From contig JAKLKU010000003.1 of assembly GCA_023150475.1 (NCBI GenBank), forward strand, positions 62,001-126,000: DNA of 64,000 bases, read 5' to 3'. The stretch is from Planctomycetota bacterium (lineage in GTDB: Bacteria; Planctomycetota; UBA1135; GCA-002686595). The stretch's first letter is position 1; every line of letters begins with the position of its first letter. The position numbers were made by a program, and so were the translations under genes. Below the pieces are notes generated by a model. That model saw only the letters and a list, made by a program, of their open reading frames with translations, was not told the DNA's origin and ran no database searches. This document shows, one piece after another, positions 1 through 64,000 of this stretch.

Positions 1-1
1 T

Positions 2-94
2 CGGATCTTCACGACCGACGCCTTCCACGCCGAGCGCGAAGCCCGCGCCCGCGAGAACCTCGCGCGAGCGCTCGCGGGTCGCGAACTGCTCTAG
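2..94 (+). CDS. C-terminal end of an unidentified protein (truncated by the window)
   Basis: A reading frame enters from the left edge and stops with TAG at 92-94, giving the last 30 residues, ending ENLARALAGRELL. This helix-rich, Arg/Glu/Ala-rich tail resembles the ends of NAD-dependent D-2-hydroxyacid dehydrogenases, which often finish with a similar motif, but 30 residues are too few to name a family. Codon usage matches the neighbours. It is on the same strand as the next gene, 31 bases downstream. Confidence 0.45.
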   Translation, partial: RIFTTDAFHAEREARARENLARALAGRELL

Positions 95-113
95 GCGCAG
101 CGCTGCGTTCAGC

Positions 114-119
114 TAGGCT
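114..119 (+). promoter_or_regulatory. -10-like box TAGGCT, leaderless type
   Basis: TAGGCT lies with exactly 6 bases between its end and the ATG at 126, and there is no purine-rich ribosome site in between. The same spacing occurs before the genes starting at 8820, 24858, 27991 and 45240, which suggests transcription starts at or next to the start codon. Confidence 0.45.
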
Positions 120-125
120 CTCTCG

Positions 126-1337
126 ATGCTCAGTGTCTCGTTCGAAGTTGGGCGGCGAATGCTCGCGTCCGTCGTTGGTTCTCTCGTGTGGATCGCGTTG
201 ACGCCCGCGATCGCCCACCAAGCGACCACGCCCACGTTCCGCCAGCGCGTCGACGCGTTCTGGAAGGACGTCGCGGCGCACGCCGACGAGTATCGCGGCG
301 CGTTGCTCGGCGACGACGAGGCGCGGGCGCAGGAGGTCGGCAATCGGCTCGGCGCAGCGCTCGACGAGCTGGTTCCCGGCCTGACGTTCGGCGCGGAACC
401 GAGCGCGAGCTCGGTGCGCTTCTCGCTCATCTCGGGAAACGACCGCACGCGTCAACTGCTCGGCCGCGAAGTCGCCGCGGCGATGCCACGCATCGCGGGC
501 TTCGAGTGCGTGCCGTGGCGGCCGCCGCAGGAACCGGAGCGGTCGCTCGGCACGCTCGGCGATCGAGAGCTCTTCGTCCGCGAGTTCGTCGCGCTCGGCG
601 AATGGGACGGCGAGACGCCGATGCTGACGCTTTCCGTCTGGCACGAGAGCCTGCCGCAACTCGCGGAGGAGGATCGCGCGGCGCTCGCGACGCATTTCGT
701 CGAGCGCGCGCTCGGCGACGCGATGGTCGCGGTCACGCCGCACACCGTGCACGCGCTCGACGCGGCGCCGGCCGAAGACGCGGCGGGTCGCATCGGGGGC
801 GAGGAGCTCTACACGACGCTCGTCGACTTCCTGAAGTCGGAGAACTTCGACGCCGCGACGCCGCCGGAGTTGCGCGAGGAGTACTACGGCGAGCCGAGCG
901 GTGACCACGAGGCCGGTACCCGGCTCGCGGAGCTCCTCGCCGGCGCGACGCGCTATCTCGACGTCGTCGCGGACTACAACCTCGGGCTCGGCACGGAAAC
1001 CGTCGATCGGCTGCACGCGCTCGGCGCGAACGCCGTGTTCGTCGAGTGCACGCACACGCTCGTGCGCAATCCGTTCGACGAGGACGCGACCGATCCGAGC
1101 GACGAACGACGTCGTTTGGCGGATGAGCTCGAGCGCGAGCTCGCGAAAGCGCACGCCGGCACCGTGATCGGTTGGGGCGAGGGCCGCGCGGCCGTCTGGC
1201 TCGACCTCCTGGTCTTCGACGAAGCCCGCGCCGTCGAGATCGTCAAGACGAAGCTCGCGGGCGAAGCGTGGATCGAGACGGCGCAGCTTTGCGCGTTCGA
1301 CGTGACGCGCGCCGAACCGCTCGCGACGCTCAAGTGA
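126..1337 (+). CDS. Hypothetical protein, possibly exported
   Basis: Encodes 403 residues of no family I recognise. Residues 12-31 form a hydrophobic stretch ending IAHQ that could be a signal peptide; a start at the ATG at 159 would place it at the N-terminus. The upstream ATG at 126 is preferred because a -10-like box sits 6 bases before it, but the choice is open. The mature part is acidic and mixed alpha/beta in character, with a Cys at the FECVPW segment and another at VFVECTHT. It is followed 24 bases later by a convergent DUF3465 gene. No operon partner is visible. Confidence 0.7.
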   Translation: MLSVSFEVGRRMLASVVGSLVWIALTPAIAHQATTPTFRQRVDAFWKDVAAHADEYRGALLGDDEARAQEVGNRLGAALDELVPGLTFGAEPSASSVRFSLISGNDRTRQLLGREVAAAMPRIAGFECVPWRPPQEPERSLGTLGDRELFVREFVALGEWDGETPMLTLSVWHESLPQLAEEDRAALATHFVERALGDAMVAVTPHTVHALDAAPAEDAAGRIGGEELYTTLVDFLKSENFDAATPPELREEYYGEPSGDHEAGTRLAELLAGATRYLDVVADYNLGLGTETVDRLHALGANAVFVECTHTLVRNPFDEDATDPSDERRRLADELERELAKAHAGTVIGWGEGRAAVWLDLLVFDEARAVEIVKTKLAGEAWIETAQLCAFDVTRAEPLATLK

Positions 1338-1361
1338 CTGCGAACGCGAGCGGACACGCGC

Positions 1362-1925
1362 TCACTGGAACACGTCGCCGTCGACTTTCAGCCAACCGCC
1401 GCGCGTCGGATCGTCGGGATCGTGGTGCGTCCAGTGGACGACGCCGCCCTTCTCGTTCCACTCGTAGCGGCCGCGGAACGTGAGCACGTCGCCCTTGTCG
1501 ACGCTCGCGCGCGGCGCGAGGTCGATGTTGTGCGAGAAGAGCAGCGTCGAGCCGTCGTCGAGCTCGGCGAGGAACTTCTGGTGGCGCGAACCTTCGTCGT
1601 CGTCGGGGAGCAGCTTGACGACGAGCGCCGAACCCTCGACCCACTGATTCGAGCGCTGTTCACGAATCGCGGCATAGAGCTCCTTCGAGCTCGGCCCGAG
1701 CTTCTCGGCGGTCTTGGAGTTCGACGGCGCCGACTTCGAGGACTTGGCGCTCGGCTGGGTCGCCGTCGAGCCCTCCGTCCTGGTCGGCGCCGGAGCTTCG
1801 CGCTCGACGGTCGTGCTCGAGTTCGAGGTCGACGAATCGACCGCCGCGCCGTCGCCGCCGAGCACGAGCTTCAACAGCAACGCGACGACCGCGAGCACGA
1901 CGGCGAGGAGCGACTTCTGCTTCAT
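1362..1925 (-). CDS. DUF3465 family protein, membrane-anchored
   Basis: Encodes 187 residues. Residues 5-23 are a hydrophobic anchor or uncleaved signal, followed by a Ser/Thr/Pro/Lys-rich linker to about residue 80. The C-terminal ~110 residues are a clear DUF3465 domain, recognised from RHQKFLAEL, LLFSHNIDLAPR, GDVLTFRGRYEWN and GGVVHWTHHDP near the end. DUF3465 proteins are small OB-like proteins of unknown function, often exported. A TACACT box ends 10 bases before the ATG and there is no obvious ribosome site. It converges with the preceding gene. Confidence 0.85.
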   Translation of the reverse strand: MKQKSLLAVVLAVVALLLKLVLGGDGAAVDSSTSNSSTTVEREAPAPTRTEGSTATQPSAKSSKSAPSNSKTAEKLGPSSKELYAAIREQRSNQWVEGSALVVKLLPDDDEGSRHQKFLAELDDGSTLLFSHNIDLAPRASVDKGDVLTFRGRYEWNEKGGVVHWTHHDPDDPTRGGWLKVDGDVFQ

Positions 1926-1935
1926 GGGTCGGGCG

Positions 1936-1941
1936 AGTGTA
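1936..1941 (-). promoter_or_regulatory. -10-like box TACACT
   Basis: On the minus strand TACACT ends 10 bases before the ATG of the DUF3465 gene; no Shine-Dalgarno sequence separates them. This fits a very short or absent leader. Confidence 0.3.
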
Positions 1942-2095
1942 GCCGGCCGATCCGAGGCTCGACCGACGTCACGCGGCGCCTAACGGGGACGAAAGGCGCG
2001 CGGCCGGCGCGGAGCGGCGCGGCACGCACCCATGTGCTCGGCCATTCCATGTCGGCACGCCTCGCGCAGTCGCGAAGCGTCCGTGCTCGGACCGC

Positions 2096-2101
2096 TAGAC
2101 T
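2096..2101 (+). promoter_or_regulatory. -10-like box TAGACT
   Basis: TAGACT ends 8 bases before the ATG at 2110, with no ribosome site between, similar to other near-leaderless starts in this window. Confidence 0.35.
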
Positions 2102-2109
2102 TCCGCGCC

Positions 2110-5100
2110 ATGAAAGCTCTCGGCGCCGTCGCGTGTCTCGTCTTGCTCGGTTGTGGTTCGGAACGGGCGCCGCAGGTCGCGGCCGACCGAGAGGTTGCGC
2201 CGACGGTGCAAACGTCCGCTGCGAGCGAGGAGTCCGGTCGCGAGCACGCGTCCGCCGCGAACGGCGAACCGCGCGACCTCACCGACCGTTTCGAGACGGC
2301 GCCGGGCCTCGCCGTCACGCTCTGGGCCGAATCGCCGGCGCTCTACAACCCGACCGCGATCGACGTCGATGCGCGCGGCCGGATCTGGGTCGCCGAAGCG
2401 GTCAACTACCGCAAGTGGAACGGCCGCAACCCCGGGCTCGGCTTCGAAGGCGGCGATCGCATCGTGATCCTCGAGGACACGAACGGCGACGGCGTCTGCG
2501 ACACGTCGAAGGTCTTCGTGCAGGATCCGGAGCTCGTCGCGCCGCTCGGCATCGCCGTGCTCGGCGAGCGCGTGATCGTGTCGTGTTCGCCGAGCGCGCT
2601 CGTCTACACCGACGCCGACGGCGACGACGTGCCCGAGAAGAAGGAGGTGCTGCTCACCGGCTTCGGCGGACGTGATCACGATCACGGACTGCACTCGTTC
2701 GTCGGCGGTCCCGACGGGAGGCTCTGGTTCAACACCGGCAACGCGGGGCCGCACGTCGTCACGGACCGGAGCGGTTGGACGCTGCGTTCGGGCTCGATCT
2801 ACAACGACGGCGGACCGACCCTCGTCGACAACCGGCCGCGGATGAAGAGCGACGATGGCCGCGTGTGGACCGGCGGGCTCGTGCTCTCCGTCGCGCCCGA
2901 CGGCACCGGGCTCGCCGTGCGCGCCCACAACTTCCGCAACAACTACGAAGTCGCGCTCGACTCGTTCGGGAACATGTTCCAGTCCGACAACGACGACGAC
3001 GGTTCGCAAGGTTGTCGCACGTTGTGGTGCATGGAGGGCGCGAACCACGGTTACTTCGCCGCGGACGGTTCGCGCTTCTGGCAAGCGGACAAGCGGCCCG
3101 GCCAGACGACGCACGCCGCGCACTGGCACCAGGACGATCCCGGCGTCGTGCCGATGGGCACGATCAACGGCGGCGGCGGACCGACCGGCGTCGTCGTCAA
3201 CGAAGGCGACTTCCTCGGAGCCGAGCTCGACGGCGCCGTGCTCAACGCGGACGCCGGCGCGAACGTCGTCTACGCGCACGTGCCGAAGCGCGTCGGTGCG
3301 GGCTTCGAGCTCGAGAAGCGCGACCTCGTGCGTTCGCGTTTCGGCGCCGGCCACGACGACGAAGCGCATCTCTTCCGTCCGAGCGACGTCGCGATCGGCG
3401 CCGATGGCGCCGCGTACGTCGCCGACTGGTTCGACCCGGGCGTCGGCGGCCACGGCATGGCGGACCAGAAGGGCTACGGCCGCATCCTGCGCATCGCGCC
3501 GCGGACTTCGCGCACCGGCCTCGTCGCGAATCCGCTCGCGACGCTCGAGCAGCAGATCGCCGGCCTCTGCTCGCCGGCGGTCGACGTGCGTTGGTCGGCG
3601 TGGACCAAGCTCGCCGCGCGCGGCGAGAGCGCGCGTGCGGCATTGACCGAGCTCGCCGCGAATCCGAACCGCCGGCTGCGAGCCCGCGCATTGTTCCTGC
3701 TCGCGCGGCTCGACGGTGGCGTCGAGATCGTCGAGCGGGCGCTGATCGACTACGACGTCGACCTGCGCATCGCGGCGTTCCGCGCGCTGCGCGCCGCCGG
3801 TCGGGACTTCGTGCGCTACGCCCACGTGCTCGCGAACGACGCGTCGCCGGCGGTGCGCGCCGAAGCCGCCGTCGCGTTGCGCGAGACGCCGTGGTCCGAG
3901 AAAGCGGCGTTGGTGATCCAACTCGCCGAGCTCTCGAATCCCGCCGATCGGTTCGAACTCGAAGCGCTCGGGCTCGCCGCGCAAGGCAACGAATCCGAGC
4001 TCTGGAACGCGCTCGCCCAGCGCGCGGCGATCAACTACCGCTGGTCCGACCAAGCGCATGCGTTCGCGTGGCGCCTGCACCCGCCAGAAGCGCTCGACAC
4101 GCTGCTCGATGCCGCGCGCTCGAACGCGCCGCTCGCCGAACGCCGGCGCGCGCTCGACGCCGTCGCGTTCGTGCCCGATCGCCGCGCGGCCGAAGCGCTG
4201 CTCGACCTCGCGCTCGCCGGGCCCGAGGACCTGCGCTCGTACGCGGCGTGGTGGACGCGCTTCCGCGACACCAACGACTGGAGCGGCTACGGCCTCGGCG
4301 CGGCGCTCGGCTCGCCCGAGCGCAAGAACGCGAAGAAGGCGTGGTCGAGCGGGCTCCTGAAGAATGGCGTGCGCGACTTCGACGTCGACGTGCGCGGCGC
4401 GTCACACGTGTACCTCGTCGTGTCGGATGGCGGCAACGGCAACGGTTACGACTGGGCCGATTGGCTCGCGCCGCGACTCGTCGGCGCTCCGGCGAGCGGG
4501 CTCGAGCTCGACCTCACGCGCGAAGCGTGGCTCTCCGCGAGCGCCGAGTGGGGCAGCGTGCAGCTCGATCGCAACTGCAACGGCGGGCCGCTTGCGATCG
4601 ACGGCGTCGTCTTCGAGCGCGGCATCGGCACGCACGCGAAGTCGGAGCTCGTCTTCCGCGTGCCGGCGGGCGGCTTCGAGCGCCTGCTCGGCCGCTGCGG
4701 TCCCGACGACGGCGGCGCGCGTCAAGCCGGTTCGGTGACGTCGCTCGAGTTCGAAGTGTGGGTCGAGATCCCGGTCGACCGCAGCGGCGAAGCGGCGCGC
4801 CTCGCGCGCGTCGTCGATCCCGCGGTCGCGGCGGCGGAGCGCATCGCCGCGGCGAAGGAGCTCGCGAAGACGCGCGAAGGCGCGCTCGCCCTCGTCCACT
4901 TCGCCCGCAACGCGAAGCTCGCGGACGACGTGCGCGACGCCGTCGGCGGCGAGCTGCGGCTGCACGCCGATCCCGCGGTGCGCGCGCTCGCGGCGGCGGC
5001 ACTCCCCGCGCTCGACTTGCCCAAGAGCGCGCCCGCCGACCTCGAAGCGGTGCTCGCGACCGAAGGCGATCGCCGGCGCGGCGCGGCGGTCTTCTTCGGT

Positions 5101-6093
5101 GAACGTGCGACGTGTTCGAGTTGCCACGTCGTGCGCGGCCGCGGCAAGGAAGTCGGCCCGGACCTGAGCGCGATCCGCACCAAGTACTCGAAGGCCGAAC
5201 TCGTCGATCACATCCTGCATCCGAGCAAGGCGATCGAGTTCGGCTACCAACCGTGGACCGTGGAGACGACCGACGGTTTCGTCCACACCGGCTTCCTGCA
5301 AGCGGGCGACTTGAGCGCGGGAGCCGCGGGCACCGGCAACGTCGTGCTGAAGGACACGCAAGGCGAACGCATCGTCTTCCCCGAGAAGGACGTCGAGACC
5401 GCGGTGCGCCAGTCGACGTCGTTGATGCCGGACAACGTCGCGCTCGGACTCTCGAGCGTCGAGCTCAACGACTTGCTCGCGTTCCTGATGCACGATCCGA
5501 GCGCGCCGCCGAAGCTCGGCGCGCCGCGCGAACTCTTCGACGGCAAGTCGCTCGCTGGTTGGACGTTCCACCTCGACGCGCCGAACGCGCACATGGAGGA
5601 CGTCTGGTCGGTCGCGGACGGCGTATTGCGCTGCAAGGGCCGGCCGATCGGCTACCTGCGCACGACGGAGGACTTCACGAACTTCGTGCTCGAAGTCGAA
5701 TGGCGTTTTCCGAAGGGCGGCGAGCCCGGCAACTCCGGCGTGCTGATGCGCATGCACGGACCCGACAAAGTGTGGCCGAAGAGCATCGAAGCGCAGCTCG
5801 AGCACCGCAACGCCGGCGACATCTGGAACATCGACGAGTTCCCGATGCAGACCGTGAAGGAGCGCACCAACGGGCGCCACACGGCGAAGGAGTTCCCGTC
5901 GAACGAAAAGCCGCTCGGCGAGTGGAACCGTTACGTGATCACGTTGCGCGAAGGCGACCTCACGCTCGAAGTCAACGGCGTCGTGCAGAACGTCGCGACG
6001 TGGTGCGAGGAGCGCCCCGGCAAGCTCTGCCTCCAATCGGAAGGCGCGGCCATCGAGTTCCGCACGGTGCGGCTGACGCCGATCATCGACTGA
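2110..6093 (+). CDS. PVC-type cytochrome lipoprotein fused to HEAT, NPCBM and DUF1080 domains
   Basis: Encodes 1,327 residues. The start at 2110 gives a lipoprotein signal (CLVLLGC), so the mature protein is probably membrane-attached outside the cytoplasm. Residues ~60-465 form the PVC 'membrane-bound dehydrogenase' beta-propeller typical of planctomycetes and verrucomicrobia. HEAT-like repeats follow to ~720, then an NPCBM-like carbohydrate-binding region (~756-893, with RGIGTHAKSELVF). A PVC-type haem c domain follows with CSSCH at 1002-1006 and a distal GYQPW segment. The last ~190 residues are DUF1080 (LFDGKSLAGW; GNSGVLMR), a fold of 3-keto-disaccharide hydrolases. Together these suggest oxidation and cleavage of a sugar at the cell surface, with electrons leaving through the haem. 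It stands alone in its transcription unit. Confidence 0.92.
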   Translation: MKALGAVACLVLLGCGSERAPQVAADREVAPTVQTSAASEESGREHASAANGEPRDLTDRFETAPGLAVTLWAESPALYNPTAIDVDARGRIWVAEAVNYRKWNGRNPGLGFEGGDRIVILEDTNGDGVCDTSKVFVQDPELVAPLGIAVLGERVIVSCSPSALVYTDADGDDVPEKKEVLLTGFGGRDHDHGLHSFVGGPDGRLWFNTGNAGPHVVTDRSGWTLRSGSIYNDGGPTLVDNRPRMKSDDGRVWTGGLVLSVAPDGTGLAVRAHNFRNNYEVALDSFGNMFQSDNDDDGSQGCRTLWCMEGANHGYFAADGSRFWQADKRPGQTTHAAHWHQDDPGVVPMGTINGGGGPTGVVVNEGDFLGAELDGAVLNADAGANVVYAHVPKRVGAGFELEKRDLVRSRFGAGHDDEAHLFRPSDVAIGADGAAYVADWFDPGVGGHGMADQKGYGRILRIAPRTSRTGLVANPLATLEQQIAGLCSPAVDVRWSAWTKLAARGESARAALTELAANPNRRLRARALFLLARLDGGVEIVERALIDYDVDLRIAAFRALRAAGRDFVRYAHVLANDASPAVRAEAAVALRETPWSEKAALVIQLAELSNPADRFELEALGLAAQGNESELWNALAQRAAINYRWSDQAHAFAWRLHPPEALDTLLDAARSNAPLAERRRALDAVAFVPDRRAAEALLDLALAGPEDLRSYAAWWTRFRDTNDWSGYGLGAALGSPERKNAKKAWSSGLLKNGVRDFDVDVRGASHVYLVVSDGGNGNGYDWADWLAPRLVGAPASGLELDLTREAWLSASAEWGSVQLDRNCNGGPLAIDGVVFERGIGTHAKSELVFRVPAGGFERLLGRCGPDDGGARQAGSVTSLEFEVWVEIPVDRSGEAARLARVVDPAVAAAERIAAAKELAKTREGALALVHFARNAKLADDVRDAVGGELRLHADPAVRALAAAALPALDLPKSAPADLEAVLATEGDRRRGAAVFFGERATCSSCHVVRGRGKEVGPDLSAIRTKYSKAELVDHILHPSKAIEFGYQPWTVETTDGFVHTGFLQAGDLSAGAAGTGNVVLKDTQGERIVFPEKDVETAVRQSTSLMPDNVALGLSSVELNDLLAFLMHDPSAPPKLGAPRELFDGKSLAGWTFHLDAPNAHMEDVWSVADGVLRCKGRPIGYLRTTEDFTNFVLEVEWRFPKGGEPGNSGVLMRMHGPDKVWPKSIEAQLEHRNAGDIWNIDEFPMQTVKERTNGRHTAKEFPSNEKPLGEWNRYVITLREGDLTLEVNGVVQNVATWCEERPGKLCLQSEGAAIEFRTVRLTPIID

Positions 6094-6126
6094 ACCGCAC
6101 CCGCGGGACCGATGCGGGACGGATGT

Positions 6127-6170
6127 GCGATCCACGCGCGATCCACGCGCGATCGACGCGCGATCGACGC
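6127..6170. repeat. 11-bp tandem repeat, 4 units
   Basis: Four end-to-end copies of GCGATCNACGC: two with C and two with G at the variable base. The 11-bp period is close to one DNA helical turn. A related periodic stretch follows the E1 element about 300 bases downstream. Confidence 0.8.
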
Positions 6171-6230
6171 GCGGCGCGCCTCGAGTCGAGTCGGACCGGG
6201 CGGTCGGGCTCTTCGACCGGCTCGAAACGG

Positions 6231-6310
6231 TACTGCCACTCGTGGTTGGGCAGAAAATCTTGGATGCCGTGCAACCAAAACGAGTTGTGTCAGTCCATTC
6301 CGGAAGCCCC
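6231..6310 (+). repeat. Dispersed intergenic element, copy E1
   Basis: Runs from TACTGCC to GGAAGCCCC, exactly 80 bases, with conserved blocks GTGCAACC, AGTCCAT and GGAAGCCCC. It aligns without gaps to copies at 9801-9880 (+) and 15772-15851 (-). Similarity continues weakly for another ~20 bases. All copies lie in intergenic DNA. Confidence 0.75.
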
Positions 6311-6467
6311 GCGTCGTCTTCGGCGTCACGGGTGGTCCGACCCGCCGTGTTCGGAGCGCGGGCGGGCCGTGCGCCGCGCGAGGCCCGTCGACTTGGATGC
6401 GCCGTCGACCACGCCCGCCCAGGCCCTACCGGTCGAGCTGACGACCCGGTCGGTTCGTGGGCGAGGT

Positions 6468-6545
6468 CCGTGTCGACTGCGTGTCGACTGCGCGACGGCT
6501 GCGTGCTGACTGCGCGACGACGGCGTGACCACTGGGCGACGACGG
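6468..6545. repeat. Degenerate 11-bp periodic repeat
   Basis: Seven consecutive 11-mers of the general form GTGTCGACTGC / GCGACGACGGC can be read here, the first two identical. The period equals that of the array at 6127-6170, on the other side of element E1. Confidence 0.6.
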
Positions 6546-6923
6546 CGCGTGGCACCGCGAACACGCCCCCGGCGCCGTGATCGTGATCCAACGTGCGCGG
6601 CCAGTTCCGCTCGCGCGCAGCGTGGACGAATCGCCCCCCGGCTCACATCGGCAGCGCTTGGCGTGCTCCAGCGAAGCGACGAGTCGACTCGAGAGCAGGT
6701 CGAGCACACCGTTGCGGCGAGACCGAGCCGCGCAGCTCGGCCCCTCGCTCCACGCGGTCGACGCGGACGATCGAACGACTCGCAACTTCGCGCCGCTCGT
6801 CGTTGGACGTACGCGGCAACGTCGTGCATACGCACATCGACGCCGCTGCACGGAGAGCGCGGCACGGGACGATGGACGACCCCAACGTCGCACCGATCAC
6901 CGCATCCATCCGCGGAGGTTTCG

Positions 6924-8696
6924 ATGGCACGCGTTTCGTCGATCGTTCGTTGGACGCAGATCCTGTTCGCGGCGAGCACACTCGCGGCGAGCGCGCGAGC
7001 GCAAGAACCGCTGCGCGTGATCGCCGAGTGGGAGCCGGCGGTCGGGACGTTGGTCACGTGGCCGCTCGGGATCCCGGCGGCGCTCGCCGTCGAGCTCGCC
7101 GAGGACGAGCAGCTCTTCGTGATCGTCAAGGACGCGGCGGGCCAAAGCGCGGCGGCGGCCGCGTTCGCGGGTTGGGGCATCGATCCCACGCACGTCGAGT
7201 ACATCCTCGCGCCGGTGCAGACGCATTGGCCGCGCGATTGGGGTCCGCACCAAGCGTTCGACGCCGCCGGCAACTGGACGATCGTCGATCCGATCTTCCG
7301 CGGCTATCCGTGGGTCGCGCCGACGTGCGGCACGGTCGTGAACTCGCCCGGCGGTTACTTGGGGGACGACGCAGTCAACGGGTACGTGGCCGCGTACTTC
7401 GGTGCGTCCTTGTCTTCTTTCCCGGGCTACCTGACCGGCGGCAACATCCTCGTCGACGGCTTCGACACGGCGTTCTCGACCTGCACGATGATCGGCGAGA
7501 ACCTGCAACTGTGGACCGAACCTCAGTTCCTGTCGCTCGCGCAGCAGTACCTCGGCGTCGAGAAGTACCGGCAGGTCGCCGCGACGGAGAACAACGGCAT
7601 CCAGCACATCGACTGTTGGTTCAAACCGCTCGACGAGGAGACGCTGCTCGTCAAGCGCGCGCCGGTCGGCCACGAGGAGTACGCGCGGATCGAAGCGAAC
7701 GTCACCCAGCTCGCGGCGCTGAAGAACCACTGGGGTCGCCCCTATCGCATCCTGCGCATCGACTGTCCGTACTACAACGCGAGTCGAATCGCGGCGTACT
7801 GCAACTCGCTGATCCTCAACCGGAAGGTCCTGGTGCCGCTCTTCAACATCCCTGGCGACGCGCAGGCGATCGCGACGTTCCAGGCGGCGCTGCCGGGCTA
7901 CGAAGTGATCGGCTACCCGTGGGGCTCCTGGTACTACTACGACGCGCTGCACTGCCGCACGCGCGCCGTGTTCGATCGGGCGATGTTGCGGATGACGCAC
8001 AGGCGGCTCGACGACGTGGTGCCGGCGCTCTCGGGACACCGCGTGGAAGCGTTCATCGACGACAAGAGCGGTGCGGGGCTCGTTCCGGGCACGCCGGCCG
8101 TGAATTGGCGCGTCGCCGGCGCAGCGACGTGGAATTCGATCGCTCTCGCGCCGACCGGCGCAGCGAACACCTACGCCGCCGAGGTCCCGGGCCAAACGCC
8201 GGGAACGCGAGTCGAGTACTTCGTCGCCGCCGCGGACCTCTCGGGCCGCAACGAATCGTTGCCGCGCGGCGCACCGTCAGGCTTCTACGCGTTCGACGTC
8301 GCGCCCGCGGTCGGCACGAACTACTGCACGAGCGGCGCGCACGGCGCGCGGATCGGCACGACGGGCTCGGCGAGCGTCGCGGCGAACGACCTCGTGCTCC
8401 ACGCACTCTCGGTGCCCAAGAACGTGTTCGGGATCTTCTTCTACGGTGACCAGCAGAAGCAGCTCCCGTTCGGCAACGGCACGTTGTGCGTCGGCGCGAC
8501 GGTGGCTCTCGCGCGACTCGGCCCGCCTGACAACGCAGGCGTCGCCGGTGAGCTCGTCCACGCGCTGGACGTCACCTCACCGCCGACCCCGAGCGCACTG
8601 ATCACGCCGGGCAGCTCGTGGAACTTCCAAGCGTGGTTCCGCGACGGTGCGAGCTTCGACCTCTCGGACGCGATCCAGATCACGTTCGTGCCGTGA
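6924..8696 (+). CDS. Secreted peptidylarginine/agmatine deiminase-family enzyme
   Basis: Encodes 590 residues. The ATG at 6924 has GGAGG 5 bases upstream and begins a signal peptide ending ASARAQ; a longer in-frame start lacks support. Residues ~25-380 are the PAD_porph/agmatine deiminase fold: AEWEP near the start, DWGPH, LTGGNILVDGF, IDCWFKP and the catalytic segment ALHCRTR with H343 and Cys344. The HCRT form is what I recall for Porphyromonas peptidylarginine deiminase rather than cytoplasmic AguA, so an exported protein- or peptide-acting deiminase is likely, although agmatine (arginine decarboxylase is at 41349) cannot be excluded. A beta-sandwich linker follows, and the last ~125 residues (from 8322, YCTSG) are the C-terminal domain shared by three other secreted proteins here. 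Confidence 0.88.
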   Translation: MARVSSIVRWTQILFAASTLAASARAQEPLRVIAEWEPAVGTLVTWPLGIPAALAVELAEDEQLFVIVKDAAGQSAAAAAFAGWGIDPTHVEYILAPVQTHWPRDWGPHQAFDAAGNWTIVDPIFRGYPWVAPTCGTVVNSPGGYLGDDAVNGYVAAYFGASLSSFPGYLTGGNILVDGFDTAFSTCTMIGENLQLWTEPQFLSLAQQYLGVEKYRQVAATENNGIQHIDCWFKPLDEETLLVKRAPVGHEEYARIEANVTQLAALKNHWGRPYRILRIDCPYYNASRIAAYCNSLILNRKVLVPLFNIPGDAQAIATFQAALPGYEVIGYPWGSWYYYDALHCRTRAVFDRAMLRMTHRRLDDVVPALSGHRVEAFIDDKSGAGLVPGTPAVNWRVAGAATWNSIALAPTGAANTYAAEVPGQTPGTRVEYFVAAADLSGRNESLPRGAPSGFYAFDVAPAVGTNYCTSGAHGARIGTTGSASVAANDLVLHALSVPKNVFGIFFYGDQQKQLPFGNGTLCVGATVALARLGPPDNAGVAGELVHALDVTSPPTPSALITPGSSWNFQAWFRDGASFDLSDAIQITFVP

Positions 8697-8807
8697 CGCA
8701 GTGTCGGGCCGGCGAGCGCGCCGCTCGTGCGACCCCGACGACGACTTCATCCTCGCGCGCTCATCCGGGACTGCCTTGCCCGTGTGGTGAAGTGGCGCGT
8801 CGTGCCC

Positions 8808-8813
8808 TAGTCT
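8808..8813 (+). promoter_or_regulatory. -10-like box TAGTCT, leaderless type
   Basis: TAGTCT ends exactly 6 bases before the ATG at 8820; no ribosome site is present. Same geometry as at 114, 24846, 27979 and 45247. Confidence 0.45.
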
Positions 8814-8819
8814 CGGTTC

Positions 8820-9722
8820 ATGACGATGCGCGAGCCCCATGAGTGGTCCCGACGCGAGACTCTCGGCGCGTTTGCGGCCGGCGTGGTGCTCGCTGCGTCG
8901 CGTCCCGTGACGGAGGAACCGGTGCAGGAACCCGAATCGAAGCGCGACGACGCGCGCTCGACGCGCATGCCGACGATCTTCCTGGCGCACGGCGCGCCGC
9001 CGCTGCTCGACATGCCCGACTGGGTCGACGAGCTCGCGAACTGGTCGCGCCGGATCGACGAGCCGAAGTCGATCCTGATGGTCTCCGCGCACTGGGAGCA
9101 GAAGCCGATCGCTCTCGGCGCGACCAAGACCGTGCCCCTCGTCTACGACTTCTACGGCTTCCCCGACAAGTACTACCAACAGCGGTACGAAGCTCCAGGC
9201 GCGCCCGAGCTCGCGAAGCGCGTCGAGACGGTGTTCGGCAAGGACAAGGTCACCCGCACCGAGCGTGGTCTCGACCACGGTGCCTACGTGCCGCTCGTCG
9301 CGATGTACCCGAAGGCGGACGTGCCCGTCCTGCAGCTCTCGTTGCCGACGCTCTCGCCGCGCGAGCTCTTCGCGCTCGGCAAGAAGCTCGCTCCGCTCCG
9401 CGACGAAGGCGTGCTGATCGTCGGCAGCGGCTTCCTGACGCACAACTTGCGGCGCGTCGACTGGTCCGACGATCCCGCGACGCCGCAGTGGGCGGCGGAG
9501 TTCGACACGTGGGCGAAGGAGCGCTTGCTCGCCCGCGATGTCGACGCGTTGCTCGACTTCGAGCAAAAGGCGCCGAGCGCGAACACCGCGTTGCCGACGA
9601 CGGAGCACTACGTGCCGTTGCTCGTCGCACTCGGTGCGGCCGCGGACGATACCCGTGTCGACTTCCCCATCACGGGGTTCTGGATGGGCTCGTTGACCCG
9701 CCGATCGGTGCAGTTCGGCTGA
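8820..9722 (+). CDS. Class III extradiol dioxygenase (LigB/DODA, YgiD-like), Tat-exported
   Basis: Encodes 300 residues. The N-terminus carries a twin-arginine pattern (SRRETLGAF) and a hydrophobic stretch, so export by Tat is likely. From residue ~50 it is a DODA-type extradiol ring-cleavage dioxygenase: FLAHGAPP (H57), VSAHWE (H91), GLDHGAYVPL (H153) and GSGFLTHNL (H208) are the family's metal-binding and active-site histidines. YgiD-like enzymes open catechol rings such as that of DOPA; the natural substrate here is unknown. Export of this normally cytoplasmic family is unusual. The gene stands alone between two gaps, with a leaderless-type -10 box directly before its ATG. Confidence 0.9.
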   Translation: MTMREPHEWSRRETLGAFAAGVVLAASRPVTEEPVQEPESKRDDARSTRMPTIFLAHGAPPLLDMPDWVDELANWSRRIDEPKSILMVSAHWEQKPIALGATKTVPLVYDFYGFPDKYYQQRYEAPGAPELAKRVETVFGKDKVTRTERGLDHGAYVPLVAMYPKADVPVLQLSLPTLSPRELFALGKKLAPLRDEGVLIVGSGFLTHNLRRVDWSDDPATPQWAAEFDTWAKERLLARDVDALLDFEQKAPSANTALPTTEHYVPLLVALGAAADDTRVDFPITGFWMGSLTRRSVQFG

Positions 9723-9800
9723 ATTCGGGACGGCCGCCGCAGCCGCGCGGCGCACGGCACGGAAGCGCCTGGCTCACACCCGCCCTGCGACCGGCGCGGA

Positions 9801-9880
9801 TACTGCCACTCGTCGCTGCGCAGGAAATCGCGAGCGGGGTGCAACCGAACGCTCGCAGACGAGTCCATGCTGGAAGCCCC
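9801..9880 (+). repeat. Dispersed intergenic element, copy E2
   Basis: 80 bases from TACTGCC to GGAAGCCCC, aligned without gaps to E1 and E3. By eye roughly two thirds of positions match E1. An open frame in the same register reads LPLVAAQEI...VQPN...VHAGSP, resembling the frame in E1. Confidence 0.75.
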
Positions 9881-10150
9881 GAGGTGTCTCTGCCGTCGCG
9901 AACCGTTCGCGAAGTCGCGCGCGGGGAGTACCAGGCGAGCGTTGCGTCTCGCTGGGAACCGCTGAGTCGCGGCCTCGTCGGACCCGGTCGTCGCCCGTCG
10001 GCGCCCATCGAGTCCGCGGGCAGGCGGTCCCTCGCGGCGGCGGACTGACGATGGCACGAACCGCGTGGACGAGGCCGTGCCTGGGGGCCGTGGTCCGACG
10101 TGCGGCGCCGATCTCGCCGGCGCGCGACGCGGACGGCCGCGATGCGGCAT

Positions 10151-10181
10151 AAGTCTATGATTCACAATATTTTATGACCAA
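10151..10181. promoter_or_regulatory. AT-rich pocket, possible promoter
   Basis: About a quarter G+C over 31 bases in an otherwise ~70 % G+C region, including TATGAT at 10156-10161. It may hold a promoter for the secreted protein at 10297, but no good -35 box sits at the right distance, and it could instead be the scar where element copy E4 was cut short. Confidence 0.3.
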
Positions 10182-10202
10182 ACGCAGCGATGCGAGGCAG
10201 TA
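10180..10202 (-). repeat. Truncated copy E4 of the dispersed element
   Basis: On the minus strand it begins TACTGCCTCG and matches the first ~25 bases of E3 (shared CTCGTCTCGCTGCG-like sequence), then similarity stops at the AT-rich pocket. It is inverted relative to E2, about 300 bases away. Confidence 0.5.
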
Positions 10203-10296
10203 GGGCCGGGGCGCGTTCGCTCGGAATCCTGTCCCACCCAGCCGGCGCACCGCACTTGGAGCGCGTCCACCTCTCCAACCCCCCAAGGAAGCGAAC

Positions 10297-11520
10297 ATGC
10301 GTCTCCAGTCTCCGATCCAAGCAGTGTGTGCGGCGTGGCTCTTCGTCGTCGCGCTGTTCGTCTCGCCCGCGAAGGCCCAAGTGTGCGTTCCGGACGGGCT
10401 CGACCAAGGTCCGTGCTGCGTCAACACCTTCCCGACGCTGCCGCAGTTCCCGCAGATGAATGCGCAGAGCATCCGCTGGGTCTGCTTCGACAACTGCAAA
10501 CCGGTCGCGAACACCACCATGTGCGCGACGATCTTCGCGCCGCAACCGAAGCAGTTCCAAGGCGCGCTGCTCTGCGGCGTGTACGACATCCGCGTGCGCA
10601 TCCGCCAGTGCGGCATCAACGTCGGACTGTGGCAAGGCACGCTCAACGGCTACTACTCGCGCAACTGGAACGCCGTCACGCCCGCGGGCACCAAGCTCAC
10701 CGTCTGGCGCTTCATCGTCAACGGCGACCTCACGCCGACGATCAACGTCCCGAACAACCAGAACTTCCGTCCCGCGTGCCAGCCGTTCACGCAGCAGGTC
10801 TACTTCTCGGGCTACATCGACTACGCGCTCGACTGCACCACCAACCAGTGGCAAGTCGCGTGGATGCTCGACCACGATTGCGACGGCGTGCACCACACGC
10901 CGACTTCCGCGCGCCCGGCTCCGGCCGTCGGTTACCACCCGACGCGTTCGTACAACATCATCGGGCCGGGTGCCGGCTTCGTCGTCGCGCCGCTGAACCC
11001 GGTCATCAGCAACGGCCCGATCACCCAAGGCGCGACTCGCGGGAACACGTGGGCGACCGCTCCGATGATCTGCACGTTCGAAGAGCGCGCGCAAGGCAAC
11101 TTCGCTCCGATGGCGGACTTCTGCTCGTGCTCGACGGCCTCCGCGACGCCGCAATACAACATGGCGCAGCTCGTCTCGAGCGGCGTGTGCGGCACGCAAG
11201 TGCTGCCGAGCATCAACGGCCCGATGAACCAGAAGCGCCTCGGTAGCTGGACGAATCCGAACGTCTACCCCGGCATCCAGTCGCTGCTCTTCGACTTCGG
11301 TTGGGCGGACTACATCGACGGCTGCTCGGGCGCGCTCAGCACCGAGTGGTTCGAAGGCGTCGAGACGATCGGCGGCTTCCCCGCGATCGACTTCAACGGT
11401 CTCGCGCTCGACCGTCAGTTCGAGGACCTGATGAGCTGCAACAAGGCTCCGACGTCCCCGGCACCGCTCGTCGGCGCGCCGCACGTGGTCAACTGGATCC
11501 TCAACTACAACCTGCCCTGA
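10297..11520 (+). CDS. Cysteine-rich secreted protein of unknown function
   Basis: Encodes 407 residues. The signal peptide (about residues 1-28, ending SPAKAQ) and a ribosome site AAGGA ~9 bases before the ATG support the start. The mature protein has about 17 Cys, including CC, FCSCS, NC and MC segments, is rich in Asn, Gln, Pro and Trp and low in charge, and has no long helices, which suggests a disulphide-stabilised extracellular beta protein. DHDCDGVHH could bind metal. I recognise no domain. It lacks the YCT-type C-terminal domain seen in other secreted proteins here. It is monocistronic and ends in a strong hairpin terminator. Confidence 0.8.
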   Translation: MRLQSPIQAVCAAWLFVVALFVSPAKAQVCVPDGLDQGPCCVNTFPTLPQFPQMNAQSIRWVCFDNCKPVANTTMCATIFAPQPKQFQGALLCGVYDIRVRIRQCGINVGLWQGTLNGYYSRNWNAVTPAGTKLTVWRFIVNGDLTPTINVPNNQNFRPACQPFTQQVYFSGYIDYALDCTTNQWQVAWMLDHDCDGVHHTPTSARPAPAVGYHPTRSYNIIGPGAGFVVAPLNPVISNGPITQGATRGNTWATAPMICTFEERAQGNFAPMADFCSCSTASATPQYNMAQLVSSGVCGTQVLPSINGPMNQKRLGSWTNPNVYPGIQSLLFDFGWADYIDGCSGALSTEWFEGVETIGGFPAIDFNGLALDRQFEDLMSCNKAPTSPAPLVGAPHVVNWILNYNLP

Positions 11521-11540
11521 GAGAGTGCCCCGCCTCGTCC

Positions 11541-11587
11541 GACTCCCCGTCGCGCGTTCGATCACGCGGCGGGGAGTCGCCCTTTGC
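11541..11587. terminator. Bidirectional hairpin terminator
   Basis: GACTCCCCG at 11541-11549 pairs perfectly with CGGGGAGTC at 11570-11578, with further CGCG/CGCG pairing inside and CCCTTT after it. It sits between convergent genes and ends six bases before the sulfatase stop codon. Confidence 0.75.
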
Positions 11588-11592
11588 GCGCG

Positions 11593-13146
11593 TCACTTGC
11601 GCTTCGGCGGCGCCGTCGAGAAGAGCTCGACCGACACGTCGTTCGCCTGCGGCTCGCCCGGCGTGCTCCGGCCGAGCTCGATCTGGCGGCGCATCTCGGC
11701 GGTCAGGCGCGCGAGTTCCTCGGGGTGCGCGGCCGCGACATCGTGTTGCTCGCCGGGATCGGCGACCAGGTCGAAGAGCTGCGCCTTCGTGCCGTCCGGC
11801 GCACCCGAACCCGGTCCGAAGATCACTTTCCAACGCCCCGAGCGCAACGCAAGCACTCCCGAAGCCGACTGAGCGACGAGGGAATCGCGGACATCGCGCG
11901 CTTCGCCGCGCAGGAGCGGCAACAAGCTGACGCTGTCCTCGGCGGCATCGTCGGGAAGCTCCGCGTCGAGCAGGTCGGCCAACGTCGCCGTCAGATCGAC
12001 GAGCCCGATCGTCCGCGCGGAGCTCGTTCCGGCGGCCACCTTGCCCGGCCACCGCACGATGAACGGCACGCGGTGACCGCCTTCCCACGCGTCCTGTTTC
12101 GCTCCGCGCCACGGCCCGCTCGGATAGTGGCCTTTCGCCGCGAGCGCCGCGAAGTCCGCGGTCGATGCACAGCCGTTGTCGCTCGCGAAGATCACCAACG
12201 TGTCGTTCGCCGCACCCGAGGCTTCGAGGCCCGCGAGCACGCGCCCGACGAACGCGTCGGTCTCCATCACGAAATCGCCGTAGAGCCCAACGCCGCTCTT
12301 GCCGCGAAAGCCGTCGCTCGGCACGTAGGGTGTGTGCGGCGCGGTGAGCGAGAGATAGAGGAAGAACGGCCGCGGATCCTCCTTCCGACCCGCGAAGAAG
12401 CGCTCCGTGCGCTCGCCCAGCGCAGGCAAGATCGCGTCGAGTTTCCAACCCGCGACGGCAGGGCCACCTTGGCTCGCTAGCCCGGCGCCGATGGAAGCTC
12501 GCGGCAACCACTCGGTCGGCACGCCGACCGTACGCTCGCCGTCGATGAACGCGAACGGCGGGTGGTTCGGCAAATCGACGCCGAAGTACTGCTCGAAGCC
12601 GCGCGTGAGCGGCCCGTTCGCGAGCGGCGCTGCGAACGTCTTCTTCCACTCGGCGAGTTGCGTCTCGCTCGGCGTCGGATCGCCTCCCGCTCGAGCGCGG
12701 AACAGCGGTTCCTTGCCGGCCGGAATCGGCCAATCCCAACCGAGGTGCCACTTGCCGATGCACGCGGTTCGGTAACCGTGGTCGCGAGCGAGTCGCGCGA
12801 GCGTCTGGCGATCCGCTTCGATCATCGGCCGCCCCCACGCTTCGAGATTCTGAGCTCGCCAACGCGTGCGCCACGCGTAGCGGCCGGTCATCAACGCGTA
12901 ACGCGACGGTGCGCAGACGGCAGCCGGCGAGTGTGCGTCGGTGAAGCGCAGCCCTTCCTTCGCGAGTCGGTCGATGTTCGGCGTCGGGATCTTGCAACGC
13001 TCGCCGCCGAAACAGCCGACGTCGCCGTAGCCGAGGTCGTCGGCGAGGATCAAGAGCACGTTCGGCTTCGCCGCCCGCGGAGGATCCTCGGCAAACGCTT
13101 GGCTCGTCAGCAACGCCAACGCGACCATCAGCCTGCGAGTCGTCAT
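11593..13146 (-). CDS. Secreted sulfatase (arylsulfatase A-like)
   Basis: Encodes 517 residues from the ATG at 13146; an upstream TTG at 13161 is possible. A signal peptide (LMVALALLTSQAFA) precedes the sulfatase domain. KPNVLLILADDLGYGD supplies the first metal-binding Asp pair, and CAPSR (Cys78) is the signature in which Cys is converted to formylglycine by a sulfatase-modifying enzyme (not in the window). FASDNG supplies the second metal site. Sulfatases in planctomycetes commonly desulfate algal or animal polysaccharides; the fucosidase at 43429 would fit fucoidan-type substrates, but linkage is only inferred. The C-terminus is Lys/Arg-rich. It converges with the Cys-rich secreted gene. 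Confidence 0.93.
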   Translation of the reverse strand: MTTRRLMVALALLTSQAFAEDPPRAAKPNVLLILADDLGYGDVGCFGGERCKIPTPNIDRLAKEGLRFTDAHSPAAVCAPSRYALMTGRYAWRTRWRAQNLEAWGRPMIEADRQTLARLARDHGYRTACIGKWHLGWDWPIPAGKEPLFRARAGGDPTPSETQLAEWKKTFAAPLANGPLTRGFEQYFGVDLPNHPPFAFIDGERTVGVPTEWLPRASIGAGLASQGGPAVAGWKLDAILPALGERTERFFAGRKEDPRPFFLYLSLTAPHTPYVPSDGFRGKSGVGLYGDFVMETDAFVGRVLAGLEASGAANDTLVIFASDNGCASTADFAALAAKGHYPSGPWRGAKQDAWEGGHRVPFIVRWPGKVAAGTSSARTIGLVDLTATLADLLDAELPDDAAEDSVSLLPLLRGEARDVRDSLVAQSASGVLALRSGRWKVIFGPGSGAPDGTKAQLFDLVADPGEQHDVAAAHPEELARLTAEMRRQIELGRSTPGEPQANDVSVELFSTAPPKRK

Positions 13147-13170
13147 CGCTCGGCCATCCAACTTACCGCA

Positions 13171-13278
13171 TGCGGCGCGGCATGCGGCCCCGCGTGCATC
13201 GCGGCCTGCATCGCGGCCTGCATCGCGGCCTGCATCGCGGCCTGCATCGCGGCCTGCACCGGGGCCTGCATCACGGCT
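13171..13278. repeat. 12-bp tandem repeat, about 9 units
   Basis: Units of TGCATCGCGGCC start at 13195. Five are perfect, two after them are degenerate (from 13255 and 13267), and two before (from 13171 and 13183) are more diverged. The array lies in the 238-bp space between the sulfatase start and the pduT stop. Read as protein it gives only low-complexity repeats; I see no gene in it. Confidence 0.85.
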
Positions 13279-13384
13279 CCAGGCGGCGCTCGAGCCGCCG
13301 CTTGCCGCGTCGATTCGCCCGGGGCGCGACGCGCGCGGCGACTCGCCGCCGCACTTCGCGCGCGGGCCGGCGTGCCGCCCCGGA

Positions 13385-13945
13385 TCAGATCGTGTCGCGG
13401 TAGATGCGGTCGTCGGGGCGCGGGATCACGACTTTGGCGACGAGCAGACCACGCTCGGCGATCTTGCGCGCGCCCGCTTCGACCGCGGCTTCGACGTCTC
13501 CGACCGCGCCGGTCAGCATCAGGAAGCCCTTGCCGCCGATCGCCATCGCGACGTGGATGCGGAAGAGCTTCACCGCGGCCGCTTTCACCGCGGCGTCGGC
13601 GCCTTCGATGATCGCGGTCACCGAGAACGCTTCGAGCACGCCGAGCGCGTCCTTGTCGCTCTCGTCGAGCGAGACGCCGCCCGTGATCGCGGGGAACACG
13701 CGTTGGTCGATGTTCGGGATCACGAGCTCGTCGATCAGCGCTTCCTGACTGACGTCGCGCCCCGCGCGCACGCTCGACTCGACGGCGGCGACTTGGCCGC
13801 CGACCATCACGATGTACTTGCCGGAGCAGATCGTGCGCGCGACGAGCAAGTCGACGTCGGAAGCCTTGAGCATCGCGTCCTCGACGCGATACGCGACCGC
13901 GATCGACGAGAGCTCGAGCATTCCGAGGGCTTCCATCCGCTTCAT
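13385..13945 (-). CDS. pduT: Microcompartment shell protein with two BMC domains, PduT-like
   Basis: Encodes 186 residues, the length of tandem-BMC (BMC-T) shell proteins. BMC domain 1 is residues ~5-90 (ALGMLELSSIAVAY start) and domain 2 ~100-180 (ALGVLEAFSVTAII start), ending VIPRPDDRIY as in PduT. Cys40 in TICSGKY matches the Cys that in PduT trimers binds a [4Fe-4S] cluster at the central pore. This shell protein is thought to pass electrons across the compartment shell together with PduS, which is encoded 91 bases upstream on the same strand. AAGGA before the ATG is a fair ribosome site. No other shell genes occur in the window. Confidence 0.9.
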   Translation of the reverse strand: MKRMEALGMLELSSIAVAYRVEDAMLKASDVDLLVARTICSGKYIVMVGGQVAAVESSVRAGRDVSQEALIDELVIPNIDQRVFPAITGGVSLDESDKDALGVLEAFSVTAIIEGADAAVKAAAVKLFRIHVAMAIGGKGFLMLTGAVGDVEAAVEAGARKIAERGLLVAKVVIPRPDDRIYRDTI

Positions 13946-14036
13946 CTGGGTTCCTTGCGCTCTGGCTTCGACCTGCGATGCCCGCCGTCCGTGTTGACCG
14001 TTCGCTGTGTTCGGGCGTCGCGTTCGGAAGTCGTGA

Positions 14037-15341
14037 TCAGTCGTTGCGCCGGATCACGATCTCGTCGCCGACCGAAGCGACGTGACCGCGCATCGACGCG
14101 TGCACCGCGACGCCGAGACCGTCGGGCGCGCGGCCGATCGGTTGCCCGACTTCGACGCGCTGACCGACTTGCACGCACGCGATCGCCGGCGCGCCGACGT
14201 GCTGCTTCAACGGAATGCGGACTTCGTCGAGATCCCATGCGATCTCGACCAACGGCCCGACGTTCTTGTACGCGGAGAGCCCGAGCTTCTTGATCAAGCT
14301 CGTGAGCGGCACGTGCCGGTACTCCTGCATGCTGTGCGGACGTGTGTCCTTCCGCCCCGTGTCGGGATGCTGCAGCTTCTTCGCGCGCATCATGACCTTG
14401 TTGTCCGCGCACGCGTCCTTGGGGAACAGATCCTCGGGACACGCATAGAGCGAACAGAGGTTGCACTCGCAGCAGAACTGGCTGCCGAGGATCATCGACT
14501 CGCCGACCAGGTTGAAGCCGAGCCCGCGCATCGCGAGGTGCGGCTCGACCGGATGCCCGATCAGGTAACGCGGGCACATCTCGGTGCAGAACGAGCATTG
14601 ATCGCACGCGGACCGCCCGATCTTGTCGCGCGCGGGTCGATCGGCGAGGTACCGGCGCGGAAGGATGTGCTCCTCGGGGAAGCACAGGAGCCCGCCCGTC
14701 GTGCGCGTGATCACTTCGTGCATCCCGTGCGAGAGCTTGCCCATCATCACGCCGCCGACGAGCACGTGAGCGACGCTCTCCGGCGCGACACCGGCCGCGC
14801 GCAGCACGTCGCCGAAGCTCGCGCCGATCGGGGCGCACACCGTGACCGGTTCGCGCACGTCGCCGGCGATCGTCAGGTACTTGCGCGTCACCGGCCGATC
14901 GAGCGCGACGTTGAGCAACGTCTCGACGTTGGTGACGAGGCACCCGACGTCGCCGGGCAGACCACCGGGCGGGATGACGCGCTTCGTCGTCTCGTAAACC
15001 GTGATGAACTCGTCGCCAGCGGGATAGAAGTCGCCGAGCGCGTGCACTTCGATGCCGCGCGGCGCACCGGCGACTTCGAGCTCGTGGATCAGGTCCTTGT
15101 ACTTGTTCTTGATCCCGATGATGCCGCGGCGCGCGCCGACTTGGCGCATCGCGAGCTGCATGCCGTCGAGGATCGGCGACATGAAGTGGCGTAGGAGCTC
15201 CTTGTCCTTGTGGAGCAAGGGCTCGCACTCCGCCGCGTTCATGATCACGGTGTCGACGGCGCGCTCGAGCTTCTTGTACGTCGGGAACCCGGCGCCACCG
15301 GCGCCGACCACTCCGTTCTCGCGCAGTCGTTCGAGCAGCAT
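14037..15341 (-). CDS. pduS: PduS-like cobalamin reductase / RnfC-type flavoprotein
   Basis: Encodes 434 residues from the ATG at 15341, chosen because it begins the conserved N-terminus leading into GVVGAGGAGFPTYKKL. A longer ORF upstream has no conserved content. The RnfC/NqrF-like NADH- and FMN-binding core holds NAAECEP and the SLBB-like middle part. Two [4Fe-4S] motifs follow: CDQCSFCTEMCP (residues ~244-256) and CECNLCSLYACP (~288-300). PduS reduces cob(III)alamin with NADH inside metabolosomes and works with the iron-sulphur shell protein PduT, the next gene. A PduO-type adenosyltransferase is encoded at 37796 but not linked. Confidence 0.9.
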   Translation of the reverse strand: MLLERLRENGVVGAGGAGFPTYKKLERAVDTVIMNAAECEPLLHKDKELLRHFMSPILDGMQLAMRQVGARRGIIGIKNKYKDLIHELEVAGAPRGIEVHALGDFYPAGDEFITVYETTKRVIPPGGLPGDVGCLVTNVETLLNVALDRPVTRKYLTIAGDVREPVTVCAPIGASFGDVLRAAGVAPESVAHVLVGGVMMGKLSHGMHEVITRTTGGLLCFPEEHILPRRYLADRPARDKIGRSACDQCSFCTEMCPRYLIGHPVEPHLAMRGLGFNLVGESMILGSQFCCECNLCSLYACPEDLFPKDACADNKVMMRAKKLQHPDTGRKDTRPHSMQEYRHVPLTSLIKKLGLSAYKNVGPLVEIAWDLDEVRIPLKQHVGAPAIACVQVGQRVEVGQPIGRAPDGLGVAVHASMRGHVASVGDEIVIRRND

Positions 15342-15350
15342 CGTGGGGAG

Positions 15351-15367
15351 CGCGGGTTCGACCCGCG
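15351..15367. other. Hairpin in the pduS leader
   Basis: CGCGGGT (15351-15357) and ACCCGCG (15361-15367) form a perfect 7-bp stem with a TCG loop, 9 bases before the pduS start codon on the minus strand. It could hinder ribosome access; no known riboswitch is recognisable. Confidence 0.35.
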
Positions 15368-15380
15368 TCGAGGGCGCGGA

Positions 15381-15386
15381 AGTATA
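15381..15386 (-). promoter_or_regulatory. -10-like box TATACT before pduS
   Basis: Minus-strand TATACT ends 39 bases before the pduS ATG. No clear -35 box was seen. It would give a leader of about 30 bases containing the hairpin at 15351-15367. Confidence 0.4.
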
Positions 15387-15771
15387 GGCACGTCGCTTCG
15401 ACGCCGCCACGGCGCCGGCGCGCGTCAGCTGCCTGCACGCAGGCGCGCGACACCGGCACGCGACGCTCGCGGCGTCGCGAGTGGTGCGCGTCCGCACGAG
15501 GGGCTCGGCGCGCCTCGGTGCGGAGGAGTCGCGTGACTTCGTCGAGCTCGACTCGGTCGCGTTGCGGCGCCCGCCTTGCGATCCGTTTCGCGGCGAACGC
15601 GCGCTCGGCCGGACGATTCACCTCCGGGTCGCATCGAAGTCGATGGAGCCGTGCCGCGGTGGAGAACCGCAGCCCACGCTTCGCTGCCGACGCTCGCGAG
15701 GGACCCGCGCCGCTCGATTCGGGCACGACGCTGGCCCCGCACTGCCCGCGTCCCGCCGCGAAAGAGAACGC

Positions 15772-15851
15772 GGGGCTTCCGATCAGGACCGACGTTCCGC
15801 GCGTTGGTTTCACGGTCTCGCGGATTTCGTGCGCAGCGAGACGAGGCAGTA
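15772..15851 (-). repeat. Dispersed intergenic element, copy E3
   Basis: On the minus strand it runs 80 bases from TACTGCC to GGAAGCCCC, aligned without gaps to E1 and E2, with GAAATC, GTGAAACC and GGAAGCCCC blocks kept. Its same-register frame reads LPRLAAHEI...VKPT...GSP. Confidence 0.75.
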
Positions 15852-16211
15852 GGGCGGAAGGCTCACGGGATCGCGCGCGCGAAAAATCGTCCCGCTCCGG
15901 ACCCCGCACGCGGCCTACGGGAGGCCGTGACGCGCCCCCCGGTTTCCCCCTCGCTCCGGCGCGCCGACGACCGCATCCGTCGCTCGGCCGCGCTCCTGGA
16001 CGGCGGATGCGCCGGCAGATCGGGCGGCGGGCCTCGTCCGCGGCGAGCGCGGAGCCGCACCGAATGTCACATCCGCTCAAGGACGGCGAAGACGGCTCTC
16101 GATCAGCAGTTCCGGCGCCGTGGAGCGCCGCCCGTGACTTCGTCGATCGTTCCCTCCCCGATCTTCCAAGCATCCAACACGCGCGCTCCGAGCGCGGACT
16201 CGAGGCTCTGA

Positions 16212-19200
16212 ATGCCGCCGCTAGACGAACGAGACCAAGTCGCCGACAGCCGCGAGAACGCCAACGCGTCAGCCGCGGACGTGCACAACGTTCCATCGAC
16301 TGGTGTCCACTCGACCGGTGTGCACTCGAACGGCGTCCACACGCACGGCGAAGACGGCGACACGCATGCAGCCGTCCACGGTCCGGCGGTCGATGGCGCG
16401 CCGAGTTCGCCGAGCGCCACGATTTCGACGGACGTGCACGGCGCAACGCACGACGACGCCGTGGCTCCCGTTCGGTCGCGGGCTCCCGTTGCCGCGCTGC
16501 CGGTGCGGCTCGCGCCACTCGACCACTTGCTGACCCTCGGCGGCGTCGGGTGCACGCTCGGCGGCGTCGGTCTTGCCGTGTGCGGCGTGGTGGCCCCTGG
16601 ACTCGTCGCTCCGCTCGCGAGCCTCGGGTCGCCGGTGCTCGTCGGCGGCATGCTCGCGCTCGGCGGTGCCGTGCTGGTCGGCGTCGGCCGCGTGCGTCGC
16701 GCGCTCGGTTCCGTCGAACGCACGTTGACGGTCGTGCAAGTCGAGACGGAGCGCATCGACGGCGTCGCGCAGGACGGCCGCGATCTGCGGCGCGACATCG
16801 GCGGCGTCAGCGACTCGACGAGTGCGTTGCGCCACGAAATGACGACGGTTCAACGGCGACTCGACGAGCTCACCAAGCTCGCGGCGAATCCCGAGATCCA
16901 GACGTCGATGTTCCACCTGGCGGCGAGCCAGGATCAACTCGCGAAACGGCTCGATCTCGCGATGACGGATCGCTTCCGCGCGCTGAGCACCGAGATCGGT
17001 GGCATGGCGGAGTCGGTCGCGCGCTCGCAGCGTGAGTTCGCCACGGAGCTGCGCAACGTCGCGCAGCACGTCGACGAGCGCTTCACGGCGCACGACCGAC
17101 GCGTGCAGCACGTGCTCGACGTCCTGCAGACCGAGAACAAGGAACAGCGCACGCGGATCGATCGCATCTTCGTTGCGCTCGAGTGCGTCACGCAGGAGCT
17201 CGTCAAGCAGCGCGATGCGTTGGTCGAAGGCCTCGGGGCCGCGAACGACGCGGCCCAGCGCGTCGCGAAGGAGCAGGCGACGAACCTCGAAGTGTTGCGC
17301 GAGCAAGTCGACAACCGCTTGCAGGCGCATGCGCTCTCGCTCGACGAGCACGTCGAACGGGTGCGCCGCGACGTCCAGCAGCGCGTCGACGATGCACGCA
17401 CCGCGCAAACCGATGCGCTGCGCGAGCTCGCCGAGCGCGTGCGGTCCGAAAGCGCGGAGCACGCGGCGGCCGCGCACCGCAGCATCGCGGATCTCGGCGT
17501 CGATCTCGACGCTGCGCTCGAACGCGCGCGCACCGAATTCGCGGTCGGAATCGCGGCGCTGGCGCCGCGGCTCGAGGAGCTCGCGGAAGAGCGCTCTTCG
17601 GCGTTGCTGGCGCGACTCGATGCCGACGCGCAGTCGGCGCGCGACACGTGGTCGACGCTCGAACGCCGGCTCGGCGAAGTCGAGAGCGAAGTCCAACGCC
17701 GGCTCGCCGCAGCTGCGGCGGAAGTCACGCGGCGCTGGAACGAGCTCGCGAACACGAACGCGCAGGAAGCCGAGCGGCTGCACGCGCGGCTCGCCGAACT
17801 GGCGTCCGAAGCGCGGTCGACGAGCACCGAGCTGCGCGCGGACGTCGTCGCGCTGGCGCCGCGGCTCGAGGCAGTGGCCCACGAACGACTGGAACGACTC
17901 CAGGCGGACGTGCGCGAGAGCGCGACCGAGTTGAAGAGCGGCGTCGACGCCGCGATGACACAGCTCGAGCGAGGGTTCGAACGCGTCGACGGCGAGCAAG
18001 CGCGGCGACACGACGAGCTCGTCCGCTGCGTGCAGGACGAACACGCTCGCGATCGCGGGGAACTCGAACGTTCGCTTTCGGCGCTCGACGCACAGGTCGT
18101 CGAGACGGGCCGCCAGGTTCAGGCGACGGTGGCGCGCCGCGCCGCAGAGCTCGAGCCGGCGCTGGCGAGCTCGTTCGCGGCGCTCGATGCGAAGCTCGTC
18201 GAGGCGAGCCGAGAGGTCCAAGCGGTCGTCACCGAACGTGTCGGCGCGCTCGAACCGACCCTCGAGCGTTCGCTCGCGTCTTTGGAAACGAAGTGGACTG
18301 GCGCGCAGCAAGCGCTCCAGGCCGCGGTCGTCGACCGTGTCGCGGGCATCGCGCCCGAGCTCGAGCGCATGTTCGAAGTGCACGCGGGCGGCTTGCGCAC
18401 CGGTCTCGACGGAGTCGCCCGCGCGACCGGCGAAGGTGAAGGCCGCGTCCGCGAGAAGCTCGGCGAACTGGAAGCGCTCCTCGCGCGCAGCATGACGCGC
18501 ATCGACGACGGCCAAGCGACCGTGCTCGGCGAGATCAGCGGCCAGTTGACCGCCGACCGCATGCGCGCGGAACGTGCGCTGCAAGAGGGCCTGCGTTCGC
18601 TCGAGACGTCGCTGCAACTCGTGCACGACGAGCTCGCGCAGCGCGTGGGAACCGGAGAGAGCGTCGAGAACGGCGCGAACGGCGAGTCTGGGCTCGCCGA
18701 GCTCCGCTCGCACGTGCAAGCCGCTTCACGCGCCGCCGAAAGCGCGACGGAAGCACTGCGCACCGGTTTCGACGAGCTCTCGAAGCGTTTCGACGAACGG
18801 TTGCGCGAACGCAATCAGTCGCTGACCGACGATCTGCTCGCGCTCGCCGAACTCGCGCGCGAGACGTCGCGTGGACCGCGCGCGGTCGAGCAGGACGCTC
18901 GCGCAGACGAAGTCGAGGCGGAGGACGTGCCCGCGCCGTCGTCGCCGTGCCTGCCGCACCGCATCGAGGACGACGAGCCGGCGGTCGAGTGCGCGCTCTC
19001 CGACCCGCCCGCCGCGTTGCCGCGCCCGCAGCGCGCGGACGTCGAAGCGCTCGCGGACGGCGCGCCGCTCTTCGTCGCCCAACTGCCGACGACGACCGAA
19101 GCGACGAACGGCCCGGACGCGACCGCGACTCCCGTCGCGTCCGAAGCGCTGCCGCCGTCGTCACCCGCCGCCGAAGCTCCGGCGACCGAAACCCGCCCGA

Positions 19201-19223
19201 ACACGGGCGACTCCGCTCACTGA
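16212..19223 (+). CDS. Large membrane-anchored coiled-coil protein
   Basis: Encodes 1,003 residues. Residues ~1-100 are polar with a short His-containing repeat (STGVHSTGVHSNGVHTHG). Residues ~105-163 hold two hydrophobic, Gly-rich membrane segments. From ~165 to ~905 the chain is a very long Ala/Glu/Arg/Leu-rich coiled coil with recurring ERLDALE-like spacing and repeated blocks (ALAPRLEELAEER and ALAPRLEAVAHER). The last ~100 residues are acidic and Pro/Ala-rich. No enzymatic motif was seen. The layout resembles proteins that link the inner membrane to a distant partner or organise membrane domains. The next gene, 33 bases on, is also a coiled coil, so the two are probably an operon. Confidence 0.8.
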   Translation: MPPLDERDQVADSRENANASAADVHNVPSTGVHSTGVHSNGVHTHGEDGDTHAAVHGPAVDGAPSSPSATISTDVHGATHDDAVAPVRSRAPVAALPVRLAPLDHLLTLGGVGCTLGGVGLAVCGVVAPGLVAPLASLGSPVLVGGMLALGGAVLVGVGRVRRALGSVERTLTVVQVETERIDGVAQDGRDLRRDIGGVSDSTSALRHEMTTVQRRLDELTKLAANPEIQTSMFHLAASQDQLAKRLDLAMTDRFRALSTEIGGMAESVARSQREFATELRNVAQHVDERFTAHDRRVQHVLDVLQTENKEQRTRIDRIFVALECVTQELVKQRDALVEGLGAANDAAQRVAKEQATNLEVLREQVDNRLQAHALSLDEHVERVRRDVQQRVDDARTAQTDALRELAERVRSESAEHAAAAHRSIADLGVDLDAALERARTEFAVGIAALAPRLEELAEERSSALLARLDADAQSARDTWSTLERRLGEVESEVQRRLAAAAAEVTRRWNELANTNAQEAERLHARLAELASEARSTSTELRADVVALAPRLEAVAHERLERLQADVRESATELKSGVDAAMTQLERGFERVDGEQARRHDELVRCVQDEHARDRGELERSLSALDAQVVETGRQVQATVARRAAELEPALASSFAALDAKLVEASREVQAVVTERVGALEPTLERSLASLETKWTGAQQALQAAVVDRVAGIAPELERMFEVHAGGLRTGLDGVARATGEGEGRVREKLGELEALLARSMTRIDDGQATVLGEISGQLTADRMRAERALQEGLRSLETSLQLVHDELAQRVGTGESVENGANGESGLAELRSHVQAASRAAESATEALRTGFDELSKRFDERLRERNQSLTDDLLALAELARETSRGPRAVEQDARADEVEAEDVPAPSSPCLPHRIEDDEPAVECALSDPPAALPRPQRADVEALADGAPLFVAQLPTTTEATNGPDATATPVASEALPPSSPAAEAPATETRPNTGDSAH

Positions 19224-19256
19224 CGTCCCCTGCGCGTCCGCCACACGACGACGATC

Positions 19257-20444
19257 ATGCACCACGAGCACGAAGCCAACGACCAATCCGTTCCGACCGA
19301 GCCGCAGCACGCATTGCGGCACCTCCCGACCGTCCGCAGCGAGAACCCCGAACTCTGGGATCTCGAACGCGAGTACGAACGCCGCCGCACCGAACAACTC
19401 GACGAGGTCTGGGCGAAGAGCGCGCGGCTCGTACGGCTGATGGATCGCGTCGAAGCGCTCGAACCGCTGCCTGGGCGTCTCGCCGAACGCGAACGCGAGC
19501 TCGCCGCCGCACGCGAAGTACTCGGCGCGCTCCAACGAGCGCACGGCACGCTGGAAGAGCAGTACCGCGCGAGCGCCGACGCCCTGCGTACGTCGGAGGA
19601 GAACTGGCGCGCCGAACGCGCGGACACCGAGCGGCTGAAGGCCGAGGTCGAGCGGCTCGGCCGGGAGCTCGAACACCTGACGACGATGCTTCACCAGCGC
19701 GAGGACGAGCTCGTCGAACAAGGGCGACGCTATGACGCGCTCCTCGCGCACGACGACGAAGAGCACAAGCGCTTCGAGTCCGAGATGGCCGAGGCGGAGC
19801 GCCGCCTCGAAGAGGCCGAGGCGCGGCGCGCGAACAGCGAAGCCGAACGCGATGCGCGGATCGCCGCGCTCGCGGACGAAGTGCGGGGACGCGACACGAC
19901 GATCGAGCAGAAACACCGGTGGGCCGAGTCGCTCGCCGCCGAGCTCGACGTCGCGCGCTCGGAGATCGCGAACCGCTCGACGCAGCTCGCGGAACGCGAC
20001 GGCGACTTGCGGCGCGTCGAGTCCGAGCTCGCGAGCGTGCGACTCGAGCGTGACGCGGACGTGCGACGGCTCGAACGCGAGCTCGCCGACTTGCGAGCCC
20101 AGCGCGAGGTCGACGCGCGTCGCTTCGCCGACGAACTCGCGGAGTCTCGTCGCGAACGCGAGAGCGAGACCCGCATGCTCGGCGACGAACTCGCGGCAGC
20201 GCGCGCCGAGCGCGATGCGACCGCCGCAGCGCTCGAACGCTCGCGTGGCGAGCATCGAGAGCTCGAAGCGACCTGGCGCACGACGCTGGAGCAGCTCGAA
20301 CTCGCCCGCGCGGAGCGGCGCAAGCACGATGGCCACCTCGCGGCGACGCTCGCGGCGCTGACCGAGATCCGGCCGATGATCAGCGCGCTCGAGAACAAGC
20401 TGCAGGCGCAGGCCGAAGTCGCTGACGCCACGCCGCGGGCCTGA
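19257..20444 (+). CDS. Soluble coiled-coil protein
   Basis: Encodes 395 residues. After a short His-rich start (MHHEHE) the residues from ~30 to ~380 are an almost unbroken coiled coil rich in Arg, Glu, Ala and Leu, with no signal peptide or membrane segment. WDLEREYERRR near residue 35 is the only distinct non-repetitive segment. It follows the membrane coiled-coil gene by 33 bases and is probably its cytoplasmic partner. No family is recognised; SMC-like or filament-like function is conceivable, but there is no Walker motif. Confidence 0.78.
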   Translation: MHHEHEANDQSVPTEPQHALRHLPTVRSENPELWDLEREYERRRTEQLDEVWAKSARLVRLMDRVEALEPLPGRLAERERELAAAREVLGALQRAHGTLEEQYRASADALRTSEENWRAERADTERLKAEVERLGRELEHLTTMLHQREDELVEQGRRYDALLAHDDEEHKRFESEMAEAERRLEEAEARRANSEAERDARIAALADEVRGRDTTIEQKHRWAESLAAELDVARSEIANRSTQLAERDGDLRRVESELASVRLERDADVRRLERELADLRAQREVDARRFADELAESRRERESETRMLGDELAAARAERDATAAALERSRGEHRELEATWRTTLEQLELARAERRKHDGHLAATLAALTEIRPMISALENKLQAQAEVADATPRA

Positions 20445-20466
20445 CGTCGAAGCCGCCGACCGGGCG

Positions 20467-20487
20467 CCGCGCGGCCTCGTCGCGCGG
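20467..20487. terminator. Possible hairpin terminator
   Basis: CCGCGCG (20467-20473) pairs with CGCGCGG (20481-20487) across a 7-base loop, 23 bases after the coiled-coil gene stop. There is no T run. Confidence 0.35.
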
Positions 20488-20661
20488 CGGCCGCTCGGGC
20501 GCGTGGTCGCCGCGCACCGGGACGCGCGCAAGCCGCTTTCCCACAGCACGTTAGCTTCACTGCGTCGACGGCGGCCGCCGGCCGTCTACCGCCGATTCCA
20601 CCCCCGGAACGGGCGCCTGGGCGCATCGCGTCGGCGGCTCGCCGGCGGCGAGCATGCGCGC

Positions 20662-22065
20662 ATGCGCACCACCTCGCCCCCGACCCCACTCGGCGCAGCG
20701 ACGCTGCCCGCCCGCAAGCTCGAACGCGTCTTCGGCAAGCCCGCGAACGCGTGGACGACCGACGACCTGATCCAACTCGTCTGCGACGAGCGCATCCGCG
20801 TCGTCAGCCTGATGCACGTCGCGAGCGACGGCTGGCTCAAGACGCTCGACTTCGTGCCTCGGTCCGTCGCCCACCTGCGCGACGTCATCGAAGGCGGCGA
20901 ACGCGCCGACGGATCGTCGATCTTCGCCGGCACCGGCATTCGGCCGGGCGCGTCGGACATCCTGCTGCGCCCGAGGATCGCCTCGGCGTTCCTCGATCCG
21001 TTCGCGGAGCTCTCGACGCTCGTGCTCTTGTGCTCGCACGCCGGTCGCGACGGCGAGCCGCTCGCCGTGTCGCCCGACACGATCGTGCGCGCCGCCTACG
21101 AACGCGTGAAACGCGAGCTCGGCATCGAGCTCTGCGCGCTCGGCGAAGTCGAGTACTTCCTCGGCAAACACGCGAGCGAAGTCGACGCGTACGGCGCGGA
21201 CGACCGTGGCTACCACGCGTCCTCGCCATTCGTGTTCGGCGAACGGCTCCGTCGCCAAGCGCTCGGGTTGCTCGCGGAGCTCGGCGTCACGATCAAGTAC
21301 GGCCACAGCGAAGTCGGCTACATCCCGTCGTCGGACTCCGACGACACCATCTGGGAGCAACACGAGATCGAGATGGCGCTCGCGCCGCTGCCCGACGCCG
21401 CGGACCACGTCGTGCTGACCCAATGGGTGCTGCGCAACCTCGCACACCGCGATGGCATGCGCTGTTCGTTCGATCCGATCCTGCGCAAGGGCCACGCGGG
21501 CTCCGGGTTGCACTTCCACTTCTCGCCGACGCGCGACGGCGCGCACCTCGGCCGCCGCGACGAACACGGGCGCATGTCGGAGGTCGGGCAGTGGCTGATC
21601 GCCGGGCTCGTGCGCCACGGCGGCGCGCTGATGGCGTTCGGCAACCGCGTCGAAGGTTCCTTCATCCGCTTGCTGCAAGGCAAGGAAGCGCCGACCGCGG
21701 TCGCGTGGGGCGAGTTCGACCGCCACGCGCTCGTGCGCATCCCGATCACGGCGAAGGCGAGCGACGGGCGCGAAGTCTCGCCGCCGACGATCGAGTTCCG
21801 TCTGCCCGACGGATCGGCGCACCCGCACCTCTTGCTCGCCGGCGTCGCGCAGGCGCTGGTGTCCGGGCGCGCGACGCCGGGGCTCGGTGAACTGCTCGAA
21901 CGCACGCGTGCCGCGAACGTCCGGGCGAATCCGAGCGCGGCGCGGCGGCTGCCGATGACTCCGCGCGACATCGCGACGGCGCTCGCGGACGAGCGCGGCG
22001 TGCTCGAAGCCGGCGGAGTGTTCCCGCCGAGCTACCTCGAGCAGATCCTCGCGACGCTCGCTTGA
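20662..22065 (+). CDS. Glutamine synthetase-family ligase (divergent type I)
   Basis: Encodes 467 residues from the ATG at 20662. The sequence before it in the same frame is Arg-rich and not conserved. Glutamine synthetase motifs are present: DGSSIFAGTG in the beta-Grasp part, EVEYFLG and HEIEMA for metal binding, GSGLHFHFS for nucleotide/ammonia binding, NRVEGSFIRLL and IEFRLPDGSAHPHLLLA near the C-terminus. It is clearly different from the other synthetase at 52173. Divergent members of this family include gamma-glutamyl-amine ligases of the PuuA type, so the substrate could be a polyamine or another amine rather than ammonia. No neighbouring nitrogen genes indicate which. Confidence 0.88.
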   Translation: MRTTSPPTPLGAATLPARKLERVFGKPANAWTTDDLIQLVCDERIRVVSLMHVASDGWLKTLDFVPRSVAHLRDVIEGGERADGSSIFAGTGIRPGASDILLRPRIASAFLDPFAELSTLVLLCSHAGRDGEPLAVSPDTIVRAAYERVKRELGIELCALGEVEYFLGKHASEVDAYGADDRGYHASSPFVFGERLRRQALGLLAELGVTIKYGHSEVGYIPSSDSDDTIWEQHEIEMALAPLPDAADHVVLTQWVLRNLAHRDGMRCSFDPILRKGHAGSGLHFHFSPTRDGAHLGRRDEHGRMSEVGQWLIAGLVRHGGALMAFGNRVEGSFIRLLQGKEAPTAVAWGEFDRHALVRIPITAKASDGREVSPPTIEFRLPDGSAHPHLLLAGVAQALVSGRATPGLGELLERTRAANVRANPSAARRLPMTPRDIATALADERGVLEAGGVFPPSYLEQILATLA

Positions 22066-22092
22066 CGTCGGACGTCGCGGCGGCGCCCGACC

Positions 22093-24681
22093 TCAGGGAC
22101 CGACGACGAACTGCAGTGCGTCGCTGTGCGTCGTGTTCGCCGGCGGAGCGAAGCCCGCGTCGGGCCCCCACCATTGGACGTTCACGAAGGTCCCGGGCAC
22201 ACGGAGCGCCGGATCGGGCAACGTGCCATGCGCTCCGGATGCGAACGCGTTGAAGTCGAGCACGTACGCGCCGGAGCAGTCGTTCGCGGGCGGCAACGAG
22301 CCGCCGGATTGGACCGTCGGCGTCCGCCGCAGACGGCGCGCGATGCAGTACGTGCCGCCGCCGAACGTCAACGACGCCGGACCCGACGTGCCGTACACGA
22401 GCCAACCGGGCTGAGCGTTGCGCACGTTCGTGCACGAGATCTGGAAACCGAAGGCCGCGCTCGCGCTCGAGACACCGCTCGCGCCGATCGCAGGCGTGCA
22501 GCCGAGCGAGTTCGGCTTCGCGGTGCAGTACGACGCCGCCGGCGTGCCGAGGCGATTCAGGAACACGGACACGAGCGAGCCTTGGCCCAGGTTGTCCACA
22601 GTCGCCGCGTCGAGCACGCCGTCGCCGTTCAGGTCGCCGAGCGCGACGGCGTTCACCGCGCCTTGTGCGCCGAACTCGAGGTGCTGGGCGAAGCCGCCGA
22701 GCCCGTCACCGAGCAGTACGGTCAGGCTCTGCCCCGCGATGCTCGCGACTGCGACGTCCAGATCGCCGTCGTGATCGAGATCGCCGACTGCGAGACGTGC
22801 AGGAGTCGAGTCGACGAAGTGCTGGACGGGAGCCGCGAACGCGCCGTGGCCGTCGCCGCGGAGGAACGACACGCTGTTGCCCGACTGATTGGCTGTGACC
22901 GCGTCGAGATCGCCGTTGCCGTCGAAGTCGCCGAGGGCGACCGAGCGCGCGTTGCCGCCGGCCGGGTAGTGACTCGCGGCCGAGAAACCACCGTGAGAGT
23001 CGTTCGCGAGCACCGAAATCGTCCCCACTCCCGAGTTCGCCGTGACGAGGTCGAGGTCCTGGTCGTGATCGAGGTCCCCGATGGCCACCGACGTCGGATG
23101 CAGACCGACGTCGAACGGAATCGCGACGCCGAAACCGCCGCTCCCGTCCCCGAGCAGCACGGAGACCTTGCCCGCGCCGTCTTGGTGCGCGAGCGCGACG
23201 TCCACGACGCCGTCGCCGTCGAGATCTCCGGCAGCGATCGCGCTCGCGGCGGGCAGCGCCGGGTAGCTGGTCGGTGCGGAGAAACCGCCGGCTCCGTCTC
23301 CGAGCAAGACCGACGCGGCGCCAGCCGTCGCGTCGGCGGTCGCGAGGTCGAGCGCTTGGTCCCCGTCGAAATCGGCGACGGTGACGCCGATCGGCCCGCC
23401 GGGCACGTCCACGAACGAAGGGGCGCCGAGCTTGCCGAGCCCGATGCCGCGCGAGACGACCAGTCTGTCCGAGTTCGGACTCGCCGTGACGACGTCAGGA
23501 CGGCCGTCGGCGTCGAAATCCGCGATCGCAATCCCCTGCGCGCCCAGCGCCGTGAAGAACGACATCGTCCCGAAGCCGCCCAATCGATCGTTGAGCAACA
23601 CCGAGACGTCGATGGACTGCGACCAAGTGTTCGCGACGGCGACATCGGTCCAACCGTCGCCATCGAAATCGCCTGCGACGATCGGGTTGGGATCGGCGCC
23701 GACGGCAAACGACTTCTTGGCGCCGAACGTGCCGTCGCCGTTCCCGTGGACGAGCCTGACCGAGTCGAGGAGCCTGTTCGCGACGACCAAATCGAGCTCG
23801 TGATCGTGGTCGACGTCCGCGACGGCGATCGACACCGCATCCCCGATGCCCCCGACGATCGTCAACCCGCCGAATCCGCCGACGCCGTTGCCCAACCGGA
23901 CGCCGACGTTGTTCGACGCTCCATTCGCCGCGACGAGGTCCCGGACGCCGTCGCCGTCGAGATCCGCGAGGGCGAGCGCTCGGACCGAGCCGCCCATCGC
24001 CAACGAGGTCGGCGTGGAGAAGCCGCCCGCACCGTCACCGTGCAGGATCGACACCGCGCTCGTGAGTCCGACCGCCGCGTCGAGATCGCCGTCGAGGTCG
24101 AAGTCGCCGAGCCCGATCGAGTTCGGCGAGTTGCCCGCGGGCACGTTGGCCTGCGCGCCGAACTTGCCGGTCCCGTCGCCGAGCATCACGGCGAGACTCG
24201 CGATCGACGAGTTCGCGCAGAGCGCGTCGAGCTTGCCGTCACCGTTCACGTCGCCGAGCGCGACGCCGATCGGATCACCGATGCACGGGAACGACGTCGC
24301 CACGCCGAAATGACCTGCTCCGTCGCCGAGGGACACGACGAGCTTCTGCGTCCAGCTCACGACGACGAGATCGAGGTCGCCGTCGGCGTCCACGTCGCCC
24401 AATGTGCCGCTCGACGGAGCAGACCCGATGTCGAACTGGCTCGCCGACGCGAACGCTCCCGCGCCGAGATTGCGCAAGACCGAAGCGGTGCCGATTCCGA
24501 CGACACTGACGATCTCGACGGCGCCATCGCCGTCGAGATCGGCCGAGGCGAGCGCGACCGCCCCTCCGCCGACGTCGTACTGGGCGGCGGGGAAGAGCGG
24601 CCCCGCCTGCTGAGCGGCGCTCGGGCCGCCGAGCATCGAGGAGAGCGAGAGCGAAGCTGCCAGGGAAGCGAAACGGAGCAT
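22093..24681 (-). CDS. Secreted FG-GAP/VCBS beta-propeller protein
   Basis: Encodes 862 residues. A signal peptide (SLSSMLGGPSAAQQ) and AAAGG-like ribosome site support the start. Residues ~30-710 contain a dozen or more FG-GAP/VCBS repeats marked by DLDGDG and DFDGDGWTDVAV type calcium-binding loops, forming one or two integrin-like propellers. From residue ~718 (minus strand from 22530) comes the YCTAKPNSLGC C-terminal domain shared with three other secreted proteins here. Such proteins are presumed adhesins or surface-exposed scaffolds. It converges with the glutamine synthetase gene 27 bases away. Confidence 0.9.
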   Translation of the reverse strand: MLRFASLAASLSLSSMLGGPSAAQQAGPLFPAAQYDVGGGAVALASADLDGDGAVEIVSVVGIGTASVLRNLGAGAFASASQFDIGSAPSSGTLGDVDADGDLDLVVVSWTQKLVVSLGDGAGHFGVATSFPCIGDPIGVALGDVNGDGKLDALCANSSIASLAVMLGDGTGKFGAQANVPAGNSPNSIGLGDFDLDGDLDAAVGLTSAVSILHGDGAGGFSTPTSLAMGGSVRALALADLDGDGVRDLVAANGASNNVGVRLGNGVGGFGGLTIVGGIGDAVSIAVADVDHDHELDLVVANRLLDSVRLVHGNGDGTFGAKKSFAVGADPNPIVAGDFDGDGWTDVAVANTWSQSIDVSVLLNDRLGGFGTMSFFTALGAQGIAIADFDADGRPDVVTASPNSDRLVVSRGIGLGKLGAPSFVDVPGGPIGVTVADFDGDQALDLATADATAGAASVLLGDGAGGFSAPTSYPALPAASAIAAGDLDGDGVVDVALAHQDGAGKVSVLLGDGSGGFGVAIPFDVGLHPTSVAIGDLDHDQDLDLVTANSGVGTISVLANDSHGGFSAASHYPAGGNARSVALGDFDGNGDLDAVTANQSGNSVSFLRGDGHGAFAAPVQHFVDSTPARLAVGDLDHDGDLDVAVASIAGQSLTVLLGDGLGGFAQHLEFGAQGAVNAVALGDLNGDGVLDAATVDNLGQGSLVSVFLNRLGTPAASYCTAKPNSLGCTPAIGASGVSSASAAFGFQISCTNVRNAQPGWLVYGTSGPASLTFGGGTYCIARRLRRTPTVQSGGSLPPANDCSGAYVLDFNAFASGAHGTLPDPALRVPGTFVNVQWWGPDAGFAPPANTTHSDALQFVVGP

Positions 24682-24845
24682 GGGGGCCTTTCGAGCTGCA
24701 CAACGGGAGCGCGGAGGAAGCGCGCGGAAACCAGTCTCCGGGCTCCGCCCGAATTACGCCAGACACACGGAAAACGGTTCGCCGAACTAGGACCTTTCGT
24801 CGCGGCAGGTCACACGCGCGCTGGCGATGGATGGTGCGCGCCGGG

Positions 24846-24851
24846 TAGGTT
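24846..24851 (+). promoter_or_regulatory. -10-like box TAGGTT, leaderless type
   Basis: TAGGTT ends exactly 6 bases before the ATG at 24858, with no ribosome site between. Confidence 0.45.
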
Positions 24852-24857
24852 GCGCGC

Positions 24858-25511
24858 ATGCAACGTGTGCTCGAACCCGAAGTGATGGACACGGCCGAGG
24901 AAGCCGACGGCTACGACTCGATGGACCACTCCGAGCCGAACGCCAACTTCGTGGCGCGGTTGATCGAGCTCGGAGCGCGCGGGCGGATGCTCGACATCGG
25001 CACCGGGCCAGGGCACATCCCGTTGCTCGTCTGCGAACGCATCCCGAGTGCGCGTGTCGTCGGCGTCGATCTCTCGAAGCACATGCTGCGCCACGCGGAG
25101 CGCCATCGGCTCGGGTCGCGCTTCGCGGACCGGATCGAGTTCCGGCTCGCCGACGCGAAAGGCCTCGACTTCGCGGACGGGAGCTTCGACTGCGTCTACT
25201 CGAACACGATCTTGCACCACATCCCCGACCCGAGGCCGTTCCTCGCCGAGGCGTGGCGCGTGCTGAAGCCGGGCGGCGTGCTCCTGATCCGCGACCTCTT
25301 CCGACCGAGCGACCTCGAACGCGCGAACGAGCTCGTGCGCTTGCACGCAAGCGGCGCCGACGAGTATCAACAGGGGCTCTTCCGCGCGAGCCTCTGCGCC
25401 GCGTTCGAGCCCGACGAGCTGCGTGCGCTCGCGCGCGAGGCCGGCCTCGCCGCGGAAGTCACGCTCGACACCGACCGCCACATGTCATTGCAGACGCGCG
25501 CCAAGCGCTGA
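24858..25511 (+). CDS. Class I SAM-dependent methyltransferase
   Basis: Encodes 217 residues, a compact Rossmann-fold methyltransferase. MLDIGTGPGHIP (motif I, ~residues 44-55) binds S-adenosylmethionine. VVGVDLS is the acidic loop, ADAKGLDF motif II, NTILHHIPDP the catalytic-side loop and RVLKPGGVLLIRDL motif III. This is the UbiE/Methyltransf_11 type, whose substrates range from quinones to small metabolites; the substrate cannot be told from sequence. The following small gene lies 39 bases downstream on the same strand and may be co-transcribed. Confidence 0.9.
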   Translation: MQRVLEPEVMDTAEEADGYDSMDHSEPNANFVARLIELGARGRMLDIGTGPGHIPLLVCERIPSARVVGVDLSKHMLRHAERHRLGSRFADRIEFRLADAKGLDFADGSFDCVYSNTILHHIPDPRPFLAEAWRVLKPGGVLLIRDLFRPSDLERANELVRLHASGADEYQQGLFRASLCAAFEPDELRALAREAGLAAEVTLDTDRHMSLQTRAKR

Positions 25512-25550
25512 GCGACGCGCCCCACGAACCACAGCCCGAAGCCCGACGCC

Positions 25551-25982
25551 ATGAGCAAGAAGAAGCCGATCCACCGCGACGCCCAACTGATCCTCGAGCT
25601 CTACGACCTGCGCCGCGAAGCCGTGATGCGCCAATCGCGCAACGCGATCGCGCAGTGGGTGCCGAAGAGTTGGGACGAGTTCATCGCGATCACTCAGCCG
25701 ACGCACGAGCTGAACGCGGCGTGGCGGCAAGTGTCGAGCTACTACGAGATGGCGTTCGGCTTCGCGCGCCACGGCATCCTGCACGCCGAATTGCTCGGCG
25801 AGAACTCCGGTGAAGGGCTGCTGCTCTTCGCGAAGGTGAAGCCGTACCTCGAGCGCTTCCGCAAGGAAGTCGCGCCGACCGCGTTCCGCAACGCTCAGTG
25901 GCTCGTCGAGCACTCCGAAGAAGCGCGCCGGCGCTTCAAGCTGATGCAGGAGCGCGTCTCGAAGTTGCGCGAGGCGAAGTGA
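25551..25982 (+). CDS. Small conserved-looking protein of unknown function
   Basis: Encodes 143 residues, soluble and probably all-helical (no signal, no Cys). The start has a basic MSKKKP tip. Aromatic segments such as SWDEFIAIT and WRQVSSYYEMAFGFARHG suggest a folded domain, and the last 30 residues are a charged helix. I do not recognise the family. Codon use matches neighbours, and the gene follows the methyltransferase closely, so it is likely real and in the same transcript. It ends at a pair of identical hairpins. Confidence 0.7.
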   Translation: MSKKKPIHRDAQLILELYDLRREAVMRQSRNAIAQWVPKSWDEFIAITQPTHELNAAWRQVSSYYEMAFGFARHGILHAELLGENSGEGLLLFAKVKPYLERFRKEVAPTAFRNAQWLVEHSEEARRRFKLMQERVSKLREAK

Positions 25983-25989
25983 GCCCCGA

Positions 25990-26042
25990 ACGCGTCGCGC
26001 ATGCGACGCGTGTGCATCGGCTGGGCGTCGCGCATGCGACGC
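25990..26042. terminator. Two tandem identical hairpins between convergent genes
   Basis: ACGCGTCGC (25990-25998) and GCGACGCGT (26003-26011) form a perfect 9-bp stem with loop GCAT. The same GCGTCGC-GCAT-GCGACGC hairpin recurs at 26025-26042. They lie just past the stop at 25982. No T run follows, so termination is inferred from position and symmetry. Confidence 0.5.
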
Positions 26043-26124
26043 GTCCATGTCGATCCGTTGCGCGTCGCGCGCAAGCCGCGTCGGTGCTGCTCCTCGGAGC
26101 GGCACGCTTGCCGCGCGCTCGCCG

Positions 26125-27834
26125 TCAATTCGCGACGGTGAACACCAACGCGTCGGTCAGACCGACGTTGTCCGGCGGCGCGAAGCCGGGATCGCGGCTC
26201 CAGAACTGCGCGTAGAGCGTGTCGCCGGGCTGCACGAGCTTCGCGGCCATGTAGCCCTGCGAGAAGTGGAATGAGTACGCGCCGGTGCAGTCGGTCCCAC
26301 CGGAGCTGCCGCCCGAAAGGAGCACGCCGCTGCGCACCAGAGGCGGCGCGACCCACAGCGTTCCCCCGCCGAACGGAAGGCTCGCGCTCGCGCGACCCCA
26401 GAAGCAGATCCCGCTCTTCTGGTTCAACACGCGCACCGCGGTGACGAAGAACGCGTCCGCGCCGCTCGCGCGTGGCGCGCCGGCCGAGCCGATCACGGGC
26501 ACGCACGCTTGGCTGTTGGTCTTCGCGGTGCCGTAGCCCGCAACCGGAGCGACGACGCTCGCGTCGCTCACGAAGATGTCCGGCCAACCGTTGACGTCGC
26601 CCGCGACGAGGTTGGTGGCGCTCGAGTCGTACGCGACGGCCCGCCCATCGGCGGAGACCGACACCCAGCCGGCCGAGTGGTCGTTCGGCAGCGCGCCCGT
26701 GCTCGAAACGCTGACGAGCTCGGTGGTCGCAAGCAGTCGATCTCGGACGTAGACGTCGAACGTGCGATCGTCGTTGCCGACGAAGAAGTTCGTCGCAGCG
26801 CTGCGGAACGCGACGAAACGACCATCGGCCGAAATCGAAGGCATGACGCTCGCGCCGTCGCCGATTGAACCGTCCGTCGCGCGACTGATCGGCACCGTAG
26901 TGGACGCGTCGAGCGAACGCACGTAGACGTCCCACCTGTTGTTGACGTCCAGCGGATGCAGGCTCGTCAAGCACGTGAACGCGACCGAGCGACCGTCCGC
27001 CGTGAGCACCGGCGCGTAGCTCTCGGCGCCTTCCGCGCCCGACGTCCACACGCTCGCTCGTTCGATCGACCCTGTCGCCCCGTCCCAAACGAAGACGTCG
27101 AAACTCGAGTTGGTGTCGCCTGGAACCAGGTTCTCGGCCGACGACGCGAACGCGACGTAACGTCCGTCGTCGGAAATCGACGAGTCGTAGCACGCATCCC
27201 ACGCACCGCCGCCGGTGAGGCTGACGCTGACCAGGCGATTGACGCCGTCTCGCAGATCGCGACGGTAAACCTGCTGCACGAACACTGCGGGCGACGCGAC
27301 GAGATTGGTCGCCGAGCTCTCGAATGCGACCCAACGCCCGTCGCCGGAAATCACCGGCGCCGAGGAACCGCTGTTGGCACTGCCGCCGTCGAAAGCGCGG
27401 CTGACCAACGTAGTCACGCCCGAATGCCGATCCTTGAGGAACACGTCGCAGGTGCCGTTGACGTCGCCGGCGACGAAGTTGGAGGCGAAGCTGTAGAAGA
27501 CGACCAGACCGGCGTCGGCGGAGAACGCGGGATCCAAACTCGACCCGTTCCCGCTCGACCCGTCGGAGGCTGAGCTCACCAGCATCGTGGCACCGGTCGC
27601 GCGATCGTGCACGAACACGTCCTCGTGACCCGGATCGTTGGGAACGAGGTCGTCCGCCAAGCTCTGGAAGGCGACATATCGACCGTCGCGCGACAGGTTC
27701 GCGCGGCCGGGCCAACCGTCTGCCGGAAGTCCCGCCGAGTCGACGTGCACGCACGTCGTCGTCTGCCCGAGCGCGCTGCTCGCGGTCACGCAGCAAACCA
27801 ACGCCGATCCGAACCACACACCGTGCCGTTTCAT
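26125..27834 (-). CDS. Secreted PD40/TolB-like beta-propeller protein
   Basis: Encodes 569 residues from the ATG at 27834, which has GAGGAGG a few bases upstream and starts a signal peptide (FGSALVCCVTASSALGQ). About nine TolB/PD40 repeats follow, each with an SxDGRYVAF-type strand and a DVFVxD-type strand. From ~residue 434 (minus strand from 26535) comes the YGTAKTNSQACVP version of the shared C-terminal domain, which has Gly in place of the first Cys and ends in PGFAPPDNVGLTDALVFTV. Extracellular location is likely; ligand is unknown. Confidence 0.88.
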   Translation of the reverse strand: MKRHGVWFGSALVCCVTASSALGQTTTCVHVDSAGLPADGWPGRANLSRDGRYVAFQSLADDLVPNDPGHEDVFVHDRATGATMLVSSASDGSSGNGSSLDPAFSADAGLVVFYSFASNFVAGDVNGTCDVFLKDRHSGVTTLVSRAFDGGSANSGSSAPVISGDGRWVAFESSATNLVASPAVFVQQVYRRDLRDGVNRLVSVSLTGGGAWDACYDSSISDDGRYVAFASSAENLVPGDTNSSFDVFVWDGATGSIERASVWTSGAEGAESYAPVLTADGRSVAFTCLTSLHPLDVNNRWDVYVRSLDASTTVPISRATDGSIGDGASVMPSISADGRFVAFRSAATNFFVGNDDRTFDVYVRDRLLATTELVSVSSTGALPNDHSAGWVSVSADGRAVAYDSSATNLVAGDVNGWPDIFVSDASVVAPVAGYGTAKTNSQACVPVIGSAGAPRASGADAFFVTAVRVLNQKSGICFWGRASASLPFGGGTLWVAPPLVRSGVLLSGGSSGGTDCTGAYSFHFSQGYMAAKLVQPGDTLYAQFWSRDPGFAPPDNVGLTDALVFTVAN

Positions 27835-27978
27835 CTCGACCTCCTCGTTCGCGTCGCCGCGCCGCATTCCGTGATAGCCCCGCTCGAAGTCCGCCGCAGC
27901 CGGGTCGAACCTCGCAGGACCCGAATCCAGACTGCGCAGGCCGGCGCATGCGCGCCTGGCCTTCCGAACGCAGCGCTC

Positions 27979-27984
27979 TAGAGT
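27979..27984 (+). promoter_or_regulatory. -10-like box TAGAGT, leaderless type
   Basis: TAGAGT ends exactly 6 bases before the GTG start at 27991; no ribosome site. Confidence 0.45.
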
Positions 27985-27990
27985 GAGCAC

Positions 27991-29175
27991 GTGCACTCGG
28001 ACGGCCCGAACGACCTCGCACTCGTGCTCGGCGGTGGCGGTGCGCGCGCGGCGTACCAAGTCGGGTTCCTGCGTGCGCTCGGCGGGATGTTCCCGCACCT
28101 CGAGCCACCGATCCTGACCGGTGTTTCCGCCGGCGCGATCAGCGCGGCGTTCCTCGCGAACCATCCCGGACCCTTCGGCACCGCGGTGCAGGACCTCGCG
28201 AAGGCGTGGGAGAGTTTGACCGTCGAGCGTGTGTTCGACGCGAGTTCGTTCTCGCTCTCGAGCCACGCACTACGTTGGGGCATGCGCCTCGTGTCCGGCG
28301 GCGCGAAGGTCGGCCCGCGCACGCACGGCATGGTCGACACGGCGCCGCTGCGGGCGTACCTCTGCGACGTGCTCGGCACGCGCGACGGCACGTTGCCGGG
28401 AGTCGCCGCGAACCTCGCGAGCGGCAGGCTGCGAGCGCTCGCGATCACGACGACGCGCTATTCGACCAACCAATCGGTGACGTGGGTGCAGTCGAGCGGC
28501 TTCGCGGACTGGAGCCGGCCGAACCGCAGGAGTGCCGCGTGCACGCTGACCGTCGATCACGTGATGGCGTCGAGCGCGCTGCCGGTGTTCTTCCCGGCGA
28601 TCCGCCTCGAGGACGGTTGGCACGGCGACGGTGGGATTCGCTTGACCGCGCCGCTCTCGCCGGCACTGCACCTCGGCGCGGAGCGTTTGATCGCGATCTC
28701 GACGCGCTTCGCGCACGCGAACCGCATGCCCGATCCGCCGCCCGACGACGACTATCCGCCGCCGGCGACGGTGATCGGCGTGCTGCTCTCGTCGGTGTTC
28801 CTCGACATGCTCGATCAGGACGCGATGAACATGCAGCGGCTCAACGCCTACCTGCGCGAGCTGCCACCCGAGAAGCGCGAGGGCCTGCGGCTCGCCGGGC
28901 TGCTGCTCTTGCGACCGTCGCAGGACATCGGGAAGCTCGCGTCGCAACACGAACCCGCGTTGCCCGGCACGTTCCGTTTCCTGATGCGCGGCATGGGCAC
29001 GCGCGAAGCGAAGAGCCCCGACTCGCTGTCGATGGTGCTCTTCCAACCCGACTACATGCGCGCGCTGATCGAGATCGGCGAACGCGATGCATGGAAGCGC
29101 AAGGACGAGATCGAAGCGTTCATCGCCGGCGAAGATCGCCCCGCGATCGCGCAGACCGGTTTCTGGCGCATCTGA
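27991..29175 (+). CDS. Patatin-like phospholipase
   Basis: Encodes 394 residues from a GTG start. The patatin fold is shown by the oxyanion motif LVLGGGGARAAYQ (~residues 10-22), the nucleophile elbow GVSAG with Ser46, and the catalytic Asp213 in HGDGG. No signal peptide, so it probably acts in the cytoplasm or at the inner face of the membrane as a lysophospholipase or acylhydrolase. The length is typical for bacterial patatins. The last ~130 residues are helical and not family-specific. It stands alone on the plus strand. Confidence 0.92.
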   Translation: MHSDGPNDLALVLGGGGARAAYQVGFLRALGGMFPHLEPPILTGVSAGAISAAFLANHPGPFGTAVQDLAKAWESLTVERVFDASSFSLSSHALRWGMRLVSGGAKVGPRTHGMVDTAPLRAYLCDVLGTRDGTLPGVAANLASGRLRALAITTTRYSTNQSVTWVQSSGFADWSRPNRRSAACTLTVDHVMASSALPVFFPAIRLEDGWHGDGGIRLTAPLSPALHLGAERLIAISTRFAHANRMPDPPPDDDYPPPATVIGVLLSSVFLDMLDQDAMNMQRLNAYLRELPPEKREGLRLAGLLLLRPSQDIGKLASQHEPALPGTFRFLMRGMGTREAKSPDSLSMVLFQPDYMRALIEIGERDAWKRKDEIEAFIAGEDRPAIAQTGFWRI

Positions 29176-29289
29176 ATTCGCGAACACGCGCCGTGAGCAC
29201 GCGCCACGAACACCCGACGCGATCCTGCGTCATGCCGGATCGGCGCGGGTAAGAATCCGGTACCGCACCGCCGGCACGAGAGCGGCGCG

Positions 29290-29295
29290 CTAACC
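29290..29295 (+). promoter_or_regulatory. -10-like box TAACCT
   Basis: TAACCT lies 34 bases before the ATG at 29330, giving a short leader that carries an AAAAGGG ribosome site. Confidence 0.35.
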
Positions 29296-29329
29296 TCGCG
29301 CCGCCCACCCCCAAAAGGGTCCCCCACGC

Positions 29330-31063
29330 ATGTCGACGTCGCTCACGTTGCTCGTCGCGTCGGCGCTCTGCGCCTTCGCTTCCCCCGCCTCTCCGCCTCA
29401 AGCATCCGCAGCGCAAGCCCCCGCCGACACGTTCGAACCGTTGGATCACGCGCGGCTCAGCGAACGACTGCGAGCGCTCGCCGCGTCGTTCGAAGCGCGG
29501 TGCGAGCTCGCGCCGCTCGGCAAGTCGCGCGCAGGCCGCGAGATCTGGTACCTGCGGATCGGCGCGAAGCCTGCCGAACGCGCGCGCCCCGCGGTGCTCG
29601 TCGTCGCGAACCTCGAAGGGCCGGAGCTCTTCTCGAGCTCGATCGCGCTCGCGCTCGCCGAACGCGCCGCGCGCGCCGAGGACGACGCGGCGAGAGGTTT
29701 CCTCGCGAACACGACGCTCTTCGTGATCCCGCGGCTCGACGTCGACGCCGCCGAGGCACGTTTCGCGCGACCGCTCGCGGAGGCGCTCGCGAGCGGCCAC
29801 GGCGTCGACGACGATCGCGACGGCCGCGAAGGCGAGGATCCGCCGGCGGATATCGATGGCGACGGACGGATCACGACGCTGCGCGTGCTCGACCCGGAAG
29901 GCGAGTGGCTCGAGGATCCGCACGACGCACGCGTGTTGGTCCGCGCGGATCGCACGAAGGGCGAACGCGGACGGTTCAAGCTGTGGCCCGAAGGCCGCGA
30001 CCTCGATCGCGACGAACGAGTCGCCGAGGACGCGCCGCAGGACGCTTGGCTCAACGTGAACTTTCCGCAGGGTTGGAAGGAGCACGACGCGCACGCGGGG
30101 CTCTTCGCGACCGACGAGCCCGGGGCTCGCGCGCTGTGCGACTTCGTGCTCGCGCACTCGGAGATCGCGGCCGTGGTGACGCTCGGCGGCCTCGACGACT
30201 TGGTCGAGAAACCGCCGATCGCCAAAGGTGGCGACGGCATCCCGCAGGGCTGGATGGAGAACGACGCGCACCTGCTCGCCGAGGTCGGCAAGCGCTACGC
30301 CGAAGTCACGGGGAACAAGGCGAAAGGCACACGCGACGTCGCCGGGAGTTTCCAGGGCTGGGCCTACGCGCAACGCGGGCTCTGGGTCTTCGCCGCGAAT
30401 CCGTGGGACCTGCCGCTCGAGGCGCCGAAAGCGCCGAGCGACGAAGTCCGCAAGGACGAGGCTGCCGCAGAGCCCGCGCCGCCCGACGCGGAGAAAGCCA
30501 AGAAGCCCGCGCGAGAGCCGAGCGAGGACGCGAAACGTCTGAAGTGGATCGACGCGACCGGCGAAAGCGCACGTTTCGTCGCGTGGCGGCCGTTCTCGCA
30601 TCCCGAGCTCGGTCCGGTCGAGGTCGGCGGCTTCGCGCCGTTCGCGCGCGTCGAACCGCCGCTCGCCGAACGCGCGGCGATCGCAGCGAAACACGCCGAC
30701 TTCGTCCTGTCGCTCGGCGCGCTCCTGCCGAGGGTCGCCGTCGTCGAGTTCACGGCGAGAGCGCTCGGCGCGGACGTGTGGGAAGTGCGTGCGGCGCTCG
30801 AGAACCCGTCGTTTTTGCCGCTCTCGAGCGCGGCGGCGCGCCGCAACTCGGCCGTGCGCCCCGCGCGCGTCACGCTCGAGCTCCGCGACGGCGACGTGTT
30901 GCTCGCCGGCTCGCGCCGCGAGCTCGTGCGCGAGCTCGAAGGCAGCGGCGGCCGCCGCGAGTTCCGTTGGCTCGTGCGCACGCAGACACCGCGGGCGCTC
31001 GCGCTCGAAGTCGACACCGACCACGCCGGTCTCGTGCGCCGCGAAGCGGAGGTGCAACCGTGA
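29330..31063 (+). CDS. Secreted M14-like protein lacking zinc ligands (inactive paralogue)
   Basis: Encodes 577 residues with a signal peptide (residues 1-~28). The order of elements mirrors the M14 peptidase encoded next: a GKSRAGREIWYLRI strand, an EF-hand-like acidic insert (DDDRDG...DIDGDG) and a Pro/Lys/Ala-rich linker. The zinc motif is not there: the aligned position reads NLEGPE instead of VHGNE (His to Glu). The substrate Arg after Asn is Val (NVNFP), and the third zinc His position reads TLGG instead of SFHN. It is therefore probably non-catalytic, perhaps a partner or substrate-binding subunit. It overlaps the next gene by 4 bases (GTGA). Confidence 0.8.
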   Translation: MSTSLTLLVASALCAFASPASPPQASAAQAPADTFEPLDHARLSERLRALAASFEARCELAPLGKSRAGREIWYLRIGAKPAERARPAVLVVANLEGPELFSSSIALALAERAARAEDDAARGFLANTTLFVIPRLDVDAAEARFARPLAEALASGHGVDDDRDGREGEDPPADIDGDGRITTLRVLDPEGEWLEDPHDARVLVRADRTKGERGRFKLWPEGRDLDRDERVAEDAPQDAWLNVNFPQGWKEHDAHAGLFATDEPGARALCDFVLAHSEIAAVVTLGGLDDLVEKPPIAKGGDGIPQGWMENDAHLLAEVGKRYAEVTGNKAKGTRDVAGSFQGWAYAQRGLWVFAANPWDLPLEAPKAPSDEVRKDEAAAEPAPPDAEKAKKPAREPSEDAKRLKWIDATGESARFVAWRPFSHPELGPVEVGGFAPFARVEPPLAERAAIAAKHADFVLSLGALLPRVAVVEFTARALGADVWEVRAALENPSFLPLSSAAARRNSAVRPARVTLELRDGDVLLAGSRRELVRELEGSGGRREFRWLVRTQTPRALALEVDTDHAGLVRREAEVQP

Positions 31064-32811
31064 TCTCGATCGTGCTCTCGCTCGGTGCGCTCGTCGCGCA
31101 GACTCCGTCGGCCCAAGGCTTCGCTGGCACGCCCGCCGGCAAGACGCCGAAGGTCGAGATCGCGTGGAACCGCTTCTACGACGTCGCGGGGCTCTACGGT
31201 CTGATGGATCGGCTCGAAGCCGCGCATCCCGAGCTCGTGTCGCATCGCGTGATCGGACTCTCGGTCGAGAGCCGCGAGCTGCGCGTCTACACGCTGCATC
31301 AGCCGAAGACCGGCAAGGACGTCGAGAAGCCCGCGATGTGGATCGACGGCAACGTGCACGGCAACGAAGTGCAGGGCGGCGAAGCCGTCGTGTACACGGC
31401 GTGGTACCTGCTCGAGAACTACGGCTCGAATCCGAAGGTCACGGAGCTCGTCGACGGCTCGACGTTCTACTTCCTCCCGACCGTCAATCCCGACGGCCGC
31501 GACAGTTGGTTCCACGACGCGCACGACGCGAGTTCGTCACGCTCCGGACGGCGGCCGATCGACGACGACCAGGACGGCGTCGCGGACGAGGACGGCGCCG
31601 ACGACCTCGACGGCGACGGTCACATCGGCCAGATGTGGAAGTTCGTGCCCGGCCAAGGCACGCACCGGCGCAACGTCGACGATCCGCGCATCTTCGAACC
31701 GGTGCCGCCGAACGAGTTCGGCATCCGAGGCGATTGGCTCTCGCTCGGCGAAGAAGGCGTCGACGACGACGGCGACGGGCGCACGAACGAAGACGACGCC
31801 GGCGGCTACGACATGAACCGTGCCTGGCCGTCGATGTGGGCGCCCGACTTCGTGCAGTACGGCGCGGGACCGTATCCGCTGTATTGGCCGGAGACGCGAG
31901 CGATCGCTCGGTTCCTGCTCGAGCATCCGAACGTCGCCGCGCTGCAGTCGTTCCACAACAACGGCGGGATGATCCTGCGTGGACCCGGCGCGCAGGAGTT
32001 CGGCGAATACCCGGCGGAAGACGTCCGCGTGTTCGACGCCATCGGCCGCGACGGCGAACGCATGCTGCCGTTCTACAAGTACATGGTGATCTGGAAGGAC
32101 CTGTACACCGTGTGGGGCGGCTTCGCGACGTGGGGCTACGAAGGGCTCGGCGTGATCTCGTTCACGAACGAGATGTGGTCGAGCGATCGACTCTTCCCGA
32201 CCGACAGCGGCGGCGAGAACGACCGCGCGTCGTTCCAGAAGAAGCGCTTCGCGTTCAACGACCTGCTGATGAGCGGCGACGCGTTCATCGATTGGCACCC
32301 GGTTCGCCATCCGTTCTACGGCGAAGTGTTGGTCGGCGGCTTCAAGAAGGACTGGGGACGCGTGCCGCCGAGCTTCATGATCGAGGAAGAAGCGCACCGC
32401 AACGCGCTTTTCTGTCTGAAGCACGCCGCCGAGATGCCGAAGGTGGTCGTCGAAGAGCTCGTCGTCGTCGATCTCGGCGACGGACTCTTCGCGGTCGACG
32501 CGACGTTCGCGAATCGCGGCGCGATTCCGACGCGCACCGAATGGGCGCGCCGCAAATCGATCGGCGCGCCTGACGTCTTCACGTTGCGCGGCGCGGAGAT
32601 CGAAGTGCTCGCGAGCGGCACACGCACCGACCGTTGGCGGCCCGAGCGGCTCGAGCTCGTCGAACGCGAGCCGGCGCGCATCGTCTCGGAGCGCGGCATC
32701 CGCGGCGACGGCCGGGTCCAGCTCCGCTGGCTCGTGCGCGGCAAGGGCGAGTTCGAAGTCGAGTGGCGCGGAGAGAAGGCTCGCGCCTGCCGCGGCACCG
32801 GCCGGCTCTGA
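31060..32811 (+). CDS. Secreted M14 family zinc carboxypeptidase
   Basis: Encodes 583 residues from the GTG at 31060, which overlaps the previous stop as GTGA, so translation is probably coupled. A short signal peptide is followed by the M14 domain: VHGNE gives zinc ligands H100 and E103, SFHNNGG gives the third ligand H299, MNRAW the Asn-Arg carboxylate clamp, and FTNEMW the catalytic Glu371. Acidic loops DDDQDG, DLDGDG and DDDGDG inserted before the third ligand should bind calcium. A beta-sandwich tail completes it. It would trim C-terminal residues from extracellular peptides. Confidence 0.92.
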   Translation: MISIVLSLGALVAQTPSAQGFAGTPAGKTPKVEIAWNRFYDVAGLYGLMDRLEAAHPELVSHRVIGLSVESRELRVYTLHQPKTGKDVEKPAMWIDGNVHGNEVQGGEAVVYTAWYLLENYGSNPKVTELVDGSTFYFLPTVNPDGRDSWFHDAHDASSSRSGRRPIDDDQDGVADEDGADDLDGDGHIGQMWKFVPGQGTHRRNVDDPRIFEPVPPNEFGIRGDWLSLGEEGVDDDGDGRTNEDDAGGYDMNRAWPSMWAPDFVQYGAGPYPLYWPETRAIARFLLEHPNVAALQSFHNNGGMILRGPGAQEFGEYPAEDVRVFDAIGRDGERMLPFYKYMVIWKDLYTVWGGFATWGYEGLGVISFTNEMWSSDRLFPTDSGGENDRASFQKKRFAFNDLLMSGDAFIDWHPVRHPFYGEVLVGGFKKDWGRVPPSFMIEEEAHRNALFCLKHAAEMPKVVVEELVVVDLGDGLFAVDATFANRGAIPTRTEWARRKSIGAPDVFTLRGAEIEVLASGTRTDRWRPERLELVEREPARIVSERGIRGDGRVQLRWLVRGKGEFEVEWRGEKARACRGTGRL

Positions 32812-32942
32812 ACCAGGGCTCGCCTCCAAAACCTTTGGCCTCAAGGACTTGCGGCGCGTCGACCGGCGCGCTCGACCACGTGCCGACGGCCCGACGGCCG
32901 AGGACTCACGCGCCGTTCACCGCCGCTTGATCGGCGGCCCGC

Positions 32943-32948
32943 TATCAT
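32943..32948 (+). promoter_or_regulatory. -10-like box TATCAT
   Basis: TATCAT in a GC-rich stretch 122 bases before the ATG at 33071; no matching -35 box is evident. Confidence 0.3.
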
Positions 32949-33070
32949 CTTCGCCCCGCGACCCCGTGCGGGACGTTCGGAATGGCTCCGGACGCTCCCG
33001 AAGGACGTCGTCCTCCCCACGAGTGGCTCCCCCACGCCACGCCCAACGCCCCATAGAAGGAATTCGCTTC

Positions 33071-34141
33071 ATGCTCCGGAACGCAACGCGCTTGCTCGGT
33101 GCCGCCGCCGTCGTGCTGACGGCAGGAACGGCTCTCGCCCAACATCCGATGATCACCGAGATCGTCGACGGAACACTCACCGGCGGCCTGCCGAAGTGGG
33201 TCGAGATCCACAACCCGACGGGCTCGACCATCGACCTCGCCGGCTACGAGATCGTCAACTACAACAACGGCAGCCTGATGAAGAGCGGCTTCTACGCGCT
33301 CTCGGGCCTGCTCGCTCCGAACTCCTTCTACATCGTGTCGTACGAAGCGACGACGACGACGAACTACCAGACGGTCTATGGTTCCGCGCCCGACTTCGTC
33401 ACGGGCTTCGCCGGCATCAACGGCAACGACTGCGTCGCGCTGCAAGTCGCGGACGGCTTCGGCACCGGTGCGGTGGTCGACGTGTTCGGCGTGATCGGCG
33501 TCGACGGCGTCGGCCAGACCTGGGAGTACACCGACAGCCACGCCTACCGCTGCGCGAGCGCGCCCTCGGCGACGTTCAACACGGCGGAGTGGACGTTCTT
33601 CGGGCCGGACGCGCTCGAAGACACCACGGGCTGCGGCGATCCGTGCGAGATCACGCTGATGCAAACCAACACGTTCCCGAAGTCGCTGCAAGGTTGCGGC
33701 GGCGGCGGCGGCATCACCGTCTACTGCACCTCCAAGGTCAACTCGGTGAGCTGCACTCCGGTGATCGCGACCAGCGGCACGCCGAGCGCGAGCGCGGGCT
33801 CGGGCTTCAACATCACGGTGTCCAGCGTGATCAACAACAAGAACGGCCTCTTCTTCTACAGCACCGTCGGTCCGAACGGACTCGCGTTCCAAGGTGGACA
33901 CCTGTGCGTGAAGCCGCCGATCAAGCGCACGAACGTGCAGAACTCGGCCGGCAATCCTCCGCCGAACGATTGCTCGGGCACGTACTCGTTCGACTTCAAC
34001 GCGCACATCGCCGGCGGCACCGACCCGAACCTGATCCAAGGCGCGATGGTCTGGGGTCAATGGTGGGCGCGTGATCCGGGCTTCAGCCCGCCGGACAACA
34101 CGAGCCTCTCCGACGCCGTCGAATTCACGATCGGCGCCTGA
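33071..34141 (+). CDS. Secreted lamin-tail-domain protein with shared C-terminal domain
   Basis: Encodes 356 residues from the ATG at 33071, with an AAGGA ribosome site and a signal peptide ending GTALAQ. Residues ~25-205 are a lamin-tail (LTD) Ig-like domain: ITEIVDG, PKWVEIHNPTGSTIDLAGY and VDVFGVIGVDG are typical. A Gly5 linker then leads to the YCTSKVNSVSC C-terminal domain (from 33722), which ends WWARDPGFSPPDNTSLSDAV. LTD modules in bacteria are usually found in extracellular nucleases or surface proteins; no catalytic domain is present here. Asn-, Gly- and Thr-rich composition fits a surface protein. It ends at a strong hairpin. Confidence 0.88.
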   Translation: MLRNATRLLGAAAVVLTAGTALAQHPMITEIVDGTLTGGLPKWVEIHNPTGSTIDLAGYEIVNYNNGSLMKSGFYALSGLLAPNSFYIVSYEATTTTNYQTVYGSAPDFVTGFAGINGNDCVALQVADGFGTGAVVDVFGVIGVDGVGQTWEYTDSHAYRCASAPSATFNTAEWTFFGPDALEDTTGCGDPCEITLMQTNTFPKSLQGCGGGGGITVYCTSKVNSVSCTPVIATSGTPSASAGSGFNITVSSVINNKNGLFFYSTVGPNGLAFQGGHLCVKPPIKRTNVQNSAGNPPPNDCSGTYSFDFNAHIAGGTDPNLIQGAMVWGQWWARDPGFSPPDNTSLSDAVEFTIGA

Positions 34142-34168
34142 TTCCACTCGCTCCGTAGAGACTCATGA

Positions 34169-34205
34169 CGAGCGGCGCTCCTCCTTCGCGGAGGGGCGCC
34201 GCTCG
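34169..34205. terminator. Strong hairpin terminator
   Basis: CGAGCGGCGC pairs with GCGCCGCTCG, and inside it CCTCC with GGAGG, giving a continuous 16-bp stem (one G-T pair) with loop TTCGC. It lies 28 bases after the stop at 34141. No T run. Confidence 0.7.
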
Positions 34206-34391
34206 CGCTTCGTCGGACCATCCGCAGGACCTCGCGTGACGGCCGCGGCAAAAATTTTCCCGGCCAGCGACGCCGGAATGGGCCTCTCCCGCGGGTGCGT
34301 GAGCCCCGCGCGTTCGCGAGGTTCACCTCGGCGGCCCGGCTTGCCGATTCGGAAACACTCTTCCTAGGAGTGCCGCGCCCCCGCCACGCCA

Positions 34392-35059
34392 ATGCGTCCC
34401 CATTCATCCCCGTCGTACATCGCACGCGCGATGCGCCGACCACCGAAGCTGCCGACGGATCGGCGGCGCGGGGGTCGCGCGCAGTTCTTCGTCGTGCTCT
34501 TGATGATCACGATCGGGGCGCTGCCGGGTGCCACGCGCGAACGCGACGGCGCCGGTCCACGTTCGGCGGCGGACGAGCAGTCGAAGCAGGTGAGCGAATG
34601 GGATCTGCGCGCCGTCTGGCTCTACAAGTTCGCGAGCTACATCAAATGGCCGAAGGAGCGGCTGCCGGAGGACAAGTCGCCATTGGTGATCGGAGTCCTC
34701 GGTCGTGATCCATTCGGCAAGACGCTCGACGCGACGCTGAAGGACAAGAAGCTCGGCTCGCATCCGATCGAGATCCAACGGTTCGACGACGCCGAGAAGG
34801 CCGCGGCGAGCCACTTGCTCTACGTGAGCACGACGGACCCGGACGAGATCGACGAGATCCTCACCACGCTCCGGGGCAAACCCATCGTCCTCGTCGGCGA
34901 CGGTCCGACGTTCACGAAGCACGGCGGGATGATCTCCTTCAAGCGCGACGGACGGAGGATGACTTTCACCGTGAACGTCCACTCGCTGAAAGCCGCCGGA
35001 CTCGAAGCGAGTTCTGAGCTCCTGAAACACGCGGTGAAAGACGAGACGGAGGCCGAGAA

Positions 35060-35063
<4 letters not shown>
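34392..35063 (+). CDS. YfiR-like (DUF4154) periplasmic protein
   Basis: Encodes 223 residues; a start at the ATG at 34431 would fit equally well. An Arg-rich tip and hydrophobic segment ([15 protein letters not shown]) act as signal. The YfiR/DUF4154 domain begins at [14 protein letters not shown] and includes [12 protein letters not shown] and a [18 protein letters not shown]-terminal strand. YfiR proteins repress a membrane-bound signalling partner from the periplasm; in Pseudomonas that partner is a diguanylate cyclase, here it is the hybrid kinase encoded next with a GTGA overlap. The sensor-effector pairing is therefore clear from arrangement, while the ligand is unknown. Confidence 0.88.
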
Positions 35064-37495
<2,432 letters not shown>

Positions 37496-37505
37496 CGCGC
37501 GAGCG

Positions 37506-37799
37506 TCAGTCGCAGAGCGCCGTTCCGCGGCGGATCTCGAACGTCGAGAGCTCGACCGGTCCGACTTCGTCGACGTCGACGCGCTCGACCCGTGCCGCAC
37601 GCGGACCGCGCCGCAGCCACGCGAGCATTTCGTCGACGCGTTCGGACGGCCCCTGGATCCACGTCTCGACGGTGCCGTCGTTGCAGTTGCGCACCCAGCC
37701 GACGAGCCCGAGCAACCGCGCGCGGTCGAGCGTGTGGAAGCGGAATCCGACTCCCTGCACGACACCGCGCACGACGACTCGGCGCGCGGCGAGCGTCAC
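37506..37799 (-). CDS. acyP: Acylphosphatase
   Basis: Encodes 97 residues from the GTG at 37799, the usual length of the family. GVVQGVGFRFHT carries the phosphate-binding loop with the catalytic Arg, and WVRNCNDGTVE carries the catalytic Asn. The reaction is hydrolysis of acyl phosphates such as acetyl phosphate. The start codon overlaps the stop of the adenosyltransferase gene (GTGA), so the two are translationally coupled, an uncommon pairing. It converges with the histidine kinase gene 10 bases away. Confidence 0.93.
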   Translation of the reverse strand: MTLAARRVVVRGVVQGVGFRFHTLDRARLLGLVGWVRNCNDGTVETWIQGPSERVDEMLAWLRRGPRAARVERVDVDEVGPVELSTFEIRRGTALCD

Positions 37800-38374
37800 G
37801 TCTCGCTCCGCCCCGCTCCGGGTTTCCACAGCACGTCGAGCGCACCGCCGTCGTTGGCCGCGCGCGCGAACACGAAGAGCAGATCGGAGAGCCGGTTCAA
37901 GTAGCGCAGCACTTCCGGGTTGACGCGATCGTGCTCCGCGTCGAGCGCGGCGAGTTCCGTGACCAGACGCTCGGCGCGCCGGCACACGGTGCGCGCGAGG
38001 TGCAACCACGCCGCCGCGGGCCGGCCGCCAGGCAGCACGAACGAGTTGAGCGGCGTCAGCGACTCGTTGACGTCGTCGATCCACTGCTCGAGCCGCTGGG
38101 TGTAGGCGCCGGTGAGCCGCAACTTCTCTCCGGCCGCGCCCGGAACGCAGAGGTCGGCGCCGACGTCGAACAAGTCGTTCTGGATCACGCGCAGACGGTG
38201 CGCGAGCGGCTCTTCGACGCCGTGCACCAGCGCGAGCCCGATCACCGACGACGTTTCGTCGACGGTCCCGTAGCTCTGGATCCGCAAGTGGTGCTTCTGC
38301 GTGCGGGTACCGTCACCGAGCGACGTGGTGCCATCGTCGCCCGACTTCGTGTAGATGCGATTCAGCCGGACCAT
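37796..38374 (-). CDS. cobO/pduO-type: PduO-type ATP:cob(I)alamin adenosyltransferase
   Basis: Encodes 192 residues. The conserved N-terminus IYTKSGDDGTTSLGDG binds ATP; YGTVDETSSVIGLA and VCRRAERLV are the family's core helix motifs, with the Arg of RRAER near the active site. It makes adenosylcobalamin, the cofactor of diol dehydratases and mutases. The PduS/PduT pair at 13-15 kb would fit the same cofactor, though the loci are 22 kb apart. A TAGACT box ends 9 bases before the ATG with no ribosome site. It is followed by acylphosphatase with a 4-base overlap. Confidence 0.94.
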   Translation of the reverse strand: MVRLNRIYTKSGDDGTTSLGDGTRTQKHHLRIQSYGTVDETSSVIGLALVHGVEEPLAHRLRVIQNDLFDVGADLCVPGAAGEKLRLTGAYTQRLEQWIDDVNESLTPLNSFVLPGGRPAAAWLHLARTVCRRAERLVTELAALDAEHDRVNPEVLRYLNRLSDLLFVFARAANDGGALDVLWKPGAGRSET

Positions 38375-38383
38375 AGGCCGCGC

Positions 38384-38389
38384 AGTCTA
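38384..38389 (-). promoter_or_regulatory. -10-like box TAGACT
   Basis: Minus-strand TAGACT ends 9 bases before the ATG of the adenosyltransferase gene; no Shine-Dalgarno sequence. Confidence 0.35.
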
Positions 38390-38584
38390 ACGTACGCCGT
38401 CGCACGGCCCGCCTCGGTTTCTCGATGGAGCGGTGCACGGCTTCGGGCGCCAGCACGCCGCGGGCCGTGCGTACGCGCGCCGCGCGCCGGACGCCGCGCC
38501 GACGAGAACTCGGGCTGCCGATGCGATTCGCTCCCGAGCGCAGTCGCGCGCGGTCGGGCGACGACTCGGCGAGGCGTGACCGTT

Positions 38585-38615
38585 CCGCGTCGCGAGCGTG
38601 CCGCGTCGCGAGCGT
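38585..38615. repeat. 15-bp direct repeat
   Basis: CCGCGTCGCGAGCGT occurs at 38585-38599 and again at 38601-38615, in the 280-base gap after the TrmJ-like gene. Nothing else was recognised in that gap. Confidence 0.6.
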
Positions 38616-38654
38616 TCAGCATCGAGGCCGTTCGGGGACGCACACCCGGTCGCG

Positions 38655-39449
38655 TCAGCCTTCGCGCTTCTTCTTGTGCCGCGCGAGCGCGTCGTCGCGG
38701 CGTTCGTTCTTGCGGTTCGGCTTCAAGTCGAAGTCGGCGGGTGCGTGTTCGCTGCCGAGCGCGCGCAGGAGCTTGTGCCATGCGCGCGCATCGCGGCTTT
38801 CGAGCGGCGCGCGGGAGAAGACACGTTCGATCGACGCTTCGACGTCGCGTTGCGCCGCCGGGCCGCGAGCGACTTGCTTCGCGAGCACCGCGATCAGGTG
38901 CTGCTTCAAGAACTCGCGCTCGGCGACCGACAGCATGCGCGCGCCGCCTTCGTGACGTTTCGAGCCGCGGCCTTCGAACAACGTGTAGAGCACGACGCTC
39001 GCCGCGACCGCGAGGTTGAGCGACGTGTGCTCGTCCGCGGTCGGCAGGCGCACCGCGTGTTGGCAACGATCGAGCTCGTCGTCGGTCAGGCCGTTCCACT
39101 CGCTGCCGAACACGAGCCCGACGCGCTCGACCGCGCCGTTCGCGAGCGGCCGCACTTCGTCGACGAACTCGCGCCAGTCCGCGCGCCAACGTTCGCCGCG
39201 CGGCCGCGCCGTGAAACCGATCGTGAACGTGCACTCGGCGAGCGCTTCGTCGAGCGAGTCGACGACGCGGATGCGCTCGCGGACGTTCTCGACGCCGTGG
39301 GACATCTGCTCGAAGTCCGGATGGATCAACATCGACGGCCGCTCGGGCTTGACGACCCAGAGCTCGGCGGGCCCGAAGTTCGCGACCGAACGCATCACGC
39401 CGCCGACGTTGCGCGGACCGGTCGGACGCACCAGGACGACGCGCTTCAC
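38655..39449 (-). CDS. TrmJ-like tRNA 2'-O-methyltransferase (SPOUT family)
   Basis: Encodes 264 residues. The N-terminal VLVRPTGPRNVGGVMRSVANFG is the SPOUT substrate loop with the conserved Asn and Arg. GLVFGSEWNGLTDDEL and SLNLAVAASVVLYTL are the SAM-binding trefoil-knot motifs. TrmJ methylates the ribose of nucleotide 32 of certain tRNAs. The C-terminal ~90 residues are helical and end in a basic tail (KPNRKNERR...KKKR) that probably binds RNA. Its start overlaps the preceding small membrane-protein gene (ATGA). Confidence 0.88.
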   Translation of the reverse strand: MKRVVLVRPTGPRNVGGVMRSVANFGPAELWVVKPERPSMLIHPDFEQMSHGVENVRERIRVVDSLDEALAECTFTIGFTARPRGERWRADWREFVDEVRPLANGAVERVGLVFGSEWNGLTDDELDRCQHAVRLPTADEHTSLNLAVAASVVLYTLFEGRGSKRHEGGARMLSVAEREFLKQHLIAVLAKQVARGPAAQRDVEASIERVFSRAPLESRDARAWHKLLRALGSEHAPADFDLKPNRKNERRDDALARHKKKREG

Positions 39450-39736
39450 TTCGAGTCCTCCTCGCGCAGCTTCGCGAACTCACCTTGGATCTTCAGGAAC
39501 ACCCAGACGCCGCCGGCGATCAGCCCGAAGAAGGCGAACGCGACGAAGCCGAGCAGGTAGACGCCGAGCTCGCGCGCGCCGAGCTCGGGCGAGTCCTCGG
39601 TGAGGAGCTTCTTGGTCGTCGGCCAACACGAGAACGCGGCCCACGCCGCGAACGCCGTCACGCCGACGAGCCACAGCCCGGTCTTCACGCGCCGTGGCAA
39701 CGGCCGGAGCACCCACCAGGTCTCGTCGGTGCTCAT
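39446..39736 (-). CDS. Small two-helix membrane protein
   Basis: Encodes 96 residues from the ATG at 39736. Two membrane segments are clear: residues ~20-42 (TGLWLVGVTAFAAWAAFSC) and ~63-85 (LGVYLLGFVAFAFFGLIAG). The tail is charged and presumably cytoplasmic. No family recognised. It overlaps the next gene (trmJ-like) by 4 bases and the previous membrane gene by 4 bases, so the three form a tightly coupled operon; a functional link with tRNA methylation is not implied. Confidence 0.75.
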   Translation of the reverse strand: MSTDETWWVLRPLPRRVKTGLWLVGVTAFAAWAAFSCWPTTKKLLTEDSPELGARELGVYLLGFVAFAFFGLIAGGVWVFLKIQGEFAKLREEDSK

Positions 39737-40101
39737 CCGAAGAAACGCTCCACGAGCTCGGGTGCGAAGAGCATGCACACGGCGCCGGCGAACGACAGGC
39801 AACCGAACAGGAACGCGCCGAGGTAGATCCCGGTCGGATCGGCGAGGCCGGGATCGCCGTGTCCCCGCCCGAGCGACCGCCGGTGACCGATCCACACGGC
39901 GAGCGCGCCACCGAAGCTCGCGACGACGAAGAAGCCGAACTGCGCGAGCTCCTCGCTGCTCGTCGTGGGCACCTCCGTCGCGCCGACGTCACTGGCGGTC
40001 TTCAACGCGAACGCCGCGCGCACGAACACGACGACCCACACGAGCCCGCCGACGGCGAGCCAAGCGGCGACCAACGGCCGAAACGACGCGTGCTGGATCA
40101 T
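39733..40101 (-). CDS. Small membrane protein of unknown function
   Basis: Encodes 122 residues from the ATG at 40101; a GTG at 40212 would add 37 Arg-rich residues. Three hydrophobic segments (PLVAAWLAVGGLVWVVVFV, FFVVASFGGALAVWIG, YLGAFLFGCLSFAGAVCML) suggest three membrane helices. No family recognised. The stop overlaps the next gene by 4 bases. The start is not fixed, as neither candidate has a ribosome site. Confidence 0.65.
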   Translation of the reverse strand: MIQHASFRPLVAAWLAVGGLVWVVVFVRAAFALKTASDVGATEVPTTSSEELAQFGFFVVASFGGALAVWIGHRRSLGRGHGDPGLADPTGIYLGAFLFGCLSFAGAVCMLFAPELVERFFG

Positions 40102-40245
40102 CCGAGCGTCGAGCTGCGGCCGGGCGCGAAGCGAGGTGACTGCGAGCACGCCCCATCCGCGCTCGCCGACGCCGTTCGGCCCGGGATGCACGGACCGCAC
40201 GCGGACCGGCACGGTCGAATCGAGCTGCGGCTCATGGTCAGGGCC

Positions 40246-41250
40246 TCAAGCGCCACGCTTCACGCGCTCGAGCTGCGCGGGGTCGGGATTGCCGCCCGAG
40301 ACGACGCACGCGACGCGGAGCTTGCGGCGACCGTCCTGGCTCGCGCGCGCGAGCTGGACCTCGGCCGGCAGCCGGCCTTCGCGCACCGCGGCGAAACCCG
40401 CCGCGCCCGCGGGCTCGACCACCCAACCGCCGAGCCGCACGAGCACTGCCTGCGCGGCGAGGATCTGCTCGTCGGAAAGTTGGACGAGCTTCAACCCGAC
40501 CTCCTTCGCGACCGCGATGTTGAACGCGCCGGAATACGGCGGGCAAAGGCCCTGCACCTTGCTGGAGTTCGGCAGCTGCACCGGTTCGCCGCGGGCGACG
40601 CCGGCCGCGAGCGTCGCGGAGCCTTCGGGCTCGACGCCGACGAGCACGACGCGCGCGCCGAGCGCTTGTCGCATCGCCAACCCGACGCCCGAGACGAGCC
40701 CCCCGCCGCCGACCGGCGTGACGACGACGTCGACCTCAGGCCAGTCCTCGGCGATCTCGAGCCCGACCGTGCCGGCGCCTTGGGCGGTGCGTTCGGCGTC
40801 GTACGGGTGCACCAGCGTCGCTCCGGCGCGCACGCGCTCCGCGCAGAGCTCGTCGCACGCGTTGCGGCTCGGCGCGAGCACCACTTCGGCGCCGAAGTCG
40901 CGGCAGGCCTGGATCTTGTTCGGGTACGCGTCGGCCGGCATCACGATCGTCGCGCGCACGCCGGCGCGCGCTGCGGCCCACGCGAGCGCCTTGCCGTGGT
41001 TGCCGGAGCTCGTCGTGACGACGCCGGCGGCACGTTCGGCGGCCGAGAGCTGCGCGATCTGGTTCCACGCGCCCCGCGCCTTGAACGCGCCGGTTTCCTG
41101 CAAGCATTCGAGCTTCAGGCGCAGTTCGACGAGCTCGCGCCAAGGCTCCGGCGCGTCGAACGGAAGCAGCGGAGTGCGCCGCACGACGCCGGCGAGCCGC
41201 GGCGCCGCGTCGGCGATCCGCACACGTTCGAGGAAGTGGGTCGTGGTCAC
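40246..41250 (-). CDS. Threonine/serine dehydratase-like PLP enzyme
   Basis: Encodes 334 residues of fold-type II PLP enzymes. TGAFKARGA carries the PLP-binding Lys, SSGNHGKALAWAA the phosphate-side Asn loop, VVTPVGGGGLVSG the Gly-rich phosphate cradle, and VVSGGN the C-terminal motif. The length, without a regulatory ACT domain, fits catabolic threonine/serine dehydratase or serine racemase, which deaminate Thr to 2-oxobutanoate or Ser to pyruvate. Exact substrate cannot be fixed from the sequence. It is divergent from the arginine decarboxylase gene 98 bases away. Confidence 0.88.
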   Translation of the reverse strand: MTTTHFLERVRIADAAPRLAGVVRRTPLLPFDAPEPWRELVELRLKLECLQETGAFKARGAWNQIAQLSAAERAAGVVTTSSGNHGKALAWAAARAGVRATIVMPADAYPNKIQACRDFGAEVVLAPSRNACDELCAERVRAGATLVHPYDAERTAQGAGTVGLEIAEDWPEVDVVVTPVGGGGLVSGVGLAMRQALGARVVLVGVEPEGSATLAAGVARGEPVQLPNSSKVQGLCPPYSGAFNIAVAKEVGLKLVQLSDEQILAAQAVLVRLGGWVVEPAGAAGFAAVREGRLPAEVQLARASQDGRRKLRVACVVSGGNPDPAQLERVKRGA

Positions 41251-41311
41251 GGGCTCTCGCCGGAAGAAGAAAGCCGGGCGCGCGGAGTACGTCGCGCGCT
41301 CGCGGCCCGCC

Positions 41312-41317
41312 TATACT
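41312..41317 (+). promoter_or_regulatory. -10-like box TATACT before speA
   Basis: TATACT is followed by AAGGAG at about 41329-41334 and the ATG at 41349. No consensus -35 is visible at 17 bases. Confidence 0.45.
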
Positions 41318-41348
41318 AGCGGCCTCGAAAGGAGAACCCGAGACGACG

Positions 41349-43355
41349 ATGGCGCCCTGGACACACTTGGACGGCGAGAGCCTCTACAACGTTGCGAAGT
41401 GGGGATGCGGCTACTTCCGCATCAACTCCGAAGGCAGCGTCGAAGCGGTCGTCGACGGTCCTCAAAACGGTTCGATCGGCATCGACGTCCACAAGTTGAT
41501 CGCGCAGATCCAGCGCCGCGGCATCGGCACGCCGCTGCTCTTGCGCTTCGACGGGATCCTCCGCTCGCGCGTGCGCGAGCTCAACAACGCGTTCAACGCC
41601 GCGCGCGCCGAGTTCAACTACCAAGGCCCCTACCGCGGCGTCTATCCGATCAAGGTCAACCAGCAGCGCCACGTCGTCGAGTCGCTGCTCGAGGAAGGCC
41701 GCAAGCACGGCACCGGTCTCGAGGTCGGCTCGAAGCCCGAGCTGCTCGCCGCGATCGCGATGCAGGCCGACGGCGGCTCGCTGCTGCTCTGCAACGGCTA
41801 CAAGGACGAGGAGTACATCGAGACCGCGCTGCTCTCGTCGAAGCTCGGCATCTATCCGATCGTCGTCGTCGAGAAGTTCAGCGAGCTCGCGACCGTGCTC
41901 AAGGTCTCCGACCGTCTCGGCATCCGCCCGGCGATCGGCGTGCGCACGAAGCTCGGCGGTCGTGGCTCCGGTCGCTGGAGCGAATCGGGCGGCGATCGTT
42001 CGAAGTTCGGTCTGACGACGCGCCAGATCGTCGAAGTCGTCGAGACGCTCGACCGGCAGAACAAGCTTTCGTGCCTCGAGCTCCTGCACTTCCACGTCGG
42101 CAGCCAAGTGACCGACATCCGCGCGATCAAGAACGCGTTGCGCGAAGCCACGCGCACGTTGATCGATCTCACCGAGATGGGCTGCCGCATCAAGTTCCTC
42201 GACGTCGGCGGCGGCCTCGGCATCGACTACGACGGCTCGTCGACCAACTTCGAGTCGTCGATGAACTACTCGCTCGCCGAGTACGCCCGCGACGTCGTCT
42301 ACCACGTCTCCGAAGCCTGCCGTGAAGCAGCGATCCCCGAGCCCGCGATCGTCACGGAATCCGGCCGCGCGTTGACCGCGCACCACGCCGTGCTCGTGAC
42401 CGAGGTCCTCGGCGTCAGCGACAATGCGACTTCGGCCAATCCGGTGCCGTTGAACGACGAAGAGGACGACAAGGAGATCCTCAAGAACGCCCAGGCAGTG
42501 TGCGACGGCGTCAGCGCGAAGAACTACCAGGAGAGCTACCACGACGCGCTGCAACTGCGCGACGAAGCGATGGTGCTCTTCAACGTCGGCCAGATCACGC
42601 TGCGCGAACGGGCCCGCGTCGAGGAGTTCTTCTGGCGCACGTGCCAGAAGATCCTGCGCACGGCTCGTGAGCAGGCGTACGTGCCCGACGACCTCGCGAA
42701 CCTCGAACGCGACATGGCGGACACCTACTTCCTCAACTTCTCGGTGTTCCAGTCGCTCCCGGATGCCTGGGCGATCCACCAGCTCTTCCCGGTGCTCCCG
42801 CTGCACCGCCTGAACGAGCAACCGACCCGTCACGCGGTGCTCGCCGACATCACTTGCGACTCCGACGGCAAGGTCGATCGTTTCATCGACCTGCGCGACG
42901 TCAAACGCACGCTCGAACTGCACCCGCTGCGCGCGAACGAGCCCTACTACGTCGGCTTCTTCCTCGTCGGCGCGTACCAGGAGATCCTCGGCGACATGCA
43001 CAACCTGTTCGGGGACCCGAACATCGTGCACGTCGACATCGACGAACAAGGCCGCCCGCGTCTGACGCACGTCGTGCGCGGCGACCGCACCGAGGAAGTG
43101 CTCTCCTACGTCGAGTACTTCGAGCAGGACGTCCTCACGCGTCTGCGCCGACACATCGAGCGTTCGCTCGAGGAAGGCCGCATGACGTTCGAGGAGTCGG
43201 CGCGCCTCCAACGCGTCTACGAAGCCGGCCTGCAGAACTACACGTACCTCGCACGCGAGAAGGACGCCGTCGACGGCACGAACGGCGGCGCGTCGGCATC
43301 CAGCGCACCGCTGCCGCAAGTCGAGCTCCAGCCGCAGCCTCAGCCGCAGGGCTGA
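41349..43355 (+). CDS. speA: Biosynthetic arginine decarboxylase
   Basis: Encodes 668 residues, the normal size of SpeA. YPIKVNQQRHVVESL holds the PLP-binding Lys, LEVGSKPEL and LLCNGYKDEEYIE follow as in E. coli SpeA, and LLHFHVGSQV, DVGGGLGIDYDG, ESGRALTAHHAVLV and the C-terminal GAYQE segment with its catalytic Cys-equivalent region are recognisable. It converts arginine to agmatine and CO2, the first step to putrescine. The last ~25 residues (Pro/Gln repeats, QPQPQPQ) are low-complexity and extra. No agmatinase is nearby; the exported deiminase at 6924 is the only candidate agmatine-family enzyme in the window. Confidence 0.96.
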   Translation: MAPWTHLDGESLYNVAKWGCGYFRINSEGSVEAVVDGPQNGSIGIDVHKLIAQIQRRGIGTPLLLRFDGILRSRVRELNNAFNAARAEFNYQGPYRGVYPIKVNQQRHVVESLLEEGRKHGTGLEVGSKPELLAAIAMQADGGSLLLCNGYKDEEYIETALLSSKLGIYPIVVVEKFSELATVLKVSDRLGIRPAIGVRTKLGGRGSGRWSESGGDRSKFGLTTRQIVEVVETLDRQNKLSCLELLHFHVGSQVTDIRAIKNALREATRTLIDLTEMGCRIKFLDVGGGLGIDYDGSSTNFESSMNYSLAEYARDVVYHVSEACREAAIPEPAIVTESGRALTAHHAVLVTEVLGVSDNATSANPVPLNDEEDDKEILKNAQAVCDGVSAKNYQESYHDALQLRDEAMVLFNVGQITLRERARVEEFFWRTCQKILRTAREQAYVPDDLANLERDMADTYFLNFSVFQSLPDAWAIHQLFPVLPLHRLNEQPTRHAVLADITCDSDGKVDRFIDLRDVKRTLELHPLRANEPYYVGFFLVGAYQEILGDMHNLFGDPNIVHVDIDEQGRPRLTHVVRGDRTEEVLSYVEYFEQDVLTRLRRHIERSLEEGRMTFEESARLQRVYEAGLQNYTYLAREKDAVDGTNGGASASSAPLPQVELQPQPQPQG

Positions 43356-43389
43356 GTCGCCTCGCACCGCGCGACTTGGCGCGGCACCG

Positions 43390-43434
43390 CACCGCGCTCG
43401 CGGCGATCGCCCGCCCGCGAGCGCGGTGTTATTT
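43390..43434 (+). terminator. Intrinsic terminator of speA
   Basis: CACCGCGCTCGCGG (43390-43403) pairs perfectly with CCGCGAGCGCGGTG (43415-43428), 14 bp, followed by TTATTT. It abuts the stop codon of the convergent fucosidase gene. Confidence 0.85.
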
Positions 43435-45240
43435 CGTGATCCGCACGAAGCGCAACGACCGCACGTTGACCACCGCTTCGCCGGGTTTGGACTTCGCGCG
43501 CAGCACGCACGCGCTCGAACCGGCGGCGAGCTTCGTGCGTCCGAGCTCGAGCACGCGGTAGTTCTGCCAGCCGCCGGTCGCGGGCGCCGTGAACTCGAGG
43601 GCGCCGCCGGGGAGCTCGAGCGCGACCCTCGCGCCGGCCGAAGCATCGGCACAGGCGATTTCGGCCTCGACGCGGTACTCGCCGGCTTGGGCCGGCTCGA
43701 CTCCGATCGGCCACGTCGCCGTCGCGCTCGGATCGAGCCAGTAGCCGAGGTTGTACTTCACGTCCTCGACCGCGCCGACTTGCTCGACGCGCAGCGACGG
43801 CCCCGCGAGCGTCGCATCGTGCGGCACGAGCGTGAGCACGCCGTCCGCGCCGACCTGCACGACGAACGGCGCGACGACGGGCGGCTCCGAGAGCTCGAGC
43901 TTCACCACGGTGCACGCCGGATCGCGCGGCGCCTGCGGCACGGTGATCTCGAGCGCCGCGACGGCCGTGCCGAGCTTCGCGAACGCGAGCTCGCGTTCCT
44001 CGCCGAGCACGTGCGCCGACTTCACGCCGCTCGTGAGCGGCACGACGAGCTTCCCGTCGCGCGGCCAGTCGAAGACCAGGAGGTAGAGCACGCCGTCCTT
44101 CTGCGTCGCGCGCCCCCAAGTCAAACGCGTGAACGGGCTCGCTCGCGTGCCGTAGATCGCTTCGCCGTGGCTGCGCATCCACGCGCCGACGCCGCGGAGA
44201 GTCTTCTGCGCCGCCTCGGGCACGCGCCCATGCGCGTCGGGTCCGATGTTGAGCAGCAGGTTGCCACCCTTCGAGACGACGTCGCAGAGCAGCCGCACGA
44301 CCGTGGTCGTGTCCTTCCACTGCTCGTCGTGCGAGCTGTAGCCGTACGACTCGTTGAGCGTGTGGTTGACCTCCCAGTCCATCCCGGGGATGCCGGTCGG
44401 CGGCACGTACTTCTCGGGCGTGCCGTAGTCGCCGTTCGTGTTCTCGAGCCCGAGGAAGAGCCGATTGTTGACGACGAGGTGCGGCTGTTTTGCGCGCAAG
44501 TCGGCGAGCAGTCGCGCCGCGCCCCACGCTTCGCCTTGCCGTTCCGCGTCGGAGTAGTCGAACCAGAGCGTGCAGAGCTCGCCGTAGTTCGTCGCGAGCT
44601 CGTTCACGTGCGCACGGACGTACTCGAGGTAGCGAGCGTGCTCGCGAGTCCGCGGCTCGCGCGGATACGCCGGCAGCGCCATCTCGTACGCGTCGGGATG
44701 CTGCCAATCGAGCAACGAGTAGTAGAAGCCCGCGCGCAAGCCGCGCTTGCGCAGCGCGTCGACGAACTCGCGCGCGACGTCGCGGCCCTTCGGCGAGACG
44801 TTGGTGCCGCCGGTGATCGGGTCGTCGAGCGAGTACGACTGCTTCGACTCGAACAGCGTGAAGCCGTCGTGGTGTTTCGACGTCATCACGGCGTAGCGCA
44901 TGCCTGCGTCGGCGGCGAGCTCGGCCCACGCGTCGGCGAAACCGGGCTCGGGCCGGAAGAGCGGCTTCAGCGTCCGCGCGTACTCCGTGCACGGCACACC
45001 GGCCCAGTGCTGGATCCACTCGGCGTAGTGCTGCTCGTAGACCTTGCCGTCCCACTTGCCGCCGGCCGCCGAGTAGAGCCCGAAGTGCACGAACATCCCA
45101 AAGCGCGCGTCACGCCACCAAGCCATGCGCTCGTCCCGCGTCTCGGCCCAGCGCGCGAGCTCCTCCGCTTGATTCGGCGCCGGGGCCTGCAGTGGAGCTG
45201 AGCAGCACGCCAACGCCGCCAGGATCGCCGAGATCGTCAT
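43429..45240 (-). CDS. Alpha-L-fucosidase, GH29
   Basis: Encodes 603 residues with an N-terminal signal (LAALACCSAP). The GH29 barrel is evident: WWRDARFGMFVHFGLYS near residue 40, YAVMTSKHHDGFTLF, GLRAGFYYSLLDW, and TLWFDYSD, whose Asp is the catalytic nucleophile in this family. NLLLNIGPDAHG is another GH29 hallmark. After ~residue 360 come beta-sandwich parts, ending in a carbohydrate-binding-like domain. It should release L-fucose from glycans outside the cytoplasm. With the sulfatase at 11593 it fits use of sulfated fucose polysaccharides, but the genes are not clustered. Confidence 0.94.
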   Translation of the reverse strand: MTISAILAALACCSAPLQAPAPNQAEELARWAETRDERMAWWRDARFGMFVHFGLYSAAGGKWDGKVYEQHYAEWIQHWAGVPCTEYARTLKPLFRPEPGFADAWAELAADAGMRYAVMTSKHHDGFTLFESKQSYSLDDPITGGTNVSPKGRDVAREFVDALRKRGLRAGFYYSLLDWQHPDAYEMALPAYPREPRTREHARYLEYVRAHVNELATNYGELCTLWFDYSDAERQGEAWGAARLLADLRAKQPHLVVNNRLFLGLENTNGDYGTPEKYVPPTGIPGMDWEVNHTLNESYGYSSHDEQWKDTTTVVRLLCDVVSKGGNLLLNIGPDAHGRVPEAAQKTLRGVGAWMRSHGEAIYGTRASPFTRLTWGRATQKDGVLYLLVFDWPRDGKLVVPLTSGVKSAHVLGEERELAFAKLGTAVAALEITVPQAPRDPACTVVKLELSEPPVVAPFVVQVGADGVLTLVPHDATLAGPSLRVEQVGAVEDVKYNLGYWLDPSATATWPIGVEPAQAGEYRVEAEIACADASAGARVALELPGGALEFTAPATGGWQNYRVLELGRTKLAAGSSACVLRAKSKPGEAVVNVRSLRFVRITK

Positions 45241-45246
45241 GCACGC

Positions 45247-45252
45247 ACGTTA
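45247..45252 (-). promoter_or_regulatory. -10-like box TAACGT, leaderless type
   Basis: Minus-strand TAACGT ends exactly 6 bases before the fucosidase ATG; no ribosome site. Confidence 0.4.
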
Positions 45253-45306
45253 GCAGACCTCGTCGGGCATCGAGTCGCAGCGCGGCGCCGTGCCCTGAGC
45301 GTCCGT

Positions 45307-45337
45307 TGCGTCCGCGTCGCGTTCGGGGACGGACGCA
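45307..45337 (-). terminator. Possible terminator after the copper ATPase gene
   Basis: TGCGTCCG (45307-45314) and CGGACGCA (45330-45337) form an 8-bp inverted repeat with a 15-base spacer, in the 137-base gap downstream of the copper ATPase stop on the minus strand. Confidence 0.4.
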
Positions 45338-45377
45338 TCACCCGCGTTTGCGGCCCGAGCGCCAACGCGCAAGCCAT

Positions 45378-47843
45378 TCAGGGCTTCCATCGCGAGAGCC
45401 GCAAGGCATTCGCGATCACCGAGACCGAGCTCAGGCTCATCGCGGCGCCCGCGAGCATCGGGTTCAGGGTCCAGCCGAAGATCGGGTAGAGCGCTCCGGC
45501 CGCGAGCGGCACGCCGAGCAGGTTGTAGCCGAACGCGAAGAACAGGTTCTGGCGGATGTTCGCCATCACGGCGCGCGAGAGTCGTCGCGCACGCAACAGT
45601 CCATCGAGTTCGCCGCGCAGCAGCGTGACGTCCGCGCTTTCGAGCGCGACGTCGGAACCGGTGCCGAGCGCGATGCCGACCGCCGCCCGCGCGAGCGCCG
45701 GCGCGTCGTTCACGCCGTCGCCGACCATCGCGACGGTCGCACCGTCTCGCTCCAACCGCTCGATCACTTCGGCCTTGTCGGTCGGCAGCACGTCGGCGTG
45801 CACGGCGTCGATGCCGAGCTCCTCGGCGACGCGCCGCGCCGTGACCGCGTGGTCACCGGTCAGCATCACGATCTTCATGCCATCGCGCCGCAAGTCGTCG
45901 AGCACGCGTCGCGCAGCGGGCTTGATCCGGTCGGCGAGCGCGAGCACACCGGCGAGTCGGCCGTCGATCGCGACCCAGATGACCACTCGACCGGCACTGC
46001 GCAGTTCGGCGGCACGCTTCCCGAGCGCGACGGTCGCGATCCCGCGGGCCGCGAGATGCGCTTCCTTGCCGATCGAAACCTCACGACCGTCGACGCGCGC
46101 GTCGATGCCTTGTCCAGGCCGGCTCTCGAAGTTCGCGACGGGCACGAGCTCGAGCCCGTGCGCATCAGCCGCCGCGAGCAGCGCGTGCGCCAACGGATGT
46201 TCGCTCGCGCGCTCCGCCGACGCGGCGAGCCGCAGCAGCTCGTCGTCGACGAAACCGTCCGCAGTCACGACTTCGACCAACGTCGGTTTGCCTTCGGTGA
46301 GCGTGCCGGTCTTGTCGAGCACGATCGTGTCGACGCGTTCGAGCACTTGGAACGCCTTCGCGTCGCGCACCAGGACGCCGGCTCGCGCCGCGCGCCCCGT
46401 GCCGACCATCACCGACATCGGTGTCGCGAGACCGAGCGCGCACGGACACGCGATGATCAAGACGGCGACGGCGTTGACGAGCGCGTGGGCGAAACGCGGC
46501 TCGGGCCCGAGGGTCCCCCACAACAACGCGGCAAGCGCGGAGACCAAGACCACGGCCGGCACGAACCACGCCGAGACGACGTCGGCGAGATCCTGGATCG
46601 GCGCGCGACTGCGCTGTGCCTCGCCGACGCGGGCGACGATGCGCGCGAGCAGCGTCTCCTTGCCGATTCGCTCGGCGCGCAGGACGAACGATCCGTGCAG
46701 GTTCTGGGTGCCGGCGCTCACTGCATCGCCTCGGGTCTTCGCGACGGGCTCCGCTTCGCCGGTGAGCATCGATTCGTCGAGCTCGCTCGCTCCGTCCTCG
46801 AGCACGCCGTCGACCGGCACCCGTTCGCCGGGCCGCACGCGCAGACGATCGCCGACCTGCACGTGCTCGAGCCTCACGTCGCGCTCGGCGCCGTCATCTT
46901 CGATCCGCCGCGCGCTCTCCGGTGAGAGTTCGAGCAAGCCGCGGATCGCGCCCGACGTCGCTCGCCGCGCGCGCAGTTCGAGGACTTGCCCGAGCCAGAC
47001 CAACGTGACGATCACCGCCGCGGCTTCGAAGTAGAGCGGCGCGCCGTGCCCGTGCGCGAGCCCGTGCGGCAGCGCGTGCGGGAACAGCGTGGCGAAGACG
47101 CTGAAACCGTACGCGGCGAGCGTGCCGAGCGCGATCAGCGTGAACATGTTCGGCTTGCGGTTCACGAGCGACGTCCACGCGCGCCGGAGGAACGGCAAGG
47201 CGATCCAGCCCATCACGGGCGTCGCGAGCGCGAGCTGGAGCCACGCGGACGCGCGCGGCGACACGAATTCGCCAACGAACTCGGGCGCGAGCATCTCGCC
47301 CATCGAGAGCGCGAAGATCGGCAGCGTCAGCGCGAGGCTCGCGCGGAAGCTCCGGTTGGCGCGGAGCAATTCTTCCTGCGTGCCGTCGGCGAGGGTCGCG
47401 ACGCGCGGCTCGAGCGGCATCCCGCAGATCGGGCAGTCGCCGGGCTCGTGGCGGACGACCTCGGGATGCATCGGACACACCCACTCGGTGCGTGTCGACG
47501 CGACGGGCGTCTCGCGTTCGAGCGCCATGCCGCAGATTGGGCAATCCCCCGGCTCGGTCGCGCGGACTTCGGGATCCATCGGGCAGATGAAGGCCTCGCC
47601 CGAACGCGCGCTCGACGAGCGGCACGCGTCGTGCGCGACGTGCGCGTCGTGCGCGTCGTGATCGGGGTGCGCGGCTTGCGCGGAGTACACGGTGTGCGGC
47701 ACTCGCGCCGCCTCGAGGCTCGGCGCAGCGATCGAGTCCGTGACGTCGGCGCGCTCGCCGCGCGCGTGCCGCGTGTGAGCTCGTTCGCAGCACGCGCTCG
47801 ATGTGCAGTCTTGGCGGTCGGCAGCGCTCTTCGTGGCGTCCAT
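45378..47843 (-). CDS. copA: Copper-translocating P1B-type ATPase with two YHS-like metal-binding repeats
   Basis: Encodes 821 residues from the ATG at 47843, which has GAGGAG ~10 bases upstream; the GTG at 47873 has no such site. The N-terminus is His/Asp/Cys-rich, then two heavy-metal-binding repeats with CPMxPE...PGxCPxCGM at residues ~87-110 and ~123-146 replace the usual ferredoxin-like domains. Membrane helices follow, the transport motif ACPCALGLATP, the phosphorylation site DKTGT (Asp510), GDGVNDAPAL and C-terminal helices. The CPC motif and repeats indicate Cu(I) export. It is the last gene of the cupredoxin-sigma-ATPase operon. Confidence 0.95.
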   Translation of the reverse strand: MDATKSAADRQDCTSSACCERAHTRHARGERADVTDSIAAPSLEAARVPHTVYSAQAAHPDHDAHDAHVAHDACRSSSARSGEAFICPMDPEVRATEPGDCPICGMALERETPVASTRTEWVCPMHPEVVRHEPGDCPICGMPLEPRVATLADGTQEELLRANRSFRASLALTLPIFALSMGEMLAPEFVGEFVSPRASAWLQLALATPVMGWIALPFLRRAWTSLVNRKPNMFTLIALGTLAAYGFSVFATLFPHALPHGLAHGHGAPLYFEAAAVIVTLVWLGQVLELRARRATSGAIRGLLELSPESARRIEDDGAERDVRLEHVQVGDRLRVRPGERVPVDGVLEDGASELDESMLTGEAEPVAKTRGDAVSAGTQNLHGSFVLRAERIGKETLLARIVARVGEAQRSRAPIQDLADVVSAWFVPAVVLVSALAALLWGTLGPEPRFAHALVNAVAVLIIACPCALGLATPMSVMVGTGRAARAGVLVRDAKAFQVLERVDTIVLDKTGTLTEGKPTLVEVVTADGFVDDELLRLAASAERASEHPLAHALLAAADAHGLELVPVANFESRPGQGIDARVDGREVSIGKEAHLAARGIATVALGKRAAELRSAGRVVIWVAIDGRLAGVLALADRIKPAARRVLDDLRRDGMKIVMLTGDHAVTARRVAEELGIDAVHADVLPTDKAEVIERLERDGATVAMVGDGVNDAPALARAAVGIALGTGSDVALESADVTLLRGELDGLLRARRLSRAVMANIRQNLFFAFGYNLLGVPLAAGALYPIFGWTLNPMLAGAAMSLSSVSVIANALRLSRWKP

Positions 47844-47921
47844 GGTCGGCAACTCCTCGTATGGGGTTGCCACGGCCGACGCGGGGCTCGTGTGGGTCTT
47901 ACGGAGAAACCGCGATTCGCG

Positions 47922-48575
47922 TCAGTGCGCGTGCGAGTGCCCGGGCCCGCGTTCGTGCCCCGGCCCGTGCCGATGCTCGGGCTCGGGCTCGGGCTTGGGC
48001 TCGGGCTTGGGCTTGGGCTCGGACCGCGAGCACGTGCAATCGAAGCAGCCGTGCTCCGCGCAGGTGCGGCACGAGCGCACGACTTCGTCGCGCAAGGCCT
48101 CGCGAGCTCGGAAGACCCGCACCGCGGCGTTGTTCGCCGTGATGCCGACCTCGCTCGCGAAGTCCTTCACGGCGACGCCTTCGAGGTCGACGCGACGCAG
48201 CGCGGCCGCGTACTCCGGTTTCAAGGTCGTCGAGAGCTCCACGACGCAGCGGCAGGCGATCGACTGGAGCTCGGCATCGTCGGAACGCTCCTCGAGCTCC
48301 GCGTCGTCGACTTCGAGGCCACGCGCGCCCGAGGCCGAGCGCCGGCGACGATCGATCAGCGCGTTGCGCAGCACGCGATAGAACCACGCGGTCGCGGATT
48401 CGCCGTCGCGCAGCGCGCTCGCCTTGTCGAGGCTTTTCACGAACGCGTCCTGGAGGATGTCCTCGGCGAGCGCGCGATCGCCGACGCGGCGCTCGACGAA
48501 CGCCAGGAACTCGCGATGGCGCTCGACCAGCTTGGCGATCACGGCGGCGGCCGGCGGCTCGGAGGGCGACGTCAT
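47922..48575 (-). CDS. ECF-type sigma factor with Cys/His-rich metal-binding tail
   Basis: Encodes 217 residues from the ATG at 48575 (AAGGAAG upstream). Sigma region 2 spans ~15-80 (VGDRALAEDILQDAFVK; TAWFYRVLRNALIDRRRR). Region 4 spans ~110-160, with a helix-turn-helix in VAVKDFASEVGITANNAAVRVFRAREAL. The tail begins CRTCAEHGCFDCTC, then Pro/Lys/Glu repeats, then HRHGPGHERGPGHSHAH. Such tails replace a separate anti-sigma factor; in Myxococcus CorE a Cys-rich tail senses copper. Placement between cupredoxin and copper ATPase genes points to copper control. An ECF-like promoter lies at 48950. Confidence 0.9.
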   Translation of the reverse strand: MTSPSEPPAAAVIAKLVERHREFLAFVERRVGDRALAEDILQDAFVKSLDKASALRDGESATAWFYRVLRNALIDRRRRSASGARGLEVDDAELEERSDDAELQSIACRCVVELSTTLKPEYAAALRRVDLEGVAVKDFASEVGITANNAAVRVFRAREALRDEVVRSCRTCAEHGCFDCTCSRSEPKPKPEPKPEPEPEHRHGPGHERGPGHSHAH

Positions 48576-48621
48576 GCTTCCTTCATCGCACTCCGAGCCG
48601 CAGCGCACAAGGCATGCGGCG

Positions 48622-48930
48622 TCAGGAGCGCCGCACTCGCACCACGCCGCGCAGCATGTTCATGCCGCACGTGAACGAATAGTCGCCAGGGGCGAGCGCG
48701 GGCAGGTCGAGGGCGACGCGCTCGCCGTAGGGCAGCCCGCGGCGCAAGCCGAGCCCGGGGAAGACGACGTCGCGGCTGCAGGCGCTCTGTTCGCGGCGTT
48801 CGAACGTGAGGCGCAACGGAACGCCGGCGGGCACGTCGAGCTCGCGCGGGTGGTAGCCGCGCTCCACGAGCACGTTGAACTCGGTCGCTTGGGCGTCGGA
48901 GGCGGTCGGAGATTGGTCGGAACGGTTCAT
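48622..48930 (-). CDS. Small cupredoxin-domain protein
   Basis: Encodes 102 residues from the ATG at 48930 (AAAGGA upstream). It is a cupredoxin-like beta fold: [35 protein letters not shown] with a Cys, and [14 protein letters not shown], where Cys and Met residues are placed as in copper-binding plastocyanin-like proteins. No signal peptide is seen, so it may be a cytoplasmic copper carrier or the start may be incomplete. It is the first gene of the minus-strand copper operon, 46 bases before the sigma factor gene. Confidence 0.85.
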
Positions 48931-48949
48931 GTGGATGTCCTTTCGGTTG

Positions 48950-48976
48950 GGAACCGGCCCAGCGGACGCAGCCGTC
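48950..48976 (+). promoter_or_regulatory. ECF-sigma-type promoter
   Basis: GGAACC (48950-48955) is separated by 17 bases from CGTC (48973-48976), the general -35/-10 pattern of ECF sigma factors, and points toward the lipoprotein-efflux-oxidase operon. The ECF factor encoded 400 bases away is the natural candidate to read it. Confidence 0.5.
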
Positions 48977-49013
48977 AACGCGGGATTACGGCAGAAACGG
49001 GCGCGATCGGTTT

Positions 49014-49041
49014 CTCGCGCCTCCGCGTAATGCGGCGCGAG
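49014..49041 (+). other. Leader hairpin of the copper operon
   Basis: CTCGCGCC (49014-49021) pairs with GGCGCGAG (49034-49041) over a 12-base loop, inside the ~105-base leader expected from the promoter at 48950. Function unknown. Confidence 0.35.
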
Positions 49042-49091
49042 ACGGCGCGTCGGCGTTGCTGCGAGCGAGAGAGCTCGTGAAAGGAACGCCC

Positions 49092-49424
49092 ATGACCCCG
49101 AACTCACTTCCGCTGGTGCTCGCGAGCGTGCTCGCCGCCGGCTGCACCGCCGTCTGGCGGCCGACTCCGCTCTCCGAGCGACATCCGGCGCGCGCTGAGG
49201 CGCCGCACCCGGCGCCGGTGCGCGTATTCGACCCGCTCGACGTGTTGCCGGGCACCGACGCGCGAGGCGCGCAGACGACTCCGCCGGCCTCGACGGAGGA
49301 CGCGAGCGTCGAGATCGCGCGCTGGACGTGCCCGATGCACCCGGAAATCGTCCGCGACGCGCCGGGAGAGTGCCCGGAGTGCGGGATGACGCTCGTGCCG
49401 TTGCACGCGGAGCTCGAACGATGA
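49092..49424 (+). CDS. Lipoprotein with heavy-metal-binding domain
   Basis: Encodes 110 residues from the ATG at 49092 (AAAGGA upstream). The signal ends in a lipobox VLAAGC (Cys18). A Pro/Ala-rich linker leads to one heavy-metal-binding repeat, [20 protein letters not shown], of the same kind as the two in the copper ATPase. It probably captures copper at the outer face of a membrane. The stop overlaps the next start (ATGA). Confidence 0.88.
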
Positions 49425-50872
49425 ACACGCTCGCTCCGCTCGCGGCCGCGGCGTTGTTCGTGGTCGCCGCTTGCGTCGCGCCGGATCCGGAAGGTGCCCG
49501 ACGAAACGCCCTCGAGCTCGCCGACACGGCGCTCGGATTCGCGGAACGGAGTTCGCTCGACGCAGCGAGCGGCACGACCGATTCCGTGACCCGCCGGCTC
49601 GAAGCACCGCTCGACGCCGACGCGGCCGTCGCGATCGCGCTCGCGCGTCACCGCGGTCTGCACGCCGAGCTCGCGAGGCTCGGTGTCGCCGCCGCGGATC
49701 TCGCCGAGGCCGGCACGCTCTCGAATCCGACGCTCGGCGTCGGCGTGCGCTTCGAACGCGGCACCGCCGGCGTCGGTCGGCCGGAGTTCGCGCTGGCGCA
49801 GAGCCTCGTCGAGCTCGTGACGCGCCGGCAGCGCGTCGCAGGGGCCCGCGCCGCGCTCGAAGTCGCGCAACGCGAAGTCGCCCGCGCGCTCGTCGACCAC
49901 GCCTTCGAAACCCGCGCCGCATTCTTCCGTGCGTTGGCCGCGACCGAGCTCGCCGAACTCGCGGGGACGGCCGCGGAAGCGGCGTCGCTCGAGGTCGAGC
50001 TCGCGGAACGCCTGCACGCAGCGGGCAATCTGAACGAACGCGAGCTCGCGCTCGCGACCGCGGAGTCCGAGAGCGCGCGTCTGGAGCACTCGCGCGCCGT
50101 CGACGAGCGCGACGCGACGCGCGAGGCATTGACGCAGGCGCTGGGCCTCTTTGGCGACGAGGCCGCCGCGTGGCGACTCCCCGAACGCCTGCCCGAGTTC
50201 CCCAACGCGGATCCCGTAGTCGGCGAACGGGCCACGAGCGGCGGCGACGTCGAGCTCGACGTCGAAGCGTACGCGATCCAGCACCGACTGGACCTCGCCG
50301 CGGCGTTCGCGCGCGTCGTCGCGCACGGCAACGCGCTCGGCAGCGTGCGCCGCACGCGCTGGATGCCGGACTTCGTGCTCGGCGTCGGAGGCGAGCGCGA
50401 GGACGGTTCGTGGAGCTTCGGACCGGAAGCCGAGTTCTCGTTGCCGATCTTCGATCGCGGCGCGGCCGCGATCGCCGGCAAGAGCGCGGAGCTCGAAGCT
50501 GCCGAGCACGACCTCGCCGCGCTCGCGGCTCGGATCCGCAGCGAAGCACGCGCCGCGTACGCGAAGCGAGTCCACGCACTCGCTCGGCTACGGCATCTCG
50601 AGACACGCGTGTGGCCGGCCGAACGACGCGCGTTCGACGCGACTCGGCGCGAGTTCGACGCGATGCTCGTCGGCGTCTTCGAGCTGCTGCGCGCGAAACG
50701 CGCGGAAGTCGCGACGGCGATGCTCGTTGTCGAAGCTCGGCGCGACGCGTGGCTCGCCGACGGAGAGCTCGCGCGCGTCCTCGGGAGCCCGTTGCCGGCG
50801 GTCGCTCGACCGCAAGCAGCGCATGCAGAACCGACCTACTCAGAGTCCGACGTCCACGTCCACGGAGATTGA
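49421..50872 (+). CDS. TolC/CusC-like outer-membrane efflux protein
   Basis: Encodes 483 residues. The start is a lipoprotein signal (LFVVAACVA). Two TolC-type repeats follow: [19 protein letters not shown] ... [14 protein letters not shown] in the first, and [17 protein letters not shown] ... [12 protein letters not shown] in the second, each with long helices and two beta strands. The family forms trimeric outer-membrane tunnels for RND pumps. The usual partners (CusA-type pump and CusB-type adaptor) are missing from this cluster, which is odd. A His-rich end (HVHGD) may touch copper. It is followed after 1 base by the multicopper oxidase gene. Confidence 0.9.
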
Positions 50873-50873
50873 C

Positions 50874-52097
50874 ATGCTCGACCGACGCAACTTCCTCTTC
50901 AGCACCGGCGCCGCGCTCGCGGCGGCCAACGTTTCGAGTTGGTCGACGACGATGCGCGAAGGCACCAGCGGGTTCACTCCCGTCGTCACGCCGAACGGCA
51001 GCACGCTCGCGTACGAACTCGACGGCGACGTGAAAGTGTTCCGCCTGGTCGCCGAGCCGATCGAACGCGAGTTCGCGCCCGGCATGCTCGTGCGTGCTTG
51101 GGGCTACAACGGCGAGACGCCCGGCCCGACGATCGAATGCGTGCAAGGTGATCGCGTGCGCATCTTGGTCACCAACCGACTGCCCGAGCACACGACGATC
51201 CACTGGCACGGCCTGCGCCTGCCGAACGGCATGGACGGCGTCGGTGGGCTCAACCAGGCGCCGATCCGCCCCGGCGAGACGTGGGCCTACGAGTTCGTCG
51301 TGCGCGATGCGGGCACCTTCATGTACCACCCGCATGCCGACGAGATGCTCCAGATGGCGGTCGGACTGATGGGCATGTTCATCGTGCATCCGCGCGTCGA
51401 CGACGAGCGCGTCGATCGCGACTTCGTGCTCCTGCCGCACGAGTGGGCGATCCACCCTGGCACGTACCGACCGGATCCGACGGTGATGACCGACTTCAAC
51501 CTCTTCACGTTCAACGGCAAGGTGTTCCCCGCGATCGAACCGCTCGTGGTCCGCACCGGCGAACGTGTGAGGCTGCGCATCGGCAACCTCAGCATGGACT
51601 CGCATCCGATCCACTTGCACGGTTACTCGTTCGACGTCACCGCGACCGACGGCGGACGCATCCCGAAGTCCGCGCGTTGGCCGCAGACCACCGTGAACGT
51701 GCCGGTCGGCAGCACGCGCGACGTCGAGTGGATCGCGGACGCGCCCGGAGACTGGGCGCTGCATTGCCACAAGTCCCACCACACGATGAACGCGATGGGT
51801 CACGGGTTGCCGAACCTGCTCGGCGCCGACGTGCAGGACCTCGAAGCGCGGCTGAAGCGGCTCGTGCCCGGCGCGATGTTGATGGGCTCCGACGGCATGG
51901 CGGCCCACGCCGCTCACGGCGAGCACATGCAACGCCCGCCGAACACGCTGCCGATGATGACCGGCACCGGGCCCTACGGCTCGCTCGAGATGGGCGGGAT
52001 GTTCACGGTGCTCAAGGTCCGCGACGAGATCGCGCCGGGCGTCGATCCGGGTTGGTACGAACAACCTCCGGGAACCAGCGCGCGCCGCGTCGAGTGA
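50874..52097 (+). CDS. Multicopper oxidase, Tat-exported
   Basis: Encodes 407 residues from the ATG at 50874. The N-terminus DRRNFLFSTGAALAA is a twin-arginine-type signal. Copper ligands are all present: HWHG and HPHAD (first domain), HPIHLHG, and HCHKSHHTMNAM (type 1/type 3 site with Met ligand). A Met/His-rich segment near residues 335-365 resembles those that help CueO-type enzymes oxidise Cu(I). It probably detoxifies cuprous ions in the periplasm. It is the last gene of the lipoprotein-TolC-oxidase operon and ends at a perfect hairpin. Confidence 0.94.
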   Translation: MLDRRNFLFSTGAALAAANVSSWSTTMREGTSGFTPVVTPNGSTLAYELDGDVKVFRLVAEPIEREFAPGMLVRAWGYNGETPGPTIECVQGDRVRILVTNRLPEHTTIHWHGLRLPNGMDGVGGLNQAPIRPGETWAYEFVVRDAGTFMYHPHADEMLQMAVGLMGMFIVHPRVDDERVDRDFVLLPHEWAIHPGTYRPDPTVMTDFNLFTFNGKVFPAIEPLVVRTGERVRLRIGNLSMDSHPIHLHGYSFDVTATDGGRIPKSARWPQTTVNVPVGSTRDVEWIADAPGDWALHCHKSHHTMNAMGHGLPNLLGADVQDLEARLKRLVPGAMLMGSDGMAAHAAHGEHMQRPPNTLPMMTGTGPYGSLEMGGMFTVLKVRDEIAPGVDPGWYEQPPGTSARRVE

Positions 52098-52107
52098 GCC
52101 CGAAACG

Positions 52108-52142
52108 ACGACGGACGCGAGATTCGATCTCGCGTCCGTCGT
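52108..52142. terminator. Bidirectional hairpin terminator
   Basis: ACGACGGACGCGAGAT (52108-52123) pairs perfectly with ATCTCGCGTCCGTCGT (52127-52142), a 16-bp stem with TCG loop, between the convergent oxidase and glutamine synthetase genes. Confidence 0.8.
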
Positions 52143-52172
52143 GTCGCGGACGTTCGCCGGAGCTCTCGAGCC

Positions 52173-53609
52173 CTAGAACTTGTTCCAGAGGTACTGGTTC
52201 GTGACCTCGTGGTGGAACTGGACCTCGGAGGCCTTGACCATCGTGCCGAGCGCCTTCGGGCAACGTTCGGCGGACGCGAGTTTGATCTCCGCGAACTTGC
52301 CGTGGACGTTCTCACCGAAGAGGTCGGTCGACCACTGGCTCTGCTTGAAGAGCCGAATCGCGTCGAAGATGTTGTCGGGCAGGAAGCGAGTGCGCGCGCG
52401 CTTCGCTTCGTCCTTCTCGCCGTTCGGACCTTCGAAGCCGGTGCGGAAGAGCGTGTAGAGCGCTTGGTAGATGTTGGTGTCGGGACCGACCGAACGGATC
52501 TCGATCCGCGCGCTCTTCTCGTTGCCGAGCGGGATGCGGATCATCGAGCCGCGGTCGATCGGGCTCACCTTGATCTGGTTCGGCGCTTCGAAGTGCGGAT
52601 CGAGGCGGCGGTACGCGTTGACGCTCGGGTTGAGCACCAGGCAGATGTCCTGCGCGCTCGCGAGGATGCGGTCGATGAACTCCCACGCGAGCTTCGACAC
52701 GCCTTCCTGACCGTTCTTGTCGTAGAAGAGGTTCTTGCCGCCCTTCCCGACCGAGATGTTGGTGTGCGCGCCGCTGCCGTTGATGCCGACGACCGGCTTC
52801 GGCAGGAACGACGCCGTCATGTCCATCTTCGCCGCGACTTGGCGGCAGAGCAGCTTGTAGAGCTGGTACTGGTCGGAGGCGATCAGCGCTTCCGAGTAGG
52901 AGAAGTTCATCTCGAACTGCGACGGCGCGACTTCGGGGTGGTCCTTCTCGTTCGCGAAGCCCATCGCGCGCTGAGCTTCCGCGGCCCAGTCGATGAACTT
53001 GCGCAGCGGGTCGGACGGCAGCGAGTGGTAGTAACCGCCGGTCGAGCAGTACTCGAACTTGCCGGTCTCGTGGAAGTGGCGCTCCGCGTCGCGGCCCTTG
53101 AACAGGAAGCCTTCGATCTCGTTCGCCGCGTAGCAGGTCTGTCCCGTCTTCTGGTAGAGCTTTGCGAGGAACTGCTTCAGCCGGCTGCGCATGTCGCCTT
53201 CGTACGGCTGGCCGTCACGGCCGAAGACCTCGCCGAACACGAGCACCTTGCCCGGACCGAAGACGTCCGACGGCAACCAGTAGAACGCCGGCCAATCGAT
53301 GCCGAGGCGCAGGTCGCTCTCGGACTGCTGAGAGAAGCCGCGGATCGACGAACCGTCGAAGGTCAGGTTGTCGTAGCTCTTCAGCAGGAACTTCTTGTCG
53401 TAGTCGAGCATGTGCAGCCGACCTTCGAGGTCGGTGAAGCACACGGTGACCGCCTTGATGCGTTTCTCGCCTTCGAGGTACTTGATGCGCTCCTTGCGCA
53501 TCTTCTCGGCGTCGACGCGATCGAGACGTTGTTGTTTCGCGGCGAGGTTCATCTCCTCGAGCTGGTCGTACGGGATCTCGAGGAAGTCGCGCAGCGGGGT
53601 GGTTTCCAT
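52173..53609 (-). CDS. glnA: Glutamine synthetase
   Basis: Encodes 478 residues from the ATG at 53609, with GGAG ~9 bases upstream. The beta-Grasp end shows LTFDGSSIRGFSQ. The catalytic domain has ANEIEGFLF, PEVAPSQFEMNFSYSEAL, GINGSGAHTNISV (nucleotide and ammonia pocket), SARIEIRSVGPDTNIYQAL and the terminal barrel. It makes glutamine from glutamate, ammonia and ATP. I do not see the adenylylation-loop Tyr motif (NLYDLPPEE type) of enteric GlnA, so control may be transcriptional or by feedback. It is well separated in sequence from the second synthetase at 20662 and stands alone. Confidence 0.93.
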   Translation of the reverse strand: METTPLRDFLEIPYDQLEEMNLAAKQQRLDRVDAEKMRKERIKYLEGEKRIKAVTVCFTDLEGRLHMLDYDKKFLLKSYDNLTFDGSSIRGFSQQSESDLRLGIDWPAFYWLPSDVFGPGKVLVFGEVFGRDGQPYEGDMRSRLKQFLAKLYQKTGQTCYAANEIEGFLFKGRDAERHFHETGKFEYCSTGGYYHSLPSDPLRKFIDWAAEAQRAMGFANEKDHPEVAPSQFEMNFSYSEALIASDQYQLYKLLCRQVAAKMDMTASFLPKPVVGINGSGAHTNISVGKGGKNLFYDKNGQEGVSKLAWEFIDRILASAQDICLVLNPSVNAYRRLDPHFEAPNQIKVSPIDRGSMIRIPLGNEKSARIEIRSVGPDTNIYQALYTLFRTGFEGPNGEKDEAKRARTRFLPDNIFDAIRLFKQSQWSTDLFGENVHGKFAEIKLASAERCPKALGTMVKASEVQFHHEVTNQYLWNKF

Positions 53610-53881
53610 CGTCCAATGCTCCGGGTCGGGCTGGGGGATTCGGGTGTTCGGGGTGGGGTCTCGGCGGTCGGGCGCGGGGCGTTCGGACCGAGCGCTGGAG
53701 TCTAAGCGCGCGTCTCCGAGCGCTAAATCCGTGGTTCCGAAGACTAAAAGCACTTGCCGCTAAGTCAAGCACCGCGTACCGGCGAAGCGTGGGCCGCTGC
53801 TAAACCTCGCCGGACCGACGGGTTGCGACGGCGGCGGCCCGAATTGACCGCGCCCAGTGCCTGCGTCACGATCCGCTGCGC

Positions 53882-54562
53882 GTGATCGGCCCCGATTCCT
53901 TCCGCCGCGTGCTGCGCACGGCGCTGCCGTGGCAGACGAACGGATTCGCGGTCGCGCTGCTCGCGGTCGCGGTGCCTGCCCTGCTCGCGTTCGACCTGCT
54001 GGCGCGCTGGGTCGACGGGCTCGCCATCCCGACCATGGCCGCCTGGTTCGGGCTGCTCGGCGCCGCCGTGTTCGTGTACGCGACGTGGCTCGAATCGCGA
54101 GCCCAGCAGGCGGGCAAGACGTCGTCTTGGATCACGGTCGCGGCCTGCCTCTGGAGCGTCGAATGGCTGCTGCGCGCGGTCTCGACGTTCGGGTGGCTCC
54201 AGTTCGCCGGTCTCGACACTTCGCGTGCCGTGCTCGCGGGCTTCGGCGGACTCTCGCTCGCGATGGGCATGCTCGCGCTCGTGCCGCCGTCGAACTTCCG
54301 GCGCGTGCGCGTGCAGTGGCGCACCGCCCGTGCACTGTTCGCGATCCAACTCGGCGTCTTCTTCGTGCTGCCGCTGGTCGGCATTTCGCTCGGCCGTCCG
54401 CTCGCCGAATGGCTTGGCTCGCGAGAGAGCTTCTCGGGGTGGATCCGCTCGATCCTGTGGATCGCGTTCGCCACTCCGCACGTCTACCTCTACCTCGCGC
54501 TCCGGAGCACGCGGGAGGCGTTCACTCGCCGAGAATCGGTCTCCGAGATCCTGCTGCGCTGA
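53882..54562 (+). CDS. Integral membrane protein of unknown function
   Basis: Encodes 226 residues from a GTG. Six hydrophobic segments are visible, including FAVALLAVAVPALLAFDLLA, MAAWFGLLGAAVFVYATWL, ITVAACLWSVEWLLRAV, AVLAGFGGLSLAMGMLALV, FAIQLGVFFVLPLVGISLG and ILWIAFATPHVYLYLAL. There is no motif that would assign transport or enzyme function. The start is not firmly fixed. Confidence 0.7.
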   Translation: MIGPDSFRRVLRTALPWQTNGFAVALLAVAVPALLAFDLLARWVDGLAIPTMAAWFGLLGAAVFVYATWLESRAQQAGKTSSWITVAACLWSVEWLLRAVSTFGWLQFAGLDTSRAVLAGFGGLSLAMGMLALVPPSNFRRVRVQWRTARALFAIQLGVFFVLPLVGISLGRPLAEWLGSRESFSGWIRSILWIAFATPHVYLYLALRSTREAFTRRESVSEILLR

Positions 54563-54653
54563 ACCCGCACGCCGCGAGGCGCTCCGCGGGCAGCCCGCGG
54601 ACGCAGTCGTCACGGCGCGCAACGCCGAGTAGGCGACTTCTTCCGCGGCCTGC

Positions 54654-54659
54654 TAGACT
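54654..54659 (+). promoter_or_regulatory. -10-like box TAGACT
   Basis: TAGACT ends 15 bases before the ATG at 54675, implying a leader of only a few bases. Confidence 0.3.
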
Positions 54660-54674
54660 CCCCGCCCTTTCGCC

Positions 54675-55148
54675 ATGCAGACCCTCGAACAGATCCGCAC
54701 GCTCTCCGACGATCGCTTCCTGAAGATCTACGAATCGCTCGCGCAGCAGGGCTTCGGTCCGCTCGACGGCGAGGTCGCGAAGCAGCTCAAGTTCCGGCCG
54801 CAAGCGATCAAGAAGTTGCCGATGGCGATGCGCGCCAAGAAGGCGAGGGCGCTCCTGCTCGCGCACAAGAACGTCGAGCTCGCCTACGAGTTCCTCGGCA
54901 CGTACCTGCTCAAGGACCACAAGGAGCTCGTCACCGGCTTCCTCGACGCGACCGGCGTCGCGCACGAGAACGGGATGATCAACGACGAGCCCGGCAACTT
55001 GCCGGACGCCGCGAAGATCGCCGACGCGGTGAAGGAGCTCGACGGGAAGTTCGACAAGGACGACGTCACGGCGTACCTGGCGATCGCGGCGCAGCAGTGG
55101 CCCGACGTCAAGACTCTCGAGCCGCTCTGGCGCTCGCGCCTCGGTTGA
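54675..55148 (+). CDS. Soluble helical protein of unknown function
   Basis: Encodes 157 residues, Lys/Leu/Ala-rich, mostly helical, without signal or Cys. Segments such as LKFRPQAIKKLPMAMRAKKAR and AYEFLGTYLLKDHKELVTGFLDATG look folded and conserved-like, but I recognise no family. The last 41 bases overlap the end of mutM on the other strand, so the two transcripts are complementary at their 3' ends. Confidence 0.75.
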   Translation: MQTLEQIRTLSDDRFLKIYESLAQQGFGPLDGEVAKQLKFRPQAIKKLPMAMRAKKARALLLAHKNVELAYEFLGTYLLKDHKELVTGFLDATGVAHENGMINDEPGNLPDAAKIADAVKELDGKFDKDDVTAYLAIAAQQWPDVKTLEPLWRSRLG

Positions 55149-55980
55149 GGCTGCGCGGCTGGCAGCGGCGGCAGAAGTGCGTGCCGCGTTGGCCGACGAA
55201 CGTCTTCACGATCGGCGCTCGACAGACGACGCACGGCTCGCCTTCGCGGTCGTAGACGCGGAACTCGTCCTGGAACCCGCCCGGCTTGCCTTCGGGCGTG
55301 CGGTAGAACGTGTCGAAGCTCGAGCCTTCGCGCGCGATCGCGGCCGTGAGGACTTCGCGGATCGCCGCGTGCAAGCGCGCGGCGGCCGCACGGTCGACGC
55401 GAGCGGAACTGCAGAGCGGGTGCAGCCGCGCGCGAAAGAGCGACTCGTCGACGTAGATGTTGCCGAGGCCGGCGACGAAGCTCTGGTCGAGCAGCAACGG
55501 CTTGAGCCGGCGCTTGCGTGACTCGAGCGCCGCGTGGAAGCGCTCGACGTCGAACGCGGCGTCGAGCGGCTCGGGCCCGAGGTCGCGGAAGAGCTCGTCG
55601 AGCGTCTCCACGAACCACATGCGACCGAACTTGCGCACGTCGTCGAACGTGAGCTCGCGCCGATCGTCGAGCACGAGCCGCACGCGCAGGTGCGGGCTCG
55701 TCGCGCGACTGGCGCGCTCGACTTGGAGCCTCCCGGTCATCCGCAGGTGACACACGAGATGCCCGGCGGGCTTGCCGCGCCGTTCGAGATCGATCACGAC
55801 GAACTTCGCGCGCCGCCACACGCGGACGCAACGCCGCCCGACGAGCGTCTGCACGAAATCCGCGACTCGCGGCGCTGCGATCGTCCGCGCCCAGAGCACC
55901 TCGCCACCGCGGATCGTGCGCCCGACGAGCTCTGGCGCCAGCAAGCGCGCGACCGTTTCGACCTCCGGGAGCTCAGGCAT
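55108..55980 (-). CDS. mutM: Formamidopyrimidine-DNA glycosylase
   Basis: Encodes 290 residues. The mature N-terminus PELPEVETV provides the catalytic Pro2 and Glu3. LVCHLRMTGRL, RLVLDDRRELTFDDVRKFG and the helix-two-turn-helix DQSFVAGLGNIYVDE follow. The C-terminal zinc finger is CVVCRAPI...FCRRCQP. It removes 8-oxoguanine and other oxidised purines and nicks the strand. It lies 11 bases after the ABC ATPase gene on the same strand and may be transcribed with that transporter. About 20 residues follow the zinc finger. Confidence 0.96.
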   Translation of the reverse strand: MPELPEVETVARLLAPELVGRTIRGGEVLWARTIAAPRVADFVQTLVGRRCVRVWRRAKFVVIDLERRGKPAGHLVCHLRMTGRLQVERASRATSPHLRVRLVLDDRRELTFDDVRKFGRMWFVETLDELFRDLGPEPLDAAFDVERFHAALESRKRRLKPLLLDQSFVAGLGNIYVDESLFRARLHPLCSSARVDRAAAARLHAAIREVLTAAIAREGSSFDTFYRTPEGKPGGFQDEFRVYDREGEPCVVCRAPIVKTFVGQRGTHFCRRCQPRSLNRGASARAARES

Positions 55981-55991
55981 CGCGACCTCGC

Positions 55992-56747
55992 TCAGAACGA
56001 GTGCGTGACGCCGAGGAGCCGGTACAGCCGGGCCTTCGTTTCGGCGTACTCCGGAGCGTCGATTTCGCGCGGGTGGGGCGCGACGATCGGGACGATCTCT
56101 GCGATGCGTCCGGGACGCGGGCTCATCACGACGACGCGATCGGCGAGCTGCATCGATTCTTCGACGTCGTGGGTCACGAAGAGGATCGTCATGCCCTCCT
56201 CCTGCCAGATGCGCAGGAGCTCGGCGCGCATCTTGAGGCGCGTCAGCGAGTCGAGCGCACCGAGCGGCTCGTCCATGAACACGACGTCCGGCTTGACCGC
56301 CAAAGCGCGTGCGACCGCCACACGCTGGCGCATGCCGCCCGACAACTCGGACGGGTACGTCTTCTCGAAGCCCTTGAGCCCGACGAGGTCGATGTAGTGC
56401 TGGATGCGATCGTGCTGCTCATCGCGCCCGAGTTTGCGGAGCCCGAGCGCGACGTTGTCCCACACCGACGCCCAGGGGAACACGCCGTACTCCTGGAAGA
56501 CGAAGACGCGGCGGGAGTCGGGTCCCTCGACAGGGGCACCGTCGATCGTCACCGTCCCCGACGTGGCGGTCTCGAAACCGCCGATGATGTTCATCAACGT
56601 CGATTTGCCGCAGCCCGATGGACCGAGCAGGCAAACGAACTCGCCCGCCGCGACGGTCAAGTCGACGTCTTGTAGGACGACGAGCTCGTCGTTCTTGCGT
56701 TGGAAGACCTTATTCAGCCCACGAACGACGATTTTCGGTTCAGCCAT
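55992..56747 (-). CDS. ABC importer ATP-binding protein (nitrate/taurine type)
   Basis: Encodes 251 residues. Walker A LGPSGCGKST, Q-loop VFQEYGVFPW, signature LSGGMRQRVAVARAL, Walker B VVFMDEPLGALD and the switch His (FVTHDVEES) are complete. The DLTVAAGEFVCLLGPSG form is that of the SsuB/TauB/NrtD group. It powers the importer whose permease and binding protein are encoded just upstream. Gap to the permease gene is 15 bases. Confidence 0.95.
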   Translation of the reverse strand: MAEPKIVVRGLNKVFQRKNDELVVLQDVDLTVAAGEFVCLLGPSGCGKSTLMNIIGGFETATSGTVTIDGAPVEGPDSRRVFVFQEYGVFPWASVWDNVALGLRKLGRDEQHDRIQHYIDLVGLKGFEKTYPSELSGGMRQRVAVARALAVKPDVVFMDEPLGALDSLTRLKMRAELLRIWQEEGMTILFVTHDVEESMQLADRVVVMSPRPGRIAEIVPIVAPHPREIDAPEYAETKARLYRLLGVTHSF

Positions 56748-56762
56748 CGCAGAGGACGTCGC

Positions 56763-57635
56763 TCAAGCGACGTTCGAGAAGCCCCAGCGCACTTCGTCGA
56801 GCTTCTGGAGCTGGCGCATGCCGAGATCGAGCAGGATACCGAGCACACCAAGACAGACCATCGCGCCGCACACGCGTGCATAGTTGTTGCCGTTGCGTGC
56901 GTCGGTGATCACGTAACCGAGCCCGGATTGCACCGCAATCATCTCCGCGGCGACGATCACCATCCACGCGATCCCGAGCGCAAGGCGCAAGGAGCCGATG
57001 ATCTGCGGCAGGGACGCCGGGAACACCACGTAGCGGAAGAGTTCCGTGCGCTCGAGGCCGAAGTTGCGCGCGGAGCGGACGTACACGCTCGGGATCGAGT
57101 GCACAGCGGTGTACGCGCCCGTGACGATCGGGAAGATCGTCGCGATGAAAATTAGGAAGATCGCAGACGCGTCCTCGACGCCGAACCACAGGATGGCGAC
57201 GGGAATCCACGCGATCGGCGAAATCGGTCGCAGCCCCTGGGCGAGCGGGTTGACTGCGCGGAAAGCTCGCGTCGACCAACCCATCCAGAGCCCGAGTGGC
57301 GTGCCGATCAACACGGCAAGCCCGAACCCGATGGCGACCCGGTAGAGACTGGCGACGGTGTAGCGGAGCAACGTGCCGTCCTGGAGCATGCGTCCAAGCT
57401 CCAGCGCCGTCTGCCCCGGCGTCGGGAACACCTCGAGCAGCTTGACGGTGCCCGTCGCCGGGTCTCGCAACTCGTACTTCTTCAGGTCACAACCGAACTG
57501 CCAGAACGAAACGAACACTGCAAACGTCGCCAACGGCAAGACGATCTGCTGCGCACGTTCCTTGAGGAGTCGCGAGCCGAAGAAGACCGTCGCCGCGAGC
57601 GCGACGGTGATGAAGGGCCAGAGCTCGTATCTCAC
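56763..57635 (-). CDS. ABC importer permease (SsuC/TauC type)
   Basis: Encodes 290 residues from the GTG at 57635, which overlaps the stop of the binding-protein gene (GTGA). Six or so membrane helices are present. The cytoplasmic EAA-like loop reads SARNFGLERTELFRYVVFPASLPQIIGSLRLALG, which docks the ATPase. The family imports nitrate, sulfonates, cyanate or similar small anions. Substrate is decided by the unusual binding protein encoded next door. Confidence 0.93.
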   Translation of the reverse strand: MRYELWPFITVALAATVFFGSRLLKERAQQIVLPLATFAVFVSFWQFGCDLKKYELRDPATGTVKLLEVFPTPGQTALELGRMLQDGTLLRYTVASLYRVAIGFGLAVLIGTPLGLWMGWSTRAFRAVNPLAQGLRPISPIAWIPVAILWFGVEDASAIFLIFIATIFPIVTGAYTAVHSIPSVYVRSARNFGLERTELFRYVVFPASLPQIIGSLRLALGIAWMVIVAAEMIAVQSGLGYVITDARNGNNYARVCGAMVCLGVLGILLDLGMRQLQKLDEVRWGFSNVA

Positions 57636-58753
57636 TTCTTGCCGAGCGCCGCCAACTCTGCTTCCGTCGGCATCGGGATGTCCTTGAAAGGAATGGACAC
57701 GTTCAGCAGGTCGGGAGCGAAGCGCGTGTCGCAATACTCCTCGAACTGCATGCGTTTGGGGATGACGCCGGTCTCGACGGCGAGGTCCATGATCTCGTCG
57801 AAGGTGTCCTTCGGCGGTTTCAGGTCGGTGTAGGAGACGCGATCGAGCGGCTTCGTCAGCACGTACTCGAGCAGCGCCGGATCTTGGTTGTAGAACATCT
57901 TGCCGACGACGACGGCGGCCTGCTTGCGGTGTTCGGCGCCGGAATCGCGGTCTTCGTCGAGCCATTTGCCCGACGCAGCGATGCCGTTGACCAGCTCCTG
58001 CACGAGCTCGGGTCTCTCGTTGATGACCTCTTGACGCACGACGAGCACGCAGGAGATGAAGTTCGGCCAGAGGTCCTTCATGAAGTACAGCACGCGGCCG
58101 TACCCACCGATCTCCGCCTTCGCGCAGTGCGGCTCTCCCACGATGTACCCATCGACGGCCTTCGACGCGAGGGCGGCGGCGTGGTCGGGCGGCGGCGTCT
58201 CGATCAGTTGGATGGAGTCCGGCGCCATGCCGTTCTGCTTCATCATGCGCTTCATCAGCAGATTCTGATTCGAGAACCGACTCGGGATCGCCACCTTCTT
58301 GCCGGCAAGATCCGTGAACGTCTTGATCTCGCTGTCCTTGCCGACGACGAGCGCGCTGCCGTCACGGTGCCCGAGGTAGCAGATCTTCACCGGCACGCCG
58401 TCGGCGGCGAGCTTCATCGCGAGCGGCGCGATCATGAACGTCGCGTCGATCTTGCGCGCGATCAGCGCTTCCTTCATCGAAGCGAAGTCGCCGAAGCGTT
58501 GCGGGCCGAACACCGTGCCCTTGTCGGAGTGTTGGGTGACCCAACTGGTCACCGGGCAGGTGAGGTGTCACGTCACCGGCAGGAAGCCGACCGTGAAGTT
58601 GTCCCTCACGGCGATCGGCTCGCCCTTCGCGTCGGTCGGCACCGCGGCCGGGACCGATTCGATCACCGAGCTCTTCGGTGCGTTGAGCCAGCGGTTCGCG
58701 GCCCACAGGCCGACGACCAACACGACGGCGACGATCAGGACTTTCAGCTTCAT
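57632..58753 (-). CDS. ABC importer substrate-binding protein; in-frame TGA, candidate selenoprotein
   Basis: Read through one TGA (58568-58570) this is 373 residues, normal for the NMT1/SsuA/NrtA-like binding proteins. Residues 1-~25 are a membrane anchor or signal (VLIVAVVLVVGLWAA). The domain starts FTVGFLPVT-U62-HLTC66P and continues DATFMIAPLAMKL, YLGHRDGSALVV, AIPSRFSNQNLL and KDLWPNFISCVLVV with no other disruption. As I recall, relatives have Cys at position 62 (TCHLTCPVT). A hairpin of SECIS type starts 14 bases after the TGA. Downstream codons are fully conserved in style, and the permease overlaps the stop codon by 4 bases, both arguing that the whole frame is expressed. Alternatives are a recent nonsense mutation or a sequencing error; translation could otherwise restart at the GTG at 58552, leaving a protein without signal. 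Confidence 0.8.
58535..58553 (-). promoter_or_regulatory. Candidate bacterial SECIS hairpin
   Basis: Coding-strand order: TGA, 14 bases, GGTGACC, loop AGTTG, GGTCACC. The 7-bp stem is perfect; the apical loop begins 21 bases after TGA and has G in its second position. Bacterial SECIS elements are described as small hairpins directly downstream of UGA with a G in the first two loop positions, which this fits. Confidence 0.6.
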
Positions 58754-59024
58754 GACGATTCGTTGGGAGGGGGCGGGGGGAGGGACTTCAACGGCCACGC
58801 GTCGGCGCGGCGGCGATCCGTTCCAGGGTAGGCGGCGCTGGGAAACTCGGCAGAACACCACGCTTGGGCTTCGGCCGTTCCGCCGGCACGCCCGACGGGA
58901 TGGTTGAGACGTTAGAAACGTAACCCGTTGTCTTCCATGGCCTTCGGTCGGAGCCAGGCGTTCCGCAACTCCCGGTCGGCCTGCCCCAACGTCCGCCCAT
59001 AGCAGCTACGAGGCGAGCACGGGG

Positions 59025-59052
59025 TTGACACGTGGCGCGCCAACTGTACTAT
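59025..59052 (+). promoter_or_regulatory. Consensus-like sigma-70 promoter
   Basis: TTGACA (59025-59030), 16-base spacer, TACTAT (59047-59052). It is the best housekeeping promoter in the window and overlaps the operator that follows. Confidence 0.75.
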
Positions 59053-59066
59053 CTGTACTAGTACAG
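59044..59066. promoter_or_regulatory. Palindromic operator for the GntR/YtrA-type regulator
   Basis: CTGTACTAGTACAG (59053-59066) is a perfect 14-bp palindrome, preceded by an extra half site CTGTACT (59044-59050). It overlaps and follows the -10 box, so a bound repressor would block transcription. GTACTA half sites are what I recall for YtrA-type regulators. Confidence 0.7.
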
Positions 59067-59079
59067 CAGAGACGGCACG

Positions 59080-59478
59080 ATGAACCTGCGAATCGATCCC
59101 GCGAGCCCCGAGCCGATCTTCGAGCAGATCGTCTTCCGCGTGAAGAACGCGGTCGCGCAAGGCGAGCTCGGCGGCGGCGACCGGCTGCCGTCCGTGCGCG
59201 AGCTCGCCCGCGACCTCGCGATCAATCCGAACACGGTCGCACGCGCCTACGAAACGCTCGAAGCCGCAGGCGTGATCGTGCGCCGGCAAGGCGCGGGTTG
59301 TTTCGTCAGCGAGCGCGGCTCGGGCCTCGCCACGAGCGAACGCAGACGCCGGCTCGACGAACTCGTCGACCGCCTGGTCACCGAAGGCTTCCACCTCGGA
59401 TACGGCGCGCGCGAGCTGCGCGACGCGCTCTCCGAGCGACTCTCCGCCAACCCACTGCCCAGCAAGAGGGACGCATGA
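59080..59478 (+). CDS. GntR-family regulator, YtrA subfamily
   Basis: Encodes 132 residues, the short YtrA form: a winged helix-turn-helix at residues ~8-75 (FEQIVFRVKNAVAQGEL; RLPSVRELARDLAINPNTVARAYETLEAAG) followed by only ~50 residues, too short for a ligand domain. Members repress their own operon with an ABC exporter, which is exactly what follows. The palindrome at 59053 sits in the promoter. The stop overlaps the ATPase start (ATGA). Confidence 0.93.
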   Translation: MNLRIDPASPEPIFEQIVFRVKNAVAQGELGGGDRLPSVRELARDLAINPNTVARAYETLEAAGVIVRRQGAGCFVSERGSGLATSERRRRLDELVDRLVTEGFHLGYGARELRDALSERLSANPLPSKRDA

Positions 59479-60410
59479 CGCTGCCGATCCGTTTCGACGA
59501 CGTGCACCGCTCGTTCGGCGAGAAACCGGTGCTTCGTGGACTCACGTTCACCGTGCGTCCCGGCGAGGTCTACGCGCTGCTCGGCCGCAACGGCGCGGGC
59601 AAGACGACGGCGATGCGCATCCTGCTCGGCTTCCTCGCGCCGCTCGGCGGCAAGAGCGAGCTGCTCGGCTGCGACAGTCGCCGCCTCACGCCGCAAGTCC
59701 GCGCACGCGTCGGTCTGGTCTCCGAAGGACACGCGCTCTACGGCTGGATGTCGGTCGAAGAGGTCCTCGCGTTCGAAGCCGGCACCCGTGCGCGCTTCGA
59801 GCTCACGAAGGCGCGTGCGCTGCGCGAGCGGCTCGGTCTCGATCCCCGCGCGAAGGTCGGCACGCTCTCGCGCGGACAACGCGCGCAGCTCTCGTTGCTC
59901 GCCGCGACCTGCGGCGAGCCGGAAATCTTGGTGCTCGACGATCCCGCGATGGGGCTCGACGCCGTCGTGCGCCGCGACTTGCTCGGCGTGATGATCGACT
60001 TGCTTTCGGACACCGGCGCGAGCGTGCTCTTCTCGACGCACATCCTCTCCGACGTCGAACGCATCGCGGACCGCATCGGGATCCTGCACGGCGGCCGTCT
60101 GCTGGTCGACGCGACGCTCGACGACTTGAAGGGCCGCGTCGACACGTGCTTCGTGCCGAACGGCGAGCGCGCGGCCCTCGAACGCGACGTCCCGCGATGC
60201 CTCGCCGCGAAACCGCGCGTCGGCGGGCACGAGCTCTTCCTGGTCGACGTCGGCGACGACACGCGGCGCGCGCTGGTCCGGTTTGGCGCGCAGGCACCGG
60301 CGCGCCGGGCGCCGGCGCTCGAGGACCTGTTCGTCGAACTGACCGCGGACGCGCGCCCGATCGGTGCTGGCGCATCGACCGCGCAGGAATCGTTGGAGGT
60401 GCTGCGATGA
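59475..60410 (+). CDS. ABC exporter ATP-binding protein
   Basis: Encodes 311 residues. Walker A LLGRNGAGKTT, Q-loop region LVSEGHALYGWMSVEE, a signature of the form LSRGQRAQLSLLA, Walker B ILVLDDPAMGLD and switch His FSTHILSD are intact. This is the CcmA/YtrB-like group that pairs with large two-domain permeases for drugs, bacteriocins or lipids. The C-terminal ~90 residues are the usual extension. It is coupled by 4-base overlaps to the regulator before it and the permease after it. Confidence 0.93.
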   Translation: MTLPIRFDDVHRSFGEKPVLRGLTFTVRPGEVYALLGRNGAGKTTAMRILLGFLAPLGGKSELLGCDSRRLTPQVRARVGLVSEGHALYGWMSVEEVLAFEAGTRARFELTKARALRERLGLDPRAKVGTLSRGQRAQLSLLAATCGEPEILVLDDPAMGLDAVVRRDLLGVMIDLLSDTGASVLFSTHILSDVERIADRIGILHGGRLLVDATLDDLKGRVDTCFVPNGERAALERDVPRCLAAKPRVGGHELFLVDVGDDTRRALVRFGAQAPARRAPALEDLFVELTADARPIGAGASTAQESLEVLR

Positions 60411-62389
60411 ACCCCATGTTGAGCAAGGAACTGCGGCAGCTCGCCGCTCCGTTCGGAATCGTGCTCGCCGTCGCCGTCGCAGCGACCGCGGCCGTCGGCA
60501 ACCAAGCGATCGAGGTCGCGGAGCCCAGCTTCGGCGGCAACGACGAGCTGCGCGTACTCGGCGCCGGGTTCGCGCTGGCCGGCGCGACGCTCGGTTGGCA
60601 TCAGTTCGCGAGCGAACGCAACCGGGCGACCGAGAGTTACCTGGTGCACCGCGACGGCGGACACGCCGCGGCGTTCCGCGCGAAGTTCGTCGCGGCCTGG
60701 ATCGCGTTCGCGATCGGGATCGCGGCGCTCGCCGTCACCTTCTTCGCGCGGACGTGGCTCCTCGACGTCGCGGCTCCGGTCGCGCGCTGGGATTCGCTGG
60801 GCTCCGCGATCTGGACCGCGTGCGTGATCGTGCCCGCGCACGCGGCCGGCGTCTTCACGGCCCAACTGCGCGGATCGGCCGCGACGCGCACCCTCGGGTT
60901 CTTCGCCACCGCCGGCGGATCACTCGTGCTCGCGTTGCTCGCGTCGCGGCGTTTCGGCGACTCCGGCGCCGCTTCGCTCGGGGTGTATCTCCCCGTGCTC
61001 GCCCTGACGACGTGGATGTGGCTCGCGCTGGCGCGACGGATGTTCGCGGAAGGCGACGATCCGGACCTCGGCTACCGCAAGTCGCTGTCGCTCACGAGCG
61101 CCGGCCTCGTGCTGCTCCTCGCCGTGCCGCTCGTCGAAAACGTCGTCTCGAGCTACCAACGCGGTCTCGGCACCGCGCTCGAAGCCCGCAGGCCGGTGAT
61201 CGTCGCGGATCCGGAGCGCCGCGTGCTGCTCGCCGCGCGCGACGAACGAGGCTGGCGCGCCGTCGATCCCGCGAGCGGCGAGTTCGTCGGCGCCGAGCTC
61301 ACGGGTTTCCGCGGCCGGCTCTTCGACCAGGAATCGCCCTACGCTCTCCTCCACGCGCACGCGGCGACTCCTCTCGAGTGGCACGGTCCCGCAGGCGACC
61401 CGAGCCGCCTGCGCGTGCGCGACGACGCGTTCTCGTTCGCGGGCTCGTGGCAACACCTCGTCCTGGAGGGCCGCGGCGAGTGGAGCGCGTGGATCGGCAG
61501 TCGAGACCGCGAAGTGGTCGCATACCGGCGCAGCGACGATCGGTTGGAGCGGGTCGAACTCGCGCGGCCCGACGGCCGGCCGTTCTCCGAACGCACGGCG
61601 ATCGTCTACGGCGCGGGCAAGGAAGGCTCCGCAGGATTCCTCGTCGACCTCGCGGACTCGACGGCGTGGCGGTTCGATGCGAGCGGCGCACGCCCGGTGC
61701 TCGAACCGCTCGCGCTGCCCGACGGCGACCGCATCGTCGGCGTCGAACAGCTCCAGAGCATCTCTCGTGCGCGCATCGGCGCGTTCGAGCCGTTCGGTTA
61801 CAGCGATCGACTCGCCGTGCGCGGTGAACGAGGCCTCTACGTCGCCGTCGGCGAGGGCCTCTCGTCGTGGACGAGCGGTTCGGTCTACGTCGCGCCCGAC
61901 GATTTCGACCGGCACGTCGAGTACCGCGTGACCCGCGTCGGCGGCGATCGCATCGCGCCGCTCGTCGCCGTGACCGACGCACACGACGGTCGCGAACTCC
62001 TGCGCCACGAGTTCGCGCCGCGCGGCGCGGTCGAGCTCATGCTGACTGCGGCGATTCGGGGGCTCGGACTCTTGCGGTCGCCGCTCGTGACCGGCGCCGG
62101 GCTGGCGCTCGACGACGGCACGGTGCGCAGCGCGTGGCTCGAGTGGGCGTTGCACGCGGCTCGCCCGTGGTGGTTCCTGCACCTCGGTTGCGTGCTGCTC
62201 TTCGCGTACGACGTGCATCGGCGCCTCGCCGGGGCGGCGTTCGGCACGCGCGTCTTCTGGCTCGCGGCTGCGTTGCTCGGAGGCCTGATGGGCTGGGCCG
62301 CGTTCCACGCGCTCGAACGCCGCGGCCACGCCGAGCCCGCGCGCCGCGACGAGCTCGCCGCGCGCGTGCCGCTGCTCGTCACTGCGTGA
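60407..62389 (+). CDS. ABC exporter membrane protein with large extracytoplasmic domain
   Basis: Encodes 660 residues. About six N-terminal membrane helices (to ~residue 250) resemble ABC-2 permeases. Residues ~260-560 form a large soluble, beta-rich domain (repeated strands such as GRLFDQESPYALLHAHA and REVVAYRRSDDRLERVELA) that looks propeller-like. Three more hydrophobic segments follow near the end (WWFLHLGCVLLFAYDV; FWLAAALLGGLMGWAAF). Membrane proteins with such an internal domain are common beside YtrA-type regulators in planctomycetes; the exported compound is unknown. The 3' end overlaps the convergent gene by 11 bases. Confidence 0.85.
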   Translation: MNPMLSKELRQLAAPFGIVLAVAVAATAAVGNQAIEVAEPSFGGNDELRVLGAGFALAGATLGWHQFASERNRATESYLVHRDGGHAAAFRAKFVAAWIAFAIGIAALAVTFFARTWLLDVAAPVARWDSLGSAIWTACVIVPAHAAGVFTAQLRGSAATRTLGFFATAGGSLVLALLASRRFGDSGAASLGVYLPVLALTTWMWLALARRMFAEGDDPDLGYRKSLSLTSAGLVLLLAVPLVENVVSSYQRGLGTALEARRPVIVADPERRVLLAARDERGWRAVDPASGEFVGAELTGFRGRLFDQESPYALLHAHAATPLEWHGPAGDPSRLRVRDDAFSFAGSWQHLVLEGRGEWSAWIGSRDREVVAYRRSDDRLERVELARPDGRPFSERTAIVYGAGKEGSAGFLVDLADSTAWRFDASGARPVLEPLALPDGDRIVGVEQLQSISRARIGAFEPFGYSDRLAVRGERGLYVAVGEGLSSWTSGSVYVAPDDFDRHVEYRVTRVGGDRIAPLVAVTDAHDGRELLRHEFAPRGAVELMLTAAIRGLGLLRSPLVTGAGLALDDGTVRSAWLEWALHAARPWWFLHLGCVLLFAYDVHRRLAGAAFGTRVFWLAAALLGGLMGWAAFHALERRGHAEPARRDELAARVPLLVTA

Positions 62390-62825
62390 GCTTGGAATAG
62401 TCCTCCCGCGGACTGCGGATGCGCGGGAGCATGCCGACCACGAAGACGATCACGGCGAGCACTTCGAGGCACGACGCGCCGAACACGAGCACGTTCCACC
62501 CGTGGGCCAGCGAGTACTCGCGCACGATCTCACCGGTCGAGCGTCCGATCACTCCGACGACGATCAACCAGTAGACGAGCTCGAAACGCGCCGGCTTCCA
62601 GCGCGGATCGCCCTCCGCGGGCTTCGGGAACATCCACAAAGCGACGCCCATGATCACCATCAAGAGGAAGCCGACGAGGATCATGTGCGCGTGCGCCGGG
62701 ATGTAGCCCTGGCGCATGACGCCGAACCCGAGGTACTGCACCGCCGAGATGTGCAACCCGGTGAGCAGCCCGAGCACGAGGAAGGCGAACGCGGTCTTGA
62801 TGTAGCGGCGGACGAGCGGAGGCAT
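62379..62825 (-). CDS. Small four-helix membrane protein, heme-copper oxidase subunit I-like
   Basis: Encodes 148 residues from the ATG at 62825. Four membrane segments are visible. GLLTGLHISAVQYLGFG and GYIPAHAHMILVGFLLMVIMG contain His residues placed as in the N-terminal helices of cbb3/NorB-type oxidases, and MFPKPAEGDPRW follows the second helix as in those proteins. The protein is far too short to be an oxidase; it may bind haem or act in assembly or sensing. No other respiratory genes are adjacent. The C-terminal end overlaps the exporter gene on the other strand by 11 bases. Confidence 0.75.
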   Translation of the reverse strand: MPPLVRRYIKTAFAFLVLGLLTGLHISAVQYLGFGVMRQGYIPAHAHMILVGFLLMVIMGVALWMFPKPAEGDPRWKPARFELVYWLIVVGVIGRSTGEIVREYSLAHGWNVLVFGASCLEVLAVIVFVVGMLPRIRSPREDYSKLTQ

Positions 62826-62934
62826 CTCGAATCTCCCGGGCGCGTGAGCTCGGCCCGTGGTCGCGCGGATTGTGCCCTCCGGCTTCCCTTCGGCCCGGGG
62901 TTTTCCTCCAATCGCGAGCGCCAGGGAACGAAGG

Positions 62935-64000
62935 ATGCCTCCCCACAACGTCCGATCGCTGGTGGTCGTCGGTGGCGGGATCAACGGACTCGCCGCGTTG
63001 TTCCATGCGTTGCGGCTCGGCGCGAAGGGGCCGTTGCTCGTCGACCGCTTCCAACTCGGTCACGATCGTGCGAGTTCACACGGGCCGTCGCGGATCGCGC
63101 GCTCGATGTACCCGCATGCGGGTTATGTGCGGCTGATGCGTGCGACGTTCGCGGAGGAATGGCCGCGACTCGAACGCGCGGCCGGCGAGCCGCTGCTCTT
63201 CCGCTCGCCCGGGCTCTTCTACGGACCGGCGGCCGGGCCGATCGCGGCGTACGCGAAAGGCGTGCGGGAGGCCGGGGCGGAAGTCGACGTGCTCGACGTC
63301 GCGACGGCGCGCACGCTCTTCCCGATGCTGCGGTTCGAGGAGGACGAGCTCGTGCTGCACGATCGGACGGCGGCATTGATCGCAGCGGCGCGAACGCTGC
63401 GCGCGCTCGAACGCTCGACCCGCGCGAGCGGCGCCGAGTTCCAACTCGGCACGCGCGTCCTGGCGATCGATCCGTCGCGCGACCCGATCCGCATCGAGAC
63501 CGATCGCGGGGAGCTCCTCGCCGAACGCGTGATCCTGACCGCCGGGCCGTGGGCTCGCGCGCTGGTGCCGGAACTCGCGACGCGGCTCCTCGCGATCCGC
63601 CAGAACCTCGCGTACTTCGAGCTCGAAGGCGCGCGCGACGAATTCCGCGTCGGACGCTTCCCGGTGTTCGCGCGCATCGGGCTCGACGAGAACGACTTCT
63701 ACTACGGTCTGCCCGAGTTCGATCATCCGGGCGTCAAACTCGCACAGCACGTCACGCGCGGCCGCACCGACGATCCCGACTCGTCGCCGGGCACCTACGA
63801 CGAGGACGCGATCGAGGACCTGCGTGCCTTCGCGATCCGCGCGTTCGTGCGACCGGTGCGAGGCCTCGCCGGCGCCGACACGTGCATGTACACGTGCACG
63901 CCGACCGAGGACTTCGTGTTGGCGCCGCACCCGGCGAATCGGCGCTTCGTGATCGGCTCGGGCTGTTCCGGCCACGGCTTCAAGTTCGGGCCGATGCTCG
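62935..64000 (+). CDS. FAD-dependent amine oxidoreductase (sarcosine oxidase/MTOX-like), truncated
   Basis: Begins with ATG at 62935 and runs off the right edge after 355 codons. SLVVVGGGINGLAALFHAL is the FAD-binding Rossmann motif at the N-terminus. SRIARSMYPHAGYVRLM matches the sarcosine/N-methyltryptophan oxidase covalent-flavin region pattern (R-x-x-R and the aromatic-His segment). ILTAGPWA and the C-terminal CMYTCTPTEDFVL plus GCSGHGFKFGP are also typical, the Cys of CMYTCTP being the usual covalent FAD attachment site. It should oxidise an N-methyl or secondary amine with release of hydrogen peroxide. The last ~25-30 residues are missing. Confidence 0.9.
   Translation, partial: MPPHNVRSLVVVGGGINGLAALFHALRLGAKGPLLVDRFQLGHDRASSHGPSRIARSMYPHAGYVRLMRATFAEEWPRLERAAGEPLLFRSPGLFYGPAAGPIAAYAKGVREAGAEVDVLDVATARTLFPMLRFEEDELVLHDRTAALIAAARTLRALERSTRASGAEFQLGTRVLAIDPSRDPIRIETDRGELLAERVILTAGPWARALVPELATRLLAIRQNLAYFELEGARDEFRVGRFPVFARIGLDENDFYYGLPEFDHPGVKLAQHVTRGRTDDPDSSPGTYDEDAIEDLRAFAIRAFVRPVRGLAGADTCMYTCTPTEDFVLAPHPANRRFVIGSGCSGHGFKFGPML

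Follow-up and report, generated by a model that had tools for sequence, protein, structure and literature searches.

The window analysed here (the whole stretch of 64,000 nucleotides from a Planctomycetota bacterium) carries on its minus strand a three-gene ABC transporter operon, in which the frame of the substrate-binding protein is interrupted by an in-frame TGA followed by a hairpin. The features are the following:

55992..56747, minus strand: ABC ATPase (best NCBIfam model SaoA, 257.8 bits, under its cut-off of 360)
56763..57635, minus strand: ABC permease with a GTG start (best NCBIfam model SaoP, 165.7 bits, under its cut-off of 295)
57632..58753, minus strand: gene of the substrate-binding protein, 373 residues with selenocysteine (Sec) at 62 (read-through translation, Pfam, AlphaFold2)
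58568..58570, minus strand: in-frame TGA at codon 62, likely a Sec codon (TGA/Cys exchange among homologues)
58536..58552, minus strand: SECIS-like hairpin GTGACC-AGTTG-GGTCAC, with a loop located 21 nt downstream of the TGA (58535-58553 if a seventh pair is counted in)

When the TGA is read as Sec (U), a single frame runs from the ATG at 58753 to the stop at 57632-57634. Codon 62, in the context VGFLPVT-U-HLTCPVTSWVT, is the sole internal TGA of this frame, and the terminal stop is a TGA too. The Pfam domain NMT1_2 spans the site (residues 53-278, E = 4.1e-30), which together with the translation confirms the original prediction of a frame broken at codon 62 alone. The protein begins with a hydrophobic helix (residues 2-24) and its AlphaFold2 model reaches a pLDDT of 91.9. 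As also predicted, the permease start overlaps the true stop of the binding-protein gene, the overlap of the GTG with the terminal TGA amounting to 4 bases.

A Cys at the TGA site had been expected in relatives, and this proved correct: residue 62 is Cys or TGA wherever the site is reached. Among the best 120 of 5191 relatives scored in a protein search, 85 cover residue 62 and all 85 have Cys. The other 35, including the protein annotated for the window itself, have database starts after the site (for 34, the protein records begin at residue 68 or 72), so that the proposed selenoprotein family would often be mis-annotated. At the DNA level, a six-frame search of 392 Planctomycetota genomes (threshold E ≤ 1e-60) recovered the gene in 26, all of which align at codon 62, with 20 TGA, five TGC and one TGT. 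Among 80 GTDB contig loci, kept from 233 relatives, 41 have TGA and 39 have TGC or TGT, with no other codon; since one of the two patterns used for this contig scan had Cys at the site (the other was without it), the TGA share is probably too low. An ACG pattern match in L058 was dropped as false, this locus also holding a true TGA. A further search of 61 relatives yielded 30 loci, of which 28 include the site (21 TGA and seven Cys). The three sets (26 genomes, 80 loci and 28 loci) partly overlap. One of the 41 TGA loci (L090:5986-8293, from a Thermoanaerobaculum MAG) consists of two tandem substrate-binding genes with TGA at the Sec site in both.

Both forms occur within the genus of the window, with TGA in G000 and G397 and Cys in G398 and G399, the copy of G398 being of a diverged VVDW type. 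More broadly, the TGA forms come from Planctomycetota and three records of Acidobacteriota (L090, L097 and L106), and the Cys forms from Planctomycetota, Acidobacteriota, Verrucomicrobiota, Bacteroidota, Myxococcota, Armatimonadota and Ignavibacteria. With the site masked, a quick tree built from 89 proteins requires at least nine Sec/Cys switches versus 29.6 with shuffled labels. Dozens of assemblies carry this TGA, among them one titled as a complete genome, that of Planctomycetes bacterium Pla163 (L063).

The genome of the window encodes a tRNA-Sec (72.7 bits, anticodon tca), SelB, SelA (497 bits) and SelD (326.3 bits), the last with a TGA of its own (Sec-type SelD). The proposal of a Sec codon thus faces neither a genome devoid of Sec machinery nor homologues with unrelated residues at position 62. 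In the phylum survey, all 20 TGA genomes have SelB over cut-off, and 19 of them have SelA, SelD and tRNA-Sec; in the exception, G150, none of these three was detected in an assembly that is 84% complete. Four of the six Cys genomes hold the complete set, while G270 is devoid of SelA, SelD, tRNA-Sec and SelB over cut-off, and G268 of SelB over cut-off. A tRNA-Sec was also found in the genomes of L090, L097, L106, L087 and L063 (the last being G383) and, under stricter filters, in 231 of the 392 phylum genomes. Selenium itself was considered as cargo and rejected for lack of a link to the sel genes, which sit on other contigs.

The hairpin following the TGA fits the bacterial SECIS model as outlined in a recent review, with a loop of 3-9 nt containing a G in its first two positions, a stem of 4-16 bp, a spacing of 16-37 nt and an energy ≤ -7.5 (PMC13188914). 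It displays a loop AGUUG, seven base pairs, a spacing of 21 and an energy of -11.2. Against this, the minimum-energy fold of the corresponding 45 nt in the window consists of two other hairpins (-13.8; shuffle z of only -1.19), and the terminal TGA (57632-57634) is also followed by a hairpin accepted by the model (-14.2, spacing 31). The latter is a warning about the SECIS model in GC-rich genomes: for a single gene the evidence is weak, and it is the comparison that carries weight. Most TGA genes can form a consensus hairpin GTNACC-AGTTG-GGTNAC with its loop 21 nt from the TGA, and all six pairs form in 43 of 49 distinct TGA sequences versus three of 41 Cys sequences. With synonymous codons re-drawn, 12.2 of the 49 TGA genes and 2.9 of the 41 Cys genes would be expected to have a model hairpin; the observed numbers are 44 and six, respectively. 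The Cys forms have mostly lost it.

Apart from the wobble pair 21-33, most of the hairpin pairs are fixed by the peptide. In the TGA genes whose residues 70-71 are Ser-Trp, the Ser codon in the loop is AGT in 44 of 44 (one of five for the Ser-Trp Cys genes), versus 41 of 603 serine codons elsewhere in the 49 TGA genes; binomial p-values for this codon take no account of kinship and were set aside. The wobble pair 21-33 is complementary in all 44 Ser-Trp TGA genes (C-G in 37 and G-C in seven) and in three of the five Ser-Trp Cys genes. In an alignment of 35 of the TGA sequences, from which diverged ones were excluded, 99.5% of the cells are paired and in five cells both partners have changed; none of 500 shuffles matches the paired share, the doubly changed cells or the covariation score, which drops from 0.094 in place to 0.072 when the hairpin is slid by +3. 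Covariation is seen at one of the six pairs, a pair count that 295 of the 500 shuffles attain. At the -7.5 limit, five of the 49 TGA sequences have no model hairpin, namely that of L050 (-6.0) and all four from Acidobacteriota (two of L090 and one each of L097 and L106). L087, whose peptide reads VVDWTT, has a hairpin of different letters at the same spot. In the Cys form L052 (6187-6234), the six hairpin pairs are intact and the loop carries AGC instead of AGT, which looks like a recent loss of Sec.

The Sec insertion originally proposed for codon 62 is strongly supported by the TGA/Cys exchange, the Sec machinery of the genome and the conserved hairpin. As the TGA lies exactly at the Cys position of relatives and is accompanied by this hairpin, translation of this stop as selenocysteine is likely, and these comparisons make us almost certain that Sec would be incorporated. 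SelB loaded with Sec-tRNA would read the hairpin and insert Sec at codon 62. If the TGA were instead a nonsense mutation or a sequencing error, either a 306-residue downstream frame or nothing would be made. The late database starts of 35 of the best 120 homologues are in line with a shorter product, but the identical TGA in dozens of assemblies including a complete genome, the conservation of residues upstream of the site, and the loss of the N-terminal helix and first strand that a downstream start would entail in the AlphaFold2 model make this explanation barely conceivable. Decoding of the TGA as a different amino acid, through suppression or an altered code, is also very improbable. A leaky stop would likewise leave the frame open, but the same gene terminates in TGA, the Sec machinery is present, Cys is the only alternative residue seen, and the hairpin accompanies the TGA forms. 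Pseudogene, sequencing error and code change were therefore rejected on the basis of the recurrent TGA, the conserved upstream residues, the terminal TGA and the Cys alternative.

Turning from Sec insertion to the function of the protein, its best match in both fold and sequence is 3un6 (23% identity), an ABC binding protein of Staphylococcus aureus whose structure was solved in a zinc-bound state and which we take to be the product of SAUSA300_0175. The closest structures by fold belong to transport proteins (3un6, NrtA, CmpA, TauA and SsuA). SAUSA300_0175 has been called a nitrate transporter (PMC5020093). C66 is found in each of the 68 alignment rows, and H63, H129, E207 and C235 are equally invariant. 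As placed by alignment, U/C62, H129, E207 and C235 correspond to His, His, Glu and Cys of zinc-bound 3un6; the equivalents of His129, Glu207 and Cys235 are thus kept, and the difference is the His found where the new family has Sec or Cys62. Because these four invariant residues align with those of the zinc-bound protein, metal(loid) binding by Sec is our leading guess, and a metal or metalloid ligand for the predicted importer may be put forward at somewhat less than even odds. Judging from the fold, Sec62 would sit in the loop that connects strand 1 to helix 1, lining the ligand cleft, where it could form with His129, Glu207 and Cys235 a site for a soft metal, a metalloid or an organometal. 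The binding protein would then hand this cargo to the importer, and Sec would bring a higher affinity or speed than Cys. More tentatively still, Sec could act throughout this multi-phylum family, and across its at least nine Sec/Cys switches, as a ligand-catching residue and no catalyst, its selenolate providing first-shell scavenging of such soft metals, metalloids or organometals.

Alternatively, Sec62 and Cys66 may form a redox pair (selenenylsulfide) that serves redox sensing or ligand reduction rather than metal holding. The invariance of C66, four residues from U62, speaks for such a pair, as do the expectation that most uncharacterised selenoproteins are redox proteins and the TsoA motif LULAxC, tabulated in the same review, whose U-x3-C spacing is that of U62-x3-C66 (PMC13188914). 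Yet H63, H129, E207 and C235 are just as invariant as C66, and no TsoA model is among the NCBIfam matches. In addition, 3un6 has His and Leu at positions 62 and 66, so a pair of the U-x3-C type is no general property of this fold family. On balance, we regard the redox pair as rather unlikely, and far less credit goes to an enzyme that shares this fold and uses Sec/Cys as its nucleophile, similar to the desulfinase DszB, since the binding protein, permease and ATPase adjoin in 76 of 81 loci and the nearest folds are those of transport proteins. That the protein is the subunit of an importer is highly probable, and a Sec-bearing substrate-binding subunit of the NMT1_2 (NitT/TauT-like) type is, as a whole, a very likely reading.

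Among the 119 selenoprotein families and subfamilies counted by the 2026 review, those that we recognise as linked to ABC transporters are SaoX, SaoB, SaoP and BtuF (PMC13188914). SaoX (NF040735) is likewise a predicted Sec-containing ABC substrate-binding subunit and was compared via its profile and its listed motif. The binding protein scores 57.4 bits, far under the cut-off of 300, and aligns from residue 92 only; the motif is listed as UxP, whereas UHLTCP is present here (PMC13188914). SaoB (NF040727) also has Sec in a substrate-binding protein, but its listed motif CUxxT differs (PMC13188914), and it gives no NCBIfam match to the new binding protein at E 0.001. With SsuA, TauA, NrtA and CmpA, the protein shares a common fold and a profile kinship, its score for the SsuA model (TIGR01728) being 124.7 bits for a cut-off of 163.5. 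We therefore rejected its filing as SaoX, SaoB or SsuA. The low SaoX score and the missing SaoB match argue for a new selenoprotein family, of an ABC-linked kind that has already been predicted. Since SaoP and SaoA, although under their cut-offs, are the best NCBIfam models of the neighbouring permease and ATPase, the new importer may be a cousin of Sao.

According to the original prediction, no selenoprotein of this transporter family was known to have been described. For the broader kind this has to be qualified, as SaoX, SaoB and SaoP are already predicted. The family itself was not found in the open PMC papers searched, a scope that covers the primary Haft papers through the review and lies outside the S9 Table of PMC4807772, which holds selenoprotein candidates in two Planctomycetes. 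Term look-ups in PMC4807772, PMC5020093 and PMC5322559 did not reveal it, nor did terms match in the main text of PMC12013277; an earlier description elsewhere is possible. If true, our proposal adds a common and often mis-annotated family to the list of prokaryotic selenoproteins and suggests a use of Sec in solute capture, where few are listed by the review (PMC13188914). Besides, closely related organisms carry either the Sec or the Cys form, and the hairpin is mostly retained with the former and lost with the latter, which constitutes a natural experiment on why cells bear the cost of selenocysteine, and Pla163, a strain with a complete genome, makes the family testable.

The neighbourhood of the operon was clustered from the flanks of the 80 loci and the window. 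The full operon is missing from five of the 81: in L052, L067 and L105, the stretch ends at or shortly past the binding-protein gene, L102 has the permease only, and L101 has neither permease nor ATPase. The Cys-form Acidobacteriota operons of L085, L103 and L124 contain two permease genes each. No neighbour other than permease and ATPase is common to more than a few of the 81 loci, so gene neighbours were rejected as a guide to the ligand. Profile searches of a crudely chosen sample of flanking frames, antisense frames included (20 against Pfam and 10 against NCBIfam, three being shared), revealed no metal-indicating neighbour. In the two Phycisphaerae L096 (8731-12121) and L109 (8630-11885), the histidine breakdown genes hutH and hutU follow the Cys-form operon, a possible ligand hint. 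Downstream of the transporter and convergent to it, a formate dehydrogenase alpha subunit is found in L065, L069, L070 and L073 (only L065 was part of the profile run); that of L065 lies in two frames, perhaps split at its own Sec codon. Finally, a MutM-like gene (named by eye; window 55108-55980) and a small-protein gene (window 54675-55148) adjoin the operon in nine and ten of the 81 loci, respectively, the window included in both counts. They also do so in the distant branches L083, L087 and L088; the arrangement perhaps reflects shared gene order only. Divergently from the operon, the window displays on the plus strand (59080-60410) a short frame resembling, by eye, a GntR-type regulator, together with an ABC ATPase.
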